A stretch of 64,000 bases of DNA from assembly GCF_900475755.1 (NCBI RefSeq), contig NZ_LS483411.1, positions 248,001-312,000 on the forward strand, read 5' to 3'. Under the pieces are notes generated by a model. The model was given only the letters and a program-made list of their open reading frames with translations. It ran no database searches and was not told the DNA's origin. The stretch comes from Haemophilus influenzae. GTDB taxonomy: Bacteria > Pseudomonadota > Gammaproteobacteria > Enterobacterales > Pasteurellaceae. Of this stretch, positions 1 through 64,000 are shown piece after piece. The translations under genes and the position numbers were made by a program. Within the stretch, counting starts at the first letter, position 1; every line of letters begins with the position of its first letter.

Positions 1-287
1 AAGTAAGCTATTCAAAACAATTTGTAAGAGATTTAACTGATTTAGCTAAACGCTCCCCCAATGTGTTAATTGGCTCAAAATACATTACTGCAATATACTG
101 TTTATTAAATCGTTTACCTTTACCCGAAAACTACCAAGATCACGCATTAGTAGGAGAGTGGAAAGGTTATCGAGATTGCCATATTCAAGGCGATTTGGTA
201 CTGATTTACCAATACGTTATACGCGATGAATTTGATGAATTGAAATTTTCTCGTTTAAATACACACTCACAAACCGCTTTAAAATAG
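1..287 (+). CDS. YafQ/RelE-family mRNA interferase toxin, 3' part (5' end outside window)
   Basis: The frame is open from base 3 with no stop before the left edge, so the start lies outside the window; the GTG at 63 is internal. The product resembles E. coli YafQ, a ribosome-dependent endoribonuclease toxin. Visible landmarks are the DH of LPLPENYQDH, the GYRDCHI block, and the C-terminal LNTHS. These correspond to the catalytic histidines and aspartate of YafQ (His50, His63, Asp67, His87). The partner antitoxin (DinJ/RelB type) would be expected just upstream, outside the window. Family assignment is firm; activity is inferred. Confidence 0.85.
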   Translation, partial: VSYSKQFVRDLTDLAKRSPNVLIGSKYITAIYCLLNRLPLPENYQDHALVGEWKGYRDCHIQGDLVLIYQYVIRDEFDELKFSRLNTHSQTALK

Positions 288-301
288 AAGTAATCTTAAA
301 C

Positions 302-336
302 AATAATCCGCACGTAAAATGTGCGGATTATTTTTT
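302..336. terminator. Bidirectional rho-independent terminator between toxin and hgp
   Basis: Perfect 12-bp arms (AATAATCCGCAC / GTGCGGATTATT) surround a 7-nt loop and are followed by a T-run on the plus strand and preceded by an A-rich stretch. It lies between the convergent toxin gene and the hgp receptor and could end both transcripts. It is not a canonical USS pair. Confidence 0.85.
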
Positions 337-344
337 ACATAGGA

Positions 345-3300
345 TTAAAATTCAAACTGAACAGACATTCTGTAATTTCTGCCAGGTGCGTAGAAGCGGT
401 TTAAGCCTTTACCTGTTTCTGTTTTTACTCGGTTAATCGTGCCGATATGACGAATAGAACGGGCAGAGTCCCAAGTGAGATATTTTTTATTGGTTAAATT
501 ATATACACCAGCGGTAAATGTAAGATTTTTAATTGGTTTCCAATAGGCAATCGTATCGATCACTGTATAGCGATTATTACGCCATAATCCGCGAGAATCT
601 TTTACTTCTTTGCCGTTTGCTGTTGATGCTTTTATATCTGTTATGTCGGTATATTGCTTTTCTTTTCGTTCGACCATACTCGTCCATTGAGAATTAAAGC
701 TATCTTTTGCTTTTTTGGCTGCAACATTAGTGATATACATATCCACGCCCCATTTTTGGCTTGGTGCATCATAGCCAATATTGTATACCGATGTGGTTGG
801 TTGTAAGGCATTCATTGGTTGAGGTTTACGAGCAATGGCTTCGTATTCTGGATGTGTATCTCTATTCAATTCCAAAAATTCTTTATATTTTGGATGTAAT
901 CCATTGTCTTTAATTCTGCCTTTTTGATAGGTAAATTTATAGCCTAAATGGAAACCTTGTAGTTTTTCAAACAAATCACCCATTTCAAGACGTGAAGCAA
1001 TTTCGATACCTCTGACTCTTGCTCGATCTCGATTTTGGTTTTGATGGAACGGATATTTTATTGCAGAGCCTTCTTCAATAGGACGTTCGCCTACTTCTAC
1101 TAAGTCAATAAAATTACGGTAATCGTTTTGGAATGCATTTAACGTAATATAACTGCTATTTTTATAAAAAGTGAACGCGACTTCTTTTGTTTTAGAGGTT
1201 TCAGCTTTTAAATCCGTGTTAGGCTGAATGGAAAATTGCGGATGTTTAAATGTCATATAAATTTCATCAGAGGTTGGCGCACGAAAACCATTGGCGTATT
1301 TAAGCTGTACACGAAGCCAATCTGTGGGATCAAGATTTAACCCTAAATTGTAAGAATGATGTTTATAGTCAGTTTTGCGTAATAACAGGGCAAGATTGTC
1401 TTTAAAATTTTGTTGATAACAAGGTGTGGTGTAAGTGCAATTTTCATATCCTTTAGGCGTCGAATTTTTATTACCATAAACATAGTCGTTTTGGCGAAAT
1501 TTCTTAAATAGCCCAGCAATTAATCCATTAGGAACGGGGATTTTTTCGTCATAACTAGGTAAATATTTTACGTGGTCATAGCGATAATTTAAATCTAGCC
1601 CTAGCCAAGAGGTAAGTTGCACATTATCTCCAAAATACAACACATTATTTTTAGTGGTAACAGGGATTAAATAGGTCTCTTTGCCTTTATCGGAATGAAT
1701 TGGTGTACCATTGGCACAACCAGCTACGCTGATATTAGGTTGTGGTTTTTTCTCCACGCCAAGCTTTCCACCATCTGCTCTAGCACAGAAAAAGTAGTCA
1801 GCCCACCATTGCACATTGGCTGCAGTGTTGTATTGATGATTCACCATACTTTTTAGTGTTTTTTCATAAAAACCACCATATTTTAAACTGTGTTGGGTAT
1901 GCCAAAGGCTAAATTCTTTATCTAAATCAAGTTTAATTTGTTGGGTGTTAGTGTTTAAATCACGATCATTGACGAAGTCTGTACTGTAGCCATGGCTTTT
2001 TGGAAAGAGAAAACGAGCTATTTCTTTTTGTAATTCACCTAGAAATTCTTTTTTCCCTTTTTTTAGTTCAATTTCCCCATATTTTTTACCATTGAAAGTT
2101 TTAATTTTAATCTCTCGGTCTTCATACTTATATTGGTCATCCCACTCTCCATCTTTTTCTTGATAAATTCTAAATTTTTTCCCTTCACAATTTAATTTTT
2201 CGCAATTAATTAAAACAGAATCAAGTGAACCGCCTTCTGAAATATCATTATCAGCATCTTCATCCTTACTATTCTTAAATTTACGAGACCAGCCACTTTC
2301 TTCGCTTTTAAGTTCATCTCCATATTTATCCTTAATTTTATAAACTCCACCTTCTTCTACTAAATTTAGCCCTTGCGGATTAAGTACACCAGGACAAGTG
2401 GATTGATGACAATATTCATCAGAACGTGCTTTATTGGTAATTTTTTGTGAGGAATAACTTAGTTTAATATGATCCCAAAAAGGGGTTTGACTGAAATTTT
2501 CATAACTAAATTGGATATTTTTTCTTTTAGATTGATCGTTAATAATACGCTCACCGTGTGTTTCCGCGCATGATGTAACCTTGCATGGCCTAAAAACATA
2601 AGACAAATCCATTCCTTTAGTTTCTAAAGTAGAATCATCTAATGCTACGCTCAAGCGATGGTTTTCATTAGGCTGAAAGCCCAGTTTTATTAATGTGCTT
2701 TGGCGGGTAATTTGATAAGGATCAGCTTTTTCACGGGTAGGACCAACCGCACTTAAATCCGCCTGTTTATTGGGATAAATTTTATAATCGTAGTTTTCTA
2801 TTTCGTGCCCATCACGTTTTGTATCAACGACTAAAATATCAAATTTTTTAGAACGTCCTGCTAATGTAAGTGTCTTAAGGTTTTGATTATTCATTGTTTG
2901 ATAACCACGTTTATAGGAAAGATAATAATCTTTATCTAGCAGATAATCTCGAGCATCTTTAGTTTCAAATATAACAGAGCCACCCAATGCACCACTACCA
3001 GATTTTAAGGAGTCAGCACCTTTGGTAATAGTTGCTGTTTTAACATTTTCAATTTCAATGCTATTACGAGTATTATTAAAATTGCCATAGCCTTCAAATA
3101 ACTCTTTAAATCCTTGAGAGCTTAAGGTTTCAGCTTGACGAAGCCCATCAACCATAATACCTACACGGTTTTCATCAACCCCTCGAACTGCATAACCACT
3201 TGCGCCCGTTCTACCTGTTTCAACCACCGTAATACCTGTTTCATAGCGAACGAGATCACGAGAATCAGACGCCTGCTGTTTCGCTAATTTTTTGGCAGAA

Positions 3301-3509
3301 ATTTGGGTTTCCCCGACTTTTTTCTCTTTCACATTAATTGTTTCTGTGCTTCCTGAAACATTAATTTGTTCTAGTTGTTCAGAAACATTACTATTTTGGT
3401 TGGTTGGTTGGTTGGTTGGTTGGTTGGTTGGTTGGGCTGCATAGACTGTGCTTGCATTTAATGCAAATGCAATAGAGCAAGCAAGCAGGCTGAATTTAAA
3501 GTTGGTCAT
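345..3509 (-). CDS. hgp: TonB-dependent haemoglobin/haemoglobin-haptoglobin receptor, phase-variable (CCAA repeats)
   Basis: Outer-membrane receptor of the Hgp family, taking haem from haemoglobin and its haptoglobin complex. The 1054-aa product starts with a signal peptide ending near VYA, then a QPTN repeat encoded by the CCAA tract, a TonB-box-like EQINVSG, the plug domain (VRYETGITVVETGRTG, YAVRGVDENRV, IMVDGLRQAE), a 22-strand barrel with a long charged insertion around residues 380-450, and a terminal Phe (SVQFEF), the usual outer-membrane barrel ending. The reading frame is intact through the repeats, so the gene is in the ON configuration here. The start has an AGGAAA ribosome site. 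H. influenzae carries several hgp paralogues; I cannot say which one this is. Confidence 0.95.
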   Translation of the reverse strand: MTNFKFSLLACSIAFALNASTVYAAQPTNQPTNQPTNQNSNVSEQLEQINVSGSTETINVKEKKVGETQISAKKLAKQQASDSRDLVRYETGITVVETGRTGASGYAVRGVDENRVGIMVDGLRQAETLSSQGFKELFEGYGNFNNTRNSIEIENVKTATITKGADSLKSGSGALGGSVIFETKDARDYLLDKDYYLSYKRGYQTMNNQNLKTLTLAGRSKKFDILVVDTKRDGHEIENYDYKIYPNKQADLSAVGPTREKADPYQITRQSTLIKLGFQPNENHRLSVALDDSTLETKGMDLSYVFRPCKVTSCAETHGERIINDQSKRKNIQFSYENFSQTPFWDHIKLSYSSQKITNKARSDEYCHQSTCPGVLNPQGLNLVEEGGVYKIKDKYGDELKSEESGWSRKFKNSKDEDADNDISEGGSLDSVLINCEKLNCEGKKFRIYQEKDGEWDDQYKYEDREIKIKTFNGKKYGEIELKKGKKEFLGELQKEIARFLFPKSHGYSTDFVNDRDLNTNTQQIKLDLDKEFSLWHTQHSLKYGGFYEKTLKSMVNHQYNTAANVQWWADYFFCARADGGKLGVEKKPQPNISVAGCANGTPIHSDKGKETYLIPVTTKNNVLYFGDNVQLTSWLGLDLNYRYDHVKYLPSYDEKIPVPNGLIAGLFKKFRQNDYVYGNKNSTPKGYENCTYTTPCYQQNFKDNLALLLRKTDYKHHSYNLGLNLDPTDWLRVQLKYANGFRAPTSDEIYMTFKHPQFSIQPNTDLKAETSKTKEVAFTFYKNSSYITLNAFQNDYRNFIDLVEVGERPIEEGSAIKYPFHQNQNRDRARVRGIEIASRLEMGDLFEKLQGFHLGYKFTYQKGRIKDNGLHPKYKEFLELNRDTHPEYEAIARKPQPMNALQPTTSVYNIGYDAPSQKWGVDMYITNVAAKKAKDSFNSQWTSMVERKEKQYTDITDIKASTANGKEVKDSRGLWRNNRYTVIDTIAYWKPIKNLTFTAGVYNLTNKKYLTWDSARSIRHIGTINRVKTETGKGLNRFYAPGRNYRMSVQFEF
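3396..3435. repeat. Phase-variation tract (CCAA)10
   Basis: Ten uninterrupted TTGG units on the plus strand (CCAA on the coding strand) encode the QPTN repeat just after the signal peptide. Slipped-strand change by one unit would frameshift hgp; this is the known switching mechanism for the family. Confidence 0.97.
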
Positions 3510-3526
3510 AGGTTTCCTTATTTTTT

Positions 3527-3547
3527 AATGATAATAATTATTATACA
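3527..3547 (-). promoter_or_regulatory. Putative Fur box upstream of hgp
   Basis: The AATGATAATAATTATTAT stretch resembles the Fur consensus GATAATGATAATCATTATC and sits about 20-40 bp before the hgp start. Haem-receptor genes are commonly iron-repressed, so the position is sensible. The region is AT-rich, so chance similarity is possible. Confidence 0.6.
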
Positions 3548-3710
3548 TATTAAATAATTGAATTTATTTAATCAATATCAAAAAAAAGTATAATAAGTAC
3601 AAAATCCGAATTGCTTTGTATGAGCAGAAAAGAAAATCATTTTTGACCGCACTTTTGTTTGTAAGTCATATTTTAAAATCATCAAAATTTAATTTTTAAT
3701 CACTCTTTTA

Positions 3711-3739
3711 TCGACTGCGTAGATTTCTTTCGTTATAAT
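3711..3739 (+). promoter_or_regulatory. Sigma-70 promoter of tig
   Basis: A perfect -10 TATAAT (3734-3739) lies 17 bp after TCGACT (3711-3716; 4 of 6 to the -35 consensus), about 65 bp before the tig ATG. The 300-bp hgp-tig gap otherwise holds the hgp upstream region and one USS at 3646-3654. Confidence 0.65.
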
Positions 3740-3809
3740 TGAGTGTCTTTTTATTTAACAAACGTGTTCGGTGTGGATTTGACCGAGTGCAAATTAATTG
3801 AGGTAACAA

Positions 3810-5108
3810 ATGTCATTAAATATTGAAACAACTCAAGGTTTAGAACGCCGCGTAGCGATTACCGTTCCAACTGAAATTGTCTCTAAAGCCGTTCGTGAAG
3901 AATTTAAACGTGCTGCAAAAAATGTGCGCGTAGATGGTTTCCGTAAAGGCCATGTTCCTGCCCATATCATTGAACAACGTTTTGGTGCGTCAATTCGTCA
4001 AGATGTATTAAACGATTTATTACCACGTCATTTTTTTGATGCTGTTATTGCAGAAAAAATTAATATTGCAGGTCGTCCAACTTTTGCTATTGAAACTTTT
4101 GAAGAAGGTAAAGACTTAGTTTTCACTGCAACTTTCGAGGTTTATCCAGAAGTTAAATTACAAGGTTTAGAAAATATTAAAGTTGAAAAACCAACTGTTG
4201 AAATCACGGAAGCTGACATTGATAAAATGATCGATGTGTTACGTAAACAACAAGCTACTTGGGCTGAAAGTCAAGATGTTGTAAAAGCAGATGATCGTGT
4301 CACTATTGATTTTGTTGGCTCTGTAGATGGCGAAGAATTTGAAGGTGGTAAAGCTACTGACTTCGTATTATTTATGGGTCAAGGTCGTATGATTCCAGGT
4401 TTTGAAGAAGGAATTGTTGGTCATAAAGCAGGTGAGCAATTTGATATTGATGTGACTTTCCCAGCGGAATACCACGCAGAAAACTTGAAAGGTAAAGCAG
4501 CAAAATTTGCGATCACTTTGAAAAAAATCGAAAATATGGTGTTGCCTGAATTAACAGATGAATTTGTTGCTAAATTTGGCCCTAATACTAAGTCTGTTGC
4601 TGATTTGCGTGCAGAAATCCGTAAAAATATGGAACGTGAATTGAAAAATGCGTTAGTTTCTCGTGTTAAACAACAAGTAATCAATGGTTTAATTGAACAA
4701 AATCCGATTGATGTGCCAGCTTCTGCAGTAGAAGAAGAAATTAATGTATTACGTAATCAAGCAGCTCAACGTTTTGGCGGTAATGCACAACAAACTGCAC
4801 AGTTACCACGTGAATTATTTGAAGCGGAAGCAACTCGTCGTGTACAAGTGGGTTTATTATTCTCTGAAGTGATTAAATCTAATGAATTAAAAGCTGATGA
4901 AGAACGCGCTAAAGCAATGATTGCAGATATTGCATCAGCTTACGAGCAGCCAGCAGAAGTTGTGGAATATTACAGTAAAAACGAAGAGTTAATGAATAAT
5001 ATTCGCAATGTAGTATTGGAAGAACAAGCTGTTGATGCAGTACTTGCAAAAGCACAAGTAACAGAAAAAGTTTCTTCATTCGATGAAATTATGAATCCAC
5101 AAGCATAA
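3810..5108 (+). CDS. tig: Trigger factor, ribosome-associated chaperone/peptidyl-prolyl isomerase
   Basis: 432 aa, the same length as E. coli Tig. The N-terminal ribosome-binding domain contains the signature loop GFRKGHVP (near residue 44), followed by an FKBP-type isomerase domain ([30 protein letters not shown]) around residues 150-245, and a helical C-terminal substrate-holding domain. It binds near the exit tunnel and shields nascent chains. It is followed by a terminator and then clpPX, as in other gammaproteobacteria. Confidence 0.97.
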
Positions 5109-5137
5109 TAAGTAATATTATTATGATTGAATAAAAG

Positions 5138-5175
5138 TGCGGTCGCTCTTTTTAATAAAAGCGATCGCATTTTTA
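5138..5175 (+). terminator. Terminator after tig
   Basis: Stem TGCGGTCGCT / AGCGATCGCA (one G-T wobble) followed by TTTTTAT. The left arm includes a USS (5135-5143), so the uptake signal doubles as half of the terminator. Confidence 0.75.
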
Positions 5176-5230
5176 TTTGTGGGTTATTTACGATAAAATA
5201 ATTAGCAGTTTTAATGAAAAAGGTAAGAAA

Positions 5231-5812
5231 ATGAGTGTAATTCCTATGGTCGTTGAACAGACTTCGCGTGGCGAACGTTCGTACGACATTTATTCCCGTT
5301 TATTAAAAGAACGAGTGATTTTCCTAAGTGGAGAAGTGGAAGATCGTATGGCAAATTTAATTGTGGCACAGTTGCTTTTTTTAGAATCGGAAGATCCAAC
5401 TAAAGACATCAATATTTATATCAACTCTCCAGGCGGTTCTGTGACCGCAGGTATGGCAATTTACGACACAATGCAATTTATTAAGCCAGATATTCGCACT
5501 CTTTGTATTGGTCAAGCTTGTTCAATGGGCGCATTCTTGCTTGCTGGCGGAACTGCTGGCAAACGAGCTGCATTGCCTAATGCGCGAGTGATGATTCATC
5601 AACCTTTGGGTGGTTTCCGTGGTCAAGCATCGGATATTCAAATTCACGCACAAGAAATTTTGAAAATTAAACACACCTTAAATGATCGTTTAGCATTCCA
5701 TACTGGACAAAGTATTGAGCGTATTGAGAAAGATACCGACCGCGATAATTTTATGTCAGCTGAAGAAGCACAAGCGTATGGTTTGGTGGATGAAGTCTTA
5801 GTTAAACGTTAA
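5231..5812 (+). CDS. clpP: ATP-dependent Clp protease proteolytic subunit
   Basis: The start at 5231 is chosen because AGGTAAGAAA precedes it and the protein then begins [10 protein letters not shown] like E. coli ClpP; an upstream in-frame codon at 5177 would add an unsupported extension. The 193-aa serine protease has its catalytic triad at Ser98 (in GQACSMGAF), His123 (in MIHQPLGG) and Asp172 (in DTDRDNF). It forms the tetradecameric chamber working with ClpX, encoded 9 nt downstream. Confidence 0.97.
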
Positions 5813-5821
5813 GGGTATACA

Positions 5822-7057
5822 ATGACAGACAAAGATAAAGATTTGCACTGCTCTTTTTGCGGAAAAGAAAAAGACGAAGTAGATAAATTAATTGCTGGCA
5901 CAGACGGTTATATTTGTAATGAATGTATTGAACTTTGTCACTCAATGCTTGAAGAAAGTAATGATGAAAATTTAGAGGAAAGTGCGGTCGAAAATAAAGA
6001 TAAATTGCCAACGCCTCACGAAATTCGCGCCCATCTGGATGATTATGTTATTGGTCAAGATTATGCGAAAAAAGTGCTTTCTGTAGCGGTTTATAATCAT
6101 TATAAACGCTTGCGAACTAACTATGAAAGCAATGATGTAGAGCTTGGCAAAAGTAATATTTTACTTATAGGGCCTACAGGTAGCGGAAAAACGTTACTTG
6201 CGCAAACATTAGCTCGTCGTTTAAATGTACCCTTTGCGATGGCGGATGCAACCACATTAACGGAAGCTGGTTATGTGGGAGAAGATGTGGAGAATGTATT
6301 ACAGAAACTTTTGCAAAATTGTGAATACGATACTGAAAAAGCAGAGAAAGGCATTATTTATATTGATGAAATTGATAAAATTAGCCGTAAATCGGAAGGC
6401 GCATCAATTACTCGAGATGTTTCAGGGGAGGGGGTGCAACAGGCTTTATTAAAACTTATTGAAGGTACAATCGCTTCAATTCCACCTCAAGGCGGTCGTA
6501 AACATCCACAACAAGAAATGGTAAAATTGGATACGTCTAAAATTCTCTTTATTTGCGGCGGTGCATTTGCAGGATTAGATAAAATTATTGATAAACGCAC
6601 TCAAACCAGTACGAGTATTGGTTTTAATGCCAAAGTTGAAAAAGATGAAAAAAAACAATCTCTTTCTGAATTATTCCGTCAAGTTGAACCTGATGATTTG
6701 ATGAAATTTGGTTTAATTCCAGAATTTATCGGACGCTTGCCAATGATTGCCCCATTAAGTGAATTAGACGAAGATGCACTGATACAAATTCTCACAAAAC
6801 CAAAAAACGCATTAATTAAACAATATCAAGCCTTATTTGGATTGGAAAAAGTAGAATTGGATTTCACACCAGAAGCATTAAAAGCAATGGCGAAAAAAGC
6901 ACTTGAAAGAAAAACAGGTGCGCGTGGCTTACGTTCTATTGTAGAAGCAGTGTTGTTAGATACAATGTATGATCTACCGTCTCTTGAGAATTTACAAAAA
7001 GTTATCGTTGATGAATCGACAATTGTAGATAATCTTGCACCAAAATTAGAATATTAG
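5822..7057 (+). CDS. clpX: ATP-dependent Clp protease ATP-binding subunit ClpX
   Basis: 411-aa AAA+ unfoldase that feeds substrates to ClpP. An N-terminal C4 zinc-binding domain (CSFCGKEK ... CNECIELC, residues 10-40) is followed by Walker A GPTGSGKT, Walker [11 protein letters not shown], the GYVGEDVE pore-1 loop region and sensor-2 GARGLRS. The IGF-type ClpP-binding loop is present (TSIGFNAK). It is co-transcribed with clpP. One USS lies in-frame at 5980-5988 in the linker after the zinc domain (ESAVE). Confidence 0.97.
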
Positions 7058-7200
7058 ATTTAATCGCAAAAGTGCGGTTGTTTTCGCCAGATTTTCTATG
7101 TTGATGCTTATTTTCAATAGGCAAGGCGAAAAGAAAATGCTACAATCGCACGTTCTTATGGCATTATTCTTACATTTCCATTTAAAACGGATTCAATTCT

Positions 7201-7617
7201 ATGGCAACCGAAATTGTTGATAAAAAGAAAAATACGCAAGAAGTGATCGTTGAAGGCAAGTCTAAAGGTTTAAATACATTCCTTTGGGTTTTAGCTGTGA
7301 TCTTTTTTGCTGCTGCGGCAATTGGGAATATTTATTTCCAACAAATCTATTCTTTACCGATTCGTGTTATTGGTATGGCTATTGCATTAGTCATTGCATT
7401 TATTTTAGCGGCAATTACTAATCAAGGAACAAAAGCACGCGCATTCTTTAATGACTCTCGCACAGAAGCGCGTAAAGTCGTATGGCCAACCCGTGCTGAA
7501 GCACGTCAGACAACATTGATCGTTATCGGGGTAACAATGATTGCTTCTCTCTTCTTTTGGGCAGTAGATTCGATTATTGTGACAGTAATTAATTTCTTAA
7601 CTGATTTGAGATTCTAA
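7201..7617 (+). CDS. secE: Preprotein translocase subunit SecE
   Basis: 138-aa inner-membrane protein with three hydrophobic segments (about residues 25-45, 50-70, 110-135), the three-helix form typical of gammaproteobacteria. The conserved cytoplasmic amphipathic stretch contains [20 protein letters not shown] before the last helix. Part of the SecYEG channel. One nucleotide separates it from nusG. Confidence 0.96.
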
Positions 7618-7618
7618 A

Positions 7619-8176
7619 ATGACTGAAGAAACAACAGTATCAAAAAAACGTTGGTATGTATTACAAGCGTTTTCTGGCTTTGAAAGTCGTGTAGCTCTAA
7701 CTTTACGTGAATACATCAAACAACAACAAATGGAAGATCAATTTGGTGAAGTTTTAGTGCCAACTGAAGAAGTGGTGGAAAATGTAGCAGGAAAACGTCG
7801 CAAAAGTGAACGTAAATTTTTTCCAGGTTATGTACTTGTAGAAATGGAAATGAATGATGAAACTTGGCATCTAGTAAAAAGCGTGCCAAGAGTGATGGGT
7901 TTTATCGGTGGTACACCAGATAAACCTGCGCCTATTTCTAAACGTGAAGCGGATACTATTTTAAATCGCCTTGAACAAAATACTGATAAACCTCGTCATC
8001 GAAATGAATATCATCCAGGCGAGGAAGTTCGTGTGACTGAAGGTCCATTTGCTGATTTTAATGGTACAGTAGAAGAAGTAGATTATGAAAAAGGTCGCTT
8101 AAAAGTGTCTGTATCAATTTTTGGTCGTGCAACACCAGTTGAGCTTGAATTTGGTCAAGTTGAAAAAATACACTAA
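7619..8176 (+). CDS. nusG: Transcription termination/antitermination factor NusG
   Basis: 185 aa with the NGN domain ([36 protein letters not shown]) and a C-terminal KOW domain ([23 protein letters not shown]). It binds the polymerase clamp and links it to Rho or to ribosomal S10. Operon with secE. The usual downstream neighbours rplK and rplA are 32 kb away in this window. Confidence 0.97.
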
Positions 8177-8192
8177 GAAATAATTAAAAGAT

Positions 8193-8220
8193 AACCGCAC
8201 TTTTATAGTGCGGTTTTTTG
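8193..8220 (+). terminator. Terminator after secE-nusG (inverted USS pair)
   Basis: AACCGCACT / AGTGCGGTT arms with a 5-nt loop and a T6 tract; two head-to-head USS cores form the stem. Confidence 0.92.
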
Positions 8221-8273
8221 TTTTTATTTAACAAATTAGGTAGAATAATCCCATATTTATGTAAGGATCAAAA

Positions 8274-9026
8274 ATGAAAACAAAGGCAATTTTGACCGCA
8301 CTTTTGGGTGCCATTGCACTAACAGGTTGTGCAAATAACAACGACACGAAACAAGCGAGTGAGCGTAATGATTCTCTTGAAGGCTTCAATCGAACTATGT
8401 GGAAGTTTAACTATAATGTGCTAGATCGCTATGTATTAGAACCTGTTGCAAAAGGTTGGAACAACTATGTGCCTAAGCCGATTTCTTCTGGTCTTGCTGG
8501 CATCGCAAATAATCTTGATGAGCCAGTCAGTTTCATAAACCGCTTAATTGAAGGCGAACCGAAAAAAGCATTTGTTCACTTTAATCGCTTTTGGATTAAC
8601 ACTGTATTTGGACTAGGTGGTTTTATTGATTTTGCGAGCGCAAGCAAAGAATTACGCATAGATAATCAACGTGGATTTGGGGAAACTTTAGGTAGCTACG
8701 GCGTAGATGCTGGCACTTATATTGTGCTACCGATTTATAATGCAACAACGCCACGTCAATTAACAGGAGCTGTGGTTGATGCGGCTTATATGTATCCATT
8801 CTGGCAATGGGTTGGTGGCCCATGGGCATTAGTGAAATATGGTGTGCAAGCAGTGGATGGCCGTGCGAAAAATCTCAATAATGCAGAATTGTTACGTCAA
8901 GCTCAAGATCCATATATCACGTTCCGAGAAGCTTATTATCAAAATTTACAATTCAAAGTAAACGATGGGAAATTAGTCGAAAGCAAAGAATCACTTCCCG
9001 ATGACATACTAAAAGAAATTGATTAA
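8274..9026 (+). CDS. mlaA: Outer-membrane lipoprotein MlaA (VacJ), lipid-asymmetry maintenance
   Basis: 250 aa. A lipoprotein signal peptide ends in a lipobox (LTGC, Cys at about residue 19). The mature part shows the VacJ signature LEGFNRTMWKFNYNVLDRYVLEP, then EPVSFINRL and QRGFGETLGSYGV. MlaA removes phospholipids from the outer leaflet and passes them to MlaC for return to the inner membrane. A USS sits in the signal-peptide core (8295-8303). Monocistronic by its flanking terminators. Confidence 0.95.
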   Translation: MKTKAILTALLGAIALTGCANNNDTKQASERNDSLEGFNRTMWKFNYNVLDRYVLEPVAKGWNNYVPKPISSGLAGIANNLDEPVSFINRLIEGEPKKAFVHFNRFWINTVFGLGGFIDFASASKELRIDNQRGFGETLGSYGVDAGTYIVLPIYNATTPRQLTGAVVDAAYMYPFWQWVGGPWALVKYGVQAVDGRAKNLNNAELLRQAQDPYITFREAYYQNLQFKVNDGKLVESKESLPDDILKEID

Positions 9027-9033
9027 TAAACAG

Positions 9034-9065
9034 AAAAGTGCGGTAAAAAAGAACCGCACTTTTTA
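9034..9065 (+). terminator. Terminator after mlaA (inverted USS pair)
   Basis: AAAAGTGCGGT / ACCGCACTTTT arms with an 8-nt loop and T-run. Confidence 0.9.
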
Positions 9066-9083
9066 TCAACTAAGGAGAAAATA

Positions 9084-9473
9084 ATGACTCAAATTATTCA
9101 TACTGAAAAAGCACCTGCGGCCATTGGTCCTTATGTTCAAGCGGTTGATCTTGGCAATTTAGTTTTAACCTCAGGGCAAATTCCCGTGAATCCTGCAACA
9201 GGCGAAGTGCCTGCGGACATCGTTGCACAAGCACGCCAATCTTTAGAAAACGTGAAAGCGATTATCGAGAAAGCGGGTTTAACCGCCGCAGATATTGTAA
9301 AAACAACGGTTTTTGTGAAAGATCTTAACGACTTTTCAGCAGTTAATGCAGAATACGAACGTTTCTTTAAAGAAAATAATCATCCTAACTTCCCTGCTCG
9401 TTCTTGTGTGGAAGTTGCGCGTTTACCAAAAGATGTGGGATTAGAAATCGAAGCGATTGCAGTGAGAAAATAA
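9084..9473 (+). CDS. ridA: RidA family 2-iminobutanoate/2-iminopropanoate deaminase
   Basis: 129-aa YjgF/YER057c/UK114 protein. Family landmarks are APAAIGPYVQAV near the N-terminus, LTSGQIPVNPATGEV, and the C-terminal PARSCVEVARLPKDV, whose Arg contacts the imine substrate carboxylate. It hydrolyses reactive enamine/imine products of PLP enzymes. The start has AAGGAGAAAATA just ahead. It stands alone between two terminators. Confidence 0.95.
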   Translation: MTQIIHTEKAPAAIGPYVQAVDLGNLVLTSGQIPVNPATGEVPADIVAQARQSLENVKAIIEKAGLTAADIVKTTVFVKDLNDFSAVNAEYERFFKENNHPNFPARSCVEVARLPKDVGLEIEAIAVRK

Positions 9474-9496
9474 TTTTCTATTTTGAACCCTTGTTT

Positions 9497-9540
9497 AAAA
9501 GTGCGGTCATAAACTCGCAAGTTTTTGACCGCACTTTTTG
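9497..9540 (+). terminator. Terminator after ridA (inverted USS pair)
   Basis: AAAAGTGCGGTCA and TGACCGCACTTTTT arms enclose a 16-nt loop; the T-run is on the plus strand. Confidence 0.85.
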
Positions 9541-9574
9541 TTTATCTGCTGATAACAAAAATTTTACATTACAC

Positions 9575-9603
9575 CTTGAATTTTTTGTGAATTTTCCCCA
9601 CAA
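9575..9603 (+). promoter_or_regulatory. Putative sigma-32 (heat-shock) promoter of htpX
   Basis: CTTGAA (9575-9580) is followed after 15 bp by CCCCACAA (9596-9603), close to the sigma-32 consensus CTTGAA / CCCCATNT with one clear mismatch. It lies about 36 bp before the htpX start. htpX is a heat-shock gene in E. coli, which supports the call. Confidence 0.65.
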
Positions 9604-9639
9604 AGGAAATACTTAACCCTAACTTTGAGAGAACACATT

Positions 9640-10491
9640 ATGATGCGAATTCTTCTTTTCTTGGCAACCAATATGGCTGTAATGCTGGTATTGGGGATTA
9701 TTTTAAGTGTGACTGGTATTGCAGGAAATAGCACTGGCGGCATTTTAATTATGGCTTTGCTATTTGGTTTTGCTGGTTCATTAATTTCCTTATTCCTGTC
9801 TAAAACAATGGCATTACGTTCTGTAGATGGAGAAGTGATTACTCAACCTCGTAATCAAACTGAACGTTGGTTAATTGATACCGTTAGTCGCCAAGCACAG
9901 AAAGCGGGTATTCCCATGCCAGACGTGGCAATTTATCATTCACCCGATGTGAATGCTTTTGCTACAGGCGCGACAAAAAGCAACTCTTTGGTAGCAGTGA
10001 GTACGGGATTATTAAACAACATGACGGAGGCTGAAGCTGAAGCTGTTTTAGCACACGAAATTTCTCATATTTCCAATGGCGATATGGTGACGATGGCGTT
10101 ATTGCAAGGCGTATTGAATACTTTTGTAATTTTCTTGTCTCGCGTTATCGCAACGGCGGTAGCAAGTTCGCGTAACAATAATGGAGAGGAAACGCGCAGT
10201 TCAGGTATTTATTTCTTGGTTTCTATGGTATTGGAAATGCTCTTTGGTGTGCTTGCGAGTATTATCGCAATGTGGTTCTCACGCTACCGCGAATTTCGTG
10301 CAGATGCTGGTTCCGCAAGTTTAGTAGGCAAAGAAAAAATGATTATGGCACTGCAACGTTTGCAACAACTTCACGAACCACAAAATCTCGAAGGTTCTTT
10401 AAATGCCTTTATGATTAATGGTAAACGCAGTGAACTCTTTATGAGCCATCCACCACTCGAAAAGCGTATTGAAGCCTTACGCAATCTTTAA
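9640..10491 (+). CDS. htpX: Membrane-bound zinc metalloprotease HtpX
   Basis: 283 aa from the first ATG of MMRILLF, which matches the E. coli start; a TTG five codons upstream is less likely. Two N-terminal membrane helices are followed by the zinc-protease motif HEISH (His139, Glu140, His143), two more helices and the third ligand region [10 protein letters not shown]. It degrades damaged inner-membrane proteins together with FtsH. A sigma-32-like promoter precedes it. Confidence 0.96.
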
Positions 10492-10501
10492 AAATTATAA
10501 A

Positions 10502-10539
10502 AAATAACCGCACTTATATATCAAAGTGCGGTTATTTTT
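10502..10539 (+). terminator. Terminator after htpX (inverted USS pair)
   Basis: AAATAACCGCACTT / AAGTGCGGTTATTT arms with a short loop, then a T-run. Confidence 0.9.
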
Positions 10540-10570
10540 TGAGTTATTTTCAGTTTATATTAGAACAATA

Positions 10571-10597
10571 AAAACGGTGCTATTTCAGCACCGTTCT
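10571..10597 (-). terminator. Terminator after dcuB
   Basis: AACGGTGC / GCACCGTT stem with a 7-nt loop, followed on the minus strand by TTTTATTG. Convergent to the htpX terminator. Confidence 0.8.
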
Positions 10598-10615
10598 TTG
10601 TTATTGCATCACATT

Positions 10616-11938
10616 TTAAAGAATAATGTGAGAAAGACCTAAACCGATTAACAAACAGAAAAGCATACTTAATAAACCCGGAAGCATAAAGCTGTGGTTT
10701 AAAATGTATTTACCGATTTTGGTTGTTCCAGTGGTATCGAAGTCAAGAGATGCGATGATTGGACCGTAGTTAGGAATAAAGAAGTAACCATTTACAGCAA
10801 CAAATACACCGATTAATACTGGCGCAGGAATACCTAATGCAATACCAAGTGGGAACAATGTTGCTACTGTTGCACCTTGGCTGTTTACTAATACAGAAAG
10901 TACAAATAGCGCGAAAGCAAATGCCCATGGTGCAGTTTCAACTAAGCCTTTTACCATTTCTTTTACTTCAGTAATGTGTGCCTGCATTAAGGTGTCACCT
11001 AACCAAGCAATACCGAAGATTGCGATTACTGCGCGCATACCTGCATGGAATACAGAACCTTTGGTAATCGCTGTGCCATCTGGTTTACAAGTTAAGATAA
11101 TCAATGCACCAATTGAAAGCATAATAATTTCAATGGTATGTGCCATTCCCATTGGTTTTCCATCAAAAACAGGTCGAATAGAAGGAACTGCCCCCATTAA
11201 CACGACAAGTAAAGCACCAAATAAGAATAAAGAAACGGAAATTTTAGCTGTTTTGCTCACTTCTACTTCTTTGACTGAAGTGGTAGAAGCAAAAATATCT
11301 GCATATTTTGGATCATTTAAACGACGTTGATATTCTGGATCATCTTTTAACTCTTTACCCATTTTATTAACAAATAAGCAAGCAAGGAAAAGTCCTAGAA
11401 TAGTTGAAGGAATGGTTACCATTAAAACATCGCCAAGATGAATGCCTTGTGGCTCAAGGTAAGCAACCACAGCCACCACCGCTGCAGCGATTGGGCTTGC
11501 TACGATAGCAAATTGTGATGCAATTACCGCCATTGACATTGGGCGTTCAGGACGGATACCGTTTTGACGGCTCACTTCAGCGATAACTGGCAATACAGAA
11601 TATGCCACGTGACCAGTACCCGCTAAGAGAGTGAATAACCAAGTTACTGCTGGTGCAATAAACGTAATGTGTTTAGGATTACGACGTAAGATTTTGGTTG
11701 CGATTTTGATCATGTAGTCTAAACCGCCAGCTGCTTGCATTGCTGCCGCGGCTGCCACTACAGCCATAATCATAAACATAACATCAATAGGTAAACCTGC
11801 TGGTTTCAAGCCAAAGCCAAAAGAAAGAATGGCAAGACCTAAACCACCAAATACACCTAAACCGATACCACCTACACGCGCACCCACAAAGATACACAAT
11901 AATACGATGGCAAATTGTAGTAAAAACATTGCAGACAT
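10616..11938 (-). CDS. dcuB: Anaerobic C4-dicarboxylate transporter, Dcu family
   Basis: 440 aa, strongly hydrophobic along its whole length with about 10-12 membrane segments. The opening [24 protein letters not shown] and [25 protein letters not shown] are typical of DcuA/DcuB antiporters, which exchange fumarate, malate or aspartate for succinate. An AGGGGG ribosome site precedes the ATG. It lies just downstream of ansB on the same strand but has its own promoter with an FNR-like site. DcuA versus DcuB cannot be settled by eye. Confidence 0.92.
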
Positions 11939-11993
11939 ACTGCCCCCTAAGTTAATAAAAAAACACTTTGTTTTATTTGTTGAAACGGCGTGT

Positions 11994-12035
11994 AATATAG
12001 CAACAAATAGGTAGAGATTCCATAACTTGGATCAA
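11994..12035 (-). promoter_or_regulatory. Putative FNR-activated promoter of dcuB
   Basis: On the minus strand a -10 TATATT (11999-11994) has an FNR-like site TTGATCCAAGTTAT (12035-12022) centred at -41.5, the classical activator position. The left half-site is perfect and the right half poor (2 of 5), so the call rests on exact spacing plus the anaerobic role of the gene. Confidence 0.5.
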
Positions 12036-12090
12036 TAAATTATGGTCAAAAGTGCGGTTATTTCGAGCCGCACTACCGTTACTATTAATC

Positions 12091-13140
12091 TTAAAAGTCT
12101 TCGAAATATTGTTGAATTACGTTTGGATCTTTAGTTTGAGTTAAAGCTAATTGTAAGAGAACTCGTGCTTTTTGTGGATTTAAAGTACCTGATGCTACAA
12201 AGCCATATTTACTATCATCAACTTCAGCGTCACGAGTTGTATAGCCAGTTGGTACACGAGAAGAACGAACTACAACGACGCCATCTTTCGCAGCTTTTTC
12301 TAAGCGATCTAAGTGTGCAGCATTAACATTTCCATTGCCAACTCCAGCTGATACAATCCCTTGATAGCCAGCATCTAGCAATGCGTTTAATGGTTCAACT
12401 GGTGCATTTGAATAAGCATAAATAATCCCCACTTTTGGTAGGTGGTCTAATTTTTCTATGTTAAATGGAGTGTTGATGGTATGTTTGCTTTCTGGGGAAC
12501 GTTCATAGTCCACTTTGCTGTTATGAATATAGCCTAGAGAACCATAATTTGGCGAATGGAAAGTTTGCACTGCGGTAGTACTGGTTTTTGTGACATCACG
12601 AGCACCTAGTACTTCATTATTCATTGCGACTAAAACACCACGACCACTCGATTTTTTGTCTGCCGCGACGACGACAGCATTGTAAAGATTTAATGGGCCA
12701 TCAGCGCTTTTTTCTGTCGCAGGACGCATAGCCCCTACGAGAACAACCGGTTTTTCACATTTTACGGTTAAATCTAAGAAATAAGCCGTCTCTTCCATGG
12801 TATCTGTACCATGGGTAATGACAAATCCATCAGTACTTTTACATTGAGCATTGATGGCTTTTGCCAGTTTTAGCCAGACTTCGTCATTCATGTCTTGTGA
12901 ACCTATTTTTACAATTTGCTCACCTTTAATGTTGGCAATATTTTTTATTTCTGGTACGGCTTCAATTAAAGTATCAATACTTAATTGTCCAGCTTTATAC
13001 GCAGAATTTACTGAACTTTGCCCGCTTCCTGCAATGGTACCACCCGTTGCCAAGATTGTAATATTTGGCAAGTCTGCTGCATTTGCTATTGAAATACCTA
13101 GACCAAATAAAGTACATAAGGCTAATTTAGTTAATTTCAT
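12091..13140 (-). CDS. ansB: Periplasmic L-asparaginase, type II
   Basis: 349 aa with a cleavable signal peptide (MKLTKLALCTLFG...ANA). The mature start LPNITILATGGTIAG matches E. coli AnsB, with nucleophilic Thr35 (precursor numbering) and the second catalytic block HGTDTMEETA carrying the Thr-Asp pair. It deamidates asparagine to aspartate in the periplasm, supplying aspartate for uptake by Dcu and for AspA (59.4 kb). An AGGAG site precedes the start. Confidence 0.96.
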   Translation of the reverse strand: MKLTKLALCTLFGLGISIANAADLPNITILATGGTIAGSGQSSVNSAYKAGQLSIDTLIEAVPEIKNIANIKGEQIVKIGSQDMNDEVWLKLAKAINAQCKSTDGFVITHGTDTMEETAYFLDLTVKCEKPVVLVGAMRPATEKSADGPLNLYNAVVVAADKKSSGRGVLVAMNNEVLGARDVTKTSTTAVQTFHSPNYGSLGYIHNSKVDYERSPESKHTINTPFNIEKLDHLPKVGIIYAYSNAPVEPLNALLDAGYQGIVSAGVGNGNVNAAHLDRLEKAAKDGVVVVRSSRVPTGYTTRDAEVDDSKYGFVASGTLNPQKARVLLQLALTQTKDPNVIQQYFEDF

Positions 13141-13222
13141 AGATTTCTCCTAAGATGAATAAAAATTTCTCCAAAGTAGTCTAACTAAATTAAGTTATTT
13201 ATAAACAATGGAAAAACAAATT

Positions 13223-13238
13223 TATGATCTCGATCACA
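13223..13238 (-). promoter_or_regulatory. CRP/FNR-type site upstream of ansB
   Basis: On the minus strand TGTGA-N6-TCATA (9 of 10 to the CRP consensus), also readable as GTGAT-N4-ATCAT (8 of 10 to FNR). It is centred about 40 bp before a TATAAA-like -10 for ansB. E. coli ansB is co-activated by CRP and FNR. The site lies between divergent ansB and the yibN-like gene, so it could also affect the latter. Confidence 0.65.
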
Positions 13239-13364
13239 TAATTTTTTTGTTGATTGTATAACCTTTATGCAAGTACGGAATTTAAGCATAATTTTTTTGA
13301 AAGATAACCCAAGTGCGGTTATACTTGAGCCCTATTTTGACGTACTTAATCAGTAGAGAAAACA

Positions 13365-13811
13365 ATGCAAGAATTTATCTCAATGGCAACAGAGTTTGCT
13401 CAAAAACATACTCTTTTAGCGGTTTCTTGGTTTGCGATTTTCGTGATGGTGATTTATACCTTCTATAAAGGCGCAACGAGTAAATTTAAAGTAATTACGC
13501 ACAATGAAGTTATTCGGTTAATAAATTCCGATGAAGCCATTGTGGTAGATTTACGTAGTCTTGAAGAATTTCAACGTGGACATATCATTAATAGTATTAA
13601 TGTGCTTCCAAGCGAAATTAAAAATCAAAATATCGGAAAATTAGAGTCGCATAAAGAGAAAGCTCTTATATTAGTCGATACAAATGGTACTTCAGCCTCT
13701 GCTTCTGCAGTATTTTTAACCAAACAAGGTTTTAATTCTGTATTTGTGTTGAAAGAAGGCCTTTCCGCGTGGGTAGCAGCAAATTTACCTTTAGTTAAAA
13801 AACATAAATAA
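13365..13811 (+). CDS. yibN: Membrane-anchored rhodanese-like protein, YibN family
   Basis: 148 aa: one N-terminal membrane helix (about residues 15-35), then a rhodanese-like domain ([23 protein letters not shown] ... [18 protein letters not shown]). The loop that holds the sulfur-carrying Cys in active rhodaneses reads VDTNGTSAS, with no Cys, so sulfurtransferase activity is unlikely; E. coli YibN also lacks it. As in E. coli it lies upstream of secB, here without grxC in between, 13 nt before the secB ATG. A role at the secretion machinery is inference from context. Confidence 0.85.
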
Positions 13812-13824
13812 TAAGGAATAGAAA

Positions 13825-14334
13825 ATGTCAGAACAAAAACAAGACGTTGCAGCAACAGAAGAACAACAACCCGTTCTTCAAATTCAACGTATTTATGTGA
13901 AAGATGTGTCTTTTGAAGCACCAAATCTTCCGCATATTTTCCAACAAGAATGGAAACCAAAACTTGGTTTTGATTTAAGCACTGAAACGACTCAAGTTGG
14001 TGATGACTTATATGAAGTGGTATTAAACATTTCTGTTGAAACTACACTTGAAGATAGTGGCGATGTAGCATTTATTTGCGAAGTTAAACAAGCAGGCGTG
14101 TTCACTATTAGTGGTTTAGAAGATGTTCAAATGGCACATTGTTTAACCTCTCAATGCCCGAATATGCTTTTCCCTTATGCACGTGAATTAGTGTCTAACT
14201 TAGTAAATCGTGGTACGTTCCCTGCATTAAACTTATCTCCAGTAAACTTTGATGCATTGTTTGTTGAATATATGAATCGCCAACAAGCAGAAAATGCAGA
14301 AGAAAAACCTGAAGAAGAACAAACTAAACATTAA
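13825..14334 (+). CDS. secB: Protein-export chaperone SecB
   Basis: 169 aa. Conserved blocks include [18 protein letters not shown] near the N-terminus, EVVLNISVE, and the C-terminal [13 protein letters not shown] plus [15 protein letters not shown]. The tetrameric cytosolic chaperone keeps preproteins unfolded and delivers them to SecA. An acidic, Gln/Glu-rich tail ([15 protein letters not shown]) follows. Operon with the yibN-like gene. Confidence 0.97.
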
Positions 14335-14348
14335 TTAAATAGCAAAAC

Positions 14349-14384
14349 AAAAGGCAAGTTAGAAATCCTAGCTTGCCTTTTTTG
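14349..14384 (+). terminator. Terminator after secB
   Basis: AAAGGCAAG / CTTGCCTTT stem extended by wobble pairs, followed by TTTTTTG. A single USS follows at about 14392. Confidence 0.85.
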
Positions 14385-14402
14385 TTGCTAAAGTGCGGTC
14401 AA

Positions 14403-15110
14403 TTAATAGCTTGAATTAATTAACACTTCTTCGCCATAGCCGCCTAAAGTTGGCATTGGTTGATAAGTTGAGTTTGCGGCACGCATTAAACGAATACCAC
14501 GAACACCTGCTTCTTTAGCTGCTAGTACATCATCATCGCTATCGCCATAGTGAATACTCACTTTATGTGAAATGATTGCAGGCGTTTTGTTATATTTTGT
14601 TGTACGTTCACGGCTGCCCATAAATTCAACTGGGTGCATATTCTTAATATTGAACGTTTTTTCTAAAATTGGTGTTACGCCATCTACTTTACCTGCAGTA
14701 CGGCCAGTGAAAAAGTAAACTTGGTCGCCACGTGCTTGATGCATATTAATTAAATCTATGGCAATTTGTTTAGGAATAGAATATTTATCGCAACCTGCGT
14801 TTACTTCATTCCAGAAATCTTGATTTTTCAAATAATCGTGTTTACCTGGTGAGAATTTTTGTTGTCCGTGGTAGAAGCAAGGGCTGCTGAAAAGCACAGT
14901 ATCATCAATATCAAAGCTTACATTAATTGGTGCTTTACCTTCTAAACTTTGCTTGATTTGATCAACACTAATCCAATGAATTGCTTGCTCTTGTAACATT
15001 TCACGAGCATTAGTGCCAGATTGAGTATAAGGTTCAGTTTTGCCTGCCATCGCTGGAACTGCAGCTGCAGTTAAAAGTGCGATTACAGATAATTTCATGA
15101 TGTTTTTCAT
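14403..15110 (-). CDS. aphA: Class B acid phosphatase (periplasmic, HAD/DDDD superfamily)
   Basis: 235 aa with signal peptide (MKNIMKLSVIALLTAAAVPAMA). The class B signature FDIDDTVLFSSPCF carries nucleophile Asp67 and Asp69. Further HAD motifs are VYFFTGRTAGKVDG and HYGDSDDDVLAAKEAG. It dephosphorylates nucleoside monophosphates in the periplasm, which could help feed nucleoside/NAD precursor uptake. The start has TGAGGAAAC ahead. A near-match to the USS lies in the signal-peptide core (15075-15083). Confidence 0.95.
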   Translation of the reverse strand: MKNIMKLSVIALLTAAAVPAMAGKTEPYTQSGTNAREMLQEQAIHWISVDQIKQSLEGKAPINVSFDIDDTVLFSSPCFYHGQQKFSPGKHDYLKNQDFWNEVNAGCDKYSIPKQIAIDLINMHQARGDQVYFFTGRTAGKVDGVTPILEKTFNIKNMHPVEFMGSRERTTKYNKTPAIISHKVSIHYGDSDDDVLAAKEAGVRGIRLMRAANSTYQPMPTLGGYGEEVLINSSY

Positions 15111-15265
15111 TGTGTTTCCTCACAAATGTTGATTTAAAAATCGTCCGCATCATACACTTTTTTAATATGCATTCAATGACTAGCAATCGTTTGCTAGTTC
15201 AAAGTATGATCCAGTTCACATTTTTATTTATGAGTGAAGAATAAATCGTCAATATAAATTTTCCT

Positions 15266-15293
15266 CTTGAATTTAATCAATTTGTCGCCATAT
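15266..15293 (+). promoter_or_regulatory. Sigma-32 (heat-shock) promoter of hslVU
   Basis: CTTGAA (15266-15271), a 14-bp spacer, and CGCCATAT (15286-15293; all but one base of CCCCATNT). It lies about 37 bp before the hslV ATG, and hslVU is heat-shock regulated in E. coli. The remainder of the 220-bp aphA-hslV gap shows no gene. Confidence 0.75.
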
Positions 15294-15330
15294 AACGAAC
15301 AACTTTTCACTTTATAAAAAGGACTGAATA

Positions 15331-15858
15331 ATGACAACGATTGTAAGCGTACGTCGCAATGGACAAGTCGTCGTGGGTGGTGATGGACAAGTTTCTTTAG
15401 GCAATACCGTAATGAAAGGTAATGCCCGTAAAGTACGCCGTTTATATAATGGCAAAGTGCTTGCTGGTTTTGCAGGTGGCACGGCTGATGCATTCACGCT
15501 TTTTGAATTATTTGAACGTAAACTTGAAATGCATCAAGGGCATTTGCTAAAAAGTGCGGTGGAATTAGCGAAAGATTGGCGTACCGATCGCGCACTTCGT
15601 AAGTTAGAAGCGATGTTAATTGTGGCGGATGAAAAAGAAAGTTTAATCATCACGGGTATTGGCGATGTGGTTCAGCCCGAAGAAGATCAAATTTTAGCAA
15701 TCGGATCGGGTGGTAACTATGCGTTGTCTGCAGCACGTGCATTGGTAGAAAATACCGAACTTTCTGCTCGTGAAATTGTTGAAAAATCTTTGAAAATTGC
15801 GGGTGATATTTGCGTGTTCACAAATACCAATCTCACTATTGAAGAATTACCGAATTAA
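15331..15858 (+). CDS. hslV: ATP-dependent protease subunit HslV (ClpQ)
   Basis: 175 aa. After the initiator Met the protein begins [23 protein letters not shown], exposing the N-terminal catalytic Thr of the proteasome-like family. Further conserved parts are [24 protein letters not shown] and [16 protein letters not shown]. It forms the dodecameric core of HslUV. One USS is in-frame in the middle (KSAVE). The stop is 10 nt before the hslU ATG. Confidence 0.97.
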
Positions 15859-15868
15859 GGAAAAAGCT

Positions 15869-17203
15869 ATGTCTGAAATGACTCCTCGTGAAATAGTTTC
15901 TGAATTAGATCAACATATTATTGGTCAAGCCGATGCAAAGCGTGCAGTGGCGATTGCGCTGCGTAATCGCTGGCGTCGTATGCAGCTTCAAGAACCTCTG
16001 CGTCACGAAGTAACCCCAAAAAATATCCTGATGATTGGCCCAACTGGTGTGGGTAAAACTGAAATTGCGCGCCGTTTGGCAAAATTAGCTAATGCACCAT
16101 TTATCAAAGTAGAAGCAACGAAATTTACCGAAGTGGGTTACGTGGGGAAAGAGGTGGATTCCATTATTCGTGATTTAACGGATAGTGCGATGAAGCTTGT
16201 TCGCCAGCAGGAAATTGCGAAGAACAGAGCAAGAGCTGAAGACGCGGCTGAAGAGCGTATTTTGGATGCTTTACTTCCTCCAGCAAAAAATCAGTGGGGC
16301 GAAGTTGAAAGCCATGATAGTCACAGCAGTACTCGTCAAGCGTTCCGTAAAAAATTACGTGAAGGTCAATTAGATGATAAAGAAATCGAAATTGATGTGT
16401 CTGCTGGCGTATCTATGGGGGTTGAAATTATGGCTCCTCCAGGCATGGAAGAAATGACAAATCAACTGCAATCATTGTTCCAAAATTTGGGTTCAGACAA
16501 AACGAAAAAACGCAAAATGAAAATTAAAGATGGGTTGAAAGCGTTGATTGATGATGAAGCCGCGAAATTAATTAACCCTGAAGAACTTAAACAAAAAGCC
16601 ATTGATGCTGTGGAACAAAATGGGATCGTCTTTATCGATGAAATCGACAAAATTTGTAAGAAAGGTGAATACAGTGGTGCTGATGTATCGCGTGAAGGTG
16701 TGCAACGTGATTTACTTCCGTTAGTAGAAGGCTCGACAGTTAGCACCAAACACGGAATGGTTAAAACTGATCACATTTTATTTATTGCATCGGGTGCATT
16801 CCAAGTTGCTCGTCCTTCAGATTTAATCCCTGAACTACAAGGGCGTTTGCCGATTCGTGTTGAACTTACCGCATTAAGTGCGGCGGATTTTGAGCGCATT
16901 TTAACAGAACCTCACGCCTCTTTAACCGAACAATATAAAGCGTTGATGGCAACAGAAGGCGTGAATATTGAATTTACAACAGAGGCGGTTAAGAAAATTG
17001 CTGAGGCTGCATTCCGTGTGAATGAAAAAACGGAAAATATCGGTGCACGCCGTTTGCATACGGTAATGGAGCGTTTAATGGATAAAATTTCTTTCAGCGC
17101 AAGCGATATGAATGGTCAAACGGTCAATATTGATGCGGCTTATGTTGCGGATGCACTTGGCGAAGTGGTTGAAAATGAAGATTTGAGCCGTTTTATTCTT
17201 TAA
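15869..17203 (+). CDS. hslU: ATP-dependent protease ATPase subunit HslU (ClpY)
   Basis: 444 aa from ATG 15869, which has AAGGAAAAAGCT ahead and gives [20 protein letters not shown] as in E. coli; a longer in-frame reading into hslV is not credible. Walker [16 protein letters not shown], pore motif GYVGKEV, a long intermediate (I) domain around residues 110-240, Walker [11 protein letters not shown] and sensor-2 GARRLHTV. It unfolds substrates for HslV. Confidence 0.97.
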
Positions 17204-17222
17204 AGATAAAAATTTTACATAT

Positions 17223-17256
17223 AAAAGTGCGGTAAATTTTTACCGCACTTTTTTGT
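17223..17256 (+). terminator. Terminator after hslVU (inverted USS pair)
   Basis: AAAAGTGCGGTAAA / TTTACCGCACTTTT stem with a minimal loop, then T-run; it may also serve the convergent potD. Confidence 0.9.
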
Positions 17257-17272
17257 TTTCTAAATTGAGAAA

Positions 17273-18325
17273 CTAATTAGTTTTTAATTTACTCCAATAT
17301 TTTTCATAAATATCGACCGCTTCTCCTACATCGCCTTGCATAATTCCTTTTTCTACTTCTTCCGCTGGTGGGAATAATTTTGGATCATTAGCAACTTCCG
17401 CGCTTAGCAATGTTTTCGCCCCATTATTTGGCATAGAAAAGCCCATGCGTTCGATAACAATTTTTGCATTTTCAGGGCGAAGTAAGAAGTCAATGAACTT
17501 ATGTGCGCCTTCCACGTTTTGAGCGGAATTCGGAATAGCATAATTATCCATCCAGAAAATAGCCCCTTCTTTTGGATAAACAAATTGCAAAGATGGATTT
17601 TCTTTCTGTGCTAAATAAGCAGAACCATTCCAAATCATACCAATTGCAACTTCGCCTTGTACGTAAGGGACTTCAGGAGAATCAGAGTTAAAAGTCGCTA
17701 CATTTGGTAACAGTTTTTCTAAACGCTCATAAGCTGTTTTGATGTCTTCTTCATTGGTGGTATTTGGCGATTTACCATCCAGTAATAATGCTACGTGGAA
17801 CACTTCACGTGCATCACTGGTCATGAGAACTTTGCCTTTAAATTCAGGTTTCCATAAATCCGCCCAGCTAGTGATGGTTTTAGGATCAATCTCATCCGCA
17901 TTAACTTCAATACCAGTTAAGCCGTAAACGTAAGGTAATGAATATTTATTTTCTGGGTCGAATTCTTTATTTAATAAATGTTTAGGGATTTGATGAATAT
18001 TGGTCAATTTACTTTGATCAATCGGTTGAAGCATCTTTTCCTTAATCATTTTATTTACGTAGTAACTTGATGGAAACACCAAATCATAGCCAGAACCAGT
18101 ATTCTGAGTAAGTTTAAGTTTCGCATACATTTCTTCGTTGCTTTCAAAGGTAGAATAAATTACCTCGATGCCAGTTTCTTTAGAGAACTGTGCGACTAAA
18201 TCAGAAGGCACATAGTCTGTCCAGTTATAGACGTAAAGTTTGTTATTGGCAAAAGCGGAAGCCGCAAAAAGTGCGGTGGTGGAAAGGAAAAGATTTTTGA
18301 GTGAGTGAGCAAAGAATTTTTTCAA
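17273..18325 (-). CDS. potD: Spermidine/putrescine-binding periplasmic protein PotD
   Basis: 350 aa. The start is TTG, fixed by a perfect GGAGGT ribosome site 7 nt upstream. A signal peptide ends near ASAFA; the mature part begins [29 protein letters not shown], typical of PotD. Substrate-site-like residues appear in [20 protein letters not shown] and [10 protein letters not shown]. No potABC permease genes are adjacent, so it must use a transporter encoded elsewhere. It is divergent from a PuuB-like oxidase. A USS lies in the signal peptide (18269-18277). Confidence 0.93.
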
Positions 18326-18373
18326 TTTATTGACCTCCGAGGGTTATCGTTCATCATAAAACACGCAAATTTT

Positions 18374-18389
18374 GCGCGCGCGCAGTATA
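18374..18389 (-). promoter_or_regulatory. Putative potD promoter with (GC)5 discriminator
   Basis: On the minus strand a -10 TATACT (18389-18384) is followed at once by GCGCGCGCGC. No good -35 is visible. A GC-rich stretch between -10 and +1 resembles the discriminators of stringently controlled promoters; that function is inference. Confidence 0.4.
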
Positions 18390-18408
18390 GCATTTTTTTC
18401 TAAAAGGT

Positions 18409-18436
18409 TTGACATATTTCCCTTTCGGGGTAAGAT
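18409..18436 (+). promoter_or_regulatory. Putative promoter of the puuB-like gene
   Basis: A perfect -35 TTGACA (18409-18414), 16-bp spacer and TAAGAT (18431-18436). The predicted start gives a leader of about 23 nt before the ATG with AAGGGA as ribosome site. Confidence 0.55.
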
Positions 18437-18465
18437 TTTGCCAGTTTTTTCCTAAGGGATTTTTT

Positions 18466-19761
18466 ATGCTTAATTTTGCCTATCAAGAACACGTTCGCTC
18501 TTATTATTTCGACTCTCGTAACCAAGATTTTCAATTCCCGCCGCTCACTCAAATTGAACATGCTGATGTATGTGTGATCGGGGCTGGATTTTTTGGTTTA
18601 TCTGCAGCATTAGAACTAGCGGAAAAAGGAAAAAAAGTCATTGTCTTAGAGGGCGCAAGAGTAGGATTTGGTGCTTCTGGTCGTAGTGGCGGGCAGGCAA
18701 TTAATGGCTTTGAAGAAGGCATTGATGAATACGTTAAACAAGTTGGCGAAGATAAAGCACATAAACTTTGGAATATGTCATTAGAGACCATTGATATTAT
18801 TGATGAACGTATTGAAAAATATAGCATTCAATGCGACTGGAAAAAAGGCTATGCCACATTAGCATTAAATGAACGCCGAATGGATGACTTAATTGAAATG
18901 GAAAAAGAAAGTCATAAAAATTTTGGCTATCAGAATATGCAACTTTGGGATAAAACTAAATTAAAACAGCACTTAGGCAGTGATATTTATGTCGGCGGCT
19001 TATTTGATAGTAACTCAGGGCATTTGCATCCACTTAATTATTGTTTAGGTTTAGCGAAAGCTTGCGTCGATCTGGGTGTTCAAATTTTTGAACAATCTCC
19101 TGTCGTGGATATGGTTGAGAAAAATGGTTGCGTTGAGGTTAAAACAGCTAAAAGTGCGGTTATTTCTCAAGACGTTATTTTAGCCACCAATGCTTATATT
19201 GATGCGCTCCCGAAATCTATTCATCACGGAATTAATCGTAAAATATTACCTGTGGAAAGTTTTATTATCGCCACAGAGCCGTTAAGCCAAGCGGTTGCTG
19301 ATTCTGTCATTAATAATGGCATGTCAGTGTGCGATAACAATTTATTATTAGACTATTATCGTTTAAGTGCTGACAATCGCTTGCTTTTTGGTAGTGATTC
19401 TAGCTCAGAAAAAGATATGGTCGCGGTTATGCGGAAAAATATGTTGTGTGTATTCCCGCAACTTGAAAATGTAAAAATCGATTATGGCTGGGCTGGCCCG
19501 ATTGATATGACATTAAATTCAACGCCACATTTTGGTCGTATTTCTCCGCACATTTATTTTGCTCATGGTTATTCTGGTCACGGTGTTGCTTTGACTGGTC
19601 TTGCAGGACGAATTGTAGCGGAGGCGATTTTGGGCGACGATGAACGTTTATCTATTTTTGAAAGCCTGAAAGTCCCCTCTGTTTATGGTGGTCGAATTAT
19701 CAAAGATCTTGCAACAAAGATTGGTGTACAGTATTACAAGTTTTTAGATAAATACCGTTAA
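18466..19761 (+). CDS. FAD-dependent oxidoreductase, PuuB/DadA-like (putative gamma-glutamylputrescine oxidase)
   Basis: 431 aa from ATG 18466. N-terminal dinucleotide-binding motif CVIGAGFFGLSAALELAEKG, then VGFGASGRSGGQ, YDYYRLSADNRLLFG-type middle and HGYSGHGVALTGLAGRIVAEAI at the C-terminal FAD site. By recall it aligns along its full length with E. coli PuuB, including LLLDYYRLTADNRLL and YSGHGV. No other puu genes are adjacent, so the substrate is uncertain, but divergence from potD supports a polyamine link. One USS is in-frame (SAV). Confidence 0.8.
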   Translation: MLNFAYQEHVRSYYFDSRNQDFQFPPLTQIEHADVCVIGAGFFGLSAALELAEKGKKVIVLEGARVGFGASGRSGGQAINGFEEGIDEYVKQVGEDKAHKLWNMSLETIDIIDERIEKYSIQCDWKKGYATLALNERRMDDLIEMEKESHKNFGYQNMQLWDKTKLKQHLGSDIYVGGLFDSNSGHLHPLNYCLGLAKACVDLGVQIFEQSPVVDMVEKNGCVEVKTAKSAVISQDVILATNAYIDALPKSIHHGINRKILPVESFIIATEPLSQAVADSVINNGMSVCDNNLLLDYYRLSADNRLLFGSDSSSEKDMVAVMRKNMLCVFPQLENVKIDYGWAGPIDMTLNSTPHFGRISPHIYFAHGYSGHGVALTGLAGRIVAEAILGDDERLSIFESLKVPSVYGGRIIKDLATKIGVQYYKFLDKYR

Positions 19762-19924
19762 AATACAACAATGTTTTTCTAAAGCATTGCCATCAAAATT
19801 GACTAGAATAATTAATTTTTGTATGGGCATAAATTCTAAATCAGTTAAAAAATTTACCGCACTTTAAAGCAGAATTAAAATAATATTTTTCACTACAATT
19901 TGTGTTTTCCATTAAGAGAGAGAT

Positions 19925-21367
19925 ATGTCAGAAAATTTCTTACTTTTCAGCTTGTTAGCTGTTGTTATTATATTGATTTTATTACTTATTCTACGCCAGC
20001 AAAAATATACACATCTTCATCAAGAATTATCGAAAACGACTCAAGATTATAATCAGCTTGCAAGTAAATTTGATGAACTTAGTAGCATTAGAAACCAGTT
20101 TGAACAACAAATAATTAAGGTACAGACTGAAAATCAAGGGCTGCAATATCGTTTAACTGAACGTGATGAACAAATACATCATCTCACACAAGAACGACAA
20201 AATTTGACCGAAAAATTAACCGCACTTTCTCAAGAATTAACGGGGTTACAAACAACCTTAGCAGAGAAAGAAAAACATTTTTCAGAGCAACAACAGAACT
20301 TTGAACAATCTAAACAGCAGTTGGGCGTGGAATTTCAAAATCTAGCCAATCGGATTTTGGATGAAAAAAGTCGATCATTTAGTCAATCAAATCAAACTGC
20401 TTTGGAAACCTTGCTCAAGCCTTTCCGTGAGCAAATTGAAGGTTTCCAAAAACGGGTCAATGAAATTCACTCCGAATCCGTGAAAGGTAATGCAGGCTTG
20501 GAAGCTGAAATCAAAAAAGTCCTGGAAATTGGTCTGAATATGTCGCAAGAGGCGAGTAATTTAACTTCTGCACTGAAAGGCGAAAAGAAAACGTTAGGTA
20601 ACTGGGGCGAAGTGCAATTAGAACGCGCGTTGCAACTGGCTGGGCTTGAAGAAAATGTGCATTACCGTGCTCAAGCGCATTTTAAAGATGAACAAGGTGG
20701 ACGCAATTACCCTGATTTTGTGTTGAATTTACCCGATGATAAACATTTAATTATCGACAGCAAAATGTCGTTGGTGGCTTATGAAAGTGCGGTAAATTCT
20801 GACGATGATTTTGAACGTGAGCGTTTACTCAAAGAACATATTTCCGCATTGAAAAGTCATATTAACGATCTGCATAAAAAAGATTACAGCAATCTGATTG
20901 GTATGCGTAGCCCAAATTTTGTTCTTATGTTTATTGCGGTAGAACCTGCGTATATTGAGGCTTTAAAAGCTGATCCTGCTTTATTTAATTATGGTTATGA
21001 ACGTAACGTAATTATGGTTTCTCACACTACGCTAATGCCGATTTTACGTACCGTAGCAAACCTGTGGCGTATCGAACGTGGTAATGCTGAGGCAAAAGAA
21101 ATTGCTGAAAAAGCGGGCGAAATCTATAACCAAATTTGTTTGGTGGCAGAGCGTTTAAACAAACTCGGCAATACGCTTTCTACCGTCAGCAACCAATACA
21201 ACAGCACAGTAACCGCACTTGTTGGCCAACAAGGTTTAGTTGGCAAAGTAGAACGATTTAAAACCCTTTCCGCAAAAGCCAATAAAACAATGCCCGATGT
21301 GGAGTTGTTAAATAATCAGGTGGATTTGGTGAGGTTGAATGTCTTAAATCAAGAAAATCTTCAATAA
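19925..21367 (+). CDS. rmuC: DNA recombination protein RmuC family
   Basis: 480 aa. An N-terminal membrane helix (LLFSLLAVVIILILLLIL) is followed by a long coiled coil (about residues 25-140, Gln/Glu-rich) and the RmuC nuclease-like domain (GNWGEVQLERALQLAGL; YPDFVLNLPDDKHLIIDSKMSL; NLWRIERGNAEAKEIAEKAG). The D-x(n)-DSK arrangement fits a PD-(D/E)XK fold. RmuC limits inversions at short inverted repeats in E. coli. Three USS are in-frame as TAL or SAV. Confidence 0.92.
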   Translation: MSENFLLFSLLAVVIILILLLILRQQKYTHLHQELSKTTQDYNQLASKFDELSSIRNQFEQQIIKVQTENQGLQYRLTERDEQIHHLTQERQNLTEKLTALSQELTGLQTTLAEKEKHFSEQQQNFEQSKQQLGVEFQNLANRILDEKSRSFSQSNQTALETLLKPFREQIEGFQKRVNEIHSESVKGNAGLEAEIKKVLEIGLNMSQEASNLTSALKGEKKTLGNWGEVQLERALQLAGLEENVHYRAQAHFKDEQGGRNYPDFVLNLPDDKHLIIDSKMSLVAYESAVNSDDDFERERLLKEHISALKSHINDLHKKDYSNLIGMRSPNFVLMFIAVEPAYIEALKADPALFNYGYERNVIMVSHTTLMPILRTVANLWRIERGNAEAKEIAEKAGEIYNQICLVAERLNKLGNTLSTVSNQYNSTVTALVGQQGLVGKVERFKTLSAKANKTMPDVELLNNQVDLVRLNVLNQENLQ

Positions 21368-21426
21368 TTTATTCTCCGATTGAATGCAAATTTGGTTGGA
21401 GAATTTTTTGTCCTATCTAGAAATTT

Positions 21427-21442
21427 TGTGATCAATATCCCA
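21427..21442 (+). promoter_or_regulatory. CRP site of the rbs operon
   Basis: TGTGA-N6-TCCCA, 9 of 10 to the CRP consensus, centred near -60 of the predicted rbs start point, a class I activator position. Catabolite control of ribose use is expected. Confidence 0.7.
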
Positions 21443-21481
21443 AATTTGAAATTTCTTAGTTGTTTTTCTATTTTTGTTATC

Positions 21482-21511
21482 TATATTTGTCTTATCGAAA
21501 CGTTTCGATAA
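21482..21511 (+). promoter_or_regulatory. rbs promoter -10 and RbsR operator
   Basis: The -10 TATATT (21482-21487) is followed by a perfect 20-bp palindrome at 21492-21511 (TTATCGAAAC / GTTTCGATAA), overlapping the start point and lying 18 bp before rbsD. The GAAACGTTTC core is the LacI-family RbsR operator type, so repression in the absence of ribose is expected. Confidence 0.88.
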
Positions 21512-21529
21512 CAAAAAAGGAGCTTTTAG

Positions 21530-21949
21530 ATGAAAAAAACAGCTTTATTGAATGCGCAACTTTCGCATTGCATTGCTACACTTGGTCATACGGAAAGTTT
21601 GACGATTTGCGATGCGGGACTTCCAATTCCGTTAAGTGTGGAACGTATCGATCTCGCATTAACTGCAGGTGTACCAAGTTTTCTACAAACGTTGAATGTA
21701 GTAACGAATGAAATGTATGTTGAACGCGTTGTTATTGCAGAAGAAATTAAAGAAAAAAATCCGGAAATATTGACCGCACTTTTAACACAACTTCAACAAC
21801 TTGAAAGTCATCAGGGTAATCAAATACAAGTGGAATTTGTATCGCACGAAACTTTTAAAAAATTTACCCTCGAAAGTAAAGCTATTGTTCGTACTGGCGA
21901 ATGTTCACCTTATGCCAATGTCATTTTATATTCTGGTGTACCATTTTAA
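21530..21949 (+). CDS. rbsD: D-ribose pyranase RbsD
   Basis: 139 aa. RbsD converts beta-pyranose to beta-furanose ribose so that RbsK can act. Family landmarks are [22 protein letters not shown] (catalytic His and Asp), [12 protein letters not shown] and the C-terminal [19 protein letters not shown]. First gene of the ribose operon, 12 nt before rbsA. AAGGAG precedes the start. One USS is in-frame (TAL). Confidence 0.95.
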
Positions 21950-21962
21950 TTAGAGTGAAATT

Positions 21963-23444
21963 ATGGAAACTTTACTCAAAATTAGTGGTGTTGATAAGTC
22001 ATTTCCGGGTGTGAAAGCCTTGAATAATGCCTGTTTATCTGTTTACGCTGGACGCGTAATGGCATTGATGGGGGAAAATGGGGCGGGTAAATCAACTTTG
22101 ATGAAAGTGCTTACTGGTATTTATTCCAAAGATGCAGGTACGATTGAGTATCTTAATCGATCAGTTAATTTCAATGGACCTAAAGCCTCACAGGAAGCTG
22201 GTATTAGTATCATTCACCAAGAACTTAATTTAGTTGGCAATCTCACTATTGCGGAAAATATTTTTCTTGGTCGTGAATTTAAAACCCCTTGGGGGGCAAT
22301 TAATTGGCAAAAAATGTATACCGAGGCAGATAAGCTGTTAGCTCGTTTAGGTGTAACCCATAGTAGTAAAAAATTATGCTCAGAACTTTCTATTGGTGAG
22401 CAACAAATGGTGGAGATAGCCAAAGCTTTAAGTTTTGAATCCAAAGTTATCATTATGGATGAACCAACCGATGCGCTCACAGATACGGAAACTGAAGCCC
22501 TATTCAATGTGATTCGTGAACTCAAAGCAGAAAATCGTGGCATTGTTTATATCTCTCATCGTTTAAAAGAAATTTTCCAAATTTGTGATGATGTGACGGT
22601 TTTACGCGATGGTCAATTTATCGGTGAACGCGTTGTGGCAGAGATTACAGAAGATGATTTAATTGAAATGATGGTTGGTCGTCGTCTTGATGAACAATAT
22701 CCGCATTTATCACAAGAAAAAGGCGAATGTGTATTGGATGTGAAACATGTGAGCGGAAGCGGCATTGATGATGTTTCCTTCAAATTGCATGCCGGTGAAA
22801 TTGTCGGCGTATCAGGCTTAATGGGCGCGGGTAGAACGGAACTCGGCAAGCTACTTTACGGTGCTTTGCCAAAAACAGCGGGAAAAGTGCGGTTAAAAAA
22901 TCAAGAGATTGAGAATCGTAGTCCGCAAGATGGTTTGGATAATGGCATTGTATATATTTCTGAAGATCGTAAAGGTGATGGCTTGGTTTTAGGCATGTCG
23001 GTGAAAGAAAATATGTCGCTCACATCGCTCGATCATTTTTCACAAAAAGGCAGTATTCGCCATCAAGCGGAAAAAATGGCAGTAGATGACTTTATTTTGA
23101 TGTTTAACATTAAAACACCTAACCGTGATCAACAAGTAGGTTTGCTATCTGGTGGAAATCAACAAAAAGTGGCAATCGCTCGTGGATTAATGACTCGCCC
23201 AAATGTGTTGATTTTAGATGAACCAACTCGTGGCGTAGATGTTGGCGCGAAGAAAGAAATTTATCAGCTGATTAACGAATTTAAGAAAGAAGGGTTGAGT
23301 ATTTTAATGATCTCATCTGATATGCCAGAAGTGCTTGGTATGAGTGACCGCATTTTGGTTATGCGAGAAGGCAGAATCAGTGCAGAATTTTCTCGCAAAG
23401 ACGCAACTCAAGAAAAATTATTAGCAGCAGCTATCGGTAAATAA
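21963..23444 (+). CDS. rbsA: Ribose ABC transporter, ATP-binding protein RbsA
   Basis: 493 aa with two fused ATPase domains. The first has Walker [10 protein letters not shown], signature [15 protein letters not shown] and Walker [12 protein letters not shown]. The second has a degenerate P-loop ([12 protein letters not shown]) but a good signature [14 protein letters not shown] and [12 protein letters not shown], the usual asymmetry of sugar ATPases of this class. Works with RbsC and RbsB. Confidence 0.96.
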
Positions 23445-23456
23445 GCGTAGGTAAAT

Positions 23457-24428
23457 ATGATGAAAACTGAAACATCTTCTATCCAAATAGGCAAATTTTT
23501 GATTGAACAACGATCTTTTATTGCATTGATTATTCTTATCGCAATTGTATCGGTAATAAATCCCGATTTTTTCAGTGTAGATAATATTTTGAATATTTTA
23601 CGTCAAACTTCGGTTAATGCGATTATTGCAGTTGGGATGACTTTCGTTATTTTAATTGCAGGTATAGATCTTTCTGTGGGGTCTGTATTGGCATTGACTG
23701 GCGCTATTGCAGCCTCAATGGTAAGTATTGAATTGCCTATTTTTTTAGTAATTCCTGTGGTTTTATTGATTGGAACACTTCTTGGTAGCATAAGTGGTGC
23801 AATTGTGGCGAAAGGGAAAGTTCAGGCGTTTATTGCTACCCTTGTTACGATGACATTATTACGTGGGGTGACAATGGTTTATACAGACGGTCGTCCTATT
23901 ACGACAGGTTTTTCGGATAATGCTGATCTATTTGCTAGCATTGGTACAGGCTATTTTTTAGGTATCCCAGTACCAATTTGGATTATGAGTATCGTGTTTG
24001 CTGTCGCTTGGTATATTTTAAAACACACGCCTATTGGTCGTTATATCTACGCGCTCGGTGGTAATGAATCAGCAACTCAACTTTCTGGTATTAATGTCAA
24101 TAAAATCAAAGTATTTGTTTTTGCTGCCAGTGGATTTCTTTCTGCATTAGCAGGTTTAATTGTTACTTCACGTTTATCTTCTGCTCAACCCACTGCTGGC
24201 GTATCTTATGAATTAGATGCAATTGCTGCCGTGGTAGTCGGTGGAACCAGTTTGATGGGAGGAAAAGGTCGTGTAATGGGAACTCTCATCGGTGCATTAA
24301 TCATCGGATTTTTAAACAATGCATTAAATTTATTAGATATTTCATCTTACTATCAAATGATAGCAAAAGCGTTGGTTATTTTGGTTGCTGTTTTAGCCGA
24401 TAACTATCTTGGTACAAAAAAACTGTAA
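23457..24428 (+). CDS. rbsC: Ribose ABC transporter, permease RbsC
   Basis: 323 aa, about eight to ten membrane helices. Conserved permease segments include VGMTFVILIAGIDLSVGSVLALTG, GRYIYALGGNESATQLSGI and the terminal AVLADNYLG. Start could be either of two adjacent ATGs (23457 or 23460). 12 nt after rbsA. Confidence 0.95.
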   Translation: MMKTETSSIQIGKFLIEQRSFIALIILIAIVSVINPDFFSVDNILNILRQTSVNAIIAVGMTFVILIAGIDLSVGSVLALTGAIAASMVSIELPIFLVIPVVLLIGTLLGSISGAIVAKGKVQAFIATLVTMTLLRGVTMVYTDGRPITTGFSDNADLFASIGTGYFLGIPVPIWIMSIVFAVAWYILKHTPIGRYIYALGGNESATQLSGINVNKIKVFVFAASGFLSALAGLIVTSRLSSAQPTAGVSYELDAIAAVVVGGTSLMGGKGRVMGTLIGALIIGFLNNALNLLDISSYYQMIAKALVILVAVLADNYLGTKKL

Positions 24429-24447
24429 CTCACTTTAAGGAGAAACT

Positions 24448-25326
24448 ATGAAAAAACTAACTGCACTTACTTCTGCTGTATTATTAGGTTTGGCTGTTTC
24501 TGGCTCTGCTTCTGCACAAGACACAATCGCTTTGGCAGTATCTACATTAGATAACCCATTTTTTGTAACGTTAAAAGATGGCGCACAGAAAAAAGCGGAT
24601 GAATTAGGTTATAAGTTAGTGGTGCTTGATTCACAAAATGACCCAGCTAAAGAATTAGCTAATGTTGAAGATTTAACTGTGCGTGGTGCAAAAATATTAT
24701 TGATCAATCCAACTGATTCTGAAGCAGTTGGCAACGCAGTGGCGATTGCAAACCGTAAGCATATTCCAGTAATTACATTAGATCGTGGCGCAGCTAAAGG
24801 AAACGTAGTGAGCCATATTGCATCTGACAATATCGCAGGTGGTAAAATGGCAGGTGATTTTATCGCACAGAAATTAGGCGATAATGCCAAGGTGATTCAA
24901 CTTGAAGGTATTGCGGGAACATCTGCAGCACGCGAACGAGGCAAGGGTTTCAAACAAGCTATTGATGCTCATAAATTCAATGTGCTTGCCAGTCAGCCAG
25001 CAGATTTTGATCGAACAAAAGGTTTGAATGTAACGGAAAATTTGTTGGCATCTAAAGGTGATGTTCAAGCAATTTTTGCGCAAAATGATGAAATGGCATT
25101 AGGTGCATTGCGTGCGGTGAAAGCAGCAAATAAAAAAGTCCTTATCGTAGGTTTTGATGGTACCGATGATGGAGTAAAAGCTGTAAAAAGTGGCAAAATG
25201 GCGGCAACTATCGCACAACAACCCGAGCTTATTGGTTCATTAGGTGTTGTTACCGCTGATAAAATCTTAAAGGGCGAAAAAGTTGAAGCGAAAATTCCAG
25301 TAGATTTGAAAGTAATAAGCGAATAA
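24448..25326 (+). CDS. rbsB: Ribose-binding periplasmic protein RbsB
   Basis: 292 aa with signal peptide ([23 protein letters not shown]). The mature protein has the periplasmic sugar-binding fold: [56 protein letters not shown] and [16 protein letters not shown]. The Asn, Phe, Arg and Asp residues that hold ribose in E. coli RbsB are in these blocks. AAGGAG lies ahead of the start. Confidence 0.96.
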
Positions 25327-25423
25327 TCTATCTACTGAATAAGCTCGTTATATAACATTATGGGGCAAATTATATTTGTCCCATTGTGTAGAAAGAAAAA
25401 ATATAACAATACAGGATAAAATA

Positions 25424-26344
25424 ATGAGAAAAACCCTCACGGTTCTCGGTAGTATCAATGCTGATCACGTTATTTCTGTGCCTTACTTTGCTAAACCCGG
25501 TGAAACGCTAACTGGTCAAAATTATCAAATTGCCTATGGTGGCAAAGGTGCCAATCAAGCAGTGGCGACTGCTCGCTTAGGGGCAAAGGTAGCGTTCATT
25601 AGTTGTATTGGATCAGATAGCATTGGCGAAACAATGAAAAATGCCTTTGCGCAAGAAGGAATTGATACAACCCATATTAATACTGTTTCACAGGAAATGA
25701 CAGGAATGGCATTTATTCAAGTTGCCCAATCGGGCGAGAACAGTATTGTGCTGGCTAGCGGTGCAAATGCACATTTAGGTGAAATGGTTGTTCGTCAAAG
25801 TGAGGCGCAAATTGCACAATCGGATTGCTTATTAATGCAATTAGAAACCCCACTTTCTGGTGTGGAGCTGGCTGCTCAAATCGCTAAGAAAAATGGTGTT
25901 AAGGTTGTGCTAAATCCTGCTCCAGCGCAGATTTTATCGGACGAATTATTGAGTTTGATTGATATTATTACACCAAATGAAACAGAAGCTGAAATCTTGA
26001 CGGGGGTAACGGTAACCGACGAGCAAAGTGCGGTGAAAGCTGCGAGTGTTTTTCACGATAAAGGTATTGAAACCGTGATGATTACCCTTGGTGCGAAAGG
26101 CGTGTTTGTCAGTCGAAAAGGTAAAAGCCGCATCATTAAGGGCTTTTGTGTGCAAGCAATAGATACTACCGCAGCTGGTGATACATTTAATGGCGGTTTT
26201 GTTACGGCTTTATTGGAAGAAAAATCCTTTGATGAAGCCATTCGTTTTGGGCAAGCTGCCGCTGCGATTAGTGTGACGAGAAAAGGGGCTCAATCCTCTA
26301 TTCCAACGCGTCAAGAAACTTTAGATTTTCTTGAATACGCTTAA
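25424..26344 (+). CDS. rbsK: Ribokinase RbsK
   Basis: 306 aa from ATG 25424 (AGGATAAAATA ahead), giving MRKTLTVLGSINADHVISV as in E. coli; an in-frame upstream codon in the rbsB-rbsK gap is unlikely. PfkB signatures are YGGKGANQAVATARLG and DTTAAGDTFNGGFVTALLE with the catalytic Asp. It phosphorylates ribose to ribose-5-phosphate. One USS in-frame (SAV). Confidence 0.96.
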   Translation: MRKTLTVLGSINADHVISVPYFAKPGETLTGQNYQIAYGGKGANQAVATARLGAKVAFISCIGSDSIGETMKNAFAQEGIDTTHINTVSQEMTGMAFIQVAQSGENSIVLASGANAHLGEMVVRQSEAQIAQSDCLLMQLETPLSGVELAAQIAKKNGVKVVLNPAPAQILSDELLSLIDIITPNETEAEILTGVTVTDEQSAVKAASVFHDKGIETVMITLGAKGVFVSRKGKSRIIKGFCVQAIDTTAAGDTFNGGFVTALLEEKSFDEAIRFGQAAAAISVTRKGAQSSIPTRQETLDFLEYA

Positions 26345-26371
26345 AGTGCGGTGAATTTTTAGGGTGTTTTT

Positions 26372-27376
26372 ATGGCGACAATGAAAGATATTGCACGACT
26401 GGCGCAAGTTTCGACTTCTACAGTTTCACATGTCATTAATGGATCGCGTTTTGTTAGCGATGAAATTCGTGAGAAAGTGATGCGTATTGTCGCTGAACTG
26501 AATTACACCCCCTCAGCTGTTGCACGAAGTCTTAAGGTGCGCGAAACCAAAACTATCGGGCTACTTGTCACCGCAACAAATAATCCATTCTTTGCAGAAG
26601 TGATGGCTGGCGTGGAGCAATATTGTCAGCAGCATCAATATAATCTTATTATTGCTGCCACTGGTGGCGATGCCAAACGCCTACAACAAAATCTGCAAAC
26701 TCTAATGCACAAACAAGTGGATGGTTTGCTTTTGATGTGTGGTGATAGCCGCTTTCAGGCTGATATAGAGTTAGCCATTTCGCTGCCACTCGTTGTGATG
26801 GACTGGTGGTTTACTGAGTTAAATGCAGATAAAATACTCGAAAATTCAGCACTTGGTGGCTATTTGGCGACAAAAGCATTAATCGATGCAGGACATCGTA
26901 AAATTGGCATTATTACGGGAAATCTCAAAAAATCTGTCGCACAAAATCGTTTGCAAGGTTATAAAAATGCGCTGTCGGAAGCAAAAATTGCGTTAAATCC
27001 TCATTGGATTGTCGAAAGTCATTTTGACTTTGAAGGCGGTGCCCTTGGTATACAATCTTTACTTACTCAATCTTCACGTCCAACAGCAGTTTTTTGTTGT
27101 AGTGATACTATTGCTGTTGGTGCATACCAAGCTATTCAGCAACAAGGCTTACGTATTCCGCAAGATCTTTCAATTATGGGCTATGATGACATTGAATTGG
27201 CTCGTTATCTCTCACCTCCCCTTTCCACCATTTGCCAACCGAAAGCTGAACTTGGCAAACTTGCTGTAGAAGCACTATTGCAACGAATTAAAAATCCTAA
27301 TGAAAATTACCGCACTTTAGTGTTAGAGCCGACCTGTATTTTGAGAGGATCAATTTCTACCCCTTCAAACATATAA
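26372..27376 (+). CDS. rbsR: Ribose operon repressor RbsR (LacI family)
   Basis: 334 aa. N-terminal helix-turn-helix and hinge ([48 protein letters not shown]), then a periplasmic-binding-protein-like effector domain ([47 protein letters not shown]). It most likely binds the palindrome at 21492-21511. Last gene of the operon, 27 nt after rbsK with a USS in between. Confidence 0.95.
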
Positions 27377-27485
27377 ATAAAATAAGAATAACTCAATTTC
27401 CTTATTGCTATTTTCAAAAAAACTGCTATTTTTTTGCGGTTTTTTTGTTTATTTAACCCACTGTTTAATTTAGGAATAAAATCTT

Positions 27486-28037
27486 ATGGAAGAAAACAAA
27501 CCTGTTGATCCTTATGCGAAATATAACGAACAATCGAATATTATCGCGAAAATAATTTTTGCTAGTCGCTGGTTGCAAGTGCCGATTTATTTGGGCTTGA
27601 TTGTAACCCTTGCAATCTACTCTTATAAATTTATCAAAGGCTTATGGGAGTTAGTGATTAATGTCAATGAGATGGATTCCAATACAATTATGTTAGGTGT
27701 GTTGAATTTAATTGATGTTGTAATGATCGCTAACTTGCTTGTGATGGTAACCATTGGCGGTTATGAAATCTTTGTCTCTAAATTGCGTACGCGTAATCAT
27801 CCTGATCAACCTGAATGGATGAGCCACGTAAATGCCACCGTGTTGAAAGTTAAACTTTCTATGTCTATTATCGGCATTTCATCTATCCATATGCTGCAAA
27901 CCTTTGTGAATGCAAGCAATATGCCTGAAAAAACGATGATGTGGCAGTTATTGTTGCACTTGGGCTTTTTAGTGTCGGCAATTGCTTTGGCTTATACGGA
28001 CAAAATTTTGTATAGCACGAGCCATAAAACGCATTAA
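27486..28037 (+). CDS. yqhA: YqhA/UPF0114 family inner-membrane protein
   Basis: 183 aa with about four membrane helices. Matches E. coli YqhA by recall in [48 protein letters not shown] and the terminal helix. H. influenzae has a longer hydrophilic N-terminus. Function is unknown; distant similarity to ion-channel-like DUF families has been suggested but is not shown here. Confidence 0.85.
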
Positions 28038-28054
28038 AAATTTACCGCACTTTT

Positions 28055-28082
28055 AACCCCGTTCAAATTGAACGGGGTTTTA
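28055..28082 (+). terminator. Terminator after yqhA
   Basis: AACCCCGTTCAA / GAACGGGGTT stem with a 3-4 nt loop, then TTTTATAT. A single USS precedes it. Confidence 0.88.
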
Positions 28083-28168
28083 TATATCATATAGTTATAA
28101 TTTAATTTTTTAGTATGATACGCAGTCTAGAATGGGAAAGCTTAAATAAGATGCTAATCAAATAGAAA

Positions 28169-28657
28169 TTAATCTTCTAAATCTAGAGGCTCTTGCGAAA
28201 GTATAATTCCTGTCAGATCTGCGTAAATATAATCTTCTGGGAAAAAGGTTACGCCACCAAAATTCACAGGGATATCACTTTCTCCAATACTGCTTTCATC
28301 TACACTAACTGGAATTGGCGCAAGGGCATGAATACCAATATCGAGGTTTTCTAATTGCTGAATTTGGCGTACTGCACCATATACAATAATGCCCTCCCAA
28401 CCATTATCAACAGCAAGCTGAGCCAATTCCGCATCAATCAAACCACGGCGTACCGCACCACCGCCATCAACGACAAGCACTCGACCTTCGCCGTTTTCTT
28501 CTAATACTTCAGCAATTAATCCATTACTTTCAAAGCATTTTACCGTAGTGACTTTACCGTAAAAATGACTTACGCCACCAAAACTTGAAAAAATTGGCTC
28601 CACGACATCCACTTGTTCTGCATAAAGATCGCAAAGTTCTGAAGTATCAATAAACAT
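28169..28657 (-). CDS. rraA: Ribonuclease E activity regulator RraA
   Basis: 162 aa. Conserved segments [50 protein letters not shown] and [28 protein letters not shown] place it in the RraA family, once misannotated MenG. It binds RNase E and masks RNA turnover. As in E. coli it lies just downstream of menA. AGGGGAAAG ribosome site. Confidence 0.95.
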
Positions 28658-28708
28658 AACTTTCCCCTATAGATTGTTGAAATTTTGTTTGCTTTAGTAT
28701 ATGCCGAT

Positions 28709-29620
28709 TTAGCCGATAAGCAAGCCTAAACTAAACAAGATATTGATTAATAACGAAATCATAGACATTTGAGCCAACATTGGACGCAATTCACTTGGCT
28801 GCTGACTGCGATAAACAAAGATCGCATGTTTAGCTAACAATGGCATTGCCAATACAAATAAATAATTTGTCCAAGAAATGGCTGTTGCCACCGCAAATGC
28901 TAAATAACATAGAGCAGCCACACTTAATAAAATACAATGATGAACACGCCCTTTATACGCACCTAAACGAACAGCTAAGGTATTTTTGCCAGCTTTCGCA
29001 TCCTGTTCAATATCGCGTAAATTATTGATATTTAATACCGCACTTGCCAATAAACCAGAACCCATAGCAGGCAAAATAATGTGGCTATCAATACTGTGAG
29101 TTTGCAAATAATAAGTGCCGCCAACGCCAAGCAAACCAAAAAATACCAATACAGAAATATCGCCCAATCCCATATAGCCATAAGGTTTTGCGCCAACCGT
29201 ATAAGTAATGGCAGCAACAATAGCTAAAATGCCAAGCCCAGCGAAAGCGAATAAATCGGAGAGGCTTTGATAAGCGATTCCAATCAAGAAACTTCCTGAA
29301 AGAAAACTTGCCACCACCATTAGAATTAATCCCCATTTCAGTTCTTTTGCTGAAATGGCTCCTTTTTGAATGCCACGTAATGGCCCAATACGCTCTTCAG
29401 TATCTGAACCTTTTTGATGATCCCCATAATCATTGGCAAAATTAGAAAGTACCTGTAATAAAATTGTCGTGAGTAAACAAAGCACCATTACAAGCCCATT
29501 AAAACCTTGTGGATTCGCCCAATAACCTAATGCCGAACCAGTGAAAATCGATGCCAACGCTAAGGGCAAAGTTTTTGGTCGAGCCGTTTCCCACCACATT
29601 TTCAATTTTTCATTTGTCAT
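28709..29620 (-). CDS. menA: 1,4-dihydroxy-2-naphthoate polyprenyltransferase
   Basis: 303 aa, about eight membrane helices. UbiA-superfamily aspartate-rich motifs are NDYGDHQKGSD and NNLRDIEQDAKAGKNTLAVRLG. It attaches the prenyl tail in menaquinone/demethylmenaquinone synthesis. I choose ATG 29620; an in-frame GTG five codons earlier is part of a USS (29629-29637). Neither has a clear ribosome site, so the start is uncertain. Divergent from trmO by 61 nt. Confidence 0.93.
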   Translation of the reverse strand: MTNEKLKMWWETARPKTLPLALASIFTGSALGYWANPQGFNGLVMVLCLLTTILLQVLSNFANDYGDHQKGSDTEERIGPLRGIQKGAISAKELKWGLILMVVASFLSGSFLIGIAYQSLSDLFAFAGLGILAIVAAITYTVGAKPYGYMGLGDISVLVFFGLLGVGGTYYLQTHSIDSHIILPAMGSGLLASAVLNINNLRDIEQDAKAGKNTLAVRLGAYKGRVHHCILLSVAALCYLAFAVATAISWTNYLFVLAMPLLAKHAIFVYRSQQPSELRPMLAQMSMISLLINILFSLGLLIG

Positions 29621-29681
29621 TTTTTTTGACCGCACTTTTGATTACAATAGACCGCGTATTCTACACTAAGACACCCAATTT

Positions 29682-30401
29682 ATGAATGATTTAACCTTAT
29701 CGCCCATCGCCATTATCCACACGCCTTATAAAGAAAAATTCTCCGTACCACGCCAACCCAATTTAGTTGAAGACGGAGTCGGCATTATAGAACTCTTACC
29801 GCCTTATAATTCGCCTGAAGCTGTGAGAGGATTGGAACAATTCAGTCACCTTTGGTTAATTTTTCAGTTCGACCAAATCCAACAAGGAAAATGGCAACCC
29901 ACCGTACGCCCTCCGCGGTTAGGCGGTAATCAACGCGTTGGCGTGTTTGCTTCACGCGCAACTCATCGCCCAAATCCTCTCGGTTTATCCAAAGTCGAAT
30001 TACGTCAAGTAGAATGCATCAACGGTAACGTATTTCTCCATTTAGGTGCGGTGGATTTAGTGGATGGCACGCCGATTTTCGATATCAAACCCTATATTGC
30101 CTATGCGGATAGTGAGCCAAATGCGCAATCGAGCTTTGCCCAAGAAAAACCACCAGCAAAACTGACAGTTGAATTTACCGAACAAGCCAAAAGTGCGGTA
30201 AAAAAACGAGAAGAAAAACGACCGCACTTAAGTCGTTTCATTCGCCAAGTGCTAGAGCAAGATCCGCGCCCAGCCTATCAACAAGGTAAACCGAGTGATC
30301 GTATTTATGGAACGAGTTTGTACGAATTTAATGTGAAATGGCGAATTAAAGCGGGTACGCTTGATTGCGTAGAAGTAATTGAAATAGAAAAAGACAAATA
30401 G
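29682..30401 (+). CDS. trmO: tRNA (t6A37) N6-methyltransferase TrmO
   Basis: 239 aa, YaeB/TsaA family. Conserved parts: [53 protein letters not shown] and [13 protein letters not shown]. The enzyme methylates t6A at position 37 of tRNAThr using S-adenosylmethionine with a beta-barrel fold. Two USS cores lie in-frame near residue 170-180 of the product. Confidence 0.93.
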
Positions 30402-30449
30402 ATGGAATAGATAAGGCAGGGAACCCCTACCTTAGTCAATTTAAATGCC

Positions 30450-31394
30450 CTATTTTAAGAAAAACTGCCCTTTAGCTAATTTATAGATTGTCATTAAAAC
30501 TAATAAGCCAATCATTACATTTGAGAAAACAAAGACAAAAATAGACACGCCTTGTAAAACATCGCTGTGATAAAAAACAGTCGCGCTATTTGCCATAGAC
30601 GCCAATCCGAATGAAAATCCCCATAAACCAACATTAAGCCCTTTTTCTACAATCCAAGGGAATAATCGCAATAAGAAAAATAATTGCAAAAACCCATATC
30701 CCCAAAGAATTTTAGCTAAAGTATCTACTTCGCCGTGATTGATCGATAAATAAGCAGATACACACACAAACGCAGGTGCTAAAACAATCCCCATTGTGGC
30801 TCTAAATTGTGGCTCAAGAGATGAAATACGTAAATGTTGTAATAATACAGGTTCAAAAATAATCCAAGCAATCATTCCTGCGCCAAAGAATAAATGGCCT
30901 AAATCATGATAGCCAAGTAATGCTAGTGAACTTGCACTGGTGAAATTTGCAGCTACCGCAGGCAAATAAAACGGAGGATGAGTAGATTTTTGCTCAAATA
31001 CACCACCTTGCCATAATTCACTGACACGTAATATTGAGAAAAGTAATTGACCAATCGTTCCAATCCAAATTAAAACTTCAGCAATTAAAGGATTCCAACG
31101 ATAAAGAATATCGCCTACCAACATAGTTGTAATAGGAATCAATGCAATAAAGGAAAAACGAACTGGGCTATGATACTCTGCACGAACTTCCTCAAAGTAA
31201 TAACGAAGTTTATACGCATACATTAAAATAAATAAAATCCAGACCGCACTTGCTACAATGCCAAGAACATCACTTACCATTCGCGCAGCAGGAAATAAGT
31301 TTTCTAAATGAAACCAAGCTAAAGATAAGGCTGCCAAACCAAGAGGAATACCGAAATATCCTGTTGGAAGAGGAAAAGGCTTTGTTATATTCAT
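30450..31394 (-). CDS. tehA: TehA, SLAC1-type anion channel / tellurite-resistance membrane protein
   Basis: 314 aa from the ATG at 31394, which has AAGGAT 7 nt ahead; an upstream in-frame codon at 31448 is not supported. It has ten predicted membrane helices. The gating phenylalanine known from the H. influenzae TehA structure is at residue 262 (in GFSFGLASM). tehB is not adjacent, unlike in E. coli. The native role is anion conductance; tellurite resistance is an overexpression phenotype in E. coli. Confidence 0.95.
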   Translation of the reverse strand: MNITKPFPLPTGYFGIPLGLAALSLAWFHLENLFPAARMVSDVLGIVASAVWILFILMYAYKLRYYFEEVRAEYHSPVRFSFIALIPITTMLVGDILYRWNPLIAEVLIWIGTIGQLLFSILRVSELWQGGVFEQKSTHPPFYLPAVAANFTSASSLALLGYHDLGHLFFGAGMIAWIIFEPVLLQHLRISSLEPQFRATMGIVLAPAFVCVSAYLSINHGEVDTLAKILWGYGFLQLFFLLRLFPWIVEKGLNVGLWGFSFGLASMANSATVFYHSDVLQGVSIFVFVFSNVMIGLLVLMTIYKLAKGQFFLK

Positions 31395-31544
31395 AGTATG
31401 ATCCTTATTTTGAAAAATATGAGCAAAGTGTAACATAACTATCAACAACAGACTTTTCTAAAAGTCTCAAATTTTTGTGAATTTCTATGAAGAAACATAC
31501 TTGTTGTTCTGGCATAAAACCTCTACCCATTTTCATAAAAATAA

Positions 31545-31571
31545 AAAACCCGAACTTTCATTCGGGTTTTC
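31545..31571 (-). terminator. Terminator after rpoBC
   Basis: AAAACCCGAA / TTCGGGTTTT stem with a 6-nt loop and T-run on the minus strand. The 193-bp gap between tehA and rpoC holds only this and the tehA ribosome site. Confidence 0.9.
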
Positions 31572-31587
31572 TCATACAGGGAATTAA

Positions 31588-34500
31588 TTATTCCGCATCA
31601 TCTGCCATGTTAAGCATTTCAGCTAAGTTCGCACTTGCATCATCTGCAGTCATAACAAATTCATCAGCGATAGCAGCTTCATCTTCTTCAGATAATTTCG
31701 CTACGACATCATCAACTAAGCGATGTTTGTGACGATTTTGATGATACGCAAAACCTGTACCCGCAGGAATTAATCGACCTACTATTACGTTCTCTTTCAA
31801 GCCACGTAATTCATCACGTTTACCTGCCACTGCTGCTTCGGTAAGAACACGAGTAGTTTCTTGGAACGATGCGGCAGAGATGAAGGATTCAGTCGCAAGA
31901 GACGCTTTGGTGATACCCAATAATTCACGTTCAAATTCAACTGGTGGTTTACCTTCTGCTTCACGTTGGCGATTAACAATTTTCACGCGAGCCACTTCGA
32001 CTTGTTCTCCCTCAAGGAATTCTGAGTCGTAAGATTTAGTAATTACCGCTTTACGTAACATTTGACGAACGATAACTTCGATATGTTTATCGTTGATTTT
32101 TACCCCTTGTAAGCGGTAAACATCTTGCACTTCGTTCACGATGTATTCAGTTACTGCACGCACGCCACGTAAACGTAAAATGTCGTGTGGTGTTTCAGCA
32201 CCATCAGAAATTACATCGCCACGTTGTACCATTTCGCCTTCAAATACGTTGAGCTGACGCCATTTTGGAATCATTTCTTCGTAAGTTTCGCCTTCCGCAG
32301 GAGTAATTAATAAACGGCGTTTACCTTTGGTTTCTTTACCGAAAGACACGATACCAGAAATTTCAGCCAAGATAGCGGGTTCTTTTGGTTTACGTGCTTC
32401 AAATAAATCCGCAACGCGTGGTAGACCACCAGTAATATCTTTAGTACCCACAGATTCTTGTGGAATACGTGCTAATGGTTCCCCTACTTTCACTGCTGCG
32501 CCATCATCTAAACTTACGATTGATTTACCCGGTAAGAAGTACTGTGCAAGAACATCAGTTTCAGGTAAGAAAATATCGTTGCCATTTGCATCAACCAATT
32601 TAATAGTTGGACGTAAATCTTTACCCGCAGTTGCACGTTCCCCTACATCTTGAACGACGATTGATGATAAACCTGTTAATTCATCAGTTTGACGAGTCAC
32701 AGTTAATCCATCAATAATGTCTACAAATTTCACAAAACCAGATACTTCAGAGACAACTGGCATTGTGTGTGGATCCCAATTTGCGATAGTTTCGCCAGCT
32801 GTTACAGCTTGACCGTCACCTTTACTTAACACCGCACCGTAAGGCACTTTATAGTGTTCTTTAGTACGACCAAATGCATCGGTAATAGTTAATTCCGTGT
32901 TACGAGAAGTTAATACTAGTTTTCCTTCATCGTTAGTGACGAATTTTGCATTCATTAAATGCACCGTACCAGTGTTTTTAATTTGCACACTAGATTCTTT
33001 CGCTGCCGCAGATGCCGCACCACCAATATGGAACGTACGCATTGTTAGCTGTGTACCCGGCTCACCGATAGATTGAGCGGCAATAACGCCCACCGCTTCG
33101 CCTTGGTTAATTAAATGACCACGAGCAAGATCACGACCGTAACATTTCGCACACACGCCAAAGTTAGTATTACAAGTTACAACAGAACGTACTTTTACGC
33201 TGTCCACAGAGTTTGCATCCAACACATCACAGAGTTTTTCATCTAATAACGTGTTACGAGGAATTAATACTTCTTCTGTACCTGGTTTTAAAATATCTTC
33301 TGCAGCAACACGACCTAATACTAATTCACGAAGTGGCACTTTTTCATCTCCACCTTCGATTAATGGAGTCATTACTAAGCCTTCGTGCGTACCACAGTCA
33401 TCTTCTACAATCACTAAATCTTGTGCTACATCAACTAAACGACGAGTTAAGTAACCAGAGTTCGCTGTTTTTAATGCGGTATCCGCCAAACCTTTACGCG
33501 CACCGTGGGTTGAAATAAAGTACTGTAATACGTTCAAACCTTCACGGAAGTTCGCTGTAATTGGGGTTTCGATGATCGAGCCATCTGGACGTGCCATCAA
33601 ACCACGCATACCAGCTAACTGACGAATCTGCGCTGCAGAACCACGCGCACCAGAATCCGCCATCATAAAGATACTGTTAAAGGATGCTTGTTTTTCAGGA
33701 TTACCTTCGCAATTGATGACTTCTTCTTGAGATAAGTTTTCCATCATCGCTTTCGCTACGCGCTCATTCGCCGCAGCCCAAATATCGATTACTTTATTAT
33801 AGCGTTCGCCTGCAGTCACAAGACCTGATTGGAATTGTTCTTGGATCTCTGCCACTTCTTCTTCCGCCGCAGAAATAATTTCATATTTCTTCGCTGGAAT
33901 TTCCATATCATCAATACCAACTGATGAACCAGAACGTGCCGCATACGCAAAACCGGTATACATAATTTGGTCAGCAAACATTACCGCTTCTTTTAAACCT
34001 AAACGACGATATGCTTCGTTAATCAGTTTAGAAATAGCTTTTTTACCTAATGTTTGGTTAAACAATGAATAAGGCATACCTTTTGGTGCAATCATCCATA
34101 AAATCGCACGACCGATAGTTGTATCAGTCAGCGTGGTTTTCGCATCAAATTCGCCAGCTTCATTTTTCACATATTCAGTAATACGTACTTTAACGCGAGA
34201 ATGTAATTCTGCTTCACCAGTACGATATGCTTTTTCAGCTTCGCGAGGATCTTGCAATAACATACCTTCGCCTTTACCGTTCACTTTTTCGCGGGTCATA
34301 TAATAAAGACCTAATACCACGTCTTGTGATGGAACGATAATTGGATCACCGTTTGCTGGTGAAAGCACGTTGTTAGTGGACATCATCAACGCACGAGCTT
34401 CTAATTGCGCTTCAAGGGTTAATGGAACATGTACCGCCATTTGGTCACCATCGAAGTCCGCGTTAAACGCTGCACAAACAAGTGGGTGTAATTGAATCGC

Positions 34501-35838
34501 TTTACCTTCGATTAAGATTGGTTCAAAGGCTTGGATACCCAAACGGTGAAGTGTTGGCGCACGGTTCAATAGAATTGGGTGTTCACGAATAACTTCTGCA
34601 AGAATATCCCAAACGATCGCATCTTCACGCTCAACCATTTTCTTCGCCGCTTTGATTGTCGTTGCATAACCACGGCTTTCTAATTTAGCGTAGATAAACG
34701 GACGGAATAATTCCAAGGCCATTTTCTTCGGCAAACCACATTGGTGTAAGTGCAAGTATGGGCCAACAGTGATTACTGAACGACCAGAATAATCAACACG
34801 TTTACCTAATAAGTTTTGACGGAAACGACCTTGTTTACCTTTGATCATATCCGCTAATGATTTTAATGGACGACGGTTAGAGCCCGTAATTGCACGACCA
34901 CGACGACCATTATCTAATAAGGCATCAACAGATTCTTGTAACATACGTTTTTCGTTACGCACAATAATATCTGGCGCAATTAAATCTAATAAACGTTTTA
35001 AACGGTTGTTACGGTTGATCACACGACGATATAAATCGTTCAGATCTGAAGTCGCAAAACGACCACCATCAAGTGGTACTAATGGACGTAAATCTGGTGG
35101 AAGAACTGGCAATACCGTCATAACCATCCATTCTGGCTTATTACCAGATTGAACAAATGCTTCTAATAATTTCAAGCGTTTAGTGATTTTTTTACGTTTA
35201 GTTTCAGAGTTAGTTTCTTGTAATTCTTCACGTAATTTTTCACATTCAGCTTCAAGATCCATACCTTTTAATAGATCTTGGATGGCTTCAGCACCCATTT
35301 TCGCTTCAAATTCATCTTGCCAACGATCTTCAGCGTCAAGATATTGTTCTTCAGTTAATAATTGACCGCGCTCTAAATCCGTCATACCTGGTTCGGTCAC
35401 GATGTACATTTCAAAGTAAAGTACACGTTCGATATCACGCAATGGCATATCTAAAAGTAAACCGATACGAGATGGTAACGATTTTAAGAACCAAATATGC
35501 GCAACTGGCGATGCAAGTTCAATGTGACCCATACGTTCACGACGAACTTTAGTTTGGGTAACTTCAACACCACATTTTTCACAAATCACACCACGGTGTT
35601 TTAAACGTTTATATTTACCACATAAACATTCGTAATCTTTTACAGGCCCGAAGATACGCGCACAGAAAAGCCCATCACGTTCAGGTTTGAACGTACGGTA
35701 GTTAATGGTTTCAGGTTTTTTCACTTCACCAAATGACCAAGAACGGATCATATCAGGGGAAGCTAACCCAATTTTAATCACATCAAAATCTTCACTGGTT
35801 TTTGACTGTGCTTTTAAAAACTTAACTAAGTCTTTCAC
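31588..35838 (-). CDS. rpoC: DNA-directed RNA polymerase subunit beta'
   Basis: 1416 aa. The start is GTG with AGGAGA 6 nt ahead. N-terminal zinc site CLCGKYK...CEKCGV, catalytic [12 protein letters not shown] with the three Mg-binding aspartates, second zinc site ([15 protein letters not shown]), bridge helix and trigger loop ([30 protein letters not shown]). Located 207 bp downstream of rpoB with a GC-rich repeat in the gap. Confidence 0.98.
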
Positions 35839-35942
35839 AAATGTTCTCCTGTCGGAGTTAAAGGTTTAAAGTGCGGTTAAAAAATCTCGGAGAATTTTGA
35901 CCGCACTTCGGCGATTTATTGTTTCGTCATTCTTTCTCTTCG

Positions 35943-36038
35943 CTCCCCCTGTTTACGGGGGGAGCTGCCGCAGGCTGAGGGGGGAATTGCCCCCTTCCGC
36001 CCTTCGGACACCTTCCCCCGCAAGCAGGGGAAGGCAAG
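35943..36038. repeat. GC-rich palindromic intergenic element, copy A (rpoB-rpoC gap)
   Basis: About 96 bp, much more GC-rich than its surroundings, with two end hairpins (CTCCCC / GGGGAG at 35943-35964; CCTTCCCC / GGGGAAGG at 36011-36034) and a CCGAAGGGCGGAAGGGGG core on the minus strand. Copy B at 51759-51858 is highly similar in the opposite orientation. It has no coding capacity and resembles dispersed Pasteurellaceae intergenic repeats. Confidence 0.85.
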
Positions 36039-36045
36039 AATGAAA

Positions 36046-39000
36046 TTACTCTTCATCTAACTCGATATTTAAACCAAGTGAGCGGATTTCTTTCATAATT
36101 ACGTTGAAAGATTCTGGTGTGCCTGGATCCATATGTTGGTTGCCACTTACGATATTTTTATACATCTTCGTACGACCATTCACATCATCGGATTTCACAG
36201 TTAGCATTTCTTGTAAGGTGTAGGCTGCACCATATGCTTCAAGAGCCCATACCTCCATCTCACCGAAACGCTGACCACCAAATTGCGCTTTACCACCCAA
36301 TGGCTGTTGTGTAACAAGGCTATAAGAACCTGTTGAACGAGCGTGCATTTTATCATCAACTAAGTGGTTCAATTTGAGCATGTACATATAACCCACGGTT
36401 ACTGGACGTTCAAATTTCTCGCCAGTACGACCATCGTAAAGGGTAATTTGACCTGAAGTTGGTAATCCACCAAGTTTTAATAGCTCTTTGATTTCCGCTT
36501 CGTCTGCACCATCGAACACCGGCGTTGCAACTGGTAAGCCCTTACGTAAATTTCCCGCTAAACGCAATACTTCTTCATCAGTAAAGGTGCTTAAATCCAC
36601 TTTTTGTGAACCATTACCTAATAAATCGTATGCTTTTTGGATATAGCTACGTAATTTTTCCACTTCTTGTTTTTGTTTAAGCATTGCATTGATTTGATCA
36701 CCAATACCTTTTGCTGCTAAACCTAAGTGAGTTTCAAGGATCTGACCGATGTTCATACGAGACGGTACGCCCAGTGGGTTTAATACGATTTCAACTGGCT
36801 GACCATTTTCATCGTATGGCATATCTTCAACTGGGTTAATTTTTGAGATAACACCTTTGTTACCGTGACGACCCGCCATTTTATCGCCTGGTTGGATTTG
36901 ACGTTTCACTGCAAGGTAAACTTTAACCACTTTTAATACGCCCGGTGCAAGATCATCGCCTTTAATGATTTTCTTACGTTTCACTTCAAGTTTATGTTCA
37001 AACTCTTTACGAAGTTCTTCGTATTGCTCAGCAAGCTGTTCTAATTGATTTTGTTTTTCTTCATCTGCAATGGTTTGTTCTAACCATTTAGTACGCTCTA
37101 CTTTATCTAATTGCACTGCATCAGCACCACTAGAAATAAGAAGATTACGCACACGAGCAAATAAACCAGCTTCTAAAATCTCTAACTCTTCAGTTAAATC
37201 TTTTTTCGCTTCACGAAGTTGCATTTCTTCGATTTCTAATGCACGTTTATCTTTTTCTACGCCATCACGAGTGAAGACTTGAACATCAATAACCGTACCT
37301 GATGTACCATTTGGCACGCGTAATGAAGAATCTTTCACATCAGAAGCTTTTTCCCCAAAGATTGCACGTAAAAGTTTTTCTTCTGGGGTTAATTGCGTTT
37401 CGCCTTTAGGGGTTACTTTACCTACTAAGATGTCGCCACCTTTAACCTCAGCACCGACATAAACGATACCAGATTCATCAAGTTTACTTAATGCAGACTC
37501 CCCTACGTTTGGAATATCTGCCGTAATTTCTTCTGAACCTAATTTAGTATCACGGGCAACACAAGATAACTCTTGAATGTGAATTGTAGTAAAACGGTCT
37601 TGTTGAACAACACGTTCAGAAACTAACATTGAGTCTTCAAAGTTATAACCATTCCAAGGCATAAACGCCACACGAATGTTTTGACCTAATGCAAGTTCCC
37701 CTAAATCCGTTGAAGGGCCATCTGCTAATACTTCGCCACGATTAATTGGATCGCCTAAATTCACACAAGGAATTTGGTTAATACAAGTATTTTGGTTAGA
37801 GCGGGTATATTTGATTAAGTTATAAATATCAATACCTGCTTCGCCTGCAATGGTTTCGTCTTCATTTACTTTAATCACGATACGAGACGCATCGACGTAC
37901 TGAACTGTACCACCACGTTTTGCAACAACCGCAACACCTGAGTCAAGTGCAATTGGTTTTTCCATACCTGTACCAACTAATGGTTTGTCCGCACGTAATG
38001 TTGGAACTGCTTGACGTTGCATGTTCGCCCCCATCAACGCACGGTTCGCATCGTCATGCTCAAGGAATGGAATTAATGCAGCCGCAACAGATACTACTTG
38101 TTGTGTCGAAACGTCCATATAGTGAATATCTTCAGGTTTATATAAACCAGATTCGCCACGTTCGCCACGAGCAGTAACAAATGCATCTGTAAAGCGGTTA
38201 TTTTCGTCTAAGTTTGAGTTTGCCTGTGCGATGATATAGTTTGCTTCATCAATTGCAGATAAATATTCAATTTCTTCAGTAACTTGACCATCAACCACTT
38301 TACGATATGGTGTTTCTAAGAAACCATAATCATTAGTACGTGCAAACGCAGAAAGTGAGTTGATCAAACCGATGTTTGGACCTTCAGGGGTTTCAATCGG
38401 ACATAAACGACCATAGTGAGTATTATGTACGTCACGCACTTCAAAGCCTGCGCGCTCACGCGTTAAACCACCCGGACCTAATGCAGAAATACGACGTTTG
38501 TGTGTCACTTCTGACAATGGGTTGTTTTGATCCATAAATTGCGAAAGCTGTGAAGAACCAAAGAATTCTTTTACTGCCGCAGAAATCGGTTTCGGGTTAA
38601 TTAAGTCTTGTGGCGTGATTGCATCTAAATCGCCTAAAGATAGACGTTCTTTGACCGCTCTTTCAACACGCACTAAACCGATACGGAATTGGTTTTCAGC
38701 CATTTCGCCCACGCTACGGATACGACGGTTACCCAAATGGTCAATATCGTCTACTTCGCCACGACCATTACGGATGTCAATCAATTTACGCATTACCGCA
38801 ATAATATCTTTATTGCTTAAAATACCTGCACCTTCCCCTTCTGGAAAAGCTAAAGAACGGTTAAATTTCATACGACCTACTGCAGATAAATCATAACGTT
38901 CTGCAGAGAAGAATAAATTATTGAATAACGCTTCTGAAGATTCTGGTGTTGGCGGCTCGCCCGGACGCATCATACGATAAATTTCGTAAAGCGCACTGGT

Positions 39001-40077
39001 TTTATCATAAGTAGGATCGACACGTAGCGTTTCAGAAATATATGGGCCATAATCTAAATCGTTAGTAAATAGAGTTTCGATCGTGGTGTAACCAGCTTGT
39101 GCTAATTTTGCGAGGGTTTCTAACGAAATTTCGCCATTTGCAGGACAAATAATTTCGCCAGACTCTAAATCAACATAATCTTTAGATGCAACTTTACCTA
39201 AAATATATTCAGAAGGCACAACCACTTGTGAGATATTATCTTTTTCTAATGCTTTGATATGACGTGCGGTAATACGACGACCACGTTCAACATAAACTTT
39301 GCCATTTGCTTCAATATCAAAAGAAGCTGTTTCACCACGTAAACGTTCTGGCACTAAAGTCATTAATAATTTATCGCTAGCGATCTCAAAGGTAATTTTA
39401 TCAAAGAATAGATTTAAGATTTCTTCAGTGGTGTAACCTAATGCACGAAGAATGATTGTTGCCGGTAATTTACGGCGACGGTCAATACGTGCAAATAAGT
39501 TATCTTTTGGATCAAATTCAAAATCTAACCAAGAACCACGGTAAGGAATAATACGTGCGTTATAAAGCACTTTACCTGAAGAATGGGTCTTACCTTTGTC
39601 AGAATCGAAGAATACGCCTGGACTACGGTGTAATTGTGAAACGATAACACGCTCGGTACCATTAATTACGAAAGTACCGTTATCCGTCATTAATGGGATT
39701 TCCCCCATATAAACTTCATTTTCTTTAATATCTTTAACTGCGCGTGAAGAAGATTCTTTATCGTAGCTCACTAAACGTAATTTTACACGTAAGCCTGCTG
39801 CATAAGTTGATCCACGAATTTGGCACTCACGTACATCAAATTCAGGTTCTTCTAAACGATAATCTACATATTGTAATTCTGTGTAGCCATTATTGCTTAC
39901 AATAGGGAATACAGAACGGAATGCCGCTTCTAAACCTTGCTGACCTTCAGGATCTTTTTGAATAAATTTATCAAAAGAATCCAACTGAATGGTTAATAAA
40001 TAAGGAACATTTAAAACTTGCGGACGTTTACCGAAATCTTTACGAATTCGTTTTTTTTCAGAATAGGAGTAACCCAT
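36046..40077 (-). CDS. rpoB: DNA-directed RNA polymerase subunit beta
   Basis: 1343 aa, one more than E. coli. The rifampicin pocket is wild-type at the usual positions ([28 protein letters not shown]), suggesting a rifampicin-susceptible allele. C-terminal blocks [15 protein letters not shown] and [24 protein letters not shown] are present. AGAGGAAAAC precedes the ATG. It has its own promoter 265 bp upstream instead of following rplJL. Confidence 0.98.
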
Positions 40078-40217
40078 TGGTTTTCCTCTGCTAACTGTTC
40101 AGTGACCTAGCCACAAACTAACTGTGACGTGAATGACCGTTAAAATGACCGCACTCTGAACCTTACTTCTGTAGTGGGGTGACAACTCAAATTACATAGA
40201 ACGACAACTTGAGCAAA

Positions 40218-40249
40218 ACAACGACAAATAACGGTGAATTTGTCATTGT
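40218..40249 (-). promoter_or_regulatory. Hairpin in the rpoB mRNA leader
   Basis: In the minus-strand transcript ACAATGACAAAT pairs with ATTTGTCGTTGT (12 bp, one U-G wobble) around an 8-nt loop. It lies in the ~265-nt leader between the rpoB promoter and the start codon, about 140 nt before rpoB. No T-run follows, so it is not a terminator; a regulatory or processing role is inference. Confidence 0.6.
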
Positions 40250-40348
40250 ATGGATGTGCTTTCTATCAAAAACACGGTTAAATTAAACAATAAAAGGTCA
40301 AAATTGATTAAAAATCAATCTAAATCTTTGCTAATTTTAAGGCGGTAA

Positions 40349-40377
40349 ATTTTAAATGAATGCGACTTTCTCGTCAA
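40349..40377 (-). promoter_or_regulatory. Promoter of rpoBC
   Basis: On the minus strand TTGACG (40377-40372) and TAAAAT (40354-40349), each 5 of 6 to consensus, are separated by exactly 17 bp. The predicted start is near 40342. The 383-bp rplA-rpoB gap thus holds the rplKA terminator, this promoter and a long leader. Confidence 0.8.
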
Positions 40378-40407
40378 GTTTAAAACGTATGGAGAAATTT
40401 TATGAAA

Positions 40408-40440
40408 TAAAAAAACCGCACTTTCAAAAAGTGCGGTTTA
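40408..40440 (-). terminator. Terminator after rplKA (inverted USS pair)
   Basis: AAACCGCACTTT / AAAGTGCGGTTT stem with a 3-nt loop; on the minus strand it is followed by TTTTTTTATTT. It separates rplKA from the rpoBC promoter. Confidence 0.92.
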
Positions 40441-40460
40441 AAATCTATCAATTCTTTAAA

Positions 40461-41150
40461 TTATAAAGAAGCTTGATCAACAGCAACACCTGCCCCCATA
40501 GTGGTAGAGATGCTTACTTTCTTGATGAAGATACCTTTTGCAGTAGTTGGTTTTGCTTTGTTTAAAGCAGCCAATAATGCTTGAAGGTTTTCTTTTAATT
40601 GAACTTCAGAGAAGTTTGCTTTACCGATAGTGGTGTGGATGATACCGTTTTTATCATTACGATAACGGATCTGACCAGATTTAGCATTTTTAACTGCTTC
40701 AGCAACGTTTGGAGTTACAGTACCAACTTTAGGGTTTGGCATTAAACCACGTGGGCCTAATACTTGACCTAATTGACCAACAACACGCATTGCATCAGGA
40801 GAAGCGATAACAACATCAAAGTTCATTTCGCCTTTTTTGATTTGCTCTGCTAAATCTTCCATACCGACTAAATCAGCACCAGCTTCTTTAGCTGCATCTG
40901 CGTTAGCACCTTGAGTGAACACAGCTACGCGTACTTCGCGACCAGTACCGTGTGGTAACACAGTTGCACCACGCACGTTTTGGTCAGATTTACGAGGATC
41001 GATACCTAAGTTTACTGCAACATCAACGCTTTCTACGAATTTAGCCGTTGCGAATTGTTTTAATACCGCAATCGCTTCGTTAATTTCGTATGCTTTAGTA
41101 GAATCTACGCCAGCTTTGATTGCTTTCATTTTTTTAGTCAATTTAGCCAT
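40461..41150 (-). CDS. rplA: 50S ribosomal protein L1
   Basis: 229 aa. Typical L1 blocks: [61 protein letters not shown] and the terminal [13 protein letters not shown]. It forms the L1 stalk and represses its own operon in E. coli. Four nucleotides separate it from rplK; GGAGGAA precedes the start. Confidence 0.98.
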
Positions 41151-41154
41151 CGTA

Positions 41155-41583
41155 TTATTCCTCCACCACTAAGCCCATTGAACGAGCAGTACCAGCGATT
41201 GATTTCATTTTAGTTTCGATAGTCGCGCCAGTCATATCTGCTGCTTTAGTTTCAGCAATTTGACGAACTTGATCTAAAGTTACTTTACCCACTTTATCTT
41301 TGTTCGGTTTACCAGAACCAGATTTGATACCAGCAGCTTTTTTCAATAATACTGCTGCTGGTGGAGTTTTAGTGACGAAAGTGAATGAACGGTCTGCATA
41401 TACAGTGATAACAACTGGAATTGGTAAACCTTTTTCTAAGCTCTCAGTACGAGCGTTGAATGCTTTACAGAATTCCATGATGTTCACACCTTGTTGACCT
41501 AATGCAGGACCAACTGGTGGTGATGGGTTTGCCATACCAGCTGCAACTTGCAACTTAACGTAGGCTTGGACTTTTTTTGCCAT
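41155..41583 (-). CDS. rplK: 50S ribosomal protein L11
   Basis: 142 aa, standard length. [37 protein letters not shown] contains the conserved N-terminal proline-rich part; [22 protein letters not shown] and ARSMGL complete the family pattern. It binds the GTPase-associated rRNA centre and is needed for RelA activation. First gene of the rplKA pair. Confidence 0.98.
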
Positions 41584-41661
41584 TTTAGTTTTCCTCTAAT
41601 TGGGTAATAACGCTATTAAATAGCTCCCCGATAATTTTCAGTGCAACATATTGCACCACAC

Positions 41662-41688
41662 AAAAATATGAGCCGCGAACGGCTCATA
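41662..41688 (-). terminator. Terminator after deoD
   Basis: TATGAGCCG / CGGCTCATA stem with a TTCG tetraloop in the minus-strand transcript, then TTTTTG. It lies between deoD and rplK and ends the deoD message. Confidence 0.85.
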
Positions 41689-41753
41689 ATGGGTGCGGAT
41701 TATATAAAAAGTGCGGTTGTTTTTCAAGCACTTCTTAAATCCACTAGAAGATA

Positions 41754-42470
41754 TTATTGCGCATCACCAATTAACACTGAATCTAACGCAATTTCAATCA
41801 TATCATTGAATGTTAATTGACGTTCTTCTGCCGTGGTTTGTTCGTGAGTACGAATGTGGTCAGAGACGGTACAAATCGTTAATGCTTTCACACCATATTC
41901 TGCAGCCACACCATAAATTCCAGCAGCTTCCATTTCCACGCCTAGAATGCCGTATTTTTCCATTACATCGAACATTTCTACATCAGGTGTATAGAATAAA
42001 TCCGCCGAGAATAAGTTACCAACACGAACGGCTTTGCCTTTTGCTTTTGCAGCTTGAACAGCGGCTTGTGCCATATCGAAGTCGGCAATAGCTGCAAAGT
42101 CGTTATCTTTGAAACGAATACGGTTTACTTTTGAATCAGTACATGCACCTAAACCGATAATCACATCGCGCACTTTTACGTCCATACGAACAGCACCACA
42201 AGACCCTACACGGATGATTTTTTTCACGCCATATTCAGTGATTAATTCTTTCGCGTAAATAGAGCAAGATGGAATCCCCATACCGTGTCCCATAATAGAA
42301 ATTTTACGACCTTTGTAAGTTCCAGTAAAACCAAGCATATTACGAACATTCGTTACTTCAACTACATCTTGTAAAAAAGTTTCTGCAATGTATTTTGCAC
42401 GAAGTGGATCGCCAGGCATTAAAACAACATCAGCAAATGCACCTTCAGGCGCGTTAATATGTGGAGTCAT
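41754..42470 (-). CDS. deoD: Purine nucleoside phosphorylase, DeoD type
   Basis: 238 aa hexameric enzyme cleaving purine (deoxy)ribonucleosides with phosphate. Signatures: [58 protein letters not shown], and the catalytic Asp in [10 protein letters not shown]. It lies downstream of a CNT nucleoside transporter, with a terminator between them, and near yjjI-yjjW. Confidence 0.97.
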
Positions 42471-42508
42471 AATTTTTCCTTAATTTTTGATAATGAATAA
42501 AAATGAAT

Positions 42509-42537
42509 AAAGTGCGGTCATTTTTACCGCACTTTTT
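42509..42537 (-). terminator. Terminator between nupC-like gene and deoD (inverted USS pair)
   Basis: AAAGTGCGGT / ACCGCACTTT arms with a 7-nt loop. On the minus strand it is followed by TATTCATTTTT, a weak U-tract, so some readthrough into deoD is plausible. Confidence 0.75.
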
Positions 42538-42553
42538 AATTGATTAAGATAAA

Positions 42554-43807
42554 TTAAAGTGCTGCAGCACCTAAGCCGATAAATAAACCAGCAATAGTTG
42601 CACTCATTAAGTTAGCGAGAGTACCAGCGATAACGGCTTTGATACCTAAACGAGCAACATCACTACGACGGCTTGGTGCCATACCACCTAAACCACCAAT
42701 TAAGATTGCAATTGAGCTGAAGTTAGCAAAACCACAAAGTGCGAAAGTAATAATCGCTTTGGTTTTTTCAGTTAATACAATCGCAGAATCTGGTTGTAAG
42801 TATTTTGCAAATTCAAGATAACCCACAAATTCATTAACCGCTAATTTCATCCCGATCATTTGTCCTGCGATACCTGCTTCAGCACCATCTGTTACACCGA
42901 TTAAGTATGCTAATGGTTTGAAAATTAAACCAAAGATAGATTGTAACGTTAAGTCGCCATGGCCAAACCAGCCGCCAACGCCGCTTAAAATACCATTAAT
43001 TAATGCAATTAAACCAACGAATGCAATAAGCATTGCACCTACGTTTAATGCAAGTTGCATACCAGCACTCGCGCCACCCGCCATTGCTTCAAGTACGTTA
43101 GTTGGTTTTTCTGAATCATTGTCTTCTGGTTGTTTATCTGTAAATTGTTCAGTTTGTGGGAACATTAATTTCGCAAATAATAAACCTGCTGGTGCTGCCA
43201 TAAATGATGCTGCGATTAAGTATGTCAATGGCACGCCCATTCCTGCGTAACCCGCCATTACTGAACCCGCGATAGAGGCTGTTCCACCTACCATAATGGC
43301 AAATAATTCAGATTGGGTCATATTTTTAATGTAAGGACGAACAACTAGTGGTGCTTCAGTTTGACCAACGAAAATATTCGCCGCCGCTGACATTGATTCT
43401 GCTTTTGACGTACCCAATGCTTTTTGCAATGCACCACCTAATACTTTAATCACGACTTGCATAATGCCGAGATAGTAAAGCACAGAAATTAAGCCAGAGA
43501 AGAACACGATAATCGGTAATACTTTCACTGCAAAAATGAAACCTGATGGTTTACTTGGATCTGCTAATCCGCCGAAAACGAAATTAATCCCGTCGTTACC
43601 ATAGGCAATAACGTTAGATACCATATCCGCAGCGGCACCCAACGCCTGTTTACCTGCTGGCACATATAAAATAAGGGCGGCAAATCCTACTTGGATTGCT
43701 AACGCCCCCATTACGGTTCGAATACTAATCGCTTTACGATTATTGGACAGTAACACGGCAATAGCGATTAATACGACCATTCCCAAAATGCTGCTTAACA
43801 CACTCAT
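42554..43807 (-). CDS. Concentrative nucleoside transporter (CNT/NupC family)
   Basis: 417 aa with about ten membrane segments. Strongly like the Vibrio cholerae CNT of known structure: [59 protein letters not shown] (substrate loop), [10 protein letters not shown] and [19 protein letters not shown]. It is expected to import nucleosides with sodium or protons. Adjacent deoD supports a nucleoside role. AGGGGAATC ribosome site. Confidence 0.93.
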
Positions 43808-43907
43808 TTTTGATTCCCCTAGATTAGTTAAGTTAATAAAATTCGGCTTATTCTACTTGTTTTCTTATGAAAAGTCGGCGAATTTTCACCGCACTTTTTG
43901 TAAACGT

Positions 43908-44696
43908 CTATAAAATAGTCAAAACCTTGTTAATTCCACATTGACGTGCATAAGCAGCTAGGGCATTAGTTTCTTCCACACTTGGAATATATGCTGATAA
44001 CCCTGATTCATCACGCGCACCTTTACTATGCATACGGATAATTTTTAATGCCACGTCTGGATAATTTCGTAGTAGTTGAGCAACTTTGCTCACTAAATGT
44101 TCCGCATCAAAAAAATGCTTTAAAAAAACCAACCGCACTTCTTCCACTTTGTTTAATGGCAATAAGGTAGCTAAATTTTGCAAATTCCGCTCCAGTTTGT
44201 CGTTTTTTATATGTAAACGTTCTGGCATCACTTGCTGTGGTACGATTCCTGCTTGATTTTTCCGATCGAAACAAAGTGTTTGCAAGCCAACCCCCTCTCC
44301 TTTCAGATCGAATAAAAATTTGTCAGTAACATCTATTAACGAACGAATACGATCAAATTCAAAAAAGCCACTACTATCCAAATAACACGTCAATCCTTGC
44401 GAACGTAAAGCCTTAAAGAGTGGCACAAGTTTTTTGTGATGAATAGTGGGTTCTCCACCAGAAACCGTTACACCTCGAATAAAGGGCGTAGCTTCCATCA
44501 CTTGATCACATAAGTACTGCAAACTGACTAATTTTGCACTTTCCGTATAACGTGGAATGGTTTCTGGATTATGGCAATACAAGCAATTTAGTTTACAGCC
44601 TTGTAAAAAAATACTGGTACGATTGCCTTGCCCTTCTACATTTGAAAACGGAATAATCCGATGCAACGGCACAAAAATCTCAGAAAGTGCGGTCAT
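43908..44696 (-). CDS. yjjW: YjjW family glycyl-radical-enzyme activating enzyme (radical SAM)
   Basis: 262 aa. Radical-SAM motif GCKLNCLYCHNPET (CxxxCxxC) near residue 33, followed by VTVSGGEPTIHHKKL. The usual second ferredoxin-like cluster domain of many GRE activases appears absent or reduced. It is predicted to install the glycyl radical on YjjI, encoded 8 nt upstream in the same operon. The start codon is fused to a USS (ATG ACC GCA CTT, M-T-A-L), with no strong ribosome site, suggesting coupling to yjjI. Confidence 0.9.
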   Translation of the reverse strand: MTALSEIFVPLHRIIPFSNVEGQGNRTSIFLQGCKLNCLYCHNPETIPRYTESAKLVSLQYLCDQVMEATPFIRGVTVSGGEPTIHHKKLVPLFKALRSQGLTCYLDSSGFFEFDRIRSLIDVTDKFLFDLKGEGVGLQTLCFDRKNQAGIVPQQVMPERLHIKNDKLERNLQNLATLLPLNKVEEVRLVFLKHFFDAEHLVSKVAQLLRNYPDVALKIIRMHSKGARDESGLSAYIPSVEETNALAAYARQCGINKVLTIL

Positions 44697-44704
44697 TTTT
44701 TCAA

Positions 44705-46249
44705 TTATTTTTCAGCAGTGACATCTTTTTCATCGCGTAATTGGCGATCAAACACGTTGGCACATTCATCCGTACCTGAGCCATACCAAGTTGTATCGCG
44801 TAATGCGACTTCGCCTTTGCGATATTTTTCAACTTCGCTTTTCTTCACTAAATAACCTGTAACACGAATTAAATCTGTATTTTTCAAATAGGTGGTAATG
44901 TAGCGATAACCTAAGGAAAATGCACCATCAATAATATCTACCACCGCATCGCAGTGATCTACATAGGTTTGATCAAAGGCGAATAAATCCCCTGTACCAG
45001 ATGGGAAATATTTATGGAACGGTGCAGACTGTTTCAAATGCGCAAGTAAAGTCGGTTCTTCGCCTACACGAATACGATGCGCTGGTGCGTTGCGTTTGTC
45101 TTCTTCGTGGTTGCTTGCGCCCACTTGTGCATGTAATAAATAACGATTGCCAGTGCGTTCGGCATAAACTCCTTCGTGCGCATCAGTAATTTCTTTCAAT
45201 TTATCCATAATCGCTGTGGCAATGTCATCGCCACGAACGCTCTCACCAAAGGTTTCATTTAAGCCTTCACATTGCAATAAGTGATTTGTGGCATCAGCCA
45301 AGCCTACAATTGCGAACATCCCCGTAAAATTAGTACGTTTGATAAAGCCTTCTTTTTCGAGGAATGAACTGTTAAAGAAATTACTTTCTTCCACTACAAA
45401 CTTATGGCGTTTATCCATCGTCGAAAGAGCACATTTTGCCACACGTGGTAATAATTCGTTTACCATTTCATCCGCACTTTTACAGGTGCGAGCAATTGTC
45501 CCTAGACGTAAACGCGTTAATGTATAAGCACCGCCACATTCAGGCAGTGCGTTATAGCAACTTGCTACGCCATATTCTTCACCAAGATCGGAAATATAGT
45601 AAGCATCGTTCGCAAAAGATGGTTTAGAAACTAATAAACAGGCTTTTGCTGCAAGTTCAGCAAACTCACGGCTCGTTTTGGATTTATCATAACGAATAGT
45701 CATATTCGGTGTTGGCGCTTCAAGCTCAATCACCGCGCGTAAAATCAAGCGACCCGCTTTCGTATCATAAGGTCCAATATTGGCATGACAGAATGAATCA
45801 GGCACAGTTTTGTCGATATGATTTAAGAAACGTTTAATTTTGATGTAGTCTTTTTCTTCATCAGTAATGAACGGTTCGAGCAATACATCAAGACGACCAA
45901 CATAAACAGGATAAGTTGTAATGGATGGCACGTGGGAGTAAAGAATCAATAATCCATCAAGTGCCTCATCAAGATCTTTTGGTGGCGGCAGCTCTAAAAA
46001 TTCGCAGCCTTTTTGGATATATACATTATAATCAGGCAGGATATAGCGAGGGCGATAAATCGCGTAACCTTCACATAAATCACAAATCATCTGATTCTGT
46101 AAAAAGCTCCATTCTTCATCGGTATAGCCAAGCAAATCGCGAGGATCAAATAAACGCTCAGCAATATTGCCTAATGTCATTAATTTTTGATGATAAGTCA
46201 GATTATTGGCTTTAACCGTATCGAGAATATCTTGAAGTGAAGCTAACAT
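44705..46249 (-). CDS. yjjI: YjjI family glycyl radical enzyme
   Basis: 514 aa. The C-terminal glycyl-radical motif RVTGYL puts the radical Gly at about residue 465. The family's conserved SCYN block gives a candidate thiyl Cys at residue 231, with another Cys at 238. It matches E. coli YjjI by recall in SCYN and RVTGY. GREs are oxygen-sensitive and work anaerobically. The substrate is unknown to me; neighbours (YjjW activase, nucleoside transporter, DeoD) hint at nucleoside or deoxyribose chemistry. A CRP site lies upstream. Confidence 0.9.
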   Translation of the reverse strand: MLASLQDILDTVKANNLTYHQKLMTLGNIAERLFDPRDLLGYTDEEWSFLQNQMICDLCEGYAIYRPRYILPDYNVYIQKGCEFLELPPPKDLDEALDGLLILYSHVPSITTYPVYVGRLDVLLEPFITDEEKDYIKIKRFLNHIDKTVPDSFCHANIGPYDTKAGRLILRAVIELEAPTPNMTIRYDKSKTSREFAELAAKACLLVSKPSFANDAYYISDLGEEYGVASCYNALPECGGAYTLTRLRLGTIARTCKSADEMVNELLPRVAKCALSTMDKRHKFVVEESNFFNSSFLEKEGFIKRTNFTGMFAIVGLADATNHLLQCEGLNETFGESVRGDDIATAIMDKLKEITDAHEGVYAERTGNRYLLHAQVGASNHEEDKRNAPAHRIRVGEEPTLLAHLKQSAPFHKYFPSGTGDLFAFDQTYVDHCDAVVDIIDGAFSLGYRYITTYLKNTDLIRVTGYLVKKSEVEKYRKGEVALRDTTWYGSGTDECANVFDRQLRDEKDVTAEK

Positions 46250-46313
46250 AACGTCCCCTTTAAAAATGGTTTTGTATTGTACGCAATGGTAACAAAATAG
46301 ACAATTTTGAAAA

Positions 46314-46329
46314 CGTGAGGAAGATCACA
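46314..46329 (-). promoter_or_regulatory. CRP site upstream of yjjI
   Basis: On the minus strand TGTGA-N6-TCACG, 9 of 10 to consensus, about 65-80 bp before the yjjI start. A TACAAT -10 candidate lies between. It could also act on the divergent YczE-like gene. Confidence 0.7.
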
Positions 46330-46464
46330 GTTTTAGAAAATAAACATTATGCAAACGGTTACTCAAAATAAATAATATGTTTTTGATATAAATGAACTGA
46401 CAAAATTATTTCTGTTTTTGCGTCTTTCCTTTTATGATAAAACGGAACATAAAAGGTAATAAAT

Positions 46465-47121
46465 ATGAAGAAAAAAGCACGCGTTATCCCCCACACATCT
46501 TGGGCAGCCACATCATTATGGACAGTGCAATATAAAACCATTTCAATCTTACTTTTTGCTCTTTCTATTTTAGGTATTGGAGATGGGCTTATTGTATTAT
46601 CAGGTTTAGGATCGACACCTTGGACTGTACTTTCACAAGGTATAGCAATACAGACAAATTTTGACATTGGCTGGTCATCTTTTTTAATTAGTTGCGCAGT
46701 AATGTTGGTATGGAAACCACTCAAATTACGCCTTGGGCTTGGGACATTATTAAATATTATCATTATTGCTCTATTTCTAGGGATCACAACAAAAATACTG
46801 ACGCCGCCAACCGCACTTTTTTCACGAATGATCTTCTGTCTGATCGGTATATTACTCTATGGTTTTGGAACTGCGTTATATCTCACTTGTTACTTAGGTG
46901 CAGGCCCTCGAGACGGATTGATGGTTGGTATTTGCCAACGTTTTCATTTAAGCATCAACGTGGTACGCTCAAGCCTTGAAATCTCGGTTTGTTTACTTGG
47001 TTTTTTACTTGGTGGTGTCGTTGGATTGGGTACTGTCCTTTTCGCCACCAGCATAGGCAGCGTTGTTCAATTCTTCTTAAATATTATTGCTCGTTTGCCA
47101 CATATTCCGTATGAAAAGTGA
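46465..47121 (+). CDS. YczE/YyaS/YitT-like integral membrane protein
   Basis: 218 aa with about five or six membrane helices. Motifs LIVLSGLGSTPWTVLSQGIA and YLGAGPRDGLMVGICQRF fit the YczE/YitT-type family, whose function is largely unknown. It is divergent from yjjI, and its last 45 nt overlap the 3' end of the convergent heptosyltransferase gene. Start ATG has AAAAGGTAATAAAT ahead. Confidence 0.75.
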   Translation: MKKKARVIPHTSWAATSLWTVQYKTISILLFALSILGIGDGLIVLSGLGSTPWTVLSQGIAIQTNFDIGWSSFLISCAVMLVWKPLKLRLGLGTLLNIIIIALFLGITTKILTPPTALFSRMIFCLIGILLYGFGTALYLTCYLGAGPRDGLMVGICQRFHLSINVVRSSLEISVCLLGFLLGGVVGLGTVLFATSIGSVVQFFLNIIARLPHIPYEK

Positions 47122-48117
47122 TATTTCAGCTAACGCATTGTCTATTGAAATTAACTCTAAATTCATTTGAGTCTCTTTTCCCGCAGGTGGGCAAAATGCA
47201 AGATGCTTATCTGCATCATTAATAGGCTTCCAACGTCTCGGCTGAGAAGAACGGCTATTTGGATAAAACCCAATGGTCGGAATATTAAAAGCGCTACTTA
47301 AATGCAATGGGCCTGTAGAACCTGCAATAAATAAATCCGCACAAGCCAAAGAATGAGCAAAATCCACTAAACCTTTATTCTTATCGTAAACAACTACGCG
47401 TAAATCATTCACAAGAGCTGCCAATTTATGGGCGTTTTCACTTTCGCCAGGCCCTGCTGTCAGCACAACATTGCAATCAAATTCAGCCAATAAGCCTTTA
47501 ATTAAATCCGCATATTGCGCTAAAGAAAGATTCGTTGCTGAACCACCGGAACCACTATGCACAAAGATCCATTTTTTATTTGCGGAAAGCCCTAAACTCT
47601 CTTGCAAGAAAACACGCTGATTTTCCACCGCACTTTTCCCGAAAGTTAAATAAGGCGGTTTAGGTTCAACAATTGACATATTATGCTTTTGCAAAAAAGC
47701 CCGAACTAAGTCTTGATTGTATTCAGCCTCCGATTTTTCAGAACGAGAACGGCGTTGTGTTAAGCGGTGATTATAGAGAATTTGAACCCATTTAGTCGCA
47801 GGTGCAAGGCGATATTTAATCCCACTTTTCCAAGCAAGTTTTCCATTATGGGTATTAGAAAAGAAACTAATCATTCCATCAAACTGCTGCGCTTTGATTT
47901 CCTGCACAAGACGATTGAAATCCGTTTTATCATTTTTTTTGCTATCAATAATAACATCATCAATAAACGGACAAACTTCCGCTAGAGGTGCAGTGTAACT
48001 CGGCACAAGTGCGGTTAATTTTAAAGAAGGATTTGATAACTTCAACATTGCAAAAGCAGGCCATGCTTGCATAAAATCGCCTAATTTATCGTTACGAATA
48101 ACTAAGATCTTTTCCAT
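47077..48117 (-). CDS. Lipopolysaccharide heptosyltransferase (GT9), probably heptosyltransferase III
   Basis: 346 aa. GT9 pattern: KILVIRNDKLGDFMQAWPAFAMLK at the N-terminus, FVHSGSGGSATNLSLAQYADLIKGL at the donor domain, and ADLFIAGSTGPLHLSSAFNIPTIGFYPN near the C-terminus. It adds a heptose to the LPS inner core. By recall this corresponds to the gene called orfH in H. influenzae, proposed as HepIII transferase; I hold the exact acceptor as probable only. Confidence 0.85.
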   Translation of the reverse strand: MEKILVIRNDKLGDFMQAWPAFAMLKLSNPSLKLTALVPSYTAPLAEVCPFIDDVIIDSKKNDKTDFNRLVQEIKAQQFDGMISFFSNTHNGKLAWKSGIKYRLAPATKWVQILYNHRLTQRRSRSEKSEAEYNQDLVRAFLQKHNMSIVEPKPPYLTFGKSAVENQRVFLQESLGLSANKKWIFVHSGSGGSATNLSLAQYADLIKGLLAEFDCNVVLTAGPGESENAHKLAALVNDLRVVVYDKNKGLVDFAHSLACADLFIAGSTGPLHLSSAFNIPTIGFYPNSRSSQPRRWKPINDADKHLAFCPPAGKETQMNLELISIDNALAEISLFIRNMWQTSNNI

Positions 48118-48136
48118 AATTTCTCCGCTAAAATAA

Positions 48137-48162
48137 AAAACCGCACTAATAAAGTGCGGTCG
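48137..48162 (-). terminator. Terminator after fba (inverted USS pair)
   Basis: AACCGCACT / AGTGCGGT stem with a short loop and TTTTTTATTTT following on the minus strand; it lies between fba and the heptosyltransferase gene. Confidence 0.88.
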
Positions 48163-48184
48163 TATTTTATGTTATTTTTGTAGA

Positions 48185-49264
48185 TTATAAAACATCAACA
48201 CAGTTTAAGTCTTCGAAAGATTGTTCTAAGCGTTTAGACATAGATTCTTCCATTTTACGTAACCAAACACGTGGGTCGTAATATTTTTTGTTTGGTGCAT
48301 CTGGGCCTTCAGGATTACCTAATTGACCTTGAAGATATGCTTCATTTGCTTTGTAGAAGTTCAAAATACCATTCCAAGACGCCCATTGCGTATCAGTATC
48401 AATGTTCATTTTGATTGCACCGTAGCCAATTGCTTCGCGGATTTCTTCGCGGCTAGAACCAGAACCACCGTGGAATACGAAATTAATTGGTTTCGCAGGA
48501 AGATTGCGTTCTTTCGCAACGAACTCTTGTGATGCACCTAAAATAGATGGTTTTAATTTTACGTTACCTGGTTTGTAAACACCGTGTACGTTACCGAATG
48601 CTGCAGCAACGGTAAAGTTAGGGCTTACTGGGCGTAATTGGTCATAAACATAAAGTACGTCAGAGGGTTGTGTATATAAACGTGATTCATCAACATCAGA
48701 ATTATCTACGCCATCTTCTTCTCCACCAGTAATACCAATTTCGATTTCAAGGGTCATCCCCATTTTATCCATACGCGCAAGATATTCACGGCAAATCGCC
48801 ATATTTTCTTCCATTGGCTCTTCAGATAAATCGATCATATGTGAAGAGAAAAGTGGACGACCGGTTTCTGCGAAATGTTTTTCGCCTGCATCTAATAAAC
48901 CGTCGATCCAAGGTAATAATTTTTTCGCTGCGTGATCAGTATGAAGAATAACAGGCACACCGTATTCTTTCGCTAAAGTATGAACCTGTTTCGCACCAGC
49001 GATTGCACCAAGTACATCAGGACGAGTACCACTCGTTGGTTTGATACCTTTACCTGCATAGAAAGCTGCGCCACCATTTGAGAATTGAATAATCACTGGC
49101 GCTTTTACGCGAGCAGCAGTTTCTAACACAGCATTAACAGAGTCAGAACCCACACAGTTTACCGCAGGAATAGCAAAGTTATGCTCTTTTGCATAAGCAA
49201 AAACTTTTTGCACATCTTCGCCTGTTACAACACCGGGTTTCACGATATCTAATAATTTAGCCAT
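48185..49264 (-). CDS. fba: Fructose-bisphosphate aldolase, class II
   Basis: 359 aa from ATG 49264 (AAAGGAAACACAAGT ahead), giving MAKLLDIVKPGVVTGEDV like E. coli FbaA. Metal and catalytic blocks: VILHTDHAAKKLLPW, SSHMIDLSEEPMEENM, GEEDGVDNSDVD, AAFGNVHGVYKPGNVKL and FVFHGGSGSS. Zinc-dependent glycolytic enzyme. Downstream of pgk, as in many gammaproteobacteria. Confidence 0.97.
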   Translation of the reverse strand: MAKLLDIVKPGVVTGEDVQKVFAYAKEHNFAIPAVNCVGSDSVNAVLETAARVKAPVIIQFSNGGAAFYAGKGIKPTSGTRPDVLGAIAGAKQVHTLAKEYGVPVILHTDHAAKKLLPWIDGLLDAGEKHFAETGRPLFSSHMIDLSEEPMEENMAICREYLARMDKMGMTLEIEIGITGGEEDGVDNSDVDESRLYTQPSDVLYVYDQLRPVSPNFTVAAAFGNVHGVYKPGNVKLKPSILGASQEFVAKERNLPAKPINFVFHGGSGSSREEIREAIGYGAIKMNIDTDTQWASWNGILNFYKANEAYLQGQLGNPEGPDAPNKKYYDPRVWLRKMEESMSKRLEQSFEDLNCVDVL

Positions 49265-49375
49265 ACTTGTGTTTCCTTTTTTATGTTTAGCGAGACAAGC
49301 CCGCAATTTGAAGAATTTGTATTGATGATGGCATTTTTGATGCCACCATCAATATGTTATAGAGGAAAAGTGCGG

Positions 49376-50536
49376 TTAGTTTTTCGCACGTTTTTCAAGA
49401 ATCTCTACTGCAGGTAATACTTTGCCTTCTACAAATTCTAAGAACGCACCGCCACCCGTTGAAATGTAAGAGATCTTGTCAGCAATACCGAATAAATCAA
49501 TAGCCGCTAAGGTATCTCCGCCACCAGCGATAGAGAATGCATCGCTGTTTGCAATGGCGTGAGAAATAATTTCAGTCCCTTTACGGAAGTTAGGGAACTC
49601 AAACACGCCAACTGGGCCATTCCATAAAACAGTTTTTGCATTTTTGATAATTTCAGCCAATTGTTCTGCTGATTTATCGCCAATATCAAAAATAGATTCA
49701 TCATCTTTCACTTCATTTACCGCTTTTTCTGTTGCTGCTGCCGTTTCAGAGAACTCTAAACCTACACGAACATCAACTGGCACAGGAATATCAGTGCTTT
49801 CTGCTAATTCTTTCGCAACTGGGATTAAATCAGCTTCATATAAAGATTTACCTACATTATGGCCTGCTGCCGCAATGAAAGTATTTGCAATACCACCGCC
49901 CACAATAATTTGGTCAGCGATTTTTGAAAGAGAATTTAATACTTCTAATTTAGTTGAAACTTTAGAACCACCAACAATAGCCACCATTGGACGAGCAGGT
50001 TCTTTTAATGCTTTACCTAATGCATCTAATTCAGCAGCTAATAATGGGCCTGCACAAGCAATTGGTGCAAATTCTGCAACGCCGTAAGTGGAAGCTTGAG
50101 CACGGTGTGCAGTACCAAACGCATCCATTACAAATACGTCACAAAGCGCGGCATATTTTTTACCTAATTCAGGATCGTTTTTCTTTTCGCCTTTGTTTAC
50201 GCGTACGTTTTCTAAAACAACGATTTCGCCTTCTTTAACCTCTACGCCGTTTAAATAATCTTGTTCTAAACGCACATTGAAGCCTGCGTTTTTTAAGTAA
50301 TCAACAACTGGCTGTAAAGAATCTTCTGGTTTGAATTCTCCTTCAGTTGGACGACCTAAGTGAGAAGTTACCATCACTTTTGCGCCTTTTTCTAAGGCTA
50401 ATTTTAAAGTGGGAATGGTCGCACGAATACGCGCATCTGAGGTCACTTTGCCATCTTTTACTGGCACATTAAGATCTGCACGGATAAATACACGTTTACC
50501 CGCTAAATCTAAATCGGTCATTTTGATTACTGACAT
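49376..50536 (-). CDS. pgk: Phosphoglycerate kinase
   Basis: 386 aa. [67 protein letters not shown] and [11 protein letters not shown] are the family's substrate- and nucleotide-binding blocks. It makes ATP from 1,3-bisphosphoglycerate. A USS lies at its 3' end beside the stop; 111 nt precede fba. Confidence 0.98.
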
Positions 50537-50631
50537 AATCTATCCTCTTGTTAAGTTAAAATTAAAATTGAAAACTTTTCGTATTATACCTACTTCGTGC
50601 TAGGTTGTAACGATTTAGATCAAAGAAATTC

Positions 50632-51414
50632 TTATTTGCTTTGGCAATTCATTACCTGCCATTTTTTATCATAACAAATAAATAATTCATTTCGACTTGC
50701 CTTCAAATACGCATTTTTTAATTGTGGATTATGTTGTTTCATCCAACCAAAAAGTTCATTACGGCTTAATTTTTGATTCGGTAATTTTAATGCGTTAAAT
50801 AATTCCTGCTCCTTAGCAAAATATTGCTGGGCAGAATCAAAAGCACAACTACCGTGTTTTTCCCACTCGCCTTGCAATAATTGCTCGCTCGGAGAAATTG
50901 CCAAATATTGTGCTAATAAACCTTTTGGCAAAGCAAGTAAATCGCCTTTGCAAAAACGAGGATGATCTGAAACAACGCGAGCATTTGCATTTTGAGGCCA
51001 TAGCCCATGTACAACCCAACCAAAAGTGCGGTTATTTCCACATTGATATTGGGAGGATGCAGGCAACTGATCGCCATATTTTTCACGCTGAATATCACAA
51101 AATCCGGGCGACCAAGATAATGCCAACATATAATAATCAACAGGTGCCTTTGCATTTTGCCCAATATGATCATTGCGCATAATCACATCATAGTTTGCAA
51201 AAACATCTGGATTTTTTACCGCACTTTTTTCAATATCTGTCCGCTTTGTCTCAAATTGAGGCTCTAATTTAGGTTCAGGTGCTTTTGTTTGCTTAGCCTG
51301 TTCGATTACGGGAGAAGACGATTGATGTTTAGCTTTGGTTGGATTAGTAAAATATTGCCAAATTGCTAATACAACAAGGATAATAAGAGAAAGAATGGAA
51401 GTAAGTTTTTTCAT
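50632..51414 (-). CDS. RNase T2 family ribonuclease (RNase I-like), membrane-anchored or periplasmic
   Basis: 260 aa. N-terminal hydrophobic segment (about residues 5-22) without an obvious cleavage site, a Lys/Glu/Pro-rich linker to about residue 75, then the T2 domain with catalytic blocks HGLWPQN and WEKHGSCAF, and YYMLALSWSPGFC. The enzyme likely degrades RNA outside the cytoplasm. The next gene is a divergent ferredoxin. Two USS lie in the coding region. Confidence 0.9.
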   Translation of the reverse strand: MKKLTSILSLIILVVLAIWQYFTNPTKAKHQSSSPVIEQAKQTKAPEPKLEPQFETKRTDIEKSAVKNPDVFANYDVIMRNDHIGQNAKAPVDYYMLALSWSPGFCDIQREKYGDQLPASSQYQCGNNRTFGWVVHGLWPQNANARVVSDHPRFCKGDLLALPKGLLAQYLAISPSEQLLQGEWEKHGSCAFDSAQQYFAKEQELFNALKLPNQKLSRNELFGWMKQHNPQLKNAYLKASRNELFICYDKKWQVMNCQSK

Positions 51415-51427
51415 AAATTTTGTTTAG

Positions 51428-51751
<324 letters not shown>

Positions 51752-51758
51752 AAAATAA

Positions 51759-51858
51759 CTTGCCTTCCCCTACTTGTGGGGGAAGGTGCCCGAAGGGCGG
51801 AAGGGGGCTTTCTATATATCTCCTCAACCTTCGGCAGCTCCCCTGCAAACAGAGGGAG
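51759..51858. repeat. GC-rich palindromic intergenic element, copy B
   Basis: 100 bp between the convergent ferredoxin and tyrP genes, highly similar to copy A at 35943-36038 but inverted. End hairpins CCTTCCCC / GGGGAAGG and CTCCC / GGGAG flank the same CCGAAGGGCGGAAGGGGG core; the middle differs by a short AT-rich replacement. Its position could make it a bidirectional terminator. Confidence 0.85.
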
Positions 51859-51889
51859 AAAAGTGTTTTCTCTAGGGAAAAATCAAATA

Positions 51890-53110
51890 TTACCCCACTA
51901 CGGCTGGTAAATATCCCCATTGAATTAAAAATGGAATAATCATAATCACGATGCCAATCAATAACGCAATCACCAAAGCAAAATTACCGCCAGCGACTCG
52001 ATATGGTAATGTTGGATTTTCAATACGTGTACGCCACGCCAAACCAATTGGTAAAATTAAGCAATAGAACGCACACAATAAACCTGCGTAACTTAATGCA
52101 GTAATAAATCCTTCGGGATAAAACAATGCGAACACAAGTGGTGGTAAAAATGCGGCAATGGTTAAAACAAAGCGATTATTTGGCAAATGATAACGCTTGA
52201 ATAAATCCCCCAATCCCTCAAATACACCAAGCATTACGCCTAAGAAAGAAGTGATCAGTGCAAGTGATGAAAACGCACGCACAACCTCTCCCATAAAATG
52301 CGAACCTGTGATTTCACGTGTTGCATTCACTAAGCCATTTAGCGTTGGATCAGCTTGTAAAATACGCACAAACTCGCTTTGACTTAATACACCGTGGGTT
52401 GCTAACTGCCATACAAAGTAAGCAGCTAATGGAATCGCAGTACCAATCAAAATGGCACGACGAAATTTATCAACACTTCCACCTAAGTAGCTATTTACAC
52501 TCGCCATAATGACGTGGAAACCGAAAGAAGTAAAAAATATTGGTGCCGCAGAAACCACAAAAGCATAATCCAAAGGCAATGCCATTAAATTATCTGTTGC
52601 TACTTTTGGAAGCATCATAAACAGCACAAAAGCAAAGGCGATTAACTTACCAATAAATAATACGCGAGTTAAGCCATCCACGCCTTTCGTTCCTACAACC
52701 ACAAAAGAACCTAATACCACAGTAAAGATAACAATCGCAGTTTTAAGCGACATAGCTTCCATACCAAAAGCAGTTGGCAAGCCTGAAAGTAAAGAGCCGC
52801 CACCCGTAATATAAGCGGCTGAAAGTGCATAAAGTAAAACTAACAAACTCAACGTTGCTAGAATACGTCCTGAAACCCCAAAATATTTTTCAGCGAGCGT
52901 GGCGACACCGTCATCCAACTGATCCGCTGTTTGATACACTTCTACAAACAACAATCCGCTGTAAACCAACAAAACCCACAAGCCCACGAGCAATAACACG
53001 GTGTAACCAAAACCCATGCCCGCTGATGTAAGCGGCATAGCAAGCATACCTGCTCCAATGGTTGTGCCTGCAATAATCAGCGCACTCCCAAAAGTTTTGT
53101 TTTTTAGCAT
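51890..53110 (-). CDS. tyrP: Tyrosine-specific transporter (HAAAP family)
   Basis: 406 aa, eleven predicted membrane helices. Start LKNKTFGSALIIAGTTIGAGMLAMPLTSAGMGFG is the family hallmark, followed by YITGGGSLL, FFTSFGFHVIMASV and FLGVMLGVFEGLGDLF. It imports aromatic amino acids with protons; tyrosine specificity is by similarity to TyrP. It lies 36 nt after tdk on the same strand. Confidence 0.92.
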   Translation of the reverse strand: MLKNKTFGSALIIAGTTIGAGMLAMPLTSAGMGFGYTVLLLVGLWVLLVYSGLLFVEVYQTADQLDDGVATLAEKYFGVSGRILATLSLLVLLYALSAAYITGGGSLLSGLPTAFGMEAMSLKTAIVIFTVVLGSFVVVGTKGVDGLTRVLFIGKLIAFAFVLFMMLPKVATDNLMALPLDYAFVVSAAPIFFTSFGFHVIMASVNSYLGGSVDKFRRAILIGTAIPLAAYFVWQLATHGVLSQSEFVRILQADPTLNGLVNATREITGSHFMGEVVRAFSSLALITSFLGVMLGVFEGLGDLFKRYHLPNNRFVLTIAAFLPPLVFALFYPEGFITALSYAGLLCAFYCLILPIGLAWRTRIENPTLPYRVAGGNFALVIALLIGIVIMIIPFLIQWGYLPAVVG

Positions 53111-53146
53111 AAAATTATCCTTATAATGTTGTGTTTAAAAACTAAT

Positions 53147-53728
53147 TTAAATTTGACCGCACTTTTCTTTATAGTGTAAACGGCAAACAGAAAGGTAAGA
53201 ATCATTGCCCCCAATTTGAATTTGCGCGCCTTCTTTAATGACTTCGCCCTGATCATTTAAACGCAAAACAAAGTTAGCCTTGCGACCACAATAACAAATT
53301 GTTTTTAATTCTTCGAGTTGATCTGCCCAAGCCAGTAAATATTTACTTCCTTCAAAAAGTTCCGCTTGGAAATCTGTACGCAAGCCATAACAAAGCACAG
53401 GAATTTTGAGTTTATCGACGACATTACTCAACTGGTAAACTTGTTGTTTATTAAGAAACTGTGCTTCATCCACCAGCACACAATGTACTTTTTCTTTTTT
53501 TAAGTGCGCATTAATTTCATCAAACAAATTGGTTTCCGAGCGAAATAAAAAGGCATCTTGCGAAATGCCAATACGCGATGTGACTTTCCCCACGCCAAAA
53601 CGATCATCAATCGCAGCCGTATAAACTAATGTGTTCATATCACGTTCACGATAGTTATAGGAAGATTGTAGCAACGTCGTTGATTTTCCAGCATTCATTG
53701 TGGAGTAATAAAAGTAGAGTTTTGCCAT
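53147..53728 (-). CDS. tdk: Thymidine kinase
   Basis: 193 aa type II thymidine kinase. P-loop [11 protein letters not shown] near the N-terminus, [30 protein letters not shown], and zinc-lasso cysteines ([20 protein letters not shown]). The last codons (E-K-C-G-Q-I) lie over a USS (53156-53164). A notable palindrome lies just upstream. Confidence 0.96.
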
Positions 53729-53741
53729 TTTTTTCCTTCAT

Positions 53742-53765
53742 ACCTAGGGTAGGTATACCCTAGGT
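53742..53765. repeat. 24-bp palindrome upstream of tdk
   Basis: ACCTAGGGTA and TACCCTAGGT, perfect 10-bp arms with a 4-bp centre, containing two copies of the generally rare CTAG tetranucleotide. Part of it (GGGTAGGTATA, 53747-53757) recurs inverted at 53842-53852. Function unknown; operator, attachment site or element remnant are possible. Confidence 0.75.
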
Positions 53766-53869
53766 TCATTTCAGTATTATCCCTTTGGGATAAAGTGATT
53801 GTTCTCCAAAAGATAAGTTTATTACTATAATTAGCTGTGGATATACCTACCCACGATAAAACATAAACA

Positions 53870-54898
53870 TTAAATCGCTTCTAATTCCGTCATTGCCCAG
53901 CGAGGCTTAACATCAATAGCCAGATCGCTATGCTGACCTTGTTTTAAACGTAAAAAACCTGTGTAAGCAATCATCGCGCCATTATCTGTACAAAATTGAG
54001 GTTGAGGATAAAACACTTCACCACCTAAATTCTGCATTAAGTGCGCAAGCGTTTCTCGGAGCTTTTTATTTGCACTCACCCCTCCCGCAATCACTAAACG
54101 TTTATAACCTGTTTCTTTCAATGCACGTTTACATTTAATGGCAAGTGTGTCCACCACTGCATCTTGGAAAGCATAAGCAATATCTGCTTTTGTTTGTTCT
54201 GTCAGTTTACCCTCGTTTTTAATCGCTTGATTAATCGTATTCGCAGCAAAGGTTTTTAAACCAGAAAAACTAAAATCAAGACCTGCACGATCTGTCATTG
54301 GACGTGGAAATGTGAAACGATTTGGCACACCTTTTTCTGCTAAACGAGAAAGTGCTGCACCGCCCGGGTAATCTAATCCAAGTAATTTTGCTGTTTTATC
54401 AAAGGCTTCTCCAGCAGCATCATCAATGGATTCGCCAATCACTTCATATTTTCCTACGCCATCTACACGTACCAATTGAGTATGACCACCCGATACCAAC
54501 AAAGCAACAAAAGGAAAGTGCGGTGAATTTTTATCAAGCATTGGTGCAAGTAAATGCCCTTCCATATGATGAACACCAATCGCTGGCACATTCCAAGCAT
54601 AGGCTAGAGAACGTGCGATAGTTGCGCCCACAAGCAATGCACCGACAAGCCCAGGGCCACTCGTATAAGCCACGCCATCAATATCACTCGCGGTTAAATT
54701 GGCTTCTTCTAATGCAGCCTTAACAAGAGGCGCCGTTTTACGGATATGATCGCGCGATGCCAATTCGGGTACAACGCCACCATAATCAGCGTGCAGGGCA
54801 ATTTGAGTATAAAGTTGATTAGCAATTAACCCTTTTTCTTCATCATAAATCGCCACGCCCGTTTCATCACAGGAAGTTTCAATGCCTAATATTTTCAT
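53870..54898 (-). CDS. tsaD: tRNA N6-threonylcarbamoyladenosine transferase subunit TsaD
   Basis: 342 aa (formerly Gcp/YgjD). [15 protein letters not shown], metal-binding [36 protein letters not shown] and [13 protein letters not shown]. It transfers threonylcarbamoyl to A37 of ANN-decoding tRNAs with TsaB/E. Divergent from rpsU-dnaG-rpoD, the usual gammaproteobacterial arrangement. Confidence 0.97.
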
Positions 54899-55001
54899 TG
54901 ATTTTCTTCATTTATTACCTAAAATGTTGCGCGATTTTACCCTGTTTAAGCGGTTTTAACCAGTTGAACCACAAATATTAAGGTGAATTGGCATTCTATC
55001 C

Positions 55002-55031
55002 TTTACTTTTTGCCTAAAAGTAGATTAGAAT
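55002..55031 (+). promoter_or_regulatory. Promoter of rpsU-dnaG-rpoD
   Basis: TTTACT (55002-55007) and TAGAAT (55026-55031) with an 18-bp spacer, about 95 bp before rpsU. The 230-bp tsaD-rpsU gap contains nothing else I can call. Confidence 0.5.
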
Positions 55032-55128
55032 TGCGTCCTTTATTAAATCTGTCATTTGCACACAGGTGCTTTGGCAAAAATAAAATTTTAAATTGCAATT
55101 AAATTAAACTCATTGAGGTGATTGGCTT

Positions 55129-55344
55129 ATGCCTGTAATTAAAGTACGTGAAAACGAATCATTTGACGTAGCTTTACGTCGTTTCAAACGCTCTTGCGAA
55201 AAAGCGGGAATCTTAGCTGAAGTACGCGCTCGCGAATTTTACGAAAAACCAACTACAATTCGTAAACGTGAAAATGCAACCCTTGCAAAACGTCACGCAA
55301 AACGCAACGCTCGCGAAAACGCGCGCAATACCCGTTTATACTAA
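55129..55344 (+). CDS. rpsU: 30S ribosomal protein S21
   Basis: 71 aa, highly basic, opening [27 protein letters not shown] and ending [13 protein letters not shown] as in E. coli. First gene of the macromolecular synthesis operon. GAGGTGATTGGCTT precedes the start. Confidence 0.98.
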
Positions 55345-55373
55345 TTTATAGTATTTTCTGACTCGAGTTAAGA

Positions 55374-55405
55374 CAAACCGTGAATCCTTTGGACTCACGG
55401 TTTTG
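55374..55405 (+). terminator. Attenuating terminator between rpsU and dnaG
   Basis: AAACCGTGA / TCACGGTTT stem with an 11-nt loop and TTGTT tract. E. coli has an equivalent partial terminator here that keeps primase expression low relative to S21. Confidence 0.8.
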
Positions 55406-55477
55406 TTACTTTAAGCATAACAAAAATCTACGCCAAAAACGACCGCACTTTCACACCACGATCACGGAGGCTCAACA

Positions 55478-57259
55478 ATGAAAGGTTCTATTCCACGCCC
55501 CTTTATTGATGATTTACTAACAAAATCCGATATTGTCGATGTGATTAACACGCGCGTAAAACTAAAAAAAGCTGGCCGCGATTATCAAGCCTGCTGCCCT
55601 TTTCACCACGAAAAAACGCCATCCTTCACAGTTAGCCAAAAGAAACAGTTTTATCATTGCTTCGGCTGTGGCGCACACGGTAATGCCATTTCCTTTTTAA
55701 TGGATTATGACAAACTTGAATTTGTCGAAGCTATTGAAGAACTTGCAGCAATGGCAGGACTTGAAGTACCTTACGAAAAACGCGCTAATAACAGCGGAAA
55801 ACCTCAAGCTAATTATCAAACCAAACGAAATCTCTATGAATTAATGCAAGAGATTGCCAAGTTTTATCAAAACCAATTACCATTAAATACGCAAGCACAA
55901 GAATATTTACAACAACGCGGGCTTTCAGCTGAAATTATTAAGCGTTTTCAAATTGGGTTTGTGCCGAATGCAATGGATACTGTACTGCGTAAATTTGGTG
56001 TTAATCGTGAAGAACAACAAAAACTCATTGAGTTAGGTATGCTTTCTCGCAATGATCGTGGCAATATTTACGATAAATTCCGCAATCGCATAATGTTCCC
56101 GATTCGCGATAAACGTGGTCGTACAGTGGCTTTTGGTGGACGAGTATTAACGGATGACAAACCGAAATATCTGAATTCGCCAGAAACCATTACTTATCAT
56201 AAAGGTAACGAGCTTTATGGTTTGTATGAAGCCTTACAAGCCAACGATGAACCAAAACAATTACTGGTTGTTGAAGGTTATATGGATGTAGTGGCATTAG
56301 CACAATTTGGCGTGGATTATGCGGTCGCTTCTTTAGGTACGTCCACGACATCAGAACAAATTCAACTTATTTTTCGTTCGACCGAACAAGTGGTTTGTTG
56401 TTACGATGGCGACCGTGCTGGGCGTGATGCAGCGTGGCGAGCGTTAGAAAATGCGTTGCCTTATTTAGAAGATGGCAGACAACTCAAATTTATTTTCTTG
56501 CCAGAAGGAGAAGATCCTGATACTTACATTCGTCAATACGGCAAAGAAAAATTTGAAGAATATATCGAAAGTGCGCAATCTTTAAGCGAGTTTATGTTTG
56601 CACATTTAAGTCCTCAGGTTGATTTTTCCACTAAAGAAGGGCGCGGAAAATTAGTTGCGCTAGCTGCGCCGTTAATTCGCCAAATTCCTGGAGAAATGCT
56701 TCGCTTATCGCTACGCAATATGCTTGCTCAAAAACTTGGGATTTTTGATCAAACTCAGCTGGAAAATCTTATTCCAAAACAATTAGAACAAGCCAATACA
56801 CAACAAAAAGTCGCTAATAATAAGATCAAAAAGACACCAATGCGAATGGTCATTTCATTGCTTCTGCAAAATCCTGAATTAGTAAAACGTATGTCTGAAA
56901 GTGGCGTGCAAGCATTACGTGCGGAAGCAGGGTTTGAAATTCTGGAAAAATTGACCGCACTTTGTCGCCAACGAGAGGGCATTACTACGGGGCAAATTTT
57001 GGAATACTTCCGCAATACATCTTACAGTAATCCCCTTGAAATACTGGCAACTTGGGATCATTTATTAGACGAATCCGATATAATCAACGCATTTTCACAA
57101 AATTACCGTCGCTTAAATATTCAAGCTATTGAGCGCGATATTGAAATGCTTATTGCCAAAGAACGAACTGAGGGTCTCACTAATGAAGAAAAAACGGTAC
57201 TTGTACATCTTTTAGCTGGTAAAGAACAGCAGAAAAAACAGTTAGTGAATCCGCTGTAA
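55478..57259 (+). CDS. dnaG: DNA primase
   Basis: 593 aa. N-terminal zinc-binding domain (CCPFHHEKTPSF ... FYHCFGCGAHG), RNA-polymerase domain (NRIMFPIRDKRGRTVAFGGRVL), TOPRIM motifs VVEGYMDVVAL and CYDGDRAGRDAAWRAL, and a C-terminal helicase-binding region from about residue 440. Starts with GGAGGCTCAACA ahead. One USS in-frame near residue 495. Confidence 0.97.
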   Translation: MKGSIPRPFIDDLLTKSDIVDVINTRVKLKKAGRDYQACCPFHHEKTPSFTVSQKKQFYHCFGCGAHGNAISFLMDYDKLEFVEAIEELAAMAGLEVPYEKRANNSGKPQANYQTKRNLYELMQEIAKFYQNQLPLNTQAQEYLQQRGLSAEIIKRFQIGFVPNAMDTVLRKFGVNREEQQKLIELGMLSRNDRGNIYDKFRNRIMFPIRDKRGRTVAFGGRVLTDDKPKYLNSPETITYHKGNELYGLYEALQANDEPKQLLVVEGYMDVVALAQFGVDYAVASLGTSTTSEQIQLIFRSTEQVVCCYDGDRAGRDAAWRALENALPYLEDGRQLKFIFLPEGEDPDTYIRQYGKEKFEEYIESAQSLSEFMFAHLSPQVDFSTKEGRGKLVALAAPLIRQIPGEMLRLSLRNMLAQKLGIFDQTQLENLIPKQLEQANTQQKVANNKIKKTPMRMVISLLLQNPELVKRMSESGVQALRAEAGFEILEKLTALCRQREGITTGQILEYFRNTSYSNPLEILATWDHLLDESDIINAFSQNYRRLNIQAIERDIEMLIAKERTEGLTNEEKTVLVHLLAGKEQQKKQLVNPL

Positions 57260-57328
57260 CAATGGTAGAATCTCAGGTTCATAAAAAATCTTATCTTCTC
57301 AATCACATCAAGCAAAACGAGTATAAAA

Positions 57329-59221
57329 ATGGAAAAAAATCAACAATCTACGGCTGAACAATATTCAGAACAAATTGAGCAATTGATGGAGCTAGGTCGT
57401 ACACAAGGGTATTTAACTTTTGCTGAAATCAATGACTTATTGCCCGAAGATGCTATTGATCCTGAATATTACGACAAGTTGCTACAAACGTTGCAAAATG
57501 ATGCAGGCATCCCTGTGTTAGATGAAGCACCAGAAAGCGATGATATGATGTTGAGTGATACCATCCCTGATGAAGATGCAGTGGAAGAAGCAACTCAAAT
57601 TCTTTCTAATGTAGAATCTGAAATCGGTCGAACAACGGATCCTGTCCGTATGTATATGCGTGAAATGGGAACAGTTGATCTTCTTACTCGTGAAGATGAA
57701 ATCAGCATTGCAAAACGTATTGAAGAAGGGATTGATGAAGTTCAAACCTCTATCGCAGCCTATCCTGAAGCATTAAATGGATTACTAAAAAACTATGATG
57801 ATGTAGAAAAAGGTAATTTCCGTTTGACCGATTTAATTACAGGTTTTGTTGATCCAAATGCCGAAATAGAAGAACACAACGGACTTGATGAAGACTTTTC
57901 TGATGAAGATGAAGATGAAGATGATGATGATGAAGAAGAAGGATCGAGTAATGCAGATGTGGAAGACAATGAATCAGAATCCACATCAGATTCAAGCGAC
58001 TCTGATAACAGTATTGATCCTGAAGTTGCTCGCGAAAAATTTCAGCAATTAAGAGAACAGCACTCTAAAACCCTTGCTGTTATTGAAAAACACGGTCGCT
58101 CTGGAAAACGCGCTCAAGATCAAATTGCACTACTTGGCGAAATTTTTAAACAATTCCGTTTAGTGCCAAAACAATTTGATTTACTCGTTCTATCAATGAA
58201 AGAAATGATGAAACGTGTACGTTATGAAGAACGTCAGCTACAAAAAATATTAGTGGATATAGCAGGAATGCCAAAGGATGATTTTGAAAAAATTATTACT
58301 ACTAATGGCAGTAACAGAGAATGGGTAACAAAAGCATTAAAATCTAGCAAACCTTGGGCTAAACGTTTAATTAAATATGAAGATCGTATTTATGAAGCCT
58401 TAAACAATCTAGCGATAACAGAAGAAAATACTAAACTTACCATTACGCAAATGCGTAACATTTGCGATGCAGTCGCACGAGGCGAACAAAAAGCACGCCG
58501 AGCTAAAAAAGAAATGGTTGAAGCTAACTTACGTTTAGTAATTTCTATCGCGAAAAAATACACAAATCGAGGTTTACAATTCTTAGATTTAATTCAAGAA
58601 GGGAATATCGGTTTAATGAAAGCGGTAGATAAATTTGAATATCGACGTGGTTACAAATTCTCTACCTATGCAACTTGGTGGATTCGTCAAGCAATCACTC
58701 GCTCTATTGCGGATCAAGCGCGTACAATCCGTATTCCTGTGCATATGATTGAAACGATCAATAAACTTAATCGTATTTCTCGCCAGTTATTACAAGAAAT
58801 GGGACGTGAAGCAACACCAGAAGAATTGGCAGAACGTATGGGAATGCCAGAAGATAAAATCCGTAAAGTACTGAAAATTGCAAAAGAGCCAATTTCGATG
58901 GAAACACCTATTGGCGATGACGATGATTCGCATTTAGGGGATTTTATTGAAGATTCAACCTTAGAACTTCCTCTTGATTCTGCCACAGCACAAAGTTTAA
59001 AAGTTGCAACTCACGAGGTGCTTGAAGGTCTGACACCACGTGAAGCAAAAGTATTACGTATGCGTTTTGGTATCGATATGAATACCGACCATACGCTTGA
59101 AGAAGTGGGTAAACAATTCGATGTAACACGCGAACGCATTCGTCAAATTGAAGCAAAAGCATTACGTAAATTACGTCATCCTAGCCGTTCTGAAACACTG
59201 AGAAGTTTTTTAGATGAATAG
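57329..59221 (+). CDS. rpoD: RNA polymerase sigma-70 factor
   Basis: 630 aa primary sigma factor. Region 1.2 begins near [16 protein letters not shown] (104); an acidic stretch (187-230) lies in the non-conserved region; region 2 has [36 protein letters not shown]; region 4 has the -35-binding helix [25 protein letters not shown]. Longer than E. coli (613 aa), mostly through the acidic stretch. Confidence 0.98.
57887..58018. repeat. Acidic low-complexity GAT/GAA repeat within rpoD
   Basis: Codons GAT and GAA alternate for about 16 residues (57901-57942), then a Ser/Asp/Glu-rich stretch follows. All repeats are trinucleotide-based, so length change would keep frame. Candidate for length polymorphism among strains. 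Confidence 0.75.
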
Positions 59222-59277
59222 AGAGAAACATAAAAAAGAAACATCAATCTAAACTTAAAAATCAGATACATTTATTT

Positions 59278-59317
59278 AAGGACTAAGTTCTATAATCCGC
59301 AGAATTTAGTCCTTTTA
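59278..59317 (+). terminator. Terminator after rpoD
   Basis: 14-bp stem AAGGACTAAGTTCT / AGAATTTAGTCCTT (one wobble) with a 9-nt loop, then TTATGTTTT. Confidence 0.85.
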
Positions 59318-59347
59318 TGTTTTACTTAAAACATTTTAACCATAAAA

Positions 59348-59398
59348 AATCTGCGCCCGAATTAGCTGGTTTATTTATTCAGCTTTAAGGCACAGATT
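59348..59398. repeat. Inverted repeat in the rpoD-aspA gap
   Basis: Outer arms AATCTGCGCC / GGCACAGATT and inner AGCT-containing arms can form a long imperfect hairpin between convergent rpoD and aspA. It may end the aspA transcript, since no better aspA terminator is visible. Confidence 0.5.
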
Positions 59399-59434
59399 AA
59401 AGTGCGGTAAATTTTTTTGATATTTTTACTTAAA

Positions 59435-60853
59435 TTATTTATTTAACTTCGCTTTGTAAGTTGGGTTCATTAAGTTTTCTACAGAAAGAATGTCATCTAA
59501 TTGTTCTTCTGTTAATAAACCTTTTTCTAACACAACTTCACGTACGCCTTTGCCTGTTTGAGCACAGATTTTACCCACTAAGTCGCCGTTGTGGTGACCG
59601 ATAAATGGATTTAAGTAAGTCACGATACCGATTGAGTTAAACACATAGTTTTCACAAATTTCTTTGTTTACAGTGATGCCATCCACGCATTTATCGCGTA
59701 AGTTCACACAAGCATTGGTTAAGATGTCGATAGATTCGAACATTGCTTGACCAATCACTGGTTCCATTACGTTTAATTGTAATTGACCTGCTTCAGATGC
59801 GAAGGTCACCGTTGTATCGTTACCAATTACTTTAAAGCATACTTGATTTACTACTTCTGGAACAACTGGGTTTACTTTTGCTGGCATAATAGAAGAGCCA
59901 GCTTGTAATTCAGGTAAGTTAATTTCTTTAATACCAGCACGTGGACCAGAAGAAAGTAAACGTAAGTCATTACATACTTTAGAAAGTTTCACTGCAGTAC
60001 GTTTTAATGCACCGTGAACCATGACATAAGCGCCACAGTCAGATGTTGCTTCAATTAAATTTTCTGCAGGCACGCAAGGCAAGCCTGTTACTTCAGCAAG
60101 ATGTTTTACAACTAATTCCGTATAGCCTTGAGGCGTATTTAAACCAGTACCAATAGCAGTCGCACCAAGGTTTACTTCAAGTAATAAACCTGCAGTACGT
60201 TTTAAGTTACGCACTTCTTCTTCAAGTAATACAGCAAACGCTTTGAATTCTTGACCAACCGTCATTGGCACCGCATCTTGCAATTGAGTACGCCCCATTT
60301 TTAAGATATTCGCAAATTCTTTTGCTTTATTGTCAAAACCATCTTGTAAATATTGAATTTTATCGATCAATTTTAAGATGCTATTGTATACCGCAATACG
60401 AAAACCTGTAGGATACGCATCATTGGTTGATTGACTTGCATTAACGTGATCCATCGGATTAATCACGTTATATTCGCCTTTCTTATGACCAATTTTTTCA
60501 AGGGCAAGATTAGCAACCACTTCATTAGTATTCATATTGACAGACGTACCTGCACCACCTTGATATACATCTGATGGGAATTGATCTAAGCATTTTCCAG
60601 TAGTAAGGATTTCATCACAAGCTGCTACAATCGCTTTTGCAATACCACTTGGAATTGCACCTAATTCGCCATTGGCTAAAGCCGTTGCTTTTTTTACCAT
60701 TACCATACCACGTACAAACTCAGGCACGTCAGAAATGGTTACGTTAGAAATATTGAAATTTTCTACCGCTCTTAATGTATGAATCCCCCAATATGCTTCT
60801 GTAGGCACATCACGTTCGCCGAGTAAATCTACTTCTTTTCTAAATTGAGTCAT
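59435..60853 (-). CDS. aspA: Aspartate ammonia-lyase (aspartase)
   Basis: 472 aa. Fumarase/aspartase signature [14 protein letters not shown], with earlier blocks [26 protein letters not shown] and [14 protein letters not shown]. It deaminates aspartate to fumarate and ammonia. Works in series with AnsB and DcuB in this window. AAAAAGGTAATTAAA precedes the start. Promoter with FNR-like site upstream. Confidence 0.97.
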
Positions 60854-60888
60854 TTTAATTACCTTTTTGGGTTAGTTAATTTATCGTC

Positions 60889-60929
60889 ATTATAGAAATT
60901 TCAAGAAGAAAAAACTTGATGAAGATCAC
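60889..60929 (-). promoter_or_regulatory. FNR/CRP-activated promoter of aspA
   Basis: On the minus strand a perfect -10 TATAAT (60894-60889) has GTGATCTTCATCAA (60929-60916), 9 of 10 to the FNR consensus TTGAT-N4-ATCAA, centred at -40.5. The class II activator spacing and the fumarate-supplying function agree. Confidence 0.7.
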
Positions 60930-61008
60930 ATTTTCAAAAAATGCTCTCAAGACATATTTTCATTTTTCGGATTAGTTTTTTTAGGGAAAAATAAGCTATC
61001 CATCAATC

Positions 61009-61824
61009 TTATGTAGATTTCAAGAGCTTACCAATTTTCTCAAACAAATTCTGAATTTGCTCTGCACGACACCCGAGTATCCGCACCATTAAGCCATATT
61101 CATTGAGTTGTGATATGCCTATCAACAAACCTTGTTCTTCCATAAACTGCTGTTGTAAGGCTTGCACCTGTTGCTTAATTTCAAGTGAACTTTTCCCTAA
61201 ATGCAAATAAATTAGCGAACCTTGATGGGAATAATTTTCCATCTGGCTCAAAGCGGTAAGGTTCATTTTAGACGGCAGCCATTGAATACAATCACTGACA
61301 AGCGGTCGTTTTTTGCCATCGTTTTGCAAAGCATAAATCTTCAAATGGGAAGAAAACTGACGGAAAGCAAAACGTTCGTCATTCAACACCCGACCAATCG
61401 CCACGATTTCACCGTAAATCAGCTCGCTTTGTTCGTCCATTTCAATCTGGGTTTGCTGCTTAAAAACGGAATCTTTATGCAACACCAGTGGATGCGGCAA
61501 ATAGAACAAACGGCTGTTTTCGGCAAGGGCAATACGAGTAATTTGCTCTGCACTGTCGCCCTCATTCATCGCCAGCACCCGAGTAAATGCCTGCGTATTG
61601 AGCGAAAGAGCGGTCAATTTTGCCAACGAAATGTCAATCTCTAACACATCGCCCGACAGCAACCCAGGGGAGGACGACATCTGCATCGCATTCAAGCCAT
61701 TAACCCACGCATCATCGTAACTTGGCAACGTTATCACTTTAAACGGTGGCGTCGCAAAGTATTCGGCAAGCTGGGTTTTGCCACTTTGGGAAAGTTTGGT
61801 AGAAAGGGATAATTTGCTGTTCAT
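61009..61824 (-). CDS. ureD: Urease accessory protein UreD (UreH)
   Basis: 271 aa. UreD family scaffold for nickel loading of urease, recognised by QSGKTQLAEYFATPPFKVITLP, SSSPGLLSGDVLEIDISL and position at the end of the ure cluster next to ureG. Last of four consecutive leftward urease accessory genes; ureABC are expected to the right of the window. Confidence 0.92.
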   Translation of the reverse strand: MNSKLSLSTKLSQSGKTQLAEYFATPPFKVITLPSYDDAWVNGLNAMQMSSSPGLLSGDVLEIDISLAKLTALSLNTQAFTRVLAMNEGDSAEQITRIALAENSRLFYLPHPLVLHKDSVFKQQTQIEMDEQSELIYGEIVAIGRVLNDERFAFRQFSSHLKIYALQNDGKKRPLVSDCIQWLPSKMNLTALSQMENYSHQGSLIYLHLGKSSLEIKQQVQALQQQFMEEQGLLIGISQLNEYGLMVRILGCRAEQIQNLFEKIGKLLKST

Positions 61825-61834
61825 AGATTTTGTA

Positions 61835-61892
61835 GGGGCTAATTAGATTAGCCCCGATATTTCACCAATAATTGGGCAAATGTAATTTGCCC
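61835..61892. repeat. Paired GTAGGGGC hairpin repeats between ureD and ureG
   Basis: Two perfect small hairpins: GGGGCTAAT-TAG-ATTAGCCCC (61835-61855) and GGGCAAAT-GTA-ATTTGCCC (61874-61892). Read from outside in on opposite strands, both begin GTAGGGGC, so they are inverted copies of one ~22-bp unit. I recall similar units in other Pasteurellaceae intergenic regions; origin and role unknown. Confidence 0.75.
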
Positions 61893-61898
61893 CTACGA

Positions 61899-62534
61899 TT
61901 AACGAACCAAAGATGCGGGTTCTTCCACATTCTTCAACAACGCATATTTTTCAATCCAACCGATCACGCCGTCAAGATTTTCTTTTTTCATCAAATTAGT
62001 GAAAATAAACGGCTGACCGTTACGCATACGGCGGGCATCGCGTTCCATCACGCTTAAATCTGCCCCTACAAAAGGAGCAAGATCAGTTTTATTAATGACT
62101 AACAAATCTGAACGAGTGATACCCGGGCCACCTTTACGAGGGATTTTTTCGCCTTGTGCCACGTCGATCACGAAAATCGTCACGTCTGCCAAATCTGGGC
62201 TGAAAGTCGCTGAAAGGTTATCGCCACCCGATTCAATGAACACGATTTCCACATCAGGGAAACGAGCCACCATTTCGTCCACGGCTTCTAAGTTCATTGA
62301 CGCATCTTCACGGATCGCCGTATGCGGACAACCGCCCGTTTCCACACCCATAATTCGCTCAGGCGGAAGTAAGCTGTTTTTCGTTAAAAATTCCGCATCT
62401 TCTTGGGTGTAAATGTCGTTAGTAATGACTGCCACACTATATTTTGACGCTATTTCACGAGTGAGTTTTTCAATTAACGCCGTTTTGCCCGCACCAACAG
62501 GACCTGCCACGCCGATTTTGATGTAATTACGCAT
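61899..62534 (-). CDS. ureG: Urease accessory GTPase UreG
   Basis: 211 aa. P-loop [17 protein letters not shown] near residue 8, [32 protein letters not shown] and [13 protein letters not shown] (NKxD). It couples GTP hydrolysis to nickel insertion into urease together with UreE, UreF and UreD. The metal-binding CPH-type motif is present as [10 protein letters not shown]. Confidence 0.97.
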
Positions 62535-62564
62535 TTTTCTTTCCTTTAATTAACCTAGCAACTG

Positions 62565-62757
62565 TGATTATTTACTACAAGCGGTAAGGTGGACATAAGC
62601 CCACGCATTTAGCTCTGAGTTTTTATTTTCCTTCTAAAATGCTCTTTAGAAAAAAGGGAAAAATGCGGTCAAAATTAACCGCACTTTTCATTGTTAAATA
62701 AACACGTGGGCTTACGCCCACCCTACCCCTGAAAAATAAAAACACAGCAATCACAGG
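62565..62757. repeat. Inverted-repeat element between ureG and ureF (MITE-like)
   Basis: Two GTGGGC-NNNN-GCCCAC-type palindromes in opposite orientation (about 62588-62606 and 62704-62722), each inside longer imperfect inverted ends starting CTGTGATT, enclose a USS inverted pair (62664-62688). The 223-bp gap is long for this otherwise compact cluster. It could be a small non-autonomous element; no target duplication was identified. Confidence 0.55.
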
Positions 62758-63465
62758 TTATGACATATATAATCTGGTATAAAGCACCTCGTGTTGCATA
62801 GCCCGAATATCATTCGCCAGCGTTGCCGCACCAAGCCATTCTTCGTCGGGGTCAAGGCTTAATTCCACCGCTTGCACGAGTGAGCCTCGCAAGTCAAACA
62901 GAATATCTTGCCCATCCATTTGGCTGAGGGGAATTAGCTTCACGCCGTTAGTGATCGCACCGACTGCTGCGTTGTAGTAGAACGCATAGAGCGTATCGGC
63001 TTTGGTTAAGCCCATGGCTTGAGCAACCATTGCAAACACTATCGGAAAATAGCCCTGTACTCGTTTTTCGACAATCGCTTGTTGGTAAGTCGTAAGCAGC
63101 GTATGTGTTTCATAGCGAATAAAAATTTTCAGCAATCGTACGCCGAGTTTGAAACTCCCTTCTCGGCTTTCACGTGCCACTTTGGTGGCGGAAAGTTGCC
63201 AATCCAGTTCGCACAAGCGGTCAAAATTACCCTCATTCATTGCATCGAATGCAAGGGAAAGATATGCCCCGTCGTTGTAAATCCAGTTTTGTAAAAGCTG
63301 GGTTTGCACATACTCTTCGAGGCTTGCTTTAGTGGAAACAACGCCTTGCTGCACAAAGGTTTCCAAGCCGTTGGAGTGATTAAATCCACCAATCGGCAAG
63401 GTGGGATCGACCAAGTGCAGCAACGCACCTAAATCCGTTAAAGACCGGTTTAATGTTGATGCCAA
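62758..63465 (-). CDS. ureF: Urease accessory protein UreF
   Basis: 235 aa, all-helical. LLHLVDPTLPIGGFNHSNGLETFVQQG is the UreF hallmark, followed by DWQLSATKVARESREGSFKLGVRLLKIF and GAITNGVKLIPLSQMDGQDILFDL. It acts as the GTPase-gating subunit of the UreDFG complex. Its start overlaps the ureE 3' end by 16 nt, implying translational coupling. Confidence 0.95.
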   Translation of the reverse strand: MASTLNRSLTDLGALLHLVDPTLPIGGFNHSNGLETFVQQGVVSTKASLEEYVQTQLLQNWIYNDGAYLSLAFDAMNEGNFDRLCELDWQLSATKVARESREGSFKLGVRLLKIFIRYETHTLLTTYQQAIVEKRVQGYFPIVFAMVAQAMGLTKADTLYAFYYNAAVGAITNGVKLIPLSQMDGQDILFDLRGSLVQAVELSLDPDEEWLGAATLANDIRAMQHEVLYTRLYMS

Positions 63466-64000
63466 TTGCCGTCTCCGTGATGATGATAACCGTGATGATC
63501 GTGCGAATGACTATGTGAATGCCCGTGCCCTTGTACAGAGTTAGCTCTCAACGCTTGGCTTAAACGGCGTTCTGCTTTTTTCGGTTCAAATCCCGCCGCT
63601 TGTAACCACTCAAACATTGGCTTATCGTAAGGTAATGTCACTTCATCGCCATCTAAAAACAGCGGCGAATGTTTATTGCCAATTTCATAGCACGCCCGTG
63701 CCATTTCAGGCAAGGTTTTCGGAGACAGTACAATTACTTCGCTTGGCAAAATTTCAATCGCAATCACTAATTCATCGCTGATAAACACCACATCATCGTG
63801 TTTTAAACGTTGCCCTTCTTTGAGTAGGCGAAAAGCGACTTCACGCCCAGTATTTGTGGTTTTACGCAAAATATTCCGTTCGCTTTCATACCACTGCAAT
63901 GCCACGCGTTCAATAGTCTGATTAGTAATTTTGCCTTCAGCCTGAAGGCTAGTTAAGTCGCCCAAAATGGTATCCATAATGGGCAAAATGGGGTTGAGGA
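63450..64000 (-). CDS. ureE: Urease accessory protein UreE, nickel metallochaperone (5' end outside window)
   Basis: The frame stays open to the right edge and reads NPILPIMDTILGDL there, consistent with a start a few codons beyond the window; ATG 63977 and TTG 63986 are probably internal. The N-terminal domain is followed by the metal-binding domain and a C-terminal tail extremely rich in His (about 13 His in the last 25 residues), which stores and delivers nickel. Confidence 0.93.
   Translation of the reverse strand, partial: LNPILPIMDTILGDLTSLQAEGKITNQTIERVALQWYESERNILRKTTNTGREVAFRLLKEGQRLKHDDVVFISDELVIAIEILPSEVIVLSPKTLPEMARACYEIGNKHSPLFLDGDEVTLPYDKPMFEWLQAAGFEPKKAERRLSQALRANSVQGHGHSHSHSHDHHGYHHHGDGNWHQH

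Follow-up and report, generated by a model that had tools for sequence, protein, structure and literature searches.

Described glycyl-radical enzymes with which YjjI can be compared include PFL, where Arg176 and Arg435 are the substrate arginines and Arg435 binds the carboxylate, and the CxE-type dehydratases and lyases, such as CutC and glycerol dehydratase. Two E. coli glycyl-radical enzymes, YbiW and PflD, are reported to catalyse radical C-O cleavage on 1,5-anhydrohexitol 6-phosphates (work of Ma et al., as cited in PMC12441222). The YjjI family (TIGR04040/PF11230, formerly DUF3029) is typed in NCBIfam as hypoth_equivalog, and its E. coli K-12 member, annotated only as a DUF3029 protein, adjoins the deo operon; as stated in a preliminary description of the present locus, yjjI-yjjW does lie next to this operon, divergent from deoC-deoA-deoB-deoD. 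A limited literature search returned no description of a role of YjjI in anaerobic nucleoside breakdown.

The yjjI locus of Haemophilus influenzae and its upstream region

The window analysed here, a stretch of 64,000 nucleotides from H. influenzae (NZ_LS483411.1), contains yjjI, yjjW, nupC and deoD in the gene order and leftward direction given in the preliminary description, and the open reading frames place all four on the minus strand. The yjjI gene (44705..46249) encodes a glycyl-radical enzyme of 514 aa, which is a full-length member of TIGR04040 (760.5 bits, above the curated cut-off of 498.3) and scores 707.6 bits with PF11230. It is followed by yjjW (43908..44696; 262 aa; Radical_SAM and Fer4_12), a radical-SAM activase without the ferredoxin insert, a nupC-type nucleoside transporter (42554..43807; 417 aa; TIGR00804, 544.5 bits, cut-off 442) and the purine nucleoside phosphorylase deoD (41754..42470; 238 aa; TIGR00107, 414.3 bits, cut-off 232.25). 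The window YjjI shares only 39% identity with that of E. coli; the non-Pasteurellaceae YjjI proteins of the named scan are 47–78% identical to it. Some YjjI relatives carry a precomputed PF13597 tag. The dN/dS of yjjI is 0.016–0.048 in the seven of nine comparisons that were computable, with dS above 1 in five of those seven. A terminator-like hairpin of 10 pairs (42509..42535, minus strand), formed by two uptake signal sequences in inverted orientation, separates nupC from deoD, and thus deoD may be its own transcription unit; a second terminator-like hairpin (41667..41688, minus strand) is located 3' of deoD. The whole stretch holds 7 terminator-like sites against 4.7 expected from shuffles.

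The CRP-like site noted ahead of yjjI is present (TGTGATCTTCCTCACG; 46314..46329, minus strand), although its support comes from conservation and not from its single-site score, as the window contains 4 one-mismatch CRP-like sites against 2.36 expected and the yjjI site alone is not significant. Among the yjjI upstream regions of the window and 43 further Pasteurellaceae loci, 36 of 44 contain a CRP-like site with at most one mismatch, compared with 0.8% of mononucleotide shuffles, a figure that is not a probability because the sequences are related. A sigma-70-like promoter (TTGTCT-17-TACAAT; 46276..46304, minus strand) is a consensus match only, and such sites number 10 in the scan against a mean of 16.1 in shuffles. 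In two E. coli studies, yjjI stands in an FNR table in the row just ahead of the directly repressed group (PMC3688515), and a CRP ChIP site is given for yjjI/deoC (PMC4287617). Judged from the conserved site, yjjI is probably controlled by CRP. Eight Pasteurellaceae loci carry yjjI apart from yjjW, which is found elsewhere in the genome in all eight and still accompanies nupC and deoD in all five of these genomes that were fetched; none of these five yjjW-nupC-deoD sets has a CRP-like site (at most one mismatch) in the 300 bases ahead. The parted yjjI copies are under constraint in the two pairs compared (dN/dS 0.015 and 0.024).

Radical motifs of YjjI and its activase

YjjI can be aligned to both the PFL and the NrdD families, and an alignment of 70 YjjI proteins was compared by profile with the PFL family and with 30 NrdD sequences. 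All three motifs noted earlier, RVTGY and SCYN in YjjI and CxxxCxxC in YjjW, were recovered. The predicted glycyl-radical site Gly465 (44855..44857, minus strand; within RVTGY, residues 462–466) is invariant together with Tyr466 (70/70) and lies opposite the PFL radical glycine (confidence 9), while the predicted thiyl-radical cysteine Cys231 (45557..45559, minus strand; within SCYN, residues 230–233) is invariant in 70/70 and lies opposite PFL Cys419 (confidence 9) and NrdD Cys384 (confidence 4). Ser230-Cys231 and Cys231-Tyr232 are each found in 70/70, and Asn233 in 69/70. By its C-terminal radical motif and finger-loop cysteine, YjjI is thus classified as a member of the glycyl-radical superfamily.

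YjjW contains the radical-SAM cluster site CxxxCxxC (CKLNCLYC; 44574..44597, minus strand), and its name was assigned only from its best NCBIfam match and its place beside yjjI. This match, TIGR04041, reaches 163.9 bits and falls below the cut-off of 250.2, as expected given the missing ferredoxin insert. The insert is indeed absent, as the preliminary description suspected, an absence common to the nearest relatives in other phyla. In 80 of 83 non-Pasteurellaceae loci, yjjW lies at most 1.1 kb from the midpoint of yjjI.

Gene neighbourhoods and the proposed role of YjjI

Nucleoside marker genes, a set partly picked after the first loci were seen, were surveyed within 8 kb of 127 yjjI loci, with 26 nrdD neighbourhoods as the control. 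A marker is present in 51 of the 127 yjjI loci and in 2/26 nrdD loci, and 76/127 have none. The preliminary description named, as an outcome that would count against its reading, an absence of nucleoside-gene enrichment around yjjI in distant genomes; such genes are instead enriched, with a marker in 19/62 yjjI loci outside Proteobacteria against 2/26 for nrdD (one-sided Fisher p 0.017). Pairing within the same genome gives a modest difference (yjjI only 9, nrdD only 2, both 0, neither 15), and outside Pasteurellaceae 25/83 loci carry a marker. None of the 12 loci of one Enterobacterales branch that share a LysR gene beside yjjW has a nucleoside marker, nor does the Clostridium-type YjjI clade (10 rows) within 8 kb. 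DeoC is present in 55/56 genomes tested, so its co-occurrence with YjjI is uninformative. The deoB gene is absent from 9/11 YjjI-bearing Pasteurellaceae and 7/13 without YjjI; in the window Haemophilus genome deoD and deoC are present, and deoB was not found by profile search.

Different and unrelated nucleoside gene sets accompany yjjI in distinct branches of the YjjI tree. In Bacillota, Deferribacteraceae and Treponema, yjjI-yjjW is surrounded by a PnrA-like ABC transporter; Pasteurellaceae have nupC-deoD or nupC-deoC-deoB-deoD, E. coli and its kin have deoCABD, and another lineage has ushA and deoA. The yjjI sequences of Pasteurellaceae fall within a clade made up mostly of Bacillota, yet in 26/44 loci the gene adjoins a CNT transporter. 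Label-free clustering of neighbours in 31 non-Pasteurellaceae loci yielded only four families in at least six loci, namely YjjW (29), a generic ABC-ATPase cluster (21), BPD_transp_2-type permeases (11) and BMP lipoproteins (8). In 12/36 non-Pasteurellaceae loci yjjW is followed by a same-strand transporter ATPase and permease, and a BMP gene lies directly upstream of yjjI in 9 of these 12; the closest relative of the BMP protein of locus L055 is T. pallidum TmpC (PDB 2fqw, E 1.2e-97). Locus L086 (Lachnoanaerobaculum) also encodes uridine phosphorylase, deoC, adenosine deaminase and deoB, loci L128 and L129 a 5'-nucleotidase and deoA, and L057 an Indigoidine_A protein of the PsuG family together with a PfkB kinase, while L149, L151 and L152 have a common gene after yjjW, typed in L151 as xanthine phosphoribosyltransferase.

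In locus L147, an MtnA-like isomerase and a class II aldolase come after yjjW, with a BMP gene two genes on. These two enzymes resemble the isomerase and aldolase steps of 5-deoxyribose salvage (PMC6079011) and the DHAP shunt (PMC12632272), which would fit a YjjI substrate that is another cargo of the same transporters, e.g. 5'-deoxyadenosine or a sugar of the methylthioribose type that radical-SAM enzymes leave behind; with one such locus, and ordinary nucleoside genes in the remaining contexts, this is very unlikely. The nucleoside context might also be incidental, the yjjI-yjjW pair landing near transporters by chance and acting elsewhere, for instance in nitrogen metabolism, as guessed in PMC3228777, where the expression of yjjI in E. 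coli and Salmonella clusters with that of narG and further nitrogen genes. The 76 loci lacking a marker and the 12 with a LysR gene instead agree with such a role, but unrelated gene sets for the same substrate class recur in separate lineages and the nrdD control is low, and chance placement is considered unlikely.

The earlier proposal of a radical reaction on a nucleoside or (deoxy)ribose product therefore stands in part: the recurring nucleoside context upholds it, while most loci outside Pasteurellaceae (58/83) lack this context, the paired test is modest (9 vs 2) and one Enterobacterales branch has the LysR gene instead. Neighbourhoods in some, not most, distant relatives suggest a part for YjjI in anaerobic nucleoside breakdown. 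On balance we lean slightly towards YjjI being a working glycyl-radical enzyme that is anaerobic and probably under CRP control, with a nucleoside or the pentose phosphate derived from it as substrate. Within this reading, the sequence itself shows family membership, the radical motifs, the activase, conservation of the CRP-like site and the recurrence of nucleoside genes. YjjW would place the radical on Gly465, from which it would move to Cys231 by analogy with PFL and NrdD, and the Cys231 thiyl radical would abstract a hydrogen from a sugar-type substrate. By context, this substrate would most likely be a nucleoside, or a pentose phosphate produced by DeoD, DeoA or uridine phosphorylase, in which case YjjI would be an oxygen-sensitive added step of nucleoside catabolism, presumably used without oxygen and at high cAMP. 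Given this context, the search for a substrate can be focused on nucleosides and pentose phosphates, and the operons of Lachnoanaerobaculum (L086), L128, L129 and Spirabiliibacterium (L036) allow a direct test; a confirmed role would add a radical reaction to the nucleoside metabolism of anaerobically growing bacteria.

YjjI compared with known glycyl-radical enzymes

PFL is the best profile match of YjjI (probability 98.9, E 1.4e-17, residues 39–483), and both share the radical glycine and the radical cysteine, with YjjI R246 at PFL Arg435 (confidence 5). These likenesses would fit a PFL-like C-C lyase acting on a 2-oxo acid or another carboxylate, unrelated to nucleosides. However, PFL has the adjacent cysteines CC where YjjI has SC, Ser230 standing at the catalytic Cys418, and PFL Arg176 is replaced by Tyr69 (confidence 9); as the alignment of R246 is of medium confidence and the nucleoside genes would be left without explanation, this reaction is quite unlikely. 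CxE dehydratases and lyases resemble YjjI in having one thiyl cysteine in the aligned loop, but contain C-V/I-E in the finger loop in place of C-Y-N, and the 12 non-PFL proteins in the alignment have His, Asp or Glu where YjjI has Tyr, and Tyr, Phe, Met or Asn at YjjI Arg246.

NrdD also matches YjjI (30 sequences; probability 98.6, E 1.2e-15, residues 73–453) with the radical cysteine aligned, and a small RNR-like YjjI might reduce ribonucleosides at C2', the deoxyribose then being used by DeoC. Some yjjI operons carry deoC, deoB and phosphorylases, and YjjI lacks the Glu of the CxE position, which is rare in class III RNRs (PMC4390871). The invariant Cys384-Arg385 of NrdD (30/30), on the other hand, is Cys-Tyr in YjjI. 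The reductive cysteine (E. coli Cys175) falls outside the profile alignment, which starts at YjjI residue 73; compared by eye with no gaps it stands opposite Tyr69, and it may lack a counterpart in YjjI. The window YjjI has no match to the NRDD or ATP-cone Pfam families and no Zn-ribbon CxxC in its last 120 residues, and such an activity is considered highly improbable. The nucleoside link of YjjI to NrdD is one of gene context only.

YjjI residues Y69, S230-C231-Y232-N233 and R246 thus differ from the PFL, NrdD and CxE dehydratase patterns. It is a tentative proposal, given somewhat less than an even chance, that this signature marks an additional type of reaction among glycyl-radical enzymes, an attack on a nucleoside or pentose 1-phosphate, which would open an unrecognised branch of anaerobic nucleoside catabolism common to E. 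coli, Pasteurellaceae and Bacillota. Pentose 1-phosphate would then gain an exit in the window Haemophilus. As a guess, YjjI may cleave a C-O bond of a sugar phosphate by radical chemistry, in the manner reported for YbiW and PflD (PMC12441222), which offer a precedent for glycyl-radical chemistry on a cyclic sugar phosphate and are set beside YjjI by reported substrate, not by sequence.

The yjjI locus in the window and its upstream region

The window encodes four minus-strand genes in the order given in the preliminary description, namely yjjI (44705-46249), a putative glycyl-radical enzyme gene of family TIGR04040, yjjW (43908-44696), which encodes its candidate radical-SAM activase, nupC (42554-43807) and deoD (41754-42470), all called as ORFs and assigned with Pfam and NCBIfam. 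They are separated by 8 bases (yjjI/yjjW), 100 bases (yjjW/nupC) and 83 bases (nupC/deoD), and in the last gap two uptake signal sequences in inverted orientation form a terminator-like hairpin, so a single four-gene transcript is not assured. The uptake signal (AAGTGCGGT) occurs in 59 copies in the window against 0.44 expected. Among the best 80 of 547, the nearest named YjjI proteins, those of H. haemolyticus, H. influenzae and relatives, are 98-99% identical, which marks the genome as a Haemophilus. A YczE-type membrane protein (46465-47121, plus strand; NF052291, 221 bits) is encoded divergently from yjjI, and several relatives have opposite-strand ORFs of 218-260 aa at its place. A ribonuclease T2 family protein (50632-51414, minus strand), encoded 4.4 kb from yjjI, could supply nucleotides to the route of YjjI. 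Scanning the window with Rfam at gathering scores and for tRNA gave no match.

The window has four CRP-like sites with one mismatch, where 2.36 are expected, and the one reported ahead of yjjI (46314-46329) is by itself unremarkable; the evidence for it lies in its conservation. The window and 43 Pasteurellaceae loci give 44 upstream regions, of which 36 have a site with at most one mismatch, as compared with 0.8% of mononucleotide shuffles, the regions being related sequences for which the fraction is not a probability. The site lies 67-104 bases from the start in 33 of the 36 positive regions; in L032, L041 and L050 (L-numbers denote loci around yjjI in relatives' genomes) the distance is 140-240 bases, counted to a start that the ORF caller placed too far upstream or that differs. 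Eight regions (L021, L023, L024, L031, L034, L035, L037 and L053) contain no such match. In E. coli, a CRP ChIP site is recorded between yjjI and deoC (PMC4287617), and yjjI stands in an FNR table immediately before the directly repressed group, a place from which it is presumably among the FNR-activated operons (PMC3688515).

Nucleoside genes around yjjI in other genomes

Of 295 genomes in the window's order, 74 encode full-length YjjI (>650 bits), the other 11 of 85 matching genomes having YjjI-search matches below 30 bits; the corresponding figures are 26 of 398 for Lachnoanaerobaculum's phylum (one partial), 4 of 149 for Treponema's phylum and 6 of 200 for the phylum of the window, its own genome counted. 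Two weak matches in Lachnoanaerobaculum's phylum, of 670 and 733 aa, are NrdD-like and share 35 and 34% identity with E. coli NrdD. Three sets of loci were compared: the best 80 of 547 confirmed loci of a named-genome scan (44 from Pasteurellaceae, including L082, which is another part of the L039 contig and is left outside the CRP count, and 36 others); a non-random Enterobacterales set of 20 regions hand-picked from the 74 to span families and genera, plus E. coli; and 26 regions from the phyla of Lachnoanaerobaculum and Treponema, comprising the full YjjI matches minus four genomes already included, with L157 partial.

A nucleoside-metabolism or transport gene lies within 8 kb of yjjI in 51 of 127 loci, namely 26/44 from Pasteurellaceae, 13/36 of the other named loci, 6/21 from other Enterobacterales and 6/26 from the two further phyla. 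The gene nrdD, which encodes another glycyl-radical enzyme, served as the control and had such a marker nearby in only 2 of 26 genomes of the named loci (26 of the 27 NrdD-bearing genomes, with anchors placed by coordinates). One-sided Fisher tests gave p 0.009 with the 36 named non-Pasteurellaceae loci and p 0.017 with the 62 loci from outside Proteobacteria, the marker set having been chosen in part after the first loci were inspected and excluding xanthine phosphoribosyltransferase. Pairing the 26 genomes gave a marker at yjjI only in nine, at nrdD only in two, at both in none and at neither in 15. The preliminary description's reading of nucleoside genes as recurring neighbours thus holds above the nrdD control; the association is real but partial, because 76 of the 127 loci have no marker. 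Co-occurrence of DeoC with YjjI offers no contrast, as DeoC is present in 55 of 56 genomes.

Label-free clustering of neighbours in 31 of the 36 non-Pasteurellaceae named loci (the other five have no assigned YjjI) found YjjW (29 loci), a generic ABC-ATPase cluster (21 loci), ABC permeases (11 loci) and a BMP lipoprotein (eight loci), with every remaining family in at most five; cluster representatives were typed with Pfam as Bmp (PnrA-like), ABC_tran and BPD_transp_2. ATPase and permease genes come after yjjW on its strand, at a distance of 8-219 bases, in 12 of the 36 loci, and in nine of these 12 the BMP gene lies directly upstream of yjjI. The best match of the L055 BMP protein is T. pallidum TmpC (PDB 2fqw, E 1.2e-97), known as the purine nucleoside receptor PnrA, and that of the L086 protein is 'Lbp' (PDB 7x0r, E 2.5e-144), followed by 2fqw.

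Other contexts point the same way as the BMP transporter. The Lachnoanaerobaculum locus L086 carries, in order, genes for uridine phosphorylase, BMP, yjjI, yjjW, ATPase, two permeases, deoC, adenosine deaminase and deoB, and a Treponema locus (L057) continues after its transporter genes with genes for a kinase of the PfkB type and for a protein of the Indigoidine_A (PsuG) family, for which an NCBIfam search gave no match. The order deoA, 5'-nucleotidase, yjjI, yjjW is found in L128 and L129, where the nucleotidase of L129 is typed UshA; homologous genes follow yjjW in L149, L151 and L152, the copy of L151 being typed as xanthine phosphoribosyltransferase; and in L147 genes for an MtnA-like isomerase and a class II aldolase come after yjjW, with BMP farther along. 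Chelonobacter, three Spirabiliibacterium, two Testudinibacter and P. testudinis have yjjI, yjjW, a CNT (NupC-type) transporter gene, deoC, deoB and deoD together. As the preliminary description stated, E. coli yjjI neighbours the deo operon, with deoCABD divergent, and likewise in three genomes grouping with E. coli.

A LysR-type gene is found near yjjW instead in 12 Enterobacterales loci (L115-L124, L132 and L134; one typed by Pfam), and the product in L117 shares 23% identity with E. coli YidZ. ORFs after yjjW resembling glpF and glpK were judged by eye in two Pasteurellaceae loci (L021 and L064), and a two-part fumarase-type gene pair precedes BMP-yjjI in L052 (6825-8395; typed) and L067 (by cluster). 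Two database proteins fusing YjjI to PNP_UDP_1 or DeoC domains (P0095 and P0124), each on one contig, are probably assembly or deletion artefacts.

Descent of yjjI and its separation from yjjW

In a tree built with a quick method from 104 rows (22 loci were dropped as near-duplicates, fragments or in thinning of groups, and L133 and L157 are absent as the ORF caller gave no YjjI there), Pasteurellaceae form one clade of 33 rows (support 100) within a mainly Bacillota group, adjoining Erysipelotrichaceae (support 97), while E. coli falls in a distant 28-row clade together with some genomes from the sample of Lachnoanaerobaculum's phylum. Since the Pasteurellaceae clade is nested in this group, far from that of E. 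coli, its yjjI was most likely acquired from outside Proteobacteria. The CNT transporter gene found in 26 of the 44 Pasteurellaceae loci belongs to a different family from the BMP transporter of these relatives, and the tree requires at least 16 context changes (gain or loss).

As noted in the preliminary description for the window copy, YjjW lacks the usual ferredoxin insert, which is missing from all 35 scorable Pasteurellaceae proteins (the window included; two more unscorable), from 22 of 60 outside these and the other Enterobacterales (a total that includes one radical-SAM match in a control region) and from none of 21 in other Enterobacterales. The insert is also missing in 13 of 13 scored relatives within the 47-row clade holding Pasteurellaceae and in some rows elsewhere; because nearest relatives and some distant rows are thus alike, its absence is a clade trait that arose by more than one loss.

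Searching 15 Pasteurellaceae loci without a labelled YjjW by tblastn restored seven and left eight in which yjjI is truly parted from yjjW (L013-L015, L017-L019, L045 and L051, of H. parainfluenzae type and from three Rodentibacter). In all eight genomes yjjW persists elsewhere, and in five regions examined it lies beside nupC and deoD without yjjI; no CRP-like site with at most one mismatch was found at these five. The gene yjjI is under constraint: its dN/dS between the window and relatives is 0.016-0.048 in the seven of nine comparisons that were computable (five with dS >1, near saturation), and values between parted copies are 0.015 and 0.024.

Candidate substrate class and comparison with known glycyl-radical enzymes

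The preliminary description proposed an anaerobic radical reaction on a nucleoside, deoxynucleoside or (deoxy)ribose product, and the gene contexts incline us, with moderate confidence, towards a nucleoside or pentose phosphate as the substrate class. The genome of the window has deoC and deoD, and a whole-genome profile search at E 1e-20 found no DeoB phosphopentomutase. The bearing of this absence on the fate of pentose 1-phosphate is suggestive only, because deoB is also absent from 7 of 13 YjjI-free Pasteurellaceae, as compared with 9 of 11 YjjI-bearing ones, with no clear difference. The NCBIfam entry gives the family a name with no reaction, one computational paper guesses at a role in nitrogen metabolism (PMC3228777), and a limited literature search covering few subscription journals found no nucleoside role. 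YbiW and PflD provide a precedent for radical cleavage of a cyclic sugar phosphate (PMC12441222).

Searching solved structures with YjjI as a single sequence gave no match up to E 1, and with a 70-sequence profile only PFL (E 0.059). Profile alignment with hhalign matched the 70 YjjI sequences to 23 PFL-family proteins (probability 98.9, E 1.4e-17) and to 30 NrdD (probability 98.6, E 1.2e-15), with NrdD against PFL at 86.6; YjjI thus sits between PFL and NrdD. The reading of YjjI as simply a small NrdD is rejected, as the PFL family aligns at least equally well and the Cys-Arg of NrdD is missing.

Cys231 is aligned to PFL Cys419 (confidence 9) and NrdD Cys384 (confidence 4), and Gly465 to the radical glycine of PFL, where PFL residue numbers follow the literature and equal alignment counts minus one. 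As in homologues, YjjW would generate a radical on Gly465, which would pass to Cys231 and begin hydrogen abstraction. The alignment predicts a putative pocket of six mapped residues, invariant in the 70 YjjI sequences save Asn233 (69). Arg246 falls at PFL Arg435 (confidence 5). YjjI has Ser230 at PFL Cys418, Tyr69 at PFL Arg176, where 12 non-PFL proteins have His (nine), Asp (two) or Glu (one), and Asn233 at the Glu of the CxE dehydratases. YjjI thus fails signatures tested for PFL, CxE dehydratases and NrdD.
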